NCBI GenBank assembly: GCA_026390435.1
Contig: JAPLFY010000135.1
Location: 1-38,841 of the forward strand
DNA: 38,841 bases
Direction: 5' to 3'
From: Pseudomonadota bacterium
Lineage (GTDB): Bacteria; Bdellovibrionota_B; Oligoflexia; Oligoflexales; CAIYRB01
Shown: positions 1-38,841 of the stretch, piece by piece
Layout: every line of letters begins with the position of its first letter
Numbering within the stretch: position 1 is the first letter of the stretch
Notes under the pieces: model-generated
What the model was told of the DNA's origin: nothing
Database searches by the model: none
The model's input: the letters and a program-made list of their open reading frames with translations, nothing else
Made by a program: the position numbers and the translations under genes

Positions 1-165
1 GTGGCATTTCACACTTTTGACAAACTGAAATTAAACCAAAACAAGCAACGATTTTGGCTAGCTTTGTCCTGATTTTGGCAATAGCTTGTTGTTTGAAAAT
101 TAAGAATAGAAAATTTCTGCATACAAGTGTTGAGTGAAGCTATCACTAACAAGGGGAGGGCCGTT
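1..165. other. 5' flank, no gene seen
   Basis: AT-rich leader before the first gene. It contains a strong Shine-Dalgarno run (AAGGGGAGGG, 151-160) that fixes the downstream ATG at 166. No confident promoter hexamer pair or open frame is seen. An in-frame GTG at 127 exists but has no ribosome binding site and would extend the protein ahead of its signal peptide. Confidence 0.4.
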
Positions 166-1035
166 ATGCTGCGTCCGTTGAAAATCTGCGGGTTTGCTAT
201 GGGTTTATTGTGGCAGGGTTTTGCACTCGCTGACGAGTGTGAGAACTCCTACGAGAAAACGATTCCTTACAGCAAGCCCATTGTTGATAAAGCCGGCAAA
301 GTAAGTTTGAACAATATGGTCACGCTTCGCTATGACTGTAATACCTTCTTCGCCGAAGCAACCGGTGGCATTGAGGCTGGATTCTTCGGTGCTAAGGCTC
401 AGTTGATCGAAGGCCGCGTCAGTGCAGATAACGGTGTAAATAATTCGCACTTAATTGTGAATGCGCTGGTCATGGGCTACGAAATCGCTCATCAAGATGT
501 CGACCTAGGTAGCGTGTATAAACATACTTTTAAACCTGACCACGATATCGATCTGTCGCAGACCACTTTGATCCAGATCGGGCCACTTCCTTTGCCGATT
601 CGTTACGGTATTCAGGGCAAAGGCGAGCTAACGGTGGACGCTGGCATGCGCAATTTCGGTGCTGAGCTAACGGCAACGCCACGGGCACTTGCAAATGGCT
701 ACGTCCAGTCCAGTGTCGATTTACAAGTGTTCTACGGCTCGGCACGCGGCGAATTATTGCTTGTTGACGGCGCTCTAGCCAACAAATTTAGCGTGCATTT
801 CTCTCCCAGTGCCGAACAGCCGACGATTAAGTTTGATGTCTCTGGCGCTGTTAAATCTAAAGCGCTCGAAGGTTCCGTGACGGCGCGTTTGGCTAAGAGT
901 AGTGAGCGCGATGGTCAGGACTTTGAAAAAGTACTTGCTCAGTGGAACGGCTACAGTGCCAACGGTGAAATGTATGCACAAAGTGGCAAGATTGCGGATC
1001 TTCCTGCGACCGCAGCCAAGAAAGTTGCCCGCTAG
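166..1035 (+). CDS. Exported protein of unknown function
   Basis: I do not recognise the family. From ATG 166 the product is 289 aa. The start is chosen because AAGGGGAGGG lies 5 nt upstream and because the protein then begins with a typical Sec signal peptide (MLRPLK, a hydrophobic stretch, then ALADE, with likely cleavage after ALA near residue 22). The mature part is rich in alternating hydrophobic/polar residues, glycine and valine, and has no further membrane segments, which suggests a secreted or periplasmic beta-sheet protein. It lies 38 nt upstream of the HEAT-repeat gene on the same strand and probably shares its transcript. If that neighbour is a lipid-transfer-like protein, this could be its periplasmic partner, but that rests only on context. 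Confidence 0.7.
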   Translation: MLRPLKICGFAMGLLWQGFALADECENSYEKTIPYSKPIVDKAGKVSLNNMVTLRYDCNTFFAEATGGIEAGFFGAKAQLIEGRVSADNGVNNSHLIVNALVMGYEIAHQDVDLGSVYKHTFKPDHDIDLSQTTLIQIGPLPLPIRYGIQGKGELTVDAGMRNFGAELTATPRALANGYVQSSVDLQVFYGSARGELLLVDGALANKFSVHFSPSAEQPTIKFDVSGAVKSKALEGSVTARLAKSSERDGQDFEKVLAQWNGYSANGEMYAQSGKIADLPATAAKKVAR

Positions 1036-1066
1036 TAAGTGCGTTAGTGAGTGAGTAAGTAAGTGG
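1034..1066 (+). repeat. Short tetranucleotide tract (GTGA/GTAA)
   Basis: The gap between the first two genes contains tandem four-base units (GTGA GTGA GTAA GTAA and partial copies), ending just before the ATG at 1074. The tract occupies the place of the ribosome binding site, so unit gain or loss would alter the spacing ahead of the start. It is short and imperfect and may be chance. Confidence 0.35.
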
Positions 1067-1073
1067 GTGCGGT

Positions 1074-2981
1074 ATGAACTGGCGAGTGATCTCGGCTGCC
1101 TGCGTAATTACAGCAGCAACCGTGAGTGGTGCAGTGTGGTTGAGTAACGGTGAGCGCAGTGATGATACTGCTGCGCAGTCCTTACCCCAGAATGCCCCAC
1201 TCGCCATTGATTCGTCCGCAACTCAGACAGAGCTAATCGCGGCGACATGGCGGCTTGAGCCTGGCGAAAGTATCAAGTACTCGCTGGATTACCGCGGTCG
1301 ACTTGGCGCTAATGATTTCCGATTGCAGGGTGAAGTTACCATTGCTGCGATAGGCAGAATCGGTAACGCAGCGGAGTCCATCGCTTGGATAAGCTTTCGT
1401 CCTGAGGTAAGAGCGGAGCGTCAGCCGGCCCCGTGGCTCGAGGCGATGCTACCTGCGCTGGCGGATGGAGCCTTAGTGACAGTGAGTCCGCGAGGCTTTG
1501 ACATGGCGCTAACTCCGGTCGAAGCTGCCGTGGCATTAGGCTTACCGCGAGTGACTTTGACTCCCAATATCGCGCTTTTTTGGCAGACCTTCAGCGAGAG
1601 AGTGGCGGTTCGTCTCCCAGCTAAAGCGATGGGGCTGTCATTCACCGAAGTTGAACATCAAGGTGGACTGCCAGTTGATGCTACCTATCAGCTTGCCGCA
1701 GCTTACACACCGAATTCAATCGAGCCACTTGCGTTTACCAAAACTTGGGCAGGCGGTAACTCAGTCTCAGGTCGCCAGTTGCAAGGCAGTCAAGAGGGAC
1801 AACTGCGCCCAGGATGTCAGGGGCTAGGTACCCTGCGAGTGACTGCTAGGGAGGTCCTGTCGGGCGCCAATCAAAAACTTGTCGTAGGTACAGATCTGAC
1901 TTTGCGCTGGCTTGGGCAGGAACACCGCAACGTGGCCGAGACTAGGGCGATGGCCGTTCAGCACTTAACCCGTCACCCAGACGTGGTGGCGACGAAGGGC
2001 GACTCGGATGCAATTGATAGTGCTGTCGTTGGCAATCTGGATGAATCACAGCTACTAGCGCTCCTGCGGCAGCATGGTGGGAGCGATCAGTTATCGCAGG
2101 ATCAATATTTACAGCTAAAATCATGGTTGGCTCTGCATCCGGAGAGCATTCCAAATATCCGGCAGACGCTACAGGAACTACCGACCGATGACCCGCGATT
2201 GCGCGGGTTTGTGAAAGCACTCGGTGCGGTTGGATCGGCAGAGGCGCAGGAGGCATTGGCTGCAATGGTGCGCGAGTATGCAGGAAGTCCTGATTTCGCC
2301 GCACGCATAGTCACCACTCTTGGCTTTGTCGAGCATCCGACTCCAGCAGCGACCGCTGCGTTGGTCGCTTTAGCCGAGCATGGAGGTGATCTGTCAGTTG
2401 TTCAAAGGGCCAAGTTAGCGACAGGAATTATGGGTAGCCGTTTGCGGCAATCAAGTGAAACTGACGATCAAAAACGTGCCGAATCATTGGAGTACCGTTT
2501 TAGTCAGTGGTTGAAGGCAGCTTCCACAGATGCGGAACGCTACGATGCCTTGGCTGCCCTTGGTAACCTTGGGCCGAAAGATCTAGCAGCGCTGAAGATG
2601 CTGCCAGCAGATGCGCCGGCTCGCTTGCAAGCAGAGGCATACTTTGCGATGCGCTTTTCTCCTGATCCATCGGTACCCGATCTGTTGGTGCGGTCCTACG
2701 ATCAGTACCCCGGTATCACGGGAGCCGCAGTGCGCAGTGGCATCATGCGTGCCTTAGCGGCGAGACAACCGGACTCTCAGTGGTATCAGGCAGCAGCTTC
2801 ACTAGCTGGTAAATCGTTACCATCCGCCGACAGTATTGCTTTGGCCCAGGCGCTAATTAAAGGGGCTGCTGCTGATCCTGCAAGGAGTGGTGCCGTATTG
2901 GATGATCTCGTCGCGCGCGCTGCTGATGACGCCACTAAAACAGAGCTTGCGGCCTATCGGCAGCAGTTGCCGTCGCATTGA
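1074..2981 (+). CDS. Exported HEAT-repeat protein, possible lipid-transfer (vitellogenin-N-like) module
   Basis: The protein is 635 aa with an N-terminal signal peptide or anchor (residues 1-25, hydrophobic through SGAVWLS). Residues about 60-280 look beta-rich (LEPGESIKYSLDYRG, then VGTDLTLRW). Residues about 325-630 are a run of alanine/leucine-rich helical pairs of HEAT type (for example FVKALGAVGSAEAQEALAAM and YDALAALGNLG). A beta-barrel followed by a helical superhelix that begins with a short LLxxxGGSxxLSQDQYLQLKSW-like entry is the layout of the large-lipid-transfer N-module, of which bacterial relatives exist. I propose that only as an inference; a plain HEAT protein is the safe call. 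Acting outside the cytoplasm is likely from the signal. It probably forms an operon with the preceding exported protein. Confidence 0.7.
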   Translation: MNWRVISAACVITAATVSGAVWLSNGERSDDTAAQSLPQNAPLAIDSSATQTELIAATWRLEPGESIKYSLDYRGRLGANDFRLQGEVTIAAIGRIGNAAESIAWISFRPEVRAERQPAPWLEAMLPALADGALVTVSPRGFDMALTPVEAAVALGLPRVTLTPNIALFWQTFSERVAVRLPAKAMGLSFTEVEHQGGLPVDATYQLAAAYTPNSIEPLAFTKTWAGGNSVSGRQLQGSQEGQLRPGCQGLGTLRVTAREVLSGANQKLVVGTDLTLRWLGQEHRNVAETRAMAVQHLTRHPDVVATKGDSDAIDSAVVGNLDESQLLALLRQHGGSDQLSQDQYLQLKSWLALHPESIPNIRQTLQELPTDDPRLRGFVKALGAVGSAEAQEALAAMVREYAGSPDFAARIVTTLGFVEHPTPAATAALVALAEHGGDLSVVQRAKLATGIMGSRLRQSSETDDQKRAESLEYRFSQWLKAASTDAERYDALAALGNLGPKDLAALKMLPADAPARLQAEAYFAMRFSPDPSVPDLLVRSYDQYPGITGAAVRSGIMRALAARQPDSQWYQAAASLAGKSLPSADSIALAQALIKGAAADPARSGAVLDDLVARAADDATKTELAAYRQQLPSH

Positions 2982-3031
2982 AATGAAAGCAGTGATCTCG
3001 ACAGTTTAGATAAACGAATCATCAAAGCGAC

Positions 3032-3886
3032 TCAGCCCTTTTTGTCCTTTTGGTCATTGTCTGGGTTTATCTTCTGATCGTCCCCATTACCTTCGTTGTC
3101 GCCCTTATCTTGCTCGTCTTTCTCTTTATAAGTCGTTTTCTTGGTTCTCGAATTTTTCTCGTCTCTGTAGGCATGACAAGTATTGACAGCACCGTTAATT
3201 GCCCCAGTCAGGCCGAGTGAGCCACCGACGCAATAGCCTCCGTTTATCGGCGTAGGAGCAAAGATAGCGCTCCCGCAAGCTAAAGTAGTGCCTAATGCGG
3301 AACCAAATGCGCCCAAACCGCTAATGATGCAGTTCCGTTTAGATGGACCAAGGAGAGCCAGATCATTCCCGTCGCTGGCCTTTAGCCCATCTTGGTCAGC
3401 TAAATTTAGCCCTGCAAATTGCTCTTCGCGAAGCAGTTGCTTCAAGCGTTTCATGTCGTTCTTCAGGGAAGCGATTGAAACAGAGCGACTAGATTTTATG
3501 CCTTGGCTGTCGAAATAATCCCCCAAGGTTTTATAGCGCCCAACATAATCGCTGTATTCCTTGCCACCGCCCTTCATGATTTCGTCGAGGCCATCGAACA
3601 CCACGTCACCGAACTGAATCCTGCGGTTTGACTTCAGATCAGGCGCAAATATTTTTGCAGCAGGAATCTTCCGCATGGATTCAAACGAGAGTTCAGATCC
3701 CGGTGCGGCCTGTTGGGCCAAGCTGATATTCGCTTCAAGCTGTTCCCAGCTGATCGTTAAAGTACTACCTCCTGCAGCGCTTAATGCATTTTGCGATGCG
3801 GGCTTGCAGGCAGCAAAAAGACTCAAGCTAGATGCCGCTGCAGTGATGACAATAATGTAGTTCGTGGATTTCTTCATAATCTTCAT
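3032..3886 (-). CDS. Lipoprotein of unknown function with charged C-terminal tail
   Basis: The protein is 284 aa. It has a lysine-rich start, a hydrophobic core and a lipobox (LFAAC, Cys27), so it is predicted to be lipid-anchored. AGAGGAG sits about 9 nt before the ATG. The middle (about residues 185-235) is a glycine/alanine-rich stretch with four cysteines (CIISGLG, LACGSA, GGYCVGG, NTCHAY) that could form disulfides or insert loosely in a membrane. The last 40 residues are almost entirely Lys, Asp, Glu, Asn and Gly, a disordered polyelectrolyte tail. Its stop faces the stop of the HEAT-repeat gene across 50 nt (convergent). No family was recognised. Confidence 0.65.
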   Translation of the reverse strand: MKIMKKSTNYIIVITAAASSLSLFAACKPASQNALSAAGGSTLTISWEQLEANISLAQQAAPGSELSFESMRKIPAAKIFAPDLKSNRRIQFGDVVFDGLDEIMKGGGKEYSDYVGRYKTLGDYFDSQGIKSSRSVSIASLKNDMKRLKQLLREEQFAGLNLADQDGLKASDGNDLALLGPSKRNCIISGLGAFGSALGTTLACGSAIFAPTPINGGYCVGGSLGLTGAINGAVNTCHAYRDEKNSRTKKTTYKEKDEQDKGDNEGNGDDQKINPDNDQKDKKG

Positions 3887-4265
3887 TCTTGCCTACTCCT
3901 CTAGCGGAATTTGGAACATTTTGAAGCCCCAGGTAGACACCCTAGGCTCCACTGAGCTTCCACGAATTCGGCTAGACCAAAATTTGCTGAGTGAAGATCG
4001 GCAACATGTTCAATAAACTTTAGAAAAATCACAAAAATGCAACGATAACGTTTGGCTACGCCTGAGCGCGGCGATCCGTCTCTAAGACCAAGCGAGCATT
4101 ATCTTGATGCACAAATCCGGATTTGATCATCGACCTGTCACACGTCGTTGGTTCGTGATCTAACACTCCTTCTAAGATCGTGCCCGGCTAAAACCAGCTG
4201 CCTCCCTTGACCAATTTTGCTACTCTGAGAGGTCTTGGGTCTACTAGTTACGAAAGGTATCTACC
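3887..4265. promoter_or_regulatory. Divergent intergenic region with a 14-bp palindrome
   Basis: This 379-bp gap separates the minus-strand lipoprotein from the plus-strand ABC operon and must hold both promoters. I see a perfect 14-bp palindrome, CAAATCCGGATTTG (4112-4125), about 140 nt before the operon's first ATG, a candidate operator. An AAGG ribosome binding site precedes ATG 4266. No convincing -35/-10 pair and no ORF were found. Confidence 0.35.
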
Positions 4266-5045
4266 ATGCGTAGAATATTGGTATTGTTTGCGCTTTTGGC
4301 GATTTCTTGTTCAGCTCCGGCTTGGGCGGCGACGCCAACTCTGGATGCGATCAGGAAGGCCGGTAAGCTGATCGTGGCCCTCGACATCACTTATCCGCCC
4401 ATGGCTAGTGAAGATAGCAGCGGCAAGCCCGAGGGTTTTGACATTGATTTGGCCCGTGAGCTGGCGCAGCGCCTAGGGGTTAAGGCTGAGTTTGTCGTCA
4501 TGAGCTGGGACGGGATCATTGCTGGGCTGCTATCGAAGCGTTATGACATCATCTGCTCTTCCATGAACATCACGCCGGATCGCCTTAAACAGCTGGACAT
4601 AGTCGAGTATCTACAAGTCTCTCAAGTATTCGTATCGCCCATAGGCAAGCCAGTGACCAAAGAGCAAGAGCTGGCGGGTAAGACCGTGGCTGTGCAGGTC
4701 GATACTACATCTGCTGAATACAGCGAGAAAGCCAAGCGTCAAGGTATCGCAATCAGTGGTATCAAAGGCTTTAGAATGGCTACCGACGCGTTCGCGGCGC
4801 TGCGGGCCCGTCAGGCGGACGTCATTGTGATTGATGAGCCAGTGGGGCGTTATTTCGTCAAACAAGATCCAAAGAATCTGGTCATTTCGGGTAGGGCGCT
4901 GGCACCTGAGCCTATTGGGATTGCCATGCGTAAGGACAGTGCTGATCTGAGTGCGGAATTTAAACGCTTGATCGCAGAACTTCGGCGCGACGGGACCATG
5001 AAACGACTGCAGTTGAAGTGGTTCGGCGCTGAATTAGGAAGCTGA
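4266..5045 (+). CDS. Polar amino-acid ABC transporter, substrate-binding protein
   Basis: The protein is 259 aa, the normal size for the SBP_bac_3 (HisJ/GlnH/FliY) family. Residues 1-22 form a signal peptide ending APAWAA. The mature protein has the family landmarks: GKLIVALDITYPPM near the start, a GFDIDLARELAQRLG segment, SWDGIIAGLLSKRYDII, the ITPDRLKQLDI ligand-loop region, and DVIVIDEPVGRYF in lobe 2, where the Asp usually holds the ligand's amino group. It should capture an amino acid in the periplasm and deliver it to the permease encoded 2 nt downstream. The substrate cannot be read from sequence. It is the first gene of a four-gene operon whose later members overlap by 4 nt each. Confidence 0.93.
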   Translation: MRRILVLFALLAISCSAPAWAATPTLDAIRKAGKLIVALDITYPPMASEDSSGKPEGFDIDLARELAQRLGVKAEFVVMSWDGIIAGLLSKRYDIICSSMNITPDRLKQLDIVEYLQVSQVFVSPIGKPVTKEQELAGKTVAVQVDTTSAEYSEKAKRQGIAISGIKGFRMATDAFAALRARQADVIVIDEPVGRYFVKQDPKNLVISGRALAPEPIGIAMRKDSADLSAEFKRLIAELRRDGTMKRLQLKWFGAELGS

Positions 5046-5047
5046 AC

Positions 5048-5722
5048 ATGGGTGAGGTGGATACATTTTGGCAATTTTCCCTGCATGAGGTCTTGCCTCG
5101 TCTGGGCGAGGGGATGCTGCTCACGGTAGAATTAACGTTAGCATCTGGTGTCATAGGATTGACTCTAGGATTGCTGCTTGCGCTGGCTCGACTATCAAAT
5201 TGGCCTTTTCTGCGCTGGCCAGTGATGATTTACGTAGCCCTCTTCCGCGGTACGCCACTACTCTTGCAGATTTTGTTTATATATTTTGCCTTGCCGCCGC
5301 TGGTAGATATTAGGCTAGACGCTATGCCGGCCGGAATTTTGGCTCTGTCACTCAATGCCGGTGCTTATTTAGCTGAGATCTTTCGTGCTGGTATCCAATC
5401 GATCGATCGTGGTCAGATGGAGGCAGCGCGTGCGCTAGGCATGAGCCACTCTCTGGCGATGGCTCGCGTCATACTGCCTCAGGCTGGTCGCCGCATGATT
5501 CCGCCGGTCGTGAACGAGTTGGCGTCTTTAGCGAAGGATACCTCACTCGTGTCGGTAGTCGCCTTGAGTGAGATGCTATACGTCACTCAGCGTCTGGGAG
5601 CGAAATATTTGCGCCCTTGGGAAGTCTACGGTTGGGCTGCCCTAGGGTACTTACTCATAGTCTTGTCTCTGTCGACGCTAGCTAGTCGGTTGGAACGTCG
5701 TTTAGCCGCGAGGGGTGCATGA
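5048..5722 (+). CDS. Polar amino-acid ABC transporter, permease
   Basis: The protein is 224 aa, of the HisM/GlnP family. It has several hydrophobic segments (about 20-45, 55-80, 88-110 and 190-215). The coupling-loop EAA motif is at about residues 121-150 ([20 protein letters not shown]), which docks onto the ATPase. AGGAAG provides the ribosome binding site, inside the end of the binding-protein gene. Only one permease is encoded, so the channel is presumably a homodimer. The gene ends in ATGA, its stop overlapping the start of the ATPase, which indicates translational coupling. Confidence 0.93.
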
Positions 5723-6501
5723 GCGCTATTCAAACAGGTGCTGAGCTCCTTCGCGTTGAGGCACTCACCAAGAAGTTTGGTGAGGCTCTGATATTACGAG
5801 GCATCGACCTCAGCATTCGTGAGCGCGAGGTCGTCGCTGTCATTGGCCCCAGCGGGAGTGGCAAGTCGACGTTGCTGCGCTGCCTGAATGCCCTCGAGAC
5901 TCCAACTAGTGGCCGTATCCTCTTTCGCGGCCAGCCCGCCTTTGGTGAGGCGACTGCTGGGGGCTTTAAATTACTGCCCGAGCGTGAGATCAATCGGCAG
6001 CGGGCGCGGATAGGGATGGTGTTTCAGCGCTTTAATCTCTTTCCGCACCTGACCGCCATGGAGAATGTGATTGCAGCCCCAATGTGGGTGCGTGGGCTTA
6101 AAAGGCGTGACGCTCTGGCCGCCGGTGAGCAACTGCTGGCACGCGTTGGCTTGAGTGATAAAGCAAACATGTATCCGGCTAAGCTGTCGGGCGGCCAGCA
6201 GCAACGTGTGGCGATAGCGCGCGCACTGGCGATGGAGCCCGAGCTCATGCTGTTTGACGAGGCCACGTCAGCACTCGATCCGGAGTTGGTCGGGGAGGTG
6301 CTTGCGGTTATGCACGATTTGGCACGCGCCGGCATGACTATGGTTGTTGTCACCCATGAGATGGGGTTTGCGCGCCAGGTCGCAAATAGAATTATGTTTA
6401 TGGATGAGGGCCTCATTCTGGAAGAGGGGCCCCCTGAACAGATATTTCATCAGCCGAGGGAGCAGCGCACACGCGAGTTTTTTGGTAAAGTATCTAAATG
6501 A
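5719..6501 (+). CDS. Polar amino-acid ABC transporter, ATP-binding protein
   Basis: The protein is 260 aa, of the GlnQ/HisP family. Walker A is GPSGSGKS (43-50), the Q-loop is in [12 protein letters not shown] (101-112), the ABC signature is LSGGQQQR (156-163), Walker B is LMLFDE (176-181), the D-loop is SALD, and the switch histidine is in [10 protein letters not shown]. All catalytic residues are present, so it should be active. An insert of about 10 residues ([12 protein letters not shown]) before the Q-loop is slightly longer than usual but lies in a variable loop. Start and stop both overlap their neighbours by 4 nt, tying it to the permease upstream and the carboxypeptidase downstream. 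Confidence 0.95.
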
Positions 6502-7796
6502 CTCCAGGCGCAGTGAACAAAGATCTCGAATATTTTGCCGCTCTCGACACTAAGTTGGTGGCGGCTGCGAGCTCTATTAAAGTCCTCAGTGTTCTGGGGT
6601 GGCCGGCGCGCCATTATCAGGAATTTATGGCCACCTGGCAACGGGGTCAGCCCGAACTGCCCAAAGTGGAGTACCCGCGCTTCGACCTGTCGGAGAGTTG
6701 TACGGCATTGCAGGCGATCATTGACGCCTCGGACAATCAGCACCCGGTCGGGAGATTTATCACGCAGACTGCGGCGAGCTACATCATAGCGGCGCGCATG
6801 CTGGAAAATGTGGGTAAAGCGAAGTTCTGCGAATTTTCAGAAGTCCTATATGGATCGCCGACGGATAGGGTGGGGACTTTTTCCAACCTGGCCCTAGCAG
6901 AAAACTTTATTAAAATTACGGGCGATTTCAGTCTCGGTATGCCACCAGCCGAGGATATGCTAACGCCTGAGGCCGTTGCTGCTGAGCTGGGCCAAGTTGC
7001 GGCGACGTTTTTTCAGCCCTACAAGATTGATGTCGTCATCGATCAGAATCTCGCGGCAAAGGCAGCTGCAGGTTCCGAGAGAGTGCGCATCCGTGGGATG
7101 ACGACGTTCTCCCGCGCTGAGGTTGATCAACTGCGCGAGCACGAGCTTTTTGTCCATTCGGCGACCAGGCTAAATGGCGGTGAGCAGCCGCGTTTGAAAA
7201 GTCTGGGGCTTGGCTCCCCGCGTACCACCGGGACGCAAGAGGGGCTAGCGACGTTCGCTGAATTAGTGACAGCTACCATGGACCTAGGTCGCCTGCGGCG
7301 CATTGCACTGCGCATCAAGGCCATCAGTATGGCGCGCGACGGCGGTGACTTTGTCGAGATCTTCCGCTTTTTTCTCTCAATGGGGCAGTCGGAAAAAGAA
7401 AGCTTTCAGTCGACGGCGCGTATCTTTCGTGGCGGAGACGTTAGGGGGCGCTTCGTCTTTACCAAAGACGTGGTGTATCTGAAGGGCCTGCTTTCCGTGC
7501 ATACTTTTTTGCGCAAGGCTATCGAGCAGCGAAAGATCGATTACCCACGCTATCTATTTATTGGCCGCCTGACTCTTGGTGATATTCTGGCGCTCGAAGA
7601 TTTTATCAAGCAGGGCTTTATCACGTTGCCACGTTTTTTGCCCAAATGGGCAGCCAATCGCGAAGGGCTCGCAGCCTACCTAAGCTATTCAGTGTTTACT
7701 CATCACCTGAACGTCGCCGATATAAACTTGGCTGACTTTGGTGATAAGTGTCTGATTGAAAATATTAAAGGCACTGATTTAGCGGCGATTTCCTAA
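6498..7796 (+). CDS. DUF1704 / MATCAP-type zinc carboxypeptidase (QEGLA-motif protein)
   Basis: The protein is 432 aa with no signal peptide, so it is cytoplasmic. The HExxxH zinc site is visible as HELFVH (215-220), followed by RLNGGEQP (224-231) and the family hallmark QEGLA (247-251), whose Glu is the expected third zinc ligand. Further conserved blocks are ARIFRGGD (307-314) and [10 protein letters not shown] (321-330). The family is annotated in bacteria as a QEGLA-motif protein. It includes the eukaryotic MATCAP enzymes that remove the C-terminal tyrosine of tubulin. By homology this should be a metallo-carboxypeptidase. It is coupled (ATGA) to a complete amino-acid importer, which suggests amino-acid or peptide metabolism, but the bacterial substrate is unknown. 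Confidence 0.85.
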
Positions 7797-7915
7797 GTCG
7801 TTTGCTGATAGCTGCCATGCGGCTGACCTTCACCGAGTCACTCAATAATTCGGCCATCCTTCCGATGAAACAGCGGGACCGCTCGGATGGAACCAGAATT
7901 GTTTTGGGGGAGATC

Positions 7916-8563
7916 ATGTTTACTCGTAGCCATCTCGCTTTCGCGAAATTAGTAACACTATTAGCCACAGCCTCACTAGTTGTCTGTGCCTCTGCTTGTA
8001 AATCTACAGGATCGAGCGGCAAAAATGGCCTGGCATCCGCGGATCAATCGGGCGAAGCGGTAGCAAAGTTGCGTTATCACGTGACTCAGTATCAAGGTAA
8101 AGTGGCCTACGCTACTAAGGCCGACTACCAGACCTGCAATTTGTTTATCTATAAATCAAATCAGGACGGCAAGGTCGCAGCGATAAAATTTTCCGGTGGT
8201 ACTCGTGAATTCGAGATGGGTTCCTACAAAGTTGGTGGCGTATTGGAACCGAACAAAGACCGAATCGACATGAAAGTCGACCTAGTGCGTCAGGATTACA
8301 AGGAACTGGCTGGCTATACTCGAATTGCACATTCCGAGGAAACTGAGAAAAAATCCATTACTGCAAGCGGCCTAATTGTTGTCGATGTTGCGGTGATCCG
8401 TGAGGATGGAGACGTCTTCGGAACTGTAGTCGGTTCGGAGGTTCACCGGATGAAGCTCATCGGCGGCCTGGTGATGGATGACAGTAGCCGCGAACGGGAA
8501 ACAGTGACCTGCAACTACGTGAAGAAGGTTTCCGACAAGGAAACGGACGATATCGATAAATAG
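7916..8563 (+). CDS. Lipoprotein of unknown function
   Basis: The protein is 215 aa from ATG 7916, chosen because GGGGGAG (7906-7912) precedes it and because it then opens with a lipoprotein signal (MFTRSH, a hydrophobic core, Cys28 in ASAC). An earlier in-frame start at 7802 lacks a ribosome binding site. The mature part is a compact beta-rich protein (VAAIKFSGGTREFEMGSYKVGGVLE) with single cysteines at QTCNLF and VTCNYV that could pair, and it ends in an acidic/lysine tail. I did not recognise the family. A hairpin about 30 nt downstream may end the transcript. Confidence 0.7.
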   Translation: MFTRSHLAFAKLVTLLATASLVVCASACKSTGSSGKNGLASADQSGEAVAKLRYHVTQYQGKVAYATKADYQTCNLFIYKSNQDGKVAAIKFSGGTREFEMGSYKVGGVLEPNKDRIDMKVDLVRQDYKELAGYTRIAHSEETEKKSITASGLIVVDVAVIREDGDVFGTVVGSEVHRMKLIGGLVMDDSSRERETVTCNYVKKVSDKETDDIDK

Positions 8564-8591
8564 CGACCGTGTAAAAATCTCACTTTGAAAT

Positions 8592-8626
8592 CTCGGGTAG
8601 CCAAATGCCCACCCGAGCATTGTTCT
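8592..8626 (+). terminator. Possible terminator hairpin
   Basis: A perfect 7-bp stem, CTCGGGT (8592-8598) with ACCCGAG (8611-8617), encloses a 12-nt loop and is followed by CATTGTTCTT. It lies 29 nt after the lipoprotein stop. The U-tract is weak, so this may be an inefficient terminator or an mRNA 3' stabiliser. Confidence 0.45.
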
Positions 8627-8745
8627 TAAGTAACTGAATTCTCAGATAAATTTTTTTTTATTCGAGAAACGTTAAAGAAACTTCGTAAGCACTCCGATGA
8701 GTTAGTAGCGCTCCTATTAGAGGCAAACGTTCACGGGGGAGACTT

Positions 8746-9276
8746 ATGGGCGTCAGGAGCATTAAGAACTTCAAAATCGCTTTCGCAGTGGCCTGCATCA
8801 CTTTGCTGACACCGAGCTCATGTGCTCGTGAGCCACACTACTCTCCGGTTCCACTCAACCAGCCCATGCTCCTCATGCCGGTTAGTGTTAATGAGCGCGG
8901 GCCAGTAAGCCGCGTCATTAAGGAATCGGGTGGCGTCCATATGACAATTTATTTAGGTGGTGCTCCTATAGGTTACGAGAATGGGTCGGCTCAAATAAAT
9001 TTCTACCGCAACAATCAACCTCAGGCCTTCTACGAAACAACGTGGGCCCAACTCAAGCTGGACTACAAGACATCCGGTTGCAAAGCCGATCAAATTGCTT
9101 CTCTCGATGGGCCTCTAGAGGCAGTGCTGATATGCGATGGGCGACTTGGTAAATTGGCTGAGATTACCAGAATTGAAGTGATTTCAGCGAAAAACGGCAA
9201 AGTTAGAAGCGCATCTGACTTCTCGACCTATCAGCGTGGCGACGATGTCACCGCGATTACATTCCAACTTTATTAA
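8746..9276 (+). CDS. Small lipoprotein of unknown function
   Basis: The protein is 176 aa. GGGGGAG stands 5 nt before the ATG. The signal peptide runs to a Ser/Pro-rich lipobox (TPSSC, Cys26). The mature domain is beta-rich (GVHMTIYLGGAPIGYENGSAQINFYR) with two further cysteines (SGCKAD and LICDGR) likely to form a disulfide. No family was recognised. It is followed after 14 nt by a larger lipoprotein gene, so the two are probably co-transcribed. The AT-rich stretch at 8640-8660 upstream probably carries the promoter. Confidence 0.65.
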   Translation: MGVRSIKNFKIAFAVACITLLTPSSCAREPHYSPVPLNQPMLLMPVSVNERGPVSRVIKESGGVHMTIYLGGAPIGYENGSAQINFYRNNQPQAFYETTWAQLKLDYKTSGCKADQIASLDGPLEAVLICDGRLGKLAEITRIEVISAKNGKVRSASDFSTYQRGDDVTAITFQLY

Positions 9277-9290
9277 CTAGGGAGGCAGCG

Positions 9291-11009
9291 ATGAGGACCA
9301 TGGCAAAAATCAAATGGCCGCTGTCATTAATCGTGGCCTGCGCATCACTGAGCATCACGGGTGGGTGCAACAAGTCGAATTTTCAAGGCTCGACAGGATC
9401 TCAGAAAGCTGGAAACGCCCCCAAACCTGTTCCGGGTCCAAAGCCAGACGAATTCCCTCTAGGTAAAACCAATGCAGGCTACAATGACGATAAAGCTGGG
9501 CCGCTAGATAAAGGTGACGCGGGATCGAAGGGATCACCTGCAGGCACCACAGATAATAATGGGGATACCCCAATAATCACGTTCGATAACGGTTTTGCGG
9601 GACTTTACGCTATCAATCCCATTAAACCTTTACAGCGTAATCATATCTGGGGAGTGACAACAGACGGCACTGTCACTTATATGCAGTATGCAAACAACGC
9701 TGTTGCAAATTTGAAGACGTGGGCTAAAGCTGCTTTAGGGACTGCTGGTTCGAGAACGTATGTGCTCGAAGGTGGTAGTGCTGTGATCGCTCGGATAGGT
9801 GGCTCGCTTTATTTCGTCGATCCCAATACTACCCAACTCGCCGATTTTAAGGCCATCGGCGGACGATCGTTTTACAAACTTGCAGGTCCTGCAGGTGACG
9901 ACCGAGTCTGCGTGGTGTCATATCGCCGCGATGGTAAGCGATTTTTGGGTATGGCCTGGGGCAAAGGTAATTACTCCGAAGTTCCGCAGGATAATACGCC
10001 TCCTTTCGCACCGCAATGGGCGAACGCTAAACCAGTAGTCAACGCCGGTCCTGGTCAGTGGGGCTACTCTTGTTACGTGGATCAGAATCGACTGATTTTT
10101 TACTCGCAATGGTACTTCCAAGGAAAAAACGGTGCCGATTCCGGTACGATCCAAGCTCTCGACTTGAAAACGATGAAGGGAGTAACGGCGACAGCTGTTG
10201 CACCGAACGGTAGTTTCAAATCGTCCGCCTTGGTCGATGAAACCACCGGTGCCCAGGCGCTGGAGGACAAGGGATCCTACGCTCTCAGTGGTGATCCCAA
10301 CGGCAACGTTCTTAATGGCAACGGATATTATACTTTTGCATATGAGCCAGTAACCAACACGATCTGGGGCAACGGCAAGGCTAATGGCACACCTTTACAT
10401 ATTTTTCCAGCATCGTGCTTTTCTTCCAAAGCCACTTGCACCGGTTTTGCTGCCTTTAATCCTCAGCAAGTTGGTGGATTTCAAGTGGGTCCGCTTAGCG
10501 CTCTGGGTGACGGCAACATGGTCGGTATGGTGCGCACAACAGGTGAAGTCATGCTGATGAAGCTTAAAGATCCTACCGATATCACTAAAGGCGTGATAGC
10601 TACGAAAATTCATGACCTGGACGGTGACCCTTATATGTATACGGACTTCACCGGTGCCACTCTTTACATCACTGAAAGTGAACAGACTTTTAATTTAGGC
10701 GCCGTTGCTGGCTACGATAAGGCCAAGCCATTCAGAGGCCTGGGATTTGCTTGGGCTCCGCGTGACGTGGCTAAGTTGACGTGGAGTGATATCAGATTCG
10801 AAATTCGTTGCTACAAAACCAATGCAGATAAGCCCGAATACGTAACCGTAGACGCCCCGGTTAAAGACGCCCTGCAGCAGACCCTTCTTACTTCTGTTCC
10901 GCAGTGTACCGGTAAATCTTTTGATACTGTGGATATTCGTATGGCCCAAATCAATAATGGCGATTCGCTGATGAACGTCCGTAAATTGCAGGTTACCGGC
11001 TACCAGTGA
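9291..11009 (+). CDS. Large lipoprotein, probable beta-propeller-like domain
   Basis: The protein is 572 aa with a lipobox at TGGC (Cys26). AGGGAGG lies 4-5 nt before ATG 9291; an in-frame ATG at 9300 is an alternative start. Residues 27-90 are a low-complexity Gly/Lys/Asp/Pro linker typical of surface lipoproteins. The rest contains repeated short beta units (HIWGVTTDGTVTYM, AVIARIGGSLYFVDP, DDRVCVVSYRRDGKRFLGMA, RLIFYSQWYFQG), suggesting a beta-propeller. This is inferred from pattern only, since no signature motif is present. A C-terminal segment with two cysteines (EIRCYK, PQCTGK) may be a separate small sandwich domain. Function unknown; likely at the cell surface. Confidence 0.7.
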   Translation: MRTMAKIKWPLSLIVACASLSITGGCNKSNFQGSTGSQKAGNAPKPVPGPKPDEFPLGKTNAGYNDDKAGPLDKGDAGSKGSPAGTTDNNGDTPIITFDNGFAGLYAINPIKPLQRNHIWGVTTDGTVTYMQYANNAVANLKTWAKAALGTAGSRTYVLEGGSAVIARIGGSLYFVDPNTTQLADFKAIGGRSFYKLAGPAGDDRVCVVSYRRDGKRFLGMAWGKGNYSEVPQDNTPPFAPQWANAKPVVNAGPGQWGYSCYVDQNRLIFYSQWYFQGKNGADSGTIQALDLKTMKGVTATAVAPNGSFKSSALVDETTGAQALEDKGSYALSGDPNGNVLNGNGYYTFAYEPVTNTIWGNGKANGTPLHIFPASCFSSKATCTGFAAFNPQQVGGFQVGPLSALGDGNMVGMVRTTGEVMLMKLKDPTDITKGVIATKIHDLDGDPYMYTDFTGATLYITESEQTFNLGAVAGYDKAKPFRGLGFAWAPRDVAKLTWSDIRFEIRCYKTNADKPEYVTVDAPVKDALQQTLLTSVPQCTGKSFDTVDIRMAQINNGDSLMNVRKLQVTGYQ

Positions 11010-11054
11010 TCATTTTATTGACCAGAAGTAAGGTTTCTGAAGTGACTTCCTTGT

Positions 11055-12005
11055 TTAGATACGGCTTAGCATCCACGTCACTTCATGTTTGTTGTGGTGC
11101 AAGTGAACAACGCGACTGCCTGGGATTGCGAGCATGTCGGCTATCACGCCGTAATGAGAATCACCTTGAAATTTTAGTGTGCAGATAAAGTTGCTACAAA
11201 GTCCTGAGTCCAGCCATAGGCGCACGTGATCGCGCAGGCGCTCGGGATAACAGATCACATCCGAGCACAGCCAATCGATACGGCCAACGCGGTCGGGTGT
11301 GGCGTTAAAAGCATCGCCTTTTACCGTGGTGACTCCCCGCATGCTCGCTACGTGCGGTGCAAGCTTGGCGCGGTCGTAGGCCACAACGTCAGCGCCGAGT
11401 TTAGCTAGCACCCAAGTCCAACCTCCAGGACATGCGCCCAAATCAAGGCAGCGGTCGCCCGCCTTGGGCCAGACACCGAGTTGGGTGAATGCCTCCCAAA
11501 GTTTTAGGTAGGCCCGACTAGGCGGTCCTTCCGTGTCTTCGACGAAACTGACGACACCATTAGGAAACGGAGAACTGCACTGCGCTGAGGCCAGCATCGT
11601 GGTTGGTGTCAGGAGGGTGAAGGACCCTAGTTGGGCTAATTTTACCTGCTGCGGGAAATTAAGCGGCTTTGCCGCTACGTGGGGCAGCTTCTCCTGAATC
11701 AGCGTATGGCGCCGGTGCAGCTGCCACGCGTAAGGCCACCAGTTACGCTGGATTTTGGTTAGTGCGCTAGCTGCGGCACCGATCGAAGCGGCTTCTATAA
11801 TCTGGGGTTCGTACCAGATGTTTTCGGCCCATACCGTAGGCTGCGGGGGACCGTCGGCAATGACTAGACGGTCGTGCACGGCTGTAATGTATTTTAATTC
11901 CTGCTTCAGCTGAGGCAGGAAATCAACGGGGGCTAAATAGCCAGTAAAGCGCTTGCGCGTATTCACGGTGATGTCCGCGTAGCTAGTGCTGGATGGCATC
12001 GCCAA
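11055..12005 (-). CDS. RlmM-like rRNA 2'-O-ribose methyltransferase (FtsJ fold)
   Basis: The protein is 316 aa. The SAM-binding motif I is DLGACPGGWTWVL, followed by VVAYDRAKL, KGDAF and the SDVICYP segment. The C-terminus (HLHHNKHEVTWMLSRI) closely parallels the end of E. coli RlmM, and FICTLKFQG carries the expected catalytic lysine. RlmM makes Cm2498 in 23S rRNA; the substrate here is inferred. The protein is somewhat shorter than E. coli RlmM (about 366 aa), mainly in the N-terminal THUMP-like part, so it could act on another position. Its start lies 43 nt inside the 3' end of the upstream TrmH-type gene in another frame, so the two RNA methylases are probably translated from one message. 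Confidence 0.85.
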   Translation of the reverse strand: MAMPSSTSYADITVNTRKRFTGYLAPVDFLPQLKQELKYITAVHDRLVIADGPPQPTVWAENIWYEPQIIEAASIGAAASALTKIQRNWWPYAWQLHRRHTLIQEKLPHVAAKPLNFPQQVKLAQLGSFTLLTPTTMLASAQCSSPFPNGVVSFVEDTEGPPSRAYLKLWEAFTQLGVWPKAGDRCLDLGACPGGWTWVLAKLGADVVAYDRAKLAPHVASMRGVTTVKGDAFNATPDRVGRIDWLCSDVICYPERLRDHVRLWLDSGLCSNFICTLKFQGDSHYGVIADMLAIPGSRVVHLHHNKHEVTWMLSRI

Positions 12006-12802
12006 AACTCGCCTAAACAGATGCCTGTAGCTATCGCGACATTGATACTTTCGATACGTCCTGTACCTGGAATTGCGCGTACTTCATCAGCCGCCGCTAG
12101 TAACTTATCCGAGGCTCCCTCGACCTCACCGCCAATAATAAAGATAACTCTCTCAGGCAGTGGTTTCGCATAAAGCGAGGTATTAGCGTGACTAGACGTG
12201 CCGACCAGGCGAAAACCGGCGGCTCTTAGTGTATCTAAAACTACTTTAGGCTGCTTTAAGATCGCGAGATTTACGTGCTCGATACCACCCTCGGCGATGC
12301 GGGCCGCCGACGGAGTGAGGCGCGGCAGTTGGCCCTCGCTGCCTAAGATGAGTGGCACTCCGAAGTGGGCGGCGACTCGGACAATCGACCCGACATTGTG
12401 TGGATTTTGTACGCCATCGAGATAAATGAGAACACATGGTCCGGTGCTTGCGGTCACTTGATTTACGCACTGTTCGTCATTAAGCGGCGCCTTCACTTGA
12501 GCAAGTACTACTACGCCCTCGTGGTGAACCGACTGCGCTATTTTGTCGAGCGCTTCGCTCTCCACAATGTGGTACGCCTTCTTGTTTTTTGCACACCACT
12601 TAAGGAGCGGACCAAAGAGGTTCATGCGATCTTCGGTCACATAGACTCTAATGATGGAAGCGGCGCGGTTTTGCCAAAGTGCGGAACAGGCGTTGACGCC
12701 GTAAACCTTCACTTCGCTTGCGTTAGTGACGGTGCGGCTGGCACGGGGGGCGGGTTTGTCGGCCATTGTATTCCTCAGTTTGCGGGGCCGCGAGTTTTTC
12801 AT
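11963..12802 (-). CDS. SpoU/TrmH-family RNA 2'-O-methyltransferase (YfiF-like)
   Basis: The protein is 279 aa. All three SPOUT motifs are present: NPHNVGSIVR (motif 1, with the catalytic Arg), FIIGGEVEGAS (motif 2) and IPGTGRIESINVAIATGICLGE (motif 3, the SAM-binding knot). The N-terminal extension, about 100 residues with YGVNACSALWQNR and VYVTEDR, is the L30e-like substrate-binding domain seen in RlmB/YfiF. The AHFGVPLIL and TPSAARIAEGGIEHV phrases are closest to E. coli YfiF. ATG 12802 has GAGGGAA upstream; ATG 12766 has TGAGGAA, so both starts are plausible (279 or 267 aa). The RNA target is unknown. It leads an overlapping two-gene unit with the RlmM-like gene. Confidence 0.88.
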   Translation of the reverse strand: MKNSRPRKLRNTMADKPAPRASRTVTNASEVKVYGVNACSALWQNRAASIIRVYVTEDRMNLFGPLLKWCAKNKKAYHIVESEALDKIAQSVHHEGVVVLAQVKAPLNDEQCVNQVTASTGPCVLIYLDGVQNPHNVGSIVRVAAHFGVPLILGSEGQLPRLTPSAARIAEGGIEHVNLAILKQPKVVLDTLRAAGFRLVGTSSHANTSLYAKPLPERVIFIIGGEVEGASDKLLAAADEVRAIPGTGRIESINVAIATGICLGEFWRCHPALATRTSP

Positions 12803-13012
12803 GCTTTCCCTCGGTTTTCCTTATAATTCTGCAATATTCATTGATTATAATTGGTTAAATTGAATCTGAGTGGGGGTATCTGTCGGTTTAGCGGCCTTTT
12901 CGTGCCGTTTCGCGCATTTTTCTTTGGCCTTTTTGGCGCTCGTCCACTAGGCTGTGGGGCCATCGGAGTCGTTTGTGGCTCCCTGCCAGTAATTAGTAGC
13001 CAAGGACCTATT
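12803..13012. promoter_or_regulatory. Divergent promoter region with two TATAAT boxes
   Basis: The region lies between the minus-strand RNA methylase gene and plus-strand slyD. Consensus -10 hexamers TATAAT occur at 12822-12827 and 12845-12850; the second lies in a palindromic ATTATAAT and so also reads on the minus strand. No clean -35 is visible. AAGGA (13002-13006) is the slyD ribosome binding site. A 14-bp sequence here, CATTGATTATAATT (12839-12852), recurs exactly at 24054-24067. Confidence 0.4.
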
Positions 13013-13498
13013 ATGATTAAGCAAGGCACCGTGGTCAGTATGACCTACCGTCTCACCAATGCCGCGGGCGAAGAGCTTGACCGCGCCGATAAAAACGAGC
13101 CGTTTAGCTACCTGCACGGAGCCGGCCAAATTGTGCCCGGCCTAGAGAAAGCGCTAGTCGGGGCCTTGGTTGGCACCCAGAAGAAAGTGGTCGTTTCTCC
13201 TGAAGAGGGCTACGGCGAAGTTGAAGAGCATCTCCGCACCTCAGCCAAACGCAATCAGTTTCCACCAGACGCAGAGCTGACCGTTGGCATGCGCTTTGCC
13301 GCCGATGACGGCAACGGCCAACCGATTATCTTCACAGTCACCGAACTGGTTGGCGAGGATGTCAGCCTTGATGGCAACCATCCGCTTGCTGGTGAAACCC
13401 TCCACTTCGACGTCGAAGTGGTCGAAGTCCGCGAAGCCACTGCAGAAGAACTCCAGCACGGCCATGCCCATGGTCCTGGTGGGCATCACCACGACTAA
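13013..13498 (+). CDS. slyD: FKBP-type peptidyl-prolyl isomerase SlyD
   Basis: The protein is 161 aa from ATG 13013, which has AAGGA 6 nt upstream. The longer open frame from 12851 adds a non-homologous stretch and is rejected. It has the FKBP core (GTVVSMTYRLTNAAGEELD and YLHGAGQIVPGLEKALVG), the insert-in-flap chaperone domain after VVVSPEEGYGE, and return to the FKBP fold at HPLAGETLHFDVEVVEVREAT. The tail HGHAHGPGGHHHD is a short histidine-rich metal-binding end, as in SlyD, which binds nickel. It acts in the cytoplasm as a prolyl isomerase and chaperone, often for metalloenzyme maturation. No nickel enzyme is encoded nearby. A Rho-independent terminator follows. Confidence 0.95.
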   Translation: MIKQGTVVSMTYRLTNAAGEELDRADKNEPFSYLHGAGQIVPGLEKALVGALVGTQKKVVVSPEEGYGEVEEHLRTSAKRNQFPPDAELTVGMRFAADDGNGQPIIFTVTELVGEDVSLDGNHPLAGETLHFDVEVVEVREATAEELQHGHAHGPGGHHHD

Positions 13499-13522
13499 AC
13501 ACACCAATTTGTGCCCAATGGA

Positions 13523-13546
13523 AGCCTCGCTTTGCGAGGCTTTTTT
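13523..13546 (+). terminator. Rho-independent terminator of slyD
   Basis: An 8-bp stem AGCCTCGC/GCGAGGCT (13523-13530 and 13534-13541) with a TTT loop runs straight into TTTTTT. It is 24 nt after the slyD stop and is a textbook intrinsic terminator. Confidence 0.92.
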
Positions 13547-13670
13547 ATTGCGCAATATACTGAATTATCTAGTTAAATCCAGAACACTGTTAAGTTTAGG
13601 CAGCCATTCGCCGACGGTGTTTTACGGATTCTCAGGCGAGTTTCCGGGAGCACTTCTCGACGGGTGATTT

Positions 13671-16600
13671 ATGATATACCGTCCTAAACAAAGATATTCT
13701 ATTAGGTGCCAGGCTGGTGTGGCTCAGGTGGCCATCGCTCTGACATTCCTGACGTCAAGCTGCTTCAACCCTCCGGGAGGTGGCGGTGGGGCGAAAGGTG
13801 CCTTCACTAAGGCGGCCTCCATCCTGTCGGGGACTTCAAATGGCGGCAGTGATCAACAAGTCGTGGCGGGAACGCTGGCGATTGGAGAGTCGATCATAGC
13901 TGATATGGCAAGCTCTCTGAAGCTCGCAGGGTTGTCTGACGTACAGATCACAGCGGTGCAGGACTCAGCGCGTAGAGAACTTGCGGCAGGTGTTGTAGCG
14001 ATTCAGTCCAATACCATGAACCTCACTGTCGACATGCTGGGACAGCCGGTCGAATATGCTGCACCAGCGGTCGTGCGTGGTGCTGTGGCAGGACTCGCAT
14101 TGGTTGGGGCGGGCAATGTTGATCTTAAGGCTAATGCTGTCCAGGCTATCGTCGGCAGTTCTTTTAAGTCTCTAAGCGGCAAAACTGATGTGCTGCCGAC
14201 TGCGAATCTGCAAAACCTGGCGACTACAATGGCTGGTGGCGCGGTGTCTAAGCTCAGAGAGGCTGGATTTGCTTCGTCTGATGTAGGTCAGGCGGCTAAG
14301 TCTGTCACGAGTGGCAGTATTGCCAACCTACAAGCAGCTGGGATTAGCTCTGAGGCGATGGCTGGTGTTGCTAAGGCCGTGGTCACTGGCAGTGTTACTC
14401 AACTAGCCAACATTAATTTGCCAGCTGCGGACATTGCTGGAGCGGTTGCAGGAGCTGCCGAAGGTGCTGTGTCCTCAATCAGCACTACGGGTTTAAATCA
14501 GGCGGATACGGCTCAGCTAGCCGGGACTCTGACGGCAGCGAGTGTCCAAACATTGACCGCGTTTAAAGGTGCCTCGCAGTCGGTACTGCTTGATGCGATG
14601 CAAGACATATCGAAGGGCGCAGTTGCGGCATTGCAGACAGCAAACATTAGCAACACCTTTCTGGGTTCGGCCGTCGAGGCTATTGCATCTGGGAGCGTGG
14701 CAGCTATCAGTTCTGTCAGCGAGTCGTCCGGGTTTGGTAGCAACCTAATCACTAACGGAGCGGCAGCAGTTGCATCGGGAGCAATTTCTGGACTTACTGC
14801 TGTGTCACAAAAGTCTGACTCCTCGGTAACGGCTGCGGCAACTCAGAGTATCATCACTGGGACAATGGCCTCTTTGGCTACATCGTCCAGTCTAAACCTC
14901 GCAGACAAATCCGCCGCTGCTGCAAGTGTGGTCGGTAAATCGGTGGAAGCACTATCGACCTTGGGGTCTGAGGCAACAAAGACTGCAGCCATGGGATCTG
15001 TCATTGGGACAACCATGGCCAGCCTCCAATCACTGGGGATCGCTGCCGACGCGAAAACTACTGCGAGCACAGTGCAGGCCATTACTTCCAATGCAACTTC
15101 AGCCCTTGGCGTTGCTGGGTTTACAGGGAGCAACTTAGCCGCCGCATCTCAGTCGGTGGTTTCGACCACTGTTCAAGGGATCGACAAACTGAATGTTAGT
15201 TCAGCAGCAGATATAGGCAATTTGCTTAGCAATGTTCTTAGTGGGGTCTCGTCAGGCTACAGCGCACTGACAAAATCTGGTAAAGCTGACGAAAATGCCG
15301 CCGTTGCAGCGATTAATAGTTCGGCTCAGACAGCGTCATCTGCGGTTTCTACGCTAAAAAGTGCGAGTAATCTTTCCACTACAGAGATTGCCTCGGTGGC
15401 GCAGCAGGTTGCGGCAGCTACACCCGCAACCGTCTCTTATGCCGTGACTGAGCTAAAGCTAGTATTAGCCTCAGCAATGAGTGCGCTAGAGCCAAATAGA
15501 AAGGGATCTTTTAGCGACTGCAGTGCATCACCCGCATTACCAGTAGGTTTGACCCTTTCCGCAACTTGCACCATTACAGGCACTCCGGCTGTGGTCATTG
15601 CTCCGCAGAAGTACGTGATAACTCCCAAAGGTGGTGCCCCGTCGGGAATAGTTATCAGTGTCTCAACTAATTTACCGAGCATTGCTTACGCACAATCTGA
15701 TTACCAATTGGTGGGTGGCGCTACTGCAGTGAGCATTGTGCCTACTGTAACTGGCGGAGGAGTTACGAGCTGTTTGGTAAACCAGCCACTGCCGCCGGGC
15801 TTAGCCTTGACATCATCATGTGTGATCAGTGGCAACTTTGATTTTCTGTCCCCAGATAGGTACGACCCGGTAGGGCTAATTGTTCTCGATAAAGATGGCA
15901 ACGTGGTTAGTTCGCCAGTTGAAGGCAGAGACCAAGGCTATCGTTTCCGGGTTCCGTTTACCATTACGCCAGAAAATTCATTTGGTGCCGGCCCAGGAGT
16001 TAACATCACCTTAACGGCAACTCCACCATTCAGTATCTATCCGAGTAATAATTATGATTTCGATCTTTATAGCACCAGTACACAAATAACGATTAGCCCG
16101 ACTATTTCATTGAGCAATTTGACGAATTGCACAATCACTCCTAATTTGCCTGCTGGTCTCTATATTTCTACTGCAACCTGTTTGATCAGTGGCATCGGTA
16201 GTGCGCCATTTGCTTCAACTGTTTATCAAGTGACGACATCGAAGTCTGACGGTACGCAGATCCTGTCGCGATTCAGATTCAGTCTTAACCGCGATCCTTA
16301 CGGAATGTATTTTCCAATGGGGAACAGTTACACCGGCACTATTGGTGACACATTCTCGGTTGTGCCGAATTTTTCCGCGGCAACACCAACGGCGTGTGCT
16401 ATCTCACCAGCGACATTGCCAGCTGGTTTAACTAAGCAGAGCGACTGTTCCATTACAGGTACACCGACTGCAGCGTTTGCTGAGGTAAAATACCAGCTGA
16501 CCCCTTCCGGTTCTGCCGGTGAGGGAAGGCCGGTAGATTTAAATTTAAAAATCATGAGTAGTATCACCGTCACAGGAACCGTCAGCAGTTCTTCGGTGAA

Positions 16601-17870
16601 TCTTTCTAATTTAAATCAGTATTACGCTTACTATCAGGATTATAATTATCAATTTCCCTCTGGATCATCGATCTCAATCTCGCCCGTATATCCGACCGCG
16701 CTGACATCGACCGCATATTCCACTGGTATCGCTGGTACTACAACATCCACATCCACGGTCGGCACTGCATCACCAGTGCCCACTGCATGTTCGGTGACGC
16801 CATCGCTGCCTTCTGGGCTCAGCCTGTCTAATCAGTGTGTGATCAGCGGGACAGTGCCTGCGCCGGTGGGTGCAAATCAGTACGAGATTACGCCGAGTAG
16901 CACCGGCGTCATATGGGGGAAGATGTACCTTTCGCTAAAAGTTTCTGGCCCTATCTCACTTACAGCGGTGCCTAATGGGCCCACTGCGGTGAACCTGTCG
17001 TGGCCAGCCGTTTTGAATGCAACCAACTACGTCGTAATCGCTCATCAAGGGGGAGGTGTTGCGGCCACCGGCGCCAATGGGCGGCAGATTGCCCAAGTAA
17101 ATGCCGCTCCTGGTGATATCGTATTGTACTCAGGAAATGGTCTTAATTTTTCTCACACAGGTGGTGTCGCCGGTCAGGTATATCGCTACCGGGTATTCGC
17201 CTCATCCGGGTACTACGACTACGTTGCTTACGGGGTTGCCGGACCGGTCACAGTGGGTGTGACGGATATGTTACCGATGAGCTATCCCGCGCGTGAGTAT
17301 ACTCTTAGTGAAGGCTTTCAGATTACGATAGAGCCATCATTTGCGGGTAATCCGGCTGGTAGCTGCGTTTCTGTGCCGGAACTTCCTGCGGGCCTTAGTC
17401 TCAGCAGTGGCTGCATAATTTCGGGTGCGCCGTTAAAACCTTCGTGGGGCAAGTATCTCATTACACCTTCTAGATATTCAGTTTCTGGTGCATCAGTTGA
17501 AATTACCCTGAGAGTCATGGAGCTCATTGGCGTTACGCCTGATACGAATCTCGAGCGCTATGTGGAATTGTCCTGGGGTAGTCCTTTGGCCCCCAGCAAC
17601 TATGTGGTCATGGCAAGCCCCACTGCACCTAATTTGTCCTTTCCACCTGACAGTATCACTTACCATGTGGGGGATCAGACTCTCTGGGGTACCGTCATTT
17701 ATGATGGCGCTGACGACATGGCAGCGCATGAGAATCTGTTACCAGGCGCTAAGTATTACTACACCGTATTTGGTTATTCGTTCGACACCGGCTATACGTC
17801 TCGCGGCACTATCGGGCCAGTTACCGTGCGGCAAAAATTTGATGGCATTCAAGAAGACGCAGTCATTTAA
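13671..17870 (+). CDS. Giant surface lipoprotein: Ala-rich repeats and putative-Ig domains (5' part of broken gene)
   Basis: This open part encodes 1399 aa. The signal ends in lipobox TSSC (Cys31), followed by a glycine-rich spacer. Residues about 50-600 are an Ala/Ser/Gly-rich array of roughly 40-residue helical repeats (AVTxGxVxxL patterns such as SVTSGSIANLQAAG and EAIASGSVAAISSV). From about residue 613 come six putative-Ig (He_PIG-like) domains, each with LPxGLxLSxxCxISG and a second Cys 9-16 residues earlier. Two fibronectin-III-like segments (NLSWPAVLNATNYVV and ELSWGSPLAPSNYVV) separate the last domains. The frame ends at 17870, but homologous NHL-type sequence continues in another frame from about 17840, so this is the front of a longer gene. 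A role at the surface, such as adhesion, is only an inference. Confidence 0.8.
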   Translation: MIYRPKQRYSIRCQAGVAQVAIALTFLTSSCFNPPGGGGGAKGAFTKAASILSGTSNGGSDQQVVAGTLAIGESIIADMASSLKLAGLSDVQITAVQDSARRELAAGVVAIQSNTMNLTVDMLGQPVEYAAPAVVRGAVAGLALVGAGNVDLKANAVQAIVGSSFKSLSGKTDVLPTANLQNLATTMAGGAVSKLREAGFASSDVGQAAKSVTSGSIANLQAAGISSEAMAGVAKAVVTGSVTQLANINLPAADIAGAVAGAAEGAVSSISTTGLNQADTAQLAGTLTAASVQTLTAFKGASQSVLLDAMQDISKGAVAALQTANISNTFLGSAVEAIASGSVAAISSVSESSGFGSNLITNGAAAVASGAISGLTAVSQKSDSSVTAAATQSIITGTMASLATSSSLNLADKSAAAASVVGKSVEALSTLGSEATKTAAMGSVIGTTMASLQSLGIAADAKTTASTVQAITSNATSALGVAGFTGSNLAAASQSVVSTTVQGIDKLNVSSAADIGNLLSNVLSGVSSGYSALTKSGKADENAAVAAINSSAQTASSAVSTLKSASNLSTTEIASVAQQVAAATPATVSYAVTELKLVLASAMSALEPNRKGSFSDCSASPALPVGLTLSATCTITGTPAVVIAPQKYVITPKGGAPSGIVISVSTNLPSIAYAQSDYQLVGGATAVSIVPTVTGGGVTSCLVNQPLPPGLALTSSCVISGNFDFLSPDRYDPVGLIVLDKDGNVVSSPVEGRDQGYRFRVPFTITPENSFGAGPGVNITLTATPPFSIYPSNNYDFDLYSTSTQITISPTISLSNLTNCTITPNLPAGLYISTATCLISGIGSAPFASTVYQVTTSKSDGTQILSRFRFSLNRDPYGMYFPMGNSYTGTIGDTFSVVPNFSAATPTACAISPATLPAGLTKQSDCSITGTPTAAFAEVKYQLTPSGSAGEGRPVDLNLKIMSSITVTGTVSSSSVNLSNLNQYYAYYQDYNYQFPSGSSISISPVYPTALTSTAYSTGIAGTTTSTSTVGTASPVPTACSVTPSLPSGLSLSNQCVISGTVPAPVGANQYEITPSSTGVIWGKMYLSLKVSGPISLTAVPNGPTAVNLSWPAVLNATNYVVIAHQGGGVAATGANGRQIAQVNAAPGDIVLYSGNGLNFSHTGGVAGQVYRYRVFASSGYYDYVAYGVAGPVTVGVTDMLPMSYPAREYTLSEGFQITIEPSFAGNPAGSCVSVPELPAGLSLSSGCIISGAPLKPSWGKYLITPSRYSVSGASVEITLRVMELIGVTPDTNLERYVELSWGSPLAPSNYVVMASPTAPNLSFPPDSITYHVGDQTLWGTVIYDGADDMAAHENLLPGAKYYYTVFGYSFDTGYTSRGTIGPVTVRQKFDGIQEDAVI

Positions 17871-18210
17871 CTTTGCGAGTCCCACTTACCCGAATTGGGA
17901 TTCGTTTATGCCAGCGATTAAACAGTTGCCCAATTCGGGGCAAATCAATCTGGTCGTTAGATCCGCATATAGTGCCGATGATACCGATAACAACGAGCGC
18001 GAGTTCAAATTAGATACCAGGCCGATGACTCACCATAAGATTTACGGTCGCGGTAGATACCTGGGCGAGAAAATTGAAGAAGTCTTTATTCAAAAGCCGA
18101 CGGCAGCGACCGTGGACGCCAGAGGTAATGCTCTGTTTGCTACGACGAATGGCACGGTAATAATGGCGCGGGTCGACCCGCAGATCGTTGGCCACCTTGG
18201 ATGGCTTTAG
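17838..18210 (+). pseudogene. Giant lipoprotein, second fragment (frame-shifted)
   Basis: Reading frame +1 relative to the upstream part continues the protein: SFNFASPTYPNWDSFMPAIK, then INLVVRSAYSADDTDNNERE, and the first NHL-like unit PTAATVDARGNALFATTNGTV. There is no start codon or ribosome binding site of its own at the junction. The upstream part of this frame, inside the previous ORF, is meaningless. The shift lies about 17830-17870, near an AAAAA run at 17833-17837, consistent with a one-base gain. The fragment stops at 18210 after another frame change between about 18150 and 18200. Confidence 0.65.
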
Positions 18211-18719
18211 GTATTGTTAAATCGATTGGAGTCGACAAGTTTTTCAATATTTATATGTTTGATTCGATGTCGCACCAAATCATCGCGATGTGTAACGGCA
18301 ACAGTCCTAGTTCAGGAGCTTGTGCCGGTTCTGGGGTGACTAAAGGTAGTATGATTGTCGTGGCTGGTAACCGGAGCCCAGGTGCTCCAAATCTAAGTGT
18401 GCCGGCCCTAGAGAGCCCTCTAGGTGGCGAAGTCCATTTGGCCCTGGATGGCTCTAGTAACATTTTATTTGGTCAGAGCGATCAGCCAAATCTCTATGTG
18501 ATATGTACCGTGGACCGTGGACCATATTGTGGCGATGACGCTAAGGTTGCAGGTAATACTTATCTCATAGCCGGCACCCAAAACACGGGTGACAGCATTG
18601 GGAGCACTGCGCTTGGTTCGACGATTGGCAATCCTGCAGGGCTGGCTGTCGATCAATCGGACAACCTCTATATGAGCGACCGAGTAATGGCACTATTAAT
18701 GGAACTGGTAACGATGTAG
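18201..18719 (+). pseudogene. Giant lipoprotein, third fragment (NHL blades)
   Basis: The frame returns to that of the 5' part. It encodes NHL-type propeller units: SIGVDKFFNIYMFDSMSHQI with Cys pair IAMC..GAC, then HLALDGSSNILFGQSDQPN with VIC..PYC, then GLAVDQSDNLYMSDR. Homology actually begins before the ATG at 18201 (TADRWPPW can be read upstream), which supports a frameshift rather than a new gene. After YMSDRV the expected second half of a blade, including its Cys pair and the AGTG strand, is missing. The in-frame reading becomes nonsense (MALLMELVTM) and stops at 18719. Confidence 0.65.
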
Positions 18720-20248
18720 CGCTCAATACAGCAATTGGTGCGCCTGGACCGTTGGCCGTGGATCAGAACTCTAACGTTTACGTTCAAGATAACCTGAATA
18801 TGCGCCTGCGCGTTGTTTGTCAGAATGTCTACGGTTACGGGCCCTGCTTGGGTAAGACGGCTCAGTCAACGTACGTCGCTGCCTTCGGCGGCGCTGGCGA
18901 TAGCGTGACACCGCAGGCCCCCAACGCAGCTCTAGCTGGCAATGTGTCTGGCATCGGCGTTGATATTGGTGGCAATATTTTTGTCGCAGACGGCGGCGCG
19001 AATCGTTTGCGAGCGATTTGCTTTACTTCATGGTCGATGCTTTGTCAGCCCGATACGCGTCCAACTGGGCAAGTGTATCCGCTTAGCGGTATCGTGCCCC
19101 CGACTAATACTGACAGCTTCGTTAATGCGGCGAATGAGCCTTTGAAGTCTCAGCGCATTTCTTCTGTTTTGGATCAAAATGGCAATTTATATATTGCTGA
19201 TCCAGTTCAGCGTCGGATCTTTGTCCAGTGTATGAACCAGAACGGATCTCAGTGTGCGAACTCTATGCCAGGTCAGCGCAAGGCGGTAGCAGGTAGCGGG
19301 GCATCAGGTGCAGCCCCTGCTGATGCCTCGTCACTTTCGGCTGCAAATCTCACGAATATTAGAGCGATTGCCGTTGACGCTGATGGCAATCTTGCAGTGG
19401 CATTGGGTGATCCTGATTATAAGATCTACATGGCATGTTTTAATGCTGCCGGTCCATTCTGCTCAGGGCGATCATCAAACAAATTTTATTTATATGCAGG
19501 TAGCGGTCAATCGTTTGCGGCAGCAGATAGTCAAAGTCCTCTGAGTACCAGTGTTGGCGAACCAAGTTCACTTAATTTTGATAACCAAGGTAATCTGTTA
19601 GTCTATGATCAACGTAATTCAAAGGTTTATCAAATTTGTACGAGCATTAGCGGGACCTGCCAGAGTCGGCCGGGGCCAAATCTTTACGTAATGCCTGTCG
19701 CGGGAGTTGGCGTCATTTCCCAGATGGCTATTAGTAACGACGGTAGTGGCTTGCTACTGGCTGATCGTACCCAAAATAAAATTTGGTTAACGTGTTTTAG
19801 TGAGTCGGGAATCTGTGCGCAAAAGAGTCTAAGTTTAATTTATCCGTGGGCTGGTGATGGTAATGTGGGTGATTCGCTCAATAATACGCCCCGAACTGTG
19901 CTAAAAGTTAGTGCTCCGAGTGGCATTGTCTTGACTCAGCAGGGCGATGTCCTGATTCAAACCAGTGTTAATCCGCGCATCTGGTTGGTCTGTATGCAGA
20001 ATACGTTAGGCATCTGCGCAGGCAAAATTGTGGGCAACGCCTATCACCTCGCCGGTACAGGTAGCCCAGGTAATGCCTCATCTAATACTTTGGCATCGCA
20101 AGCCTCATTTGGCTTGCCTCAGGGTGTTTCGAATGCCAACGAATTCAACCGCCTAAGCATAGACCGCGCAAAGGGTCATATTTACTCCAGCGACGGGATG
20201 TTTGGCACGATTCGAGTGATTCTCGGTGCCGGCGGTTCCGTGCCCTAA
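18686..20248 (+). pseudogene. Giant lipoprotein, 3' fragment (Cys-paired NHL propeller)
   Basis: Homology resumes in a third frame at 18686 (NGTINGTGNDVALN), upstream of the first ATG (18752). It encodes at least seven NHL-like units, each with a xxAVDxxGNxYxxD core (GIGVDIGGNIFVADGGANRL, VLDQNGNLYIADPVQRRI) and a pair of cysteines (VVC..GPC, AIC..MLC, VQC..SQC, MAC..PFC, QIC..GTC, LTC..GIC, LVC..GIC). The paired cysteines would staple each blade by a disulfide, fitting an extracytoplasmic location. If the ATG at 18752 were used, the product (498 aa) would lack a signal peptide. The TAA at 20246-20248 overlaps the stop of the convergent downstream gene. Confidence 0.65.
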
Positions 20249-20943
20249 ACTGTGGGCTGGGGCGACTGAGTGAAATCTATAGTTACAGGTTTGTGACTTT
20301 CACCGCCGAATGACACGGGGGCTGGCCCTGAGAAGCTAGCCATCGTCGGTGGGTTCTGGTCGACGAAAGTGAAGCTGATGGAGGGTGCGAATTGCCGGAT
20401 TAGCCAGTTGCGTGCTTCGGCAATGATCTTAATGCGGTTCGGGGTGGTATCAGCTTGACGCATCAGCCTAAATCCAACGATTTCCAGGCGAAAGGGCACG
20501 TAAAGGTCAAAATCGACGGTTTTACCTTCACGCAGTTCTGCCCAGTGCTTCACCATGACGATAGGCAGTGCGGATCCGACAAAGGTGTTGGGGGTCCAGG
20601 GTAGTTCGGCATGTTTCACGGCAGCTGTGGTATTGGGTCTATAGGACGCTCTTGCTTTGCCGTCTTTTACGCTAACCTCGGCAACTTCTCCGATGCTATG
20701 GTCTTCGCAGTAATAACCTACTGTAGCCAAACTCTCGGGAAGGTAACGCACCGTCTCGATGCCACAGAGATTTGTGTCGTTTGCAGGGGTCCAGTAGCGG
20801 GTGGTCATACTGGCAACGCCGCTGTCCATGCCTGAACGGGCTTCCGCACGGAGTGCGGGTTGCTCATTACCAGTCTCGTGGATCCGGTAGGTCGCTACCA
20901 TGCCGTTGATACCCGTCAGTGCGTGCGCAATTGGCATGCCCAT
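20245..20943 (-). CDS. Protein of unknown function
   Basis: The protein is 232 aa from ATG 20943, which has AGAGGTG about 8 nt upstream; a GTG 6 nt earlier is too close to that site. No signal peptide or membrane segment is seen, so it is probably cytoplasmic. The sequence is a mixed alpha/beta protein (VATYRIHETGNEQPALRAEA, TVDFDLYVPFRLEIVGFRLMR, PNRIKIIAEARNWLIRQFAPSISFTF) that I cannot place. It contains a single close pair of cysteines (NLCGIE, GYYCED). The stop codon overlaps that of the convergent giant lipoprotein gene. The MFS gene lies upstream on the same strand, about 100 nt away. Confidence 0.65.
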   Translation of the reverse strand: MGMPIAHALTGINGMVATYRIHETGNEQPALRAEARSGMDSGVASMTTRYWTPANDTNLCGIETVRYLPESLATVGYYCEDHSIGEVAEVSVKDGKARASYRPNTTAAVKHAELPWTPNTFVGSALPIVMVKHWAELREGKTVDFDLYVPFRLEIVGFRLMRQADTTPNRIKIIAEARNWLIRQFAPSISFTFVDQNPPTMASFSGPAPVSFGGESHKPVTIDFTQSPQPTV

Positions 20944-21048
20944 GTCCACATCACCTCTTTATAGTTCGCTGTCGCGCCTTGAAGGCACCAGCATAACCCA
21001 GCCCTGGGCTGACGGAAAACGATTAAGTAAAAACGTCAGTCCCTAGGC

Positions 21049-22368
21049 TCACGCTGCATCGATTAGCGTGTCTTGATTGGGGGCTGAGTCCACTCGCTCC
21101 ACGCCCCATCGCGAGGTCCAGCGACTTGGGCGCCATAGAACTGAGGTGGCTAGGAGTCGAGCCGCCGCGGATAGCGAAAAAATATAGGGATATGCATTTG
21201 CGACAGGCGCTAGGTGCAGCATGCCGCCACCAATCAGAGAGCCAGTCACCACTGCGGCTGCATTGAGCAAGTTGAACACCGTTAGGATTTGCAGCCGCTC
21301 GGCGGCAGCGATGCGTTCGAAGATCAGTAACGTGGATGCCAGTTCATAGACGGCCCAGACAGTGCCGGCGTAAAACTGGAGGAAGATCAGCGGATAAAGG
21401 TTTGGTGTTAAAAACCAAAATAGAGGTGTCGGAGCGATGCATATGGCTGCCATGCACAGGGCTCGGTACGAACCGATACGCTGAACAAACATCGAGATTA
21501 GCGGCAGCATTGCTATCTTAGCGAGGTACGAGGCCCCAACAATAGCCACGTATTCATTGTAGGGAAAATGAGCATGCCCAAGCATGTAAGGTGCAAAGAA
21601 GGCGCCGCCGATGTTGACACTAATTTGAGATATAAGCAGAAACAGAAGGAATCGACTCGCTTGCGGAGCAAAAAATCTCGTAAACATACGCCTTACCTGT
21701 ATCCGCTCGGTAGCCGCTTCAAGCGCGGGTGCGTCGCTCTGTAAGCGCAGGCAAATGCAGGATACGAATCGACAGGCCGTGGCTGCCGCGAATAGAGTGG
21801 CGAAGCCGCGCAGCTCTAAATCGTTGTTTTGGAACACTACCAGCGCATAGCCGGCGACGAGAAAGGCGAGAAACGCGGCCAGTTGCGTCAGGCGAGCGCG
21901 AGTCGTGAAAAATCCACAGAGCTGATGCTTGGGGATAATGCGGTCGATCCAGTTGTTCCATGCAGGTCCTGCAGCCATGCCGAACCCCCAGTACAGGGCA
22001 CATGTGGCGAACAAGGCTACAGCACTCATCGTTCCTTGCATGGCGGCGTACGTCATGGGCAGGAATGCTGCTCCTTGCAGAGTGGCGCAGATCAGTACCC
22101 AGCGCCTATAGGATCGACACCAGCGGGCCCCTGCGGGACCTATCAATTGTAGGACGCCTCCTGCCAAAAGCGGCACGGTGCCGGTAAGGCCTGCAGTGAT
22201 TTGGCTCATGCCAATGGCCAGAGCGAAAGCCGCAATATATGTTTCACCGCAGCCGACCATCATGCTGTAGGCAGCACCGTCAGCGCAGCTGAAAATCATA
22301 TTTTTTTTGGCTGATTGAGTCAAAGGCGTGGCACTTGCAGATCGGATAGATGGAGGTGATGTCTCCAT
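21049..22368 (-). CDS. Major facilitator superfamily transporter
   Basis: The protein is 439 aa with about twelve hydrophobic helices, the MFS size and layout. ATG 22368 is preferred over an upstream GTG at 22395, which has no ribosome binding site. A soluble loop of about 20 residues (QSDAPALEAATERIQVRRMF) between helices 6 and 7 divides the two halves. Helix 1 carries a polar cluster (SCADGAAYSMMVGCGETYIAAFALAIG), and this N-terminal type with GxGETYxxAFALAxG occurs in uncharacterised proteobacterial MFS permeases. The substrate cannot be predicted. It stands alone between the unknown gene and rimK, all on the minus strand. Confidence 0.85.
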   Translation of the reverse strand: METSPPSIRSASATPLTQSAKKNMIFSCADGAAYSMMVGCGETYIAAFALAIGMSQITAGLTGTVPLLAGGVLQLIGPAGARWCRSYRRWVLICATLQGAAFLPMTYAAMQGTMSAVALFATCALYWGFGMAAGPAWNNWIDRIIPKHQLCGFFTTRARLTQLAAFLAFLVAGYALVVFQNNDLELRGFATLFAAATACRFVSCICLRLQSDAPALEAATERIQVRRMFTRFFAPQASRFLLFLLISQISVNIGGAFFAPYMLGHAHFPYNEYVAIVGASYLAKIAMLPLISMFVQRIGSYRALCMAAICIAPTPLFWFLTPNLYPLIFLQFYAGTVWAVYELASTLLIFERIAAAERLQILTVFNLLNAAAVVTGSLIGGGMLHLAPVANAYPYIFSLSAAARLLATSVLWRPSRWTSRWGVERVDSAPNQDTLIDAA

Positions 22369-22469
22369 TATGACCTGTAGAGTGCGCCTTTGCACTGGTC
22401 AGAATCAGCCGATAATCAGCACTGACCTGGGCAATAGCTGCCGCCTAAAGTCCAAAATCTAGCGGCTGC

Positions 22470-23375
22470 TCAGCCCAAAACACGATCGACTTTGCGGCCG
22501 TTAGACCGATGCTTCTCGATGAAGTCGATAATGGCACCGGCGACGTCTTTTTGCGTAGATTTCTCGATGCCCTCAAGACCAGGTGAGGAGTTAACCTCCA
22601 TGACCACTGGACCATGACTCGAGCGCAAGATGTCGACGCCCGCAATGTTCAGACCCATCGCCTTGGCCGCCTTGACGGCAGTGGCGCGCTCGGCTGGCGT
22701 GATCTTAACTTTGCTAGCGACTCCACCACGGTGCAAATTGGAGCGGAATTCGCCTTCGGGAGCGCGTCGCATCATGGAAGCGAAGACTTTGTCGCCAATG
22801 ACAAAACAGCGGATATCATTGCCGTGCGCTTCTTTGATGAATTCCTGGACAATGATATTGGCTTTGAGGCCGCGGAATGCCTCAATGACGCTCTCCGCCG
22901 CGTTGCGATTCTCGGCCAGCACGACGCCAATGCCCTGAGTCCCTTCTAGAAGTTTAACGACTAGGGGAGGGCCACCGACAGAATTGATCAAGCCGTCCAC
23001 GTCACGGGTCGAGTGTGCGCAGCCTGTGACTGGTAGGCCGATGCCCTGTCTTGCCATAATCTGCAGGCTCCGCAGTTTGTCACGCGATCGTGAAATTGCC
23101 AAAGAGCGATTAAGGGTGAAGGTTCCTATCATTTCAAACTGACGAACCACGGCCGTCCCGTAAAACGTATGGGAGGCACCAATGCGCGGAATAACCGCGT
23201 CAAAATCAGCCAGCGAGCGTCCCTTAAAAAAGATCTGTGGCTTATGTGAGGTGATGTTCATGAAGCAGCGCAGATAATCAATGACCTCGACCGTATGACC
23301 ACGGTCACGTGCCGCATCGACCAAACGACTGGTGGAGTACAGCGAGGCTTTGCGCGACAGCACTGCGATTTTCAT
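22470..23375 (-). CDS. rimK: RimK, ATP-grasp alpha-L-glutamate ligase (ribosomal protein S6 modification)
   Basis: The protein is 301 aa, matching E. coli RimK (300 aa) end to end in recognisable blocks: [102 protein letters not shown] and [16 protein letters not shown] (ATP-grasp metal ligands Glu/Asn). RimK adds glutamates to the C-terminus of ribosomal protein S6 and can make poly-alpha-glutamate. Its start overlaps by 4 nt (ATGA) the stop of the RimB-like protease gene, the pairing seen in Pseudomonas rim operons. All catalytic residues appear intact. Confidence 0.96.
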
Positions 23376-23851
23376 GCTTGGACCTTGGTAGAGAGAGTAG
23401 GTTTTTTACCACCTAGATATGAACGACCAGCATCTACGAGAAAGCGTCCGCGCAGGGCTTGTCTGCCTATGAGCATACGAAACCCCATTGTTCCGCGCGC
23501 CACCAGAGTCAGCTCGACTCGGATTTTTCGACCTTTTAAATAAACCACAGTTTCGATGACTGGTCGCAGTGAAGTTTTGCCACCCGAATCTCGTACATGT
23601 CTTTCCTCGATCAGCGGCGCTTCGCAGATGACGATTTGCTTCGTCGTGCGCTGCAGTGGGTGGACTTCAAAGCGGACCCAGGTCTTACCTGCTTTGACTA
23701 TATAGCTAATATTGATAGCATGCAGAGCCGACGTCCGTGCACCAGTGTCGACTTTGGCTTTAACGCGCGCCAGACCTAATTCAGGCAGTGAGACATATTC
23801 ACGCCAGCCGACAATCTTGAGAGTCTTGGCTGTGCTTACTTCCGTGCTCAA
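23372..23851 (-). CDS. rimB: RimB-like retropepsin-fold protease (ATP-dependent zinc protease family)
   Basis: The protein is 159 aa. The aspartic-protease motif [11 protein letters not shown] begins at Asp35, followed by the typical [10 protein letters not shown] strand and [22 protein letters not shown], and ends [24 protein letters not shown]. This is the family annotated as ATP-dependent zinc protease or RimK/LysX-type. In Pseudomonas RimB acts with RimK to trim or regulate glutamate tails on S6. Its stop overlaps the rimK start, so the two are coupled. No rimA (EAL phosphodiesterase) is adjacent, although a diguanylate cyclase gene lies 11 kb away. The symbol is given by family and context. 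Confidence 0.85.
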
Positions 23852-24153
23852 ACAAAGACCTCACTGTCATCACTGTGTCATCACTGTTAACACGGTCCAT
23901 GTGCGTCGCAAATCCGAAGATTAGCTGTCTATGCACACTAACGGTGCGGTTGTATCAGGCTGTAGTGCCCGCGTCCATGGTGGTTGCGAGATTTTTACTA
24001 AGATTCTCCGACTCATAGGGTAGGGAGCTCGGAGGGGCGGGATTGGCTCCCAACATTGATTATAATTCTAGCTGATTTCCCATTAAATGGGATCAACCCG
24101 GCAATATTTGCCGCTATATCGTGAGGCCGCTGTGAGATTCGCTGGCTGCGAGG
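23852..24153. promoter_or_regulatory. Intergenic region upstream of rimB with two palindromes and a TATAAT
   Basis: This 302-bp gap holds two adjacent dyads, CCCATTAAATGGG (24079-24091) and CGGCAATATTTGCCG (24099-24113), beside ATTATAAT (24059-24066), which reads TATAAT on the minus strand about 210 nt before rimB. CATTGATTATAATT (24054-24067) is an exact copy of a sequence in the slyD promoter region. A rimBK promoter with flanking operators is plausible. The dyads could equally be the 3' hairpins of the upstream minus-strand gene. No ORF is convincing here. Confidence 0.4.
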
Positions 24154-24666
24154 TCAGGCCGCTGAGGCCAAAACAATTCCCATCGGAGTTGTCCTGCCCA
24201 TCATGAAAGCCTGGTGGCGCACCTGCCTGTAAGTTGGGGTAAGAAGAAACCACCGCCACTGGACCTTGGCAAGGCGCCGCTCGCCTTTAGAGGAGGCAGC
24301 AGTTCGTGCTATTTTAACCGTTATTGTCAGCGCAAACTGACCGCGGCCCGAGCTAACTAGCAAGGTTGCGCCTTGACTAGCCTTCTGTCGGCTTTGGTTG
24401 GCACCAAGCAGGTGAGAATGAATCTTTACTTGGTAGCGCAGCCCCGGAGCCTTGGGGATAGCATCGCTACTTAGCAGTAGCTTAAGAGAGTCCATGTTGC
24501 CAGTTTTGGATATGGAGCGTGCGACTCTCAGCAGCAGTGGCGACGGTATTCCGGTGATGTCCACAATTTGTCTGAGCAGAGCGGCATCCAAATTTGTTAC
24601 TGGCAACCTACCGCAAAATGATGCGTTACATAGTACGTGCCGTAGCAACACACTCGACGGTGTCAT
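24154..24666 (-). CDS. Small protein of unknown function
   Basis: The protein is 170 aa from ATG 24666, supported by GGAGG five nt upstream. The N-terminal half is helical and leucine-rich (SSVLLRHVLCNASF, LDAALLRQIVDITG, SPLLLRVARSISKTG). The C-terminal half is strongly basic with beta character (GLRYQVKIHSHLLG, QFALTITVKIARTA, RRLAKVQWRWFLLTP). No signal peptide and no recognised family. The net positive charge allows nucleic-acid binding, but nothing proves it. A perfect 19-bp dyad lies 68 nt upstream of the start, so the gene may be regulated. Coding is supported mainly by the ribosome binding site and frame length. Confidence 0.5.
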   Translation of the reverse strand: MTPSSVLLRHVLCNASFCGRLPVTNLDAALLRQIVDITGIPSPLLLRVARSISKTGNMDSLKLLLSSDAIPKAPGLRYQVKIHSHLLGANQSRQKASQGATLLVSSGRGQFALTITVKIARTAASSKGERRLAKVQWRWFLLTPTYRQVRHQAFMMGRTTPMGIVLASAA

Positions 24667-24733
24667 TTGATCCTCCAAGTACGTCTAGATCAGGGCAGAA
24701 AGTTCGCCCTATCTTTTGGGTATTCGGCACTTT

Positions 24734-24752
24734 TTCACTAAACTTTAGTGAA
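24734..24752 (-). promoter_or_regulatory. Perfect 19-bp inverted repeat, candidate operator
   Basis: TTCACTAAACTTTAGTGAA is a perfect dyad (9-bp arms around one base), placed 68 nt upstream of the small unknown minus-strand gene. An odd-length symmetric site of this size in an upstream region is typical of a dimeric repressor operator. It has no following T-run on the minus strand, so a terminator is less likely. Confidence 0.5.
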
Positions 24753-24881
24753 TTTATAAAAATAAGAACTACATTACGGTCTTGTATGATTGCATCGAGC
24801 ATCTTGCTGGACTATACCGGGCATTAGGTGGTGATGAATATTTACTAATTTTTTATTCAGGAAAGGGATTCACTATGTACA

Positions 24882-25583
24882 TCAAGACACTCTTAATGTC
24901 CGTACTATGACCATTGGGCTATCTTTGGTGCCAATGATTACCGTATTACCGATTGCAACCTTATCTACAATTACTTCCGAGCCATCAGCGCCGGCTCCAG
25001 TTAACGTGCCAGCCATGCGTGATTCCGCTGCAATAAAATTGATTACTGGAAAAGTTGGGGTGGTGGTATCGGGTTTGTTCGGTACTTTGTTGCCGACGTA
25101 ATTTTGCTGGACGCCGCCCGTTACCGTTATGTTGTACTTTTTAGTTGTCGATGCTTTATCAGTCCAAGATTTCGCTGAGTACCAAGTACCCGCGATTTTC
25201 TCTGCTGAGATACCCACGTGAATTTCAGACCAATCGGATACGTTGCTGGTAGAGGCTACGTCACCGTTAATTCTAATGTGACACATGCCGCATTTAAGGT
25301 CATTGACAAGCATGGCAAAGCGCGGCGCCTTGACCGGATCGTCTTTACCTTGCGTAAAGAAGCCGTCGCTATAGGTTCCATCTGGAGATTTTGTTTTTCC
25401 TTGTGTGTCTACCCCGTCCTTAGGAGGAGTTGCGGATTTGATGGATGGTGTGTTTGATGGTGACTTGCCGGAACTAGACGCGAAGTTACTGCTTGAACAG
25501 GCTACTGTGAACAAGGTGCCGACTAAAGCGCCAGTGATGATTTTCAGATTCACCAACCTTTGTAGTTTCGCATCGGCTGCCAT
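24882..25583 (-). CDS. Lipoprotein with a single CxxCH motif
   Basis: The protein is 233 aa from ATG 25583, chosen for the AAGGAA ribosome binding site about 5 nt upstream and for the lipoprotein signal that follows (lipobox TVAC, Cys29). An in-frame start 63 nt earlier is not supported. A Ser/Lys/Pro-rich linker (about 30-80) leads to VNDLKCGMCHIRINGD with CGMCH at 98-102, a possible c-type haem or metal site. The C-terminal part (VIVDKVAIGNTVIIG) looks like a short beta-helix. No second CxxCH and no clear distal Met ligand could be assigned. No family recognised. It follows the fasciclin gene on the same strand, though terminator-like hairpins lie between. Confidence 0.7.
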   Translation of the reverse strand: MAADAKLQRLVNLKIITGALVGTLFTVACSSSNFASSSGKSPSNTPSIKSATPPKDGVDTQGKTKSPDGTYSDGFFTQGKDDPVKAPRFAMLVNDLKCGMCHIRINGDVASTSNVSDWSEIHVGISAEKIAGTWYSAKSWTDKASTTKKYNITVTGGVQQNYVGNKVPNKPDTTTPTFPVINFIAAESRMAGTLTGAGADGSEVIVDKVAIGNTVIIGTKDSPMVIVRTLRVS

Positions 25584-25652
25584 AAGTATTCCTTCGTGAC
25601 TCGTCTTTACTAACTTCTTTTCATTTAAACGGTTGTTGGATTGCAAAACTTA

Positions 25653-25680
25653 AACAAAAAAACTACCAATATAGGTAGTT
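25653..25680 (-). terminator. Hairpin with T-tract (terminator or attenuator)
   Basis: AACTACC (25661-25667) and GGTAGTT (25674-25680) form a perfect 7-bp stem with a 6-nt loop. On the minus strand the stem runs into seven T residues. It lies about 77 nt upstream of the CxxCH lipoprotein ATG, so it is either a second terminator after the fasciclin gene or an attenuator in the lipoprotein leader. Confidence 0.6.
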
Positions 25681-25737
25681 GAATTATCAGGCTTAATTGT
25701 GAACAGGTCAGACGTTAATAAACGCCGGCAGCCGAGG

Positions 25738-25760
25738 AAAAATCCCCGCGGGAATTTTTT
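25738..25760 (-). terminator. Terminator of the fasciclin gene
   Basis: Directly abutting the fasciclin stop codon, the minus strand reads an A-tract, TTCCC, a short loop, GGGGA and TTTTT. The 9-10 bp stem and terminal T-run fit an intrinsic terminator. Since A-tract and T-tract are symmetrical it may work in both directions. Confidence 0.7.
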
Positions 25761-26264
25761 TTAGGGCTCAAGCACCGTGTCTATGACGTGAATCACCCCG
25801 TTACTTGCCGGAATGTCACGAACGATAATCTTGGCGTCATCAATCATTAGGTCGGTGCCATCGTAATCTAGTGAGGCTAGTTTCCCGAGAAGCGTCATGA
25901 CGTAGTCCATCTGCTCCGCTTCTTTCGAGGAGATGCGTTGTTCACTGACATGGAATTCTATTAACGAGGTCAGTGCTGCTTTGTTTTGAAACAGTCGTCT
26001 CAATTCCTCGTCAGTCCACTGCGCAAAAGCTGCGTTGGTTGGAGCAAATAAGGTAATATTTTGCATGTGTCCTAGGATCTCGCCCATATCGGCGATTTTT
26101 ATAGCTTTACTCAGGGTCTGTAACTTTTCGTTTCGAGACACGACGTCCATAACGGTGCCAAGTGGGTCACCCGCCCTCACTGGATCCGCTTTTACCTCGG
26201 AACTCACGATGCTTAGACTCATCATTGCGGCTAGTGCATAAACCAGATTTTTGATCAATCTCAT
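25761..26264 (-). CDS. Exported fasciclin (FAS1) domain protein
   Basis: The protein is 167 aa. A signal peptide (MRLIKNLVYALAAMMSLSIVSSEVKA) is followed by one FAS1 domain. The H1 region is ITLFAPTNAAFAQ, followed by LIEFHVSEQRISS (the H2-adjacent helix with its conserved His), a KIIVRDIPASNGVIHVIDTVLEP end and a typical 130-residue span. FAS1 proteins are exported or surface adhesion modules in bacteria. The signal lacks a lipobox, so this one is periplasmic or secreted. AAGGA lies about 10 nt before the ATG. It is followed at once by an intrinsic terminator. Confidence 0.92.
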   Translation of the reverse strand: MRLIKNLVYALAAMMSLSIVSSEVKADPVRAGDPLGTVMDVVSRNEKLQTLSKAIKIADMGEILGHMQNITLFAPTNAAFAQWTDEELRRLFQNKAALTSLIEFHVSEQRISSKEAEQMDYVMTLLGKLASLDYDGTDLMIDDAKIIVRDIPASNGVIHVIDTVLEP

Positions 26265-26296
26265 GGCGATCTGGTCCTTGTTTGATTAAGTAAAAG

Positions 26297-27223
26297 TTAC
26301 TTCATCTGGTGGATATAGCCAGTCGCGGTTACCGGCGTTCCGTCTTCCCAGTATAGCCCTGTTGCCTGCATAATCTCCCCAATTTTGTGCACTCCTAAAG
26401 AGGGTCCGAATGGTTGCGCCTGGATCAAGGCGGCACCTGCTGCCGGCGGCAGAGTAAAGCAAAGTTCGAAGTCTTCACCGTCGCTTAGCGCGTGATCTAG
26501 AGCTGTTTTGCCACTTTGTTTGGCTTTGTCCATTGCAGCGGCGCTGATTGGTATGGTTGCTTTATTAATGGTTGCACCCACGCCGCTGGCGCGCAGAATA
26601 TGGCGTAAATCAGAACCTAGGCCGTCACTAAGGTCGAGCATAGAAGTTAGGCCAAATTGCCGGTGCAATGTCTTGGCCTCGTCGATGCGCGGTATAAAAT
26701 TAAGGTGTTTAGCGGTGATGCTGCCACCTAGGTCACCAGTCACGCAGATCCAATCACCGACTTTGGCACCGCCTCGCTGGACGCTGCCGTGCTCGTGGGG
26801 AGTGCCTGTAATAGTGACGCTGATCACTAACGGACCGTTCCAAGAATTGGTATCTCCGCCCGCGATAGCTACGCCAAACTGCTCTGCGAGTGGTAGCATT
26901 CCCCGCATTATCTCTTTCGCTAGCTGTTCACCGCCGATTCGTGGCAGCGCTAAGCAGACGGTGACATTGGTGGGCGTGCCGGCCATGGCCGCTATATCGC
27001 TAAGATTGACGGCCAGTGCCTTGCGGCCGGCAAGTTGGGGGCCTGATTTTTTTAGGTCAAAATGGACGCCGTCCATGATCATATCTGCTGCTAGTAAAGT
27101 CCCGTGCGGTGCTGGCGGTAGCAGCGCTGTGTCGTCGCCCAGACCAATGGTGAGTACGCGATTGGGTGGGTGCTTTGCTGTTAATTCTGCGGCAAGCCAG
27201 TCGATGAATTCAAATTCCGCCAT
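26297..27223 (-). CDS. thiL: Thiamine-monophosphate kinase
   Basis: The protein is 308 aa. It has the ThiL pattern: MAEFEFIDWLA, LTIGLGDDTALLPP, the metal-binding LLAADMIMDGVHFDL, GRKALAVNLSDIAAMAGTP, GGDTNSWNGPLVISVTITG and LDLSDGLGSDLRHI. ThiL phosphorylates thiamine monophosphate to the cofactor thiamine diphosphate in the cytoplasm, using ATP and magnesium. Its start overlaps the 3' end of gluQ by 14 nt in a different frame, so the two are co-translated. No TPP riboswitch is apparent in the upstream region of the pair, and no other thiamine gene is in the window. Confidence 0.95.
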   Translation of the reverse strand: MAEFEFIDWLAAELTAKHPPNRVLTIGLGDDTALLPPAPHGTLLAADMIMDGVHFDLKKSGPQLAGRKALAVNLSDIAAMAGTPTNVTVCLALPRIGGEQLAKEIMRGMLPLAEQFGVAIAGGDTNSWNGPLVISVTITGTPHEHGSVQRGGAKVGDWICVTGDLGGSITAKHLNFIPRIDEAKTLHRQFGLTSMLDLSDGLGSDLRHILRASGVGATINKATIPISAAAMDKAKQSGKTALDHALSDGEDFELCFTLPPAAGAALIQAQPFGPSLGVHKIGEIMQATGLYWEDGTPVTATGYIHQMK

Positions 27224-28157
27224 GGCTACGACCTTTTTTTGACAGGTGTGTCGAAAGTAGTTGCGGTAGTTCTAAGACGGTCAAAGGGCGCGCTGCGTCC
27301 AGCAACCCTACCGCGTGAGCCGCCTCCCCCAGTACTACTTCCGGATCTTCGCCAGCTAGTCGACGGCTGGCGATAGCACTATCAAGTAAGCGTTTGCTAA
27401 GTTTTTGGCCGTTACTGCCCATAATCAGTGGATGATGGAAATATGAGATGGCGTCAGATCCACCCAATTTATTTGCTAACCAAAGCTGTCGACTCGTCGC
27501 ATGCAATACATCCTCGCCGCGAATGACCAGATTGATTCCCTGACGTAGGTCGTCGACAACGACGGCAAAGTTATAGGTGTATTGGCCATGCCTATCTTTC
27601 AGCAGTAGGTCCCCGCATTGAAAGGCCGGAGTTTGTGTCTGCATGCCAAGGTGAAGATCATCAAATCCTAACTCGGTGTGAGGAATCTGTAGCCTCAGGC
27701 CAACGTCTGGTGCATCAAGTGGAATACCGCGTGTCCTGCAGTAGCCATCGTAGCGAAGCTCCTCAGCGTTAGCACTGCCGTTACGAAGTAGAATTTCCTG
27801 ACGGGAGCAATTGCAAGCATACACCTGACCCGATGCAATTAACTGTGACAATGCTGACTCAAAGTGAACGCAGGCATCACTCTGTCTGTAGGTAGAGTTG
27901 ACGGCAAACCGAAAATCTGTGTTGTCGTGGGCAAAGCCGAGCCATGCAAGATCGGCGAATATGGCCTCTTCATAATCACGTCGGCATCGCCCGGTATCAT
28001 GGTCTTCCATGCGCAGCAAAACACGTGCCGAGGCAGAGCGAGCCACGCCCCAGACGAATATTGCTGAGGCTACATGGCCTAGATGGAGATAGCCGGTCGG
28101 GCTTGGCGCAAAGCGTGTGATTACCTTCTTCGGGCCGTTGCCTATCAGTGCGTTCAT
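27210..28157 (-). CDS. gluQ: Glutamyl-Q tRNA(Asp) synthetase
   Basis: The protein is 315 aa, similar to E. coli YadB/GluQ (about 300 aa). It has the class I nucleotide motif FAPSPTGYLHLGH (HIGH-like), KLSKR (KMSKS-like), RMEDHDTGRCR, the zinc-site cysteines ACNCSR with GYCRTR, and LVIRGEDVLHATSRQLWL. It lacks the anticodon-binding C-terminus of GluRS, which separates GluQ from true GltX. GluQ attaches glutamate to queuosine-34 of tRNA(Asp). The queuosine pathway should therefore exist elsewhere in the genome. It heads a two-gene overlapping unit with thiL. Confidence 0.94.
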   Translation of the reverse strand: MNALIGNGPKKVITRFAPSPTGYLHLGHVASAIFVWGVARSASARVLLRMEDHDTGRCRRDYEEAIFADLAWLGFAHDNTDFRFAVNSTYRQSDACVHFESALSQLIASGQVYACNCSRQEILLRNGSANAEELRYDGYCRTRGIPLDAPDVGLRLQIPHTELGFDDLHLGMQTQTPAFQCGDLLLKDRHGQYTYNFAVVVDDLRQGINLVIRGEDVLHATSRQLWLANKLGGSDAISYFHHPLIMGSNGQKLSKRLLDSAIASRRLAGEDPEVVLGEAAHAVGLLDAARPLTVLELPQLLSTHLSKKGRSHGGI

Positions 28158-28336
28158 TGCATTAGTGCCTCGTCAGTGCCACATCGAAGTGGCCATTTTC
28201 AGACTTTCTTAAGCACTGTTAAATCACCGAATATAGGGCATAAAGTTATTATTATGGAATACTTGGGTTTCCAAGCCCCCTTTAACCATGATAGGACCTT
28301 TATAACAATGTTTATCGCGTTCGTAACTACCGAGAT

Positions 28337-29125
28337 GTGAGGCCTTTTCTGCAAGCATTTAGACCGAGCATTGTCGCCGGATTTTTACTCTCAGGTGTGA
28401 TGTGCGCCCTGCCTATGCAGGCTGCTGCGCCGCGCCTCGATGGGAAGGTCCGTAAGAGCTCGCTCTCATCAGTGCCAGTGCCGACGGAAGCCGAGCACCT
28501 GCGCAGTAGTTTGCTAGACATAGCTCAGAGCTACGGACAGCGTACCTACGTTCCCTATGTCTGGGGTGGCAATGCTATCGGTGACCAAGCCGACTGCGAG
28601 TCCTGTCGTGCTTGTGTCGAGAGCAAAAAGCATTTACCGGTGAAGAAGCGCCGTTCCGCCTGCCAAGTTTGTAAACGATGTGGTGTTGACTGTAGTCATT
28701 TCGTCCATCGCCTACTGAACGAGGCTGGCCTCGATTATCCTTATTTGGCGACTCAGAGGCTTAAACGCATGTCGGCCGACCACCTGCGTGATTACAACCT
28801 TGTGGACATCGGACGCGATTTAGATCGTGCCAGGCCTGGTGATCTTCTGCTCCAAGATCATCACATCGTCATGTTACTGGCGATGAATGGACAGAACGAA
28901 GGGGATCTCATTCACGTCAGTAGGTCCATCAAACATGGGCGCGTTGGCGGTATAGAGATTTTACGACGGATGAATATTGCGCATCTACGCGGTAAGGTAG
29001 TGCGGATTCTGCGTCACGTGGCTTTAGACTCTGGATCCACAGATTTCCCGCCCATTCCCAATTTTCGCCACATTTACCCGCGAACCGTTGGTACTGGGGT
29101 GACCCGGCTAGTGCTGGCACCGTGA
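28337..29125 (+). CDS. NlpC/P60-type peptidase with a twin CxxCxxC insertion
   Basis: The protein is 262 aa. GTG 28337 begins a signal peptide (MRPFLQAFRPSIVAGFLL, through MQAAAP), so the product is exported. The papain-like core is visible: YVPYVWGGNAIGD, catalytic Cys119 in VDCSHFVHRLL, LDRARPGDLLLQDHHIVML (catalytic His) and IHVSRSIKHG. Between YVWGG and DCS sits an insertion of about 35 residues with CESCRAC (87-93) and CQVCKRC (109-115), six cysteines in two CxxCxxC triplets, absent from ordinary NlpC/P60 domains. Its gene is 7 nt from murI, so a peptidoglycan cleavage or recycling role is likely. No good Shine-Dalgarno precedes the GTG. A 10-codon ORF (ATG 28308 to TGA 28340) overlaps the start and could couple translation. 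Confidence 0.8.
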   Translation: MRPFLQAFRPSIVAGFLLSGVMCALPMQAAAPRLDGKVRKSSLSSVPVPTEAEHLRSSLLDIAQSYGQRTYVPYVWGGNAIGDQADCESCRACVESKKHLPVKKRRSACQVCKRCGVDCSHFVHRLLNEAGLDYPYLATQRLKRMSADHLRDYNLVDIGRDLDRARPGDLLLQDHHIVMLLAMNGQNEGDLIHVSRSIKHGRVGGIEILRRMNIAHLRGKVVRILRHVALDSGSTDFPPIPNFRHIYPRTVGTGVTRLVLAP

Positions 29126-29132
29126 GGGCTGC

Positions 29133-30020
29133 TTGAATCCGAGAGATACACCAACGATCGGTGTCTTTGATTCCGGCGTCGGCGGACTGACCATCTTGTC
29201 TGAATTACAGTCTCGGTTGCCGCACGCGCGTTTCGTTTATGCAGCCGATAACGCGCATTTTCCCTATGGAACGCGGTCCCCGGCGGAGGTCACGAAGTGG
29301 ACCTTAGCTACCGTGGGACAGATGCTCGCAACGGTGCCGGTTGATGTGATTGTGGTGGCTTGCAATACTGCGAGCACTGCAGCCTTGCCGGCGCTACGCC
29401 AGAAGTTTGGGATTCCCGTAGTCGGTGTGGTGCCAGCTGTGAAGCCGGCTGCTGCGGGCACTAAGTCTGGAGTAGTGGGGTTACTAGCCACTTCAGCCAC
29501 TGTTACTCGTCCCTATACCGATGAACTGATTGATCAGCATGCTCGCCACGTGACGGTGTTAAAGGTGGGATCGAAGCTCCTTGTGGATTTGGCCGAGGCT
29601 AAACTACGCGGTGAATCGGTTGTCATAGAGCAAGTGCGACAAGAGATTGCGCCTTTTTTCGCGTATAAACATAGATCGTCAGAGTTTGGTGCGGAGCCAA
29701 ATTCGGTCGATACGATTGTTCTCGGCTGCACCCACTTTCCGTTACTGCTAGACGAGCTTAAGCAAGCTGCCCAGTGGCCCGTGACATGGCTTGATTCTGG
29801 TAGTGCGGTGGCCCAGCGGACTGCGGCGGTCCTAGGTGAACGTGGCATTCAAACTGACTCCGGAAATGTCTCCAGGGTTGTGCGTGGCGCGGAGAATATC
29901 TGCTTCTTCACGTCAGTGAGTGATGCGATGGGCGCGAGTAGCGTTACAAATCTTTTGCCGGTGTTAGCTCAGTATGATTTGCTCCAGGTCAGCCACCTGC
30001 CTCTTCCGATGGATGTTTAA
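29133..30020 (+). CDS. murI: Glutamate racemase
   Basis: The protein is 295 aa. It has the IGVFDSGVGGLTIL start, YAADNAHFPYG, and the two catalytic cysteines Cys77 (VVACNTAS) and Cys199 (LGCTHFPLLL). MurI makes D-glutamate for peptidoglycan stems in the cytoplasm. The start codon is TTG, with GAGGG 4-5 nt upstream, inside a 7-nt gap from the peptidase gene, so the two genes are surely one transcript. The length is slightly above the usual 265-285 aa, with extra residues in the segment from about 171 to 192. A SAM methyltransferase gene follows after 19 nt. Confidence 0.96.
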   Translation: MNPRDTPTIGVFDSGVGGLTILSELQSRLPHARFVYAADNAHFPYGTRSPAEVTKWTLATVGQMLATVPVDVIVVACNTASTAALPALRQKFGIPVVGVVPAVKPAAAGTKSGVVGLLATSATVTRPYTDELIDQHARHVTVLKVGSKLLVDLAEAKLRGESVVIEQVRQEIAPFFAYKHRSSEFGAEPNSVDTIVLGCTHFPLLLDELKQAAQWPVTWLDSGSAVAQRTAAVLGERGIQTDSGNVSRVVRGAENICFFTSVSDAMGASSVTNLLPVLAQYDLLQVSHLPLPMDV

Positions 30021-30039
30021 TAGGTCAGTAAACTAAAGT

Positions 30040-30732
30040 ATGACAAAACACAAAAATGTTTATGAGATGCCGGCTGTGTCCGATCAAGTCATCGGTGGTA
30101 CCTTGGTCGAGTCTCTAACCCTCCGTGGCCACAGCATCACTCTAGTCCGTCCCAAGTCTCCGGAAAAACTGCTAGATTTGGGTGAGGTAGAGTCGGCTTA
30201 CCACCAAGACGAATACATGCCCTACTGGGCTACCCTATGGCCTGTAGCCAGGTACCTGGCGGAAGAGGTTTTGAGTTTGGAGTGGCCTGCAGGTGGCAAG
30301 GCTATAGAACTCGGGTGTGGTCTAGGCCTGCCTGGAATCGCCGCGTTGATAAAAGGCATGGATGTTACATTTACCGATTATGATGCGACGGCTCTCAGGT
30401 TTGTCGAGGAAAATGCAAAGGCGAATGGATTTGGCTCTGTGCGTACCTTGCTACTGGATTGGCGTACCCCGCTTCCAGAGACTTTCGATTTAATTCTGGC
30501 ATCAGATGTGATCTACGAGCAGCGCAATGTCGCACCCTTGGTCGCTAGCTTTAGCGCTATGCTGTCAGCTGGAGGCAGCATTATTCTGGCCGATCAGAAT
30601 AGGCCACATGCGGATGAACTGCGCGATGAGTTAAAGCAGGCCGGCTTTGCGTGGATCGCTAAATCTATTCCCATAGATCCCACTCTAGGCCGTGAAGTCA
30701 GTGGTACGCTCTACCAGATTACCCGCGTTTAG
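30040..30732 (+). CDS. SAM-dependent methyltransferase (METTL/nicotinamide-N-MTase-like)
   Basis: The protein is 230 aa. The Rossmann SAM site is AIELGCGLGLPGI (88-100), preceded by the family's YWATLWPVARYLAEE, and followed by VTFTDYDATALRFVEENAKANG, DLILASDVIYEQ and GGSIILADQ. This matches the class I group that includes protein-lysine methyltransferases such as ETFbeta-KMT and METTL20-like bacterial enzymes. A protein-lysine target is a reasonable guess, but not proven. The ribosome binding site is weak, so it probably relies on coupling or readthrough from murI. The 3' end overlaps the convergent lipoprotein gene by 14 nt. Confidence 0.85.
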   Translation: MTKHKNVYEMPAVSDQVIGGTLVESLTLRGHSITLVRPKSPEKLLDLGEVESAYHQDEYMPYWATLWPVARYLAEEVLSLEWPAGGKAIELGCGLGLPGIAALIKGMDVTFTDYDATALRFVEENAKANGFGSVRTLLLDWRTPLPETFDLILASDVIYEQRNVAPLVASFSAMLSAGGSIILADQNRPHADELRDELKQAGFAWIAKSIPIDPTLGREVSGTLYQITRV

Positions 30733-32380
30733 CATCTGGCTGCACTGATTTTGCCGACAGACCGCGTGGATTGCTCGCCTCGATCTTGAGTCCATCCTTG
30801 TGAATGGTGAACAAGTAAGTGGGCCAGGCTGAGTGCCTAGTATCGTCAAATAGTCGCCCTTTGCCGGGAAATCCAACCTGCTCAGCAGTCATCTTCGCCA
30901 TTGCTGTTGCGATTTGGCGTCGTGTTTGTGTTGAGTCAAACGAGGCCTTTGCGACTTGTGCTGACCTGTAGCCTACCAATTGAAAATCGATGGCAGTGAC
31001 GCTTTGGGGATCGACAAAATAGGGCGAGCTCGTTGTTGGGGTCTGGATTCCCGTCGGAATTTTTGCGTAACTTCCTATGAAATCAGCAAATAGACTTTCG
31101 CCGAGTAGGTCGTCATAAGGCTGTATTAAAGCCGGCGAGCGCCATTCGTGATTGCCTATCATTGTGATGCGTTCGACGCGGTTATAGCGGAATATCTTGG
31201 CAAAGTACCTAACTGTCCGAAAATCATCTGGGATGAATACTGCGTCAAATTCGATCTTTGGTTTTAGAAAGACCATTTTCGGGTTGAAAGTTACGCCCTC
31301 TGCTTCGGCATCTTCTTTGGCTTTTTTATGGGCAGCACGTAGTTCATCTTCGCGACCAGTTACGCTCATTTGGAATAGTTGATGGGCAGCTGCCTGCATG
31401 CTTTCAAAATTGCCAGGTGTATAGGTGAGTTCCGTGCGAATCTCACCACCTAGGGTACGAATGCTTTGGGTAAAGTAATTTGTCACCTTATCTGCCTTGC
31501 CGCCCAGCGGTTTAAGTACGGCAACTCTACGTAATCGCCTATCGTGAAGAGCTGTGGCGAGGGAATCTGCCAATCGCGCCTCATCCGGATAGACCATAAA
31601 TGCATATCTAGACGGCTTGGTTAAGTCACGGTCACGATTCAGCAGAATCACCGGCAGAAATAGTCTCTCACTCCACTGGGCTAGGTGCTCGGCGTGGGTA
31701 TGAGTGAATCCACCAATAACCAGACCAACCTGGTCTTTGAGCACTAATTCAGCCATAGCTTTATCCATGGACTGTAGGGAGGTGCCGCTATCTTTCAGAA
31801 CAAATCTCTGGTCAAAAGATTTGCCTGTCTCAGAGAATGCTGCCCGCATCCCCGCCACAATGTAATTTGAATCTTTAGCATAGGGTCCTGTTAGTGGAAG
31901 TAGTACTCCGACTTTCCCAGAGTGCAAGTTGATGGTGTCTAGAGCACTTTGAATCAGATCGCGGCGCTGTGTTGCCTGTTCGCAGATATTGGTATCAGAG
32001 TGTGCAATTTTTTCGGCGACGCTTTTTAAGCCTTCAATACTATGCGGAGGAAGTGCATCGAATAGCCTTTTATAAGTCTGGCCAAAACGCTGCAGAATTT
32101 CACGGCAGTGATTTATTTCAGTCGGGTTTGCAACAGTTGCTGCAGGCAAATCTAGCGTTGATTTTGGCTTAGGTTGCTCGAGTTCTATATCGATGGATCG
32201 TCTAGGCGGTCGCTCACTCGGTAGGGCAATGGCAAATTCTACAGCGTATCTAGGCGCCGAGCGACTTCCTGAGATGTTCTTCTCACTAGTCGTGCAGCCG
32301 GGAAGCATCAGCATTAGGTACAGGCTTAATGTCTGTGTCCTTATTGTTATGCTTGCTGATTTAGTTCCTGAAAACATCAC
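30719..32380 (-). CDS. LpoA-like lipoprotein with a periplasmic-binding-protein fold
   Basis: The protein is 553 aa. The signal ends in a clear lipobox (LPGC, Cys29). Residues about 95-150 are a helical repeat-like region. From GKVGVLLPLTGPYAKDSNYIVAGM to DLLGESLFADFIGSY the protein follows the Leu/Ile/Val-binding (Peripla_BP_6) fold, as in LpoA, the outer-membrane activator of PBP1A. The gene's first 20 nt overlap the 3' end of the PBP1A-type gene, which strongly suggests functional coupling. An inserted lysine-rich segment (RAAHKKAKEDAEAEG) marks a family variation. LpoA itself is described in gammaproteobacteria, so orthology is not proven here. An amino-acid binding role is the alternative. 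Confidence 0.8.
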   Translation of the reverse strand: MMFSGTKSASITIRTQTLSLYLMLMLPGCTTSEKNISGSRSAPRYAVEFAIALPSERPPRRSIDIELEQPKPKSTLDLPAATVANPTEINHCREILQRFGQTYKRLFDALPPHSIEGLKSVAEKIAHSDTNICEQATQRRDLIQSALDTINLHSGKVGVLLPLTGPYAKDSNYIVAGMRAAFSETGKSFDQRFVLKDSGTSLQSMDKAMAELVLKDQVGLVIGGFTHTHAEHLAQWSERLFLPVILLNRDRDLTKPSRYAFMVYPDEARLADSLATALHDRRLRRVAVLKPLGGKADKVTNYFTQSIRTLGGEIRTELTYTPGNFESMQAAAHQLFQMSVTGREDELRAAHKKAKEDAEAEGVTFNPKMVFLKPKIEFDAVFIPDDFRTVRYFAKIFRYNRVERITMIGNHEWRSPALIQPYDDLLGESLFADFIGSYAKIPTGIQTPTTSSPYFVDPQSVTAIDFQLVGYRSAQVAKASFDSTQTRRQIATAMAKMTAEQVGFPGKGRLFDDTRHSAWPTYLFTIHKDGLKIEASNPRGLSAKSVQPDAKRG

Positions 32381-34442
32381 GATACCCCGCGGCGCTTGCT
32401 GCCGATAGTGCTTCTAATGCTGATGCCGCCGACTCGGCTGGAGGTTCGTTGCCTTTTAAGAAGTACATCCGAACGCCGGTATCTGCCCGAGTACCAAAAT
32501 GTGGATTGACCACGGTGGCGACAACGTTGTCCGGAGGATTCGAATGGGTTGGGGGCCTTATTTTAAAGGCCGCAGCCATATATTTTTCCCAAATAGGAAG
32601 AGCGAGCTTACTGCCGGTGGCGTTACCAAACATGCGTGCGTGCTCGTCAGTTCCTACCCAGACGATTGTGCTAAGATTCGGTGCGTATCCACAAAACCAG
32701 TTGTCCGTTGAGTCATTGGAGGTACCTGTTTTGCCAACGGCATAATTAGCTAGGTGACCAGCTGATGCTGCGGTACCAAATTGTAATACAGTGCGCATAC
32801 CCTCAGTCATCAGGAATGCGATTTGAGGGGATACAGCACTCGTGCTTCGCGCGCTTACCGGGGAGGCTTGATAGAGTATCTTGCCATCGCGAGTTGTAAT
32901 CTTTGTAATCGCGATATGTTCGACGAGTTTTCCCGAGTTAGCAAATGAACTGTACATGCGGGAAAGGTCCATCATGCTAACGTCGGAGCTACCGAGCAGG
33001 GTGCCAAATTCAGCTTTGAGAGGGGTACGAATACCTAGGCGCTGGGCCATATCAACTATCGGCTTCAGCCCGATCTTTTGTCCTATTTCGACGGTGGGTG
33101 TATTCATAGATCGATAGAAAGCGCGCAGTAGTGTCGTCTCTTTGCCAAAGTCCTCGTCAGGGGTCCGTGGTCGATAGTTGTCGATAGTGATAGGGGACAC
33201 GAAAATTAAGTCACTCCATTTCCAGTTCTGCGCCAAAGCCTGAGCATAGACTACTGGTTTGAATGCAGATCCTGGGGATCTTAGAGCCTGATGTGTACGA
33301 TTGAACTTGCTCGTGTTGTAGTTTCGCCCGCCAACCATGGCGAGGATCTCGCCAGTATTAGGATCCACGGAAAGTAGGGCGGCTTCAAGGGTAGCCTTGA
33401 GATTCTCACCATCTTTATTGCGTACGAACGCAACTTTTTTGGCTGCTTCATCCAGGAGTTTTCCGGATCCGTTGAGACCAGCTTCCGCCAATTTCTGTAA
33501 GTGAGTGTCTAAGGTTGTGTGGATACGTAAACCTTGGCCAGATATGTTGCCTTTCTTACTAAGAAGTTTCTGCGCTTCATCTTTGATATAGTCGATGAAA
33601 TAAGGCGCAAACTCTTCGTTAAGCGGTCGATAGTTTTTATAAAGTAATTTGGCCGTCGTGAGTTCTTGCAGCTCTATCGCTGTTATCATTTTTGATTGGT
33701 GCATGGCTGACAGTACTTGCAGCTGACGACGTTTGGCACGTTTCGGATAGCGAGCGGGATTATAACGACTGGGCGACTGAAAGAGTCCAGCGATCAGTGC
33801 TTGTTCCTGAGGTGCAAGATCGACTAGGTTCTTGCCAAAATAGCGTTGGGAAGCCGCGCCGATACCGTAAGATCCGTTGCCAAGAAACATGGTGTTTAAG
33901 TAAATCTCGAGAATTCTGTCCTTGGTGAGTTGCCGCTCGAGCTGAACCGCGAGGCCAATCTCTTGCACTTTTCTTTGCATCGATCGTTCGTTAGTCAGGA
34001 GGAAGTTGCGCACGACCTGCTGCGTGATCGTGCTGGCTCCTTGCTGGCTCTTGGTGCCACGCAAATGAACCCAGGTGGCTCTAAGTATGCCTTTGGGGTC
34101 AAATCCTTGGTGATCCCAAAAGCTCCGATCCTCAATTGCTAATACGGCATCGATGATACCTTTAGGGATTTTTTTGAACGGTACGTGGACCTGGTAGCGG
34201 CTAAAGACCTCACCAATCTTTTGGCCGTCTCGAGACAAAATCAGCGTGTTGTCCTGTGGTTTGCTATCAACTATGGTGGCAAGCTGTTCTTGCTTTAAGT
34301 CGAATACCTGGAGAGTGTCTAGCCAAAGGTACAGCGCGAAAGTTCCGCCTAGAACTGTGGCTGCTGTGACCGCAATTGCAATGCGCAGGCTTGCTGCCAG
34401 CAGTCGCTGGCGGAGGCTGAAATTGTATGAGCGCTGCGACAT
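32361..34442 (-). CDS. mrcA: Class A penicillin-binding protein (PBP1A-type)
   Basis: The protein is 693 aa. A short cytoplasmic stretch and one transmembrane helix (about 16-42) precede the glycosyltransferase domain, with catalytic Glu104 in AIEDRSFWDHQG, TITQQVVRNFLL, and RILEIYLNTMFLGNGSYGI. The transpeptidase domain carries SAFK (Ser392, Lys395), SMN (445-447) and KTGTS (571-575). All active-site motifs are intact. It polymerises glycan strands and cross-links peptides in the periplasm. It is shorter than E. coli PBP1A (about 850 aa), lacking the large OB-type insertion. It is followed by the overlapping LpoA-like gene, a natural enzyme-activator pair. Confidence 0.95.
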   Translation of the reverse strand: MSQRSYNFSLRQRLLAASLRIAIAVTAATVLGGTFALYLWLDTLQVFDLKQEQLATIVDSKPQDNTLILSRDGQKIGEVFSRYQVHVPFKKIPKGIIDAVLAIEDRSFWDHQGFDPKGILRATWVHLRGTKSQQGASTITQQVVRNFLLTNERSMQRKVQEIGLAVQLERQLTKDRILEIYLNTMFLGNGSYGIGAASQRYFGKNLVDLAPQEQALIAGLFQSPSRYNPARYPKRAKRRQLQVLSAMHQSKMITAIELQELTTAKLLYKNYRPLNEEFAPYFIDYIKDEAQKLLSKKGNISGQGLRIHTTLDTHLQKLAEAGLNGSGKLLDEAAKKVAFVRNKDGENLKATLEAALLSVDPNTGEILAMVGGRNYNTSKFNRTHQALRSPGSAFKPVVYAQALAQNWKWSDLIFVSPITIDNYRPRTPDEDFGKETTLLRAFYRSMNTPTVEIGQKIGLKPIVDMAQRLGIRTPLKAEFGTLLGSSDVSMMDLSRMYSSFANSGKLVEHIAITKITTRDGKILYQASPVSARSTSAVSPQIAFLMTEGMRTVLQFGTAASAGHLANYAVGKTGTSNDSTDNWFCGYAPNLSTIVWVGTDEHARMFGNATGSKLALPIWEKYMAAAFKIRPPTHSNPPDNVVATVVNPHFGTRADTGVRMYFLKGNEPPAESAASALEALSAASAAGYRDVFRN

Positions 34443-34798
34443 AACATGGTTTCCGGCGGTGCGGCTTTACGGCAGAGTGGCAACTCCAGTCCGTATCTGA
34501 TTTTAACTTGCTTAGAGTGTGTCGTCGGTAATAGTTCGTATATTCTTGAATGTATTGAGTTTGTAAATCCGGTAAGTATGAGGCGTGGGTAGGGAAATCG
34601 CTTGTCTTAATGCCGGAAGTTTTTGTCTTGCACCTAAACCAGGTTCGAGTACTCCATAAAAGTATAATCATATTGTGCCCTTAAGTCGACCTGCTGAGAC
34701 GGTGTTAATTTTTGTAAAAATGTGCCGATAGCCAAGTAGATTCCGGCGACTGATAGAGGCAGTTGCCAGCCTGAATTCAAACTCGGTAGGAGTCGGAT
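34443..34798. promoter_or_regulatory. Divergent intergenic region (PBP1A and GGDEF genes)
   Basis: This 356-bp gap separates the PBP1A gene on the minus strand from the diguanylate cyclase gene on the plus strand, so it should hold two promoters. A TATAAT occurs at 34663-34668 on the plus strand without a clean -35. GGAG (34789-34792) is the cyclase ribosome binding site. A GGTTCGAGTAC stretch at 34642-34652 resembles a tRNA T-loop but has no arm. No gene is convincing here. Confidence 0.4.
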
Positions 34799-35866
34799 GT
34801 GGACTGGAAGGCAACAGCAACTTTGCGGCCAATGCGAATTCTAATTGTCGATCCTGACGATCGACATCGTTTTGAGCTAATGCATCTTCTAAAGACGGCT
34901 AAGATCTGCGTTGGCAGCGTGGTCATTGGAGTTGGCAGTGCTTCTGAGGCAATTGAGCGCTTTCGCTACTATCACCCGGATCTCTTATTAATCAGTGGCG
35001 GTGATTTTTTTGCTAAAAGTGAAGAAATTATCCGTGAGATTAGATCATTTGAAGAAAATCGTCATACCGGTATTATCATTGCTAACCGCGGTGATGAGGA
35101 CGAAGGCTCTCGCAGCGTAGCAGGACTCGAGATGGGTGCTGATGACTTCCTGCGCTCAGATTGCTCTGATGCTGAACTCGTGGCGCGAGTGCGCAGTGTA
35201 CTGCGTTTGAAAGCCATGACGGATGAGTTAAGGCAGGCGAATCATAAGCTTGAAGTGTTGTCTTTGACCGATGATCTAACGGGCCTGGCTAACATGCGGT
35301 GTTTTAATCAGCGTTATTTGGAATTGTTAGAAGATTGCCGCAAGGGTAGCTTCGGCGCCGGCATCATAATGTTGGATATCGATCACTTCAAATCAGTGAA
35401 TGATTCGACTAATCATTTGGTGGGTAGTCATGTTTTAAGTGGTATCGGGCGCTTGTTGCCCACCATTGCGAGCTTTGGCCCGCGTGATATCCTTGCGAGG
35501 TTTGGTGGCGATGAATTTATCGTGGCCTGTGAGGCGATGGATTATAGGTATCTTCGTGATTTAGGCGAGGCGCTGCGGCAAGCTATTGCAGAGGCTGCCT
35601 TTGACTGCGAAGGACATCATGTCCGAGTTCATGCCAGTATTGGTGTCGCCTGGGTTGAGCGCGGCTTTCGTGGTCGTGCCGAGGACATCATCAAAGCGGC
35701 AGATTTAATGCTTTATCGGAGTAAAAATTCAGGCCGAAACATTGTCAGTGGCATGGTGCTCAAGTACCCTGTGCAATTGGACCTGGAACAAGCGGATCGT
35801 CTGGCGCGACGCGGCGATGTCGAACTGCTGAAAGATTCATTGGAGAAGCGATGGAACGCGTATTGA
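34799..35866 (+). CDS. Diguanylate cyclase with degenerate receiver domain
   Basis: The protein is 355 aa, starting at GTG 34799 with GGAG 6 nt upstream (ATG 34832 is an alternative). Residues 12-135 form a receiver fold beginning RILIVDPDD, but the phosphoacceptor Asp is Ser66 (DLLLISGG) and the usual Lys is Ser120 (GADDFLRSD), so it should not be phosphorylated normally. A linker helix (136-153) leads to the GGDEF domain: LTDDLTGLAN (156-165), MLDIDHFKSVND (191-202) and intact RFGGDEF (234-240), so c-di-GMP synthesis is expected. The inhibitory RxxD site five residues before GGDEF is absent (GPRD instead). Its stop lies inside the next gene, 16 nt overlap. Confidence 0.93.
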   Translation: MDWKATATLRPMRILIVDPDDRHRFELMHLLKTAKICVGSVVIGVGSASEAIERFRYYHPDLLLISGGDFFAKSEEIIREIRSFEENRHTGIIIANRGDEDEGSRSVAGLEMGADDFLRSDCSDAELVARVRSVLRLKAMTDELRQANHKLEVLSLTDDLTGLANMRCFNQRYLELLEDCRKGSFGAGIIMLDIDHFKSVNDSTNHLVGSHVLSGIGRLLPTIASFGPRDILARFGGDEFIVACEAMDYRYLRDLGEALRQAIAEAAFDCEGHHVRVHASIGVAWVERGFRGRAEDIIKAADLMLYRSKNSGRNIVSGMVLKYPVQLDLEQADRLARRGDVELLKDSLEKRWNAY

Positions 35867-36699
35867 TTGCTGGATGCGGTTACGTTGGTTCAAAGGTCGC
35901 GAGCGATCTTGCTCTGGTGCCAAATCTTGAGGTGTTTGGGGTTCGGCGCAGTGAAGGTGTAAGGCTCGAAGGTGTGCATTTGATCGCCGCAGACATCGTT
36001 AATGGTAGCCTTGCGGTGCTGCCAGCCGGGATTGACCGGATTTTTTTATGCGCATCACCCAATGACAGTAGCTCTCAAGCCTATGAAGATATTTATGTGC
36101 GGAGTCTATCGCGGCTTCTCGAATTTCTGGAACAGAAGGGCACAAAAGGGTCACGGTTGCTGCTGACTTCGAGTACATCAGTTTACAATCAGGGAGACGG
36201 CGAAGTAGTGACCGAAGATTCGCCCACTGAGCCAGCGAGTGCTGGGAGCCAGTGCATCGTTCGTGGTGAGTCTCTGTTGCGTCGCGGTGATACCTCGGTG
36301 CGCCTCGGAGGCATTTACGGCCCCGGCAGAACGAGTTTTATTGAGTCCGTGCGCCGCGGCACCATGGCTGTTAATCCTAATGCTAGTGGCTATACTAATC
36401 GAATCCACCGTGATGATGCTGCAGTCATACTTCGCTTTTGTTCCGGACTGGCGCAGCCCGACAGGATTTATAACGGCGTTGATTGCGAAAGCGCGACGCG
36501 GGCTACGGTGGCGAATTGGTTGGCAGTGCAGCTTGGAGTCTCGCTAAAGACCACAACTGAGGGCGAGGCGAGCCATTTCCTGCGTGGCAACAAGAGGGTC
36601 AGTAACCAGCGTCTTCTGGATGCCGGCTACCAGTTTTTGTACCCGACGTTTCGCGAAGGCTATACGGCATTAATGGGGTCAGGCACGAATGGCACTTAA
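35851..36699 (+). CDS. YeeZ-like NAD(P)-binding SDR protein, 3' end replaced by an IS
   Basis: The protein is 282 aa. The Rossmann glycine motif is GCGYVGSK near residue 8. SSTSVYNQGDGEVVTED, VRLGGIYGPGRTS and NRIHRDDAAVILRF are characteristic of the YeeZ/extended SDR group (oxidoreductases or epimerases with unknown substrates). GGAGAAG serves as ribosome binding site within the end of the cyclase gene, which it overlaps. The natural C-terminus would end near FREGYTALMG. The last residues (roughly MGSGTNGT) are read from the left inverted repeat of the IS4-family insertion that begins at about 36676. The effect is probably mild, since only the extreme C-terminus is altered. Confidence 0.85.
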   Translation: MERVLIAGCGYVGSKVASDLALVPNLEVFGVRRSEGVRLEGVHLIAADIVNGSLAVLPAGIDRIFLCASPNDSSSQAYEDIYVRSLSRLLEFLEQKGTKGSRLLLTSSTSVYNQGDGEVVTEDSPTEPASAGSQCIVRGESLLRRGDTSVRLGGIYGPGRTSFIESVRRGTMAVNPNASGYTNRIHRDDAAVILRFCSGLAQPDRIYNGVDCESATRATVANWLAVQLGVSLKTTTEGEASHFLRGNKRVSNQRLLDAGYQFLYPTFREGYTALMGSGTNGT

Positions 36700-36704
36700 T
36701 TAAG
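36676..36704 (+). repeat. IS4-family left terminal inverted repeat
   Basis: 29 bp beginning GGGTCAGGCACGAATGGCAC and ending with the TTAATTAAG core. It pairs with 37819-37847. The outer TTAATGGGGTCAGGCAC (36670-36686) recurs exactly at 38606-38622. Confidence 0.85.
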
Positions 36705-36794
36705 CGCTAAGCACATAAAACTATAGACAAAACGGCAGCCTAGGTCTCAGATGTTGTTCACTACAACCTCATAGGTGCTCAGCGACTATGGCTC

Positions 36795-37812
36795 ATGCCG
36801 CCGAGCCGTTACTCAAGTAGCGACAATTTTAAAGGCGCAAAGAAAAGAAGTCTGCTCGACGCCTACCGAAGCCTATTGAACTGCGAAAAAGCGTTTACCT
36901 TTGGAGCTTTTGCAAACGATCGTGCGAAGCCTCGGTCAAGACTTAAACCAGCAGGCGAAAGAAGTCTGGGCACATGGGCGAGTGCTAGTGGTCGACGGCA
37001 GCGGATTCTCCATGCCGGATACTAAATCTAATGCCAAAAAGTTTATAAGGCATGGAGAAAATACACATGGAAAGGCAAATAAAAAATCAGGAGTAGCCTT
37101 TCCCATTGGGCGTATCGTCGCTGTGTATATTGTCACGGAGCTCAAAAAGACTAGTCAGTGGCGAATCAATCCCAAACTGGATGATCAAATCATCGAGATT
37201 GAGCGACCACGTTGGAGAGATCAAAGTTGTAGTATTTCGCTTCCGGAGCACGAAGCACTGCCGGAAAAAATCGAAGTGCGGGTCATTAAAATTACATGCG
37301 CTCCAAAAGGGTTTCGCCCTAAAACTAAATTCATCCTGACCACTCATACCGACTCTAAGAAGGTACCTAAAGCCGACTTAGCTGACCTTTACCGCAAAAG
37401 ATGGCAAGTCGAACTCAACTTTAGGTCGATCAAAACAATACTTGGAATGGATGTCGTCCGTAGCACATCTGAGGAAATGGTAGTCAAGGAGGTTTGGGTG
37501 CATATGCTTGCCTATAATCTAGTTAGAGAAACCATGTGTGTAGTAGCAGCGACTAAGCGCTGCCTAACATCAGAGGTAAGCTTTCGTGCCACGCAGCAGA
37601 TCATGTCAGTCTGGCGTCTTGTGAATGCCGTGCGAGGTAAGCGACTGCACCAATCTGAAATGATCGAAATCCTGATGACCCAGTCTCTCGTAGGGCAGAG
37701 ACCAGATCGATATGAACCGCGAGCAATCAAGAGAAGGCAGAAAAGTTACCGGCTTTTAATACACTCCAGAGCAGTCGCCAAAACCATGCTGCACAAGAAG
37801 TCCAAGAAATGA
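36795..37812 (+). pseudogene. IS4-family transposase, inactivated
   Basis: The main frame, from TTG 36901, codes 303 residues. First catalytic Asp32 is in VVDGSGFSMPDT. The third-site YREK motif is intact (Tyr164, Arg167, Glu171, Lys178 in LYRKRWQVELNFRSIK), followed by TILGMDVVR and the AYNLVRE block. The second catalytic Asp and roughly 60 residues around it are missing: FPIGRIVAVY joins directly to the SQWRINPKLDD region near nt 37130. Upstream, homology (AKKRLPLELL) is interrupted by TGA at 36877-36879, at a place where related transposases have a Cys codon, and the rest of the N-terminus lies in another frame (36795 onward). It cannot be an active transposase. Confidence 0.85.
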
Positions 37813-37818
37813 CTAGGT

Positions 37819-37847
37819 CTTAATTAAGTGCTATTCGTGCCCGACCC
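37819..37847 (-). repeat. IS4-family right terminal inverted repeat
   Basis: 29-bp partner of 36676-36704. On the plus strand it begins CTTAATTAAGTGC and ends TGCCCGACCC. It differs from the left copy at two positions. The FAHD1-like gene starts about 85 nt further on. Confidence 0.85.
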
Positions 37848-37932
37848 GAAAATCTCCAATTTGACCTTGGGTCTCTCGTTTAATAGTCTGGCACGTGACA
37901 TCGAAGAAAAAATTTGCTGGAGTACTTCACGA

Positions 37933-38601
37933 ATGAAGTCTAGCTACGAAATCAATATTGTGGATGCACCATCAAGCAGATCGGTGCAGCAAGTGCGCAA
38001 CGTTTATTGTATCGGTCGTAATTACGCAGATCACGCGCGTGAGCTCGGCAACGAAGTGCCGAGTGTACCGATTGTTTTTTTGAAGACAACAACATCGCTC
38101 AGGCCGCTCGCGACTGGAGATTTGGCCTACGACAGTGAAACGTTTCATCATGAGGCAGAGCTAGTAGTGCTCGTTGGTGAGGATATAAAGCTCGGCGAAA
38201 AATGCGACTGGCGCGCCGTGTCAGCTCTAGGTCTCGGACTCGATTTGACGCGCCGTGAGGTGCAAAATCAGCTCAAAGCTAAGGGCCTTCCGTGGACTGC
38301 AGCAAAGAGTTTTGCAGGTTCAGGGCTATTAAGTGATTTCGTAGAAAAGGACCGATTCCCCGATTTAGACGCGATCCAGTTCCGCTTTACGCTTAATAAT
38401 CGGCTGTGCCAGCAGGGGGATACCCGATTGATGTTGAATTCCATCCCAGCCCTTCTAACGCACTTAGCGGCGTCAACGTCGTTAGTCCCTGGCGATATCG
38501 TGTTTACCGGCACTCCTGCTGGCGTCGGTCCGATCAGGCGAGGCGATGTTTTTGCGCTGGAGTTTACGCAGCCAAACATCATCTTTAACGGGAAGCTTTA
38601 A
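37933..38601 (+). CDS. FAHD1-like acylpyruvase / fumarylacetoacetate hydrolase family protein
   Basis: The protein is 222 aa from ATG 37933, the family's usual length (FAHD1 about 221 aa). An open frame reaching back to 37828 starts within the IS end and is rejected. Landmarks are RNVYCIGRNYADHARELGNE, the metal ligand block FHHEAELVVLVG, GLGLDLTRREVQ (third ligand Asp), KGLPWTAAKSFAGSG and GDIVFTGTPAGVGPIRRGD. FAHD1 enzymes hydrolyse acylpyruvates or decarboxylate oxaloacetate in the cytoplasm. The bacterial YcgM type is similar. The start codon has only a poor, distant ribosome binding site (GGAG 11 nt upstream), perhaps because the IS replaced its native leader. Confidence 0.9.
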   Translation: MKSSYEINIVDAPSSRSVQQVRNVYCIGRNYADHARELGNEVPSVPIVFLKTTTSLRPLATGDLAYDSETFHHEAELVVLVGEDIKLGEKCDWRAVSALGLGLDLTRREVQNQLKAKGLPWTAAKSFAGSGLLSDFVEKDRFPDLDAIQFRFTLNNRLCQQGDTRLMLNSIPALLTHLAASTSLVPGDIVFTGTPAGVGPIRRGDVFALEFTQPNIIFNGKL

Positions 38602-38841
38602 TGCTTTAATGGGGTCAGGCACTGGCGCTAAGCTGCTGAAAACTTACAAACTGATACCATCTTTTTTCAATCATTCTAATTATTTTAGGCTGTTGGGTGA
38701 AGTGCCTGTCATGGACCAAATCAAGTAAAGAAAAAATAAGATTCCCTGGCGTTCAAATACGCAGTTAGTTCCCTCGTTTGTGTTTCTTGTACTTCTCGAC
38801 TCTTGCCCGCTCACGACTCAACTTATGAACAACCTGTCATT
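38602..38841. other. 3' flank with IS-end-like sequence
   Basis: No complete gene is visible. TTAATGGGGTCAGGCAC (38606-38622) exactly copies the outer end of the IS at 36670-36686, followed by TGGCGCTAAGC, which resembles the next part of that end with short deletions. About 80 nt further, AGTGCCTG (38701-38708) is the inverted partner of CAGGCACT (38616-38623). This is either a remnant IS end pair or a small non-autonomous element. Minus-strand codons 38768-38836 could be the tail of a gene beyond the window. Confidence 0.5.

Follow-up and report, generated by a model that had tools for sequence, protein, structure and literature searches.

The window analyzed here, a stretch of 38,841 nucleotides, encodes an NlpC/P60-type cell-wall peptidase of 262 amino acids (GTG start) in which an insert carrying twin CxxCxxC triplets separates the first strand of the catalytic core from the nucleophilic cysteine. 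An exported NlpC/P60 protein with this unusual insert had been described in the original prediction, and the present analysis supports that description, export being predicted from the N-terminus; the two triplets, CESCRAC (residues 87–93) and CQVCKRC (109–115), lie between YVWGG and Cys119 exactly as had been noted. The best explanation, to which we give roughly even credence, is a peptidoglycan endopeptidase with a helical insert at the side of its cleft that is pinned by disulfides.

The peptidase and its family

The window peptidase scores 24.0 bits against PF00877 (NLPC_P60; cut-off 23.0), the sole Pfam family that it is given, and the match sets residues 73–195 on profile positions 3–81, indicative of a long insert. 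A PF00877 match of some kind was obtained for 27 of 29 family members at E<=1, not all of them above the cut-off, and the paralogue L063 has no match at E<=0.001. The catalytic triad of NLPC_P60 proteins is Cys-His-His (PMC10318531), an arrangement that C119, H176 and H193, all invariant in the 29 aligned members, fit. Apart from the start Met, the alignment is also invariant at Y74, G77, G78, the six insert cysteines, D118, S120, D169, V178, G204, R226 and H227. Structure models were in agreement with this assignment. The AlphaFold model of the paralogue L011 (pLDDT 89.8) found RipB, MagC, DVU_0896 and RipD as its best PDB matches in Foldseek, at probabilities of 0.96–1.00 and TM by target up to 0.66, with E-values of only 0.002–0.02; the model of the window peptidase (pLDDT 78.9) gave weaker matches of the same kind, and no PDB match of either model reached an E-value of 0.001. 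The protein exceeds the Pfam cut-off, possesses a DCS cysteine followed by two downstream histidines, and matches a papain-like fold.

Positions of the peptidase gene, the parts of its product and the neighboring genes in the window
Feature	Position	Strand	Basis
Exported NlpC/P60-type cell-wall peptidase (export predicted), twin CxxCxxC insert, group B	28337..29125	+	ORF; PF00877; family alignment
Predicted Sec-type signal peptide (hydrophobic ~10–25; AxA-like end near 28–31)	28337..28430	+	sequence reading
YVWGG, residues 74–78, first strand and glycine pair of NlpC/P60 core	28556..28570	+	Y74, G77, G78 invariant
First triplet CESCRAC, inside predicted helix 84–96	28595..28615	+	invariant 39/39
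Second triplet CQVCKRC, in and after predicted helices 102–108 and 110–113	28661..28681	+	invariant 39/39
Nucleophile motif D118-C119-S120-H121 (VDCSHF)	28688..28699	+	D, C, S invariant
His176, catalytic His	28862..28864	+	invariant (family alignment)
His193, third residue of Cys-His-His triad	28913..28915	+	invariant (family alignment)
murI (glutamate racemase, PF01177), 7 bp downstream of peptidase	29133..30020	+	adjacency in 10/10 group B loci
gluQ-like (class I E/Q tRNA-synthetase catalytic domain), divergent neighbor	27210..28157	-	neighborhood annotation
LppC/LpoA-like protein (PF13458, PF04348), likely PBP activator	30719..32380	-	neighborhood annotation
Class A penicillin-binding protein (transglycosylase and transpeptidase)	32361..34442	-	neighborhood annotation

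The window protein is probably an NlpC/P60 peptidoglycan hydrolase that would act as a gamma-D-Glu-diamino-acid endopeptidase. We consider it very unlikely that it is instead a non-catalytic, binding protein of the RipD type, or that its NlpC/P60 fold cuts some other amide. None of the NCBIfam models names the window peptidase or its family, the RipD model being the one that most members match, weakly (9/29), and RipD structures are among the Foldseek matches; however, the Cys-His-His residues, D118 and S120 are invariant in all members, unlike in RipD, which is non-catalytic according to PDB titles.

Export of the window peptidase is suggested by its hydrophobic N-terminus with an AxA-like end. 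A scan for Tat motifs found no twin-arginine motif in this protein, nor a consistent Tat motif across its relatives. The cysteines of the window peptidase are residues 23, 87, 90, 93, 109, 112, 115 and 119, and Cys23, the only one beyond the insert and the nucleophile, falls within the predicted signal peptide. In every relative the mature part possesses exactly seven cysteines and no stray one.

With known NlpC/P60 peptidases (PF00877, MEROPS C40; RipB, DVU_0896 and Spr/MepS), the window family shares the core fold, the GG strand, the DCS motif and the two catalytic histidines, as well as predicted export and a cell-wall gene neighborhood. It differs from them by the addition of a six-cysteine insert of ~30 residues between GG and DCS, and the window peptidase stands barely above the Pfam cut-off. 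A literature search, covering part of the literature, found no paper on such an insert in NlpC/P60 proteins, and the sequences that carry it apparently constitute a subfamily, so far undescribed, that forms an order-wide branch of this known family.

Conservation and predicted structure of the cysteine insert

In the window peptidase 39 residues lie between GG77-78 and D118, whereas in the phylum's ordinary NlpC/P60 proteins ~5–15 residues, without cysteine triplets, separate GG from DC. The pattern GG-x8-CxxCxxC-x12-18-CxxCxxC-xx-DCS is kept in 39 of 39 distinct relatives spanning the site, sequences that were gathered with a pattern of that same form and cross-checked against the matches of a profile search. 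The loop between the triplets is 14 residues long in 29 of the 39, and the C115-x3-C119 spacing is invariant. Three profile matches lacked the pattern (G014:C479, G001:C205 and G042:C115), and in each of these the sequence reaches the contig end; a further, weak profile match (G009:C1:1176063) is an ordinary NlpC/P60 protein with a short linker. The mean pairwise identity of the domain among the 39 relatives is 40% (minimum 24%); the cysteine columns are 100% identical, and most other columns of the insert are identical in 11–20% of pairs. Homologues that had lost the cysteines while remaining otherwise intact, the finding that was to speak against the original prediction, did not occur among these relatives. 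Relative to the closest sequence (97% protein identity), the insert of the window gene displays eight synonymous and no amino-acid changes, two of the eight being TGT to TGC replacements in cysteine codons. Chance or a sequencing artefact was rejected as the source of the insert on the basis of the retention of its cysteines in 39/39 sequences.

The insert of the window peptidase was modeled confidently (pLDDT 86–94). In this model and in that of L011 the first triplet is predicted to lie in a single helix (residues 84–96 and 56–69, respectively), with its cysteines at positions i, i+3 and i+6 on one face, while the second is carried or bordered by two short helices and is only partly helical; short strand pieces are found at either end of the insert in both models.

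Proposed role of the cysteine insert and alternatives

The genome possesses a pathway for oxidation of exported proteins. One of its genes (L116 1066-2325, G000:C74) specifies a fusion of VKOR to a DsbA/thioredoxin domain that contains a CPAC site, and VKOR is present in 54 of the 58 genomes of the phylum that were searched. DsbB was found in only 4 of the 58 and not in this genome, and was rejected as the oxidase on account of this absence, VKOR-DsbA being present instead. Exported proteins of mycobacteria receive disulfides from DsbA and VKOR (PMC12421883). A DsbD protein with a thioredoxin domain is also encoded in this genome.

We favor disulfides over metal because export is predicted to be of the Sec type, without a consistent Tat motif, because the mature protein has six cysteines plus one, and because a VKOR-DsbA fusion is available. 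Leaving aside the nucleophile, the seven mature cysteines are just enough for three pairs, and in an oxidizing compartment these would most simply form nested disulfides across an antiparallel hairpin. We propose that the Sec-exported hydrolase would cut peptidoglycan using Cys119-His176-His193, and that an extra alpha-helical hairpin, placed after the first core strand and ahead of the nucleophile helix, would be crossed by three disulfides, in the simplest nested order C87-C115, C90-C112 and C93-C109, which the VKOR-DsbA fusion would lay down. Judging from its position, the insert would border the way in to the catalytic cysteine, and in rigid form it could act as a lid or side wall where the substrate enters the cleft, fixing substrate choice and stability. 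Because the models make just part of the second triplet helical, the disulfides may fail to stack as a regular three-rung ladder. The location of the catalytic cysteine beside six oxidizable cysteines, which risks mispairing, also counts against the disulfide clamp, as does the fact that CxxCxxC is a ligand motif for zinc and Fe-S clusters.

Known proteins offer partial parallels for a disulfide clamp. In the type VI secreted DL-endopeptidases Ssp1/Tae4, which are papain-like peptidoglycan endopeptidases as the window family is predicted to be, a disulfide next to the active-site cleft seems important for shaping one of its sides (PMC3852654). They differ in that there is one disulfide (Cys146-Cys150), located in another loop, in that they are effectors with an immunity partner, and in lacking a six-cysteine insert. 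The CHCH or twin-cysteine hairpins of the mitochondrial intermembrane space consist of two helices whose cysteine repeats are pinned by disulfides, and the insert may work in a similar way; helices are predicted in it at 84–96 and 102–108/110–113, with the same arrangement in the modeled paralogue. These eukaryotic hairpins, with Cx3C or Cx9C spacing, serve here as a model only, and homology is not claimed.

The main rival to the disulfide clamp is a structural zinc module, in which the CxxCxxC pair would bind one or two zinc ions and stiffen the hairpin with no redox role, a realistic possibility but not a likely one. The CxxC pairs are typical zinc knuckles, all six cysteines are invariant, and zf-CXXC appeared in 3 of 16 insert-only scans (best E=0.0024, below the cut-off), while an insert-only profile gave weak LIM, ZZ and CXXC-finger matches in the PDB and nothing significant. 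Nevertheless, these similarity scores are chance-sized and driven by the cysteines alone, no His or Asp of the insert is invariant among the 39 relatives as an extra zinc ligand, and export into a periplasm kept oxidizing by VKOR-DsbA disfavors all-thiolate zinc sites. The CXXC zinc finger (PF02008) has the twin CxxCxxC in common with the insert; it requires two further distal cysteines and binds DNA. Against this model the window insert scores 16.5 bits, with a cut-off of 26.5, and provides six cysteines versus eight ligands. Binding of a [4Fe-4S] cluster by C109, C112, C115 and C119, with the nucleophile as fourth ligand and the enzyme silenced, appears exceedingly improbable, even though C109-xx-C112-xx-C115-xxx-C119 is the exact ferredoxin spacing, kept in 39/39 sequences, and weak Fer4_9 matches occur in 2 of 29 members (best E=0.0047). 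Despite its ligand spacing, the window insert attains 11.9 bits against Fer4 families, with a cut-off of 21.1; the lack of a consistent Tat motif means that export probably takes place in the unfolded state, without a cluster; Cys119 stands in an invariant DCS catalytic context with both histidine partners intact; and no Fe-S genes are among the neighbors examined. An Fe-S protein was therefore rejected as the main reading, given the lack of a consistent Tat motif and the identity of the fourth cysteine with the nucleophile.

The invariant C115-x3-C119, which places Cys115 four residues before the nucleophile, and the presence in the genome of DsbD, a reductase, alongside the VKOR-DsbA oxidase are suggestive of a redox gate, e.g. 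a Cys115-Cys119 disulfide that would block the nucleophile until DsbD-linked reduction activated the enzyme. There is a precedent in the Lyz endolysin of phage P1, whose catalytic cysteine is tied up in a disulfide that cages the enzyme. Such a gate nonetheless strikes us as decidedly unlikely: static pairing accounts equally well for the even count of insert cysteines, and DsbD and VKOR are general housekeeping genes that are unlinked to the peptidase gene. We likewise regard as unlikely the broader idea that the six-cysteine module at the cleft switches the endopeptidase according to redox or metal state, with the nucleophile as a partner (in C115-C119 or in a metal site of C109/C112/C115/C119), so as to couple wall growth to periplasmic redox. 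If the module were redox- or metal-dependent, it would provide a rare direct link from periplasmic thiol chemistry to wall cutting; as a static disulfide clamp it would still furnish a clear marker for the family and a good candidate substrate of VKOR-DsbA.

Distribution, paralogue groups and gene neighborhoods

A protein search of relatives located the peptidase family in 28 of 56 genomes. A profile search covering 58 genomes, all from one phylum, detected it in 28 of 43 that belong to the order and in 0 of 15 that belong to sister orders, a scope that does not prove restriction to the order. A contig scan with exact short peptides returned one near-identical relative only. Neither phages nor plasmids gave a match to the family, and viral contigs gave no confirmed match; on these grounds a mobile or phage origin was rejected. 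A magnetochrome domain search for magnetotactic relatives yielded no match anywhere, controls included.

The family comprises two paralogue groups, separated by a branch with a support of 100/100: group A, with the motif CS[LI]DCS (25 sequences), and group B, with CG[VMIL]DCS (14 sequences, including the window peptidase). Families f1 and f8 of this order each have members of both groups, and the duplication that produced them is therefore old. The six-cysteine proteins make up an order-wide branch, as yet unnamed, of cell-wall peptidases whose active site has an invariant cysteine module beside it, and the duplication within this branch predates the split of at least two families.

The groups have different neighbors. 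The gene that immediately follows the peptidase gene is murI in 10 of 10 group B loci examined, both being on one strand and separated by -40 to +36 bp; genes for an LppC/LpoA-like protein and a class A PBP are nearby in 8 of the 10, and gluQ and thiL in most. For group B, a cell-wall role is supported by this association with murI and PBP genes. In group A, EF-P is the downstream, co-oriented neighbor of the peptidase gene in 12 of 12 loci read, and accB and accC usually come next. Several families of the order have, beside EF-P and the group A peptidase gene, a conserved neighbor encoding a VTT membrane domain joined to an alpha/beta hydrolase domain (L063 8779-10263, with matching genes in 10 group A loci).

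Elsewhere in the window, a RimK-like ligase gene adjoins a gene for a putative ATP-dependent zinc protease (PF05618) at 22470-23851 on the minus strand, a pair also found in L073. An ORF of 1399 amino acids (13671-17870) contains putative Ig-like (He_PIG) domains and possibly encodes a surface protein, and a transposase DDE-domain gene (36901-37812) is located near the right end.
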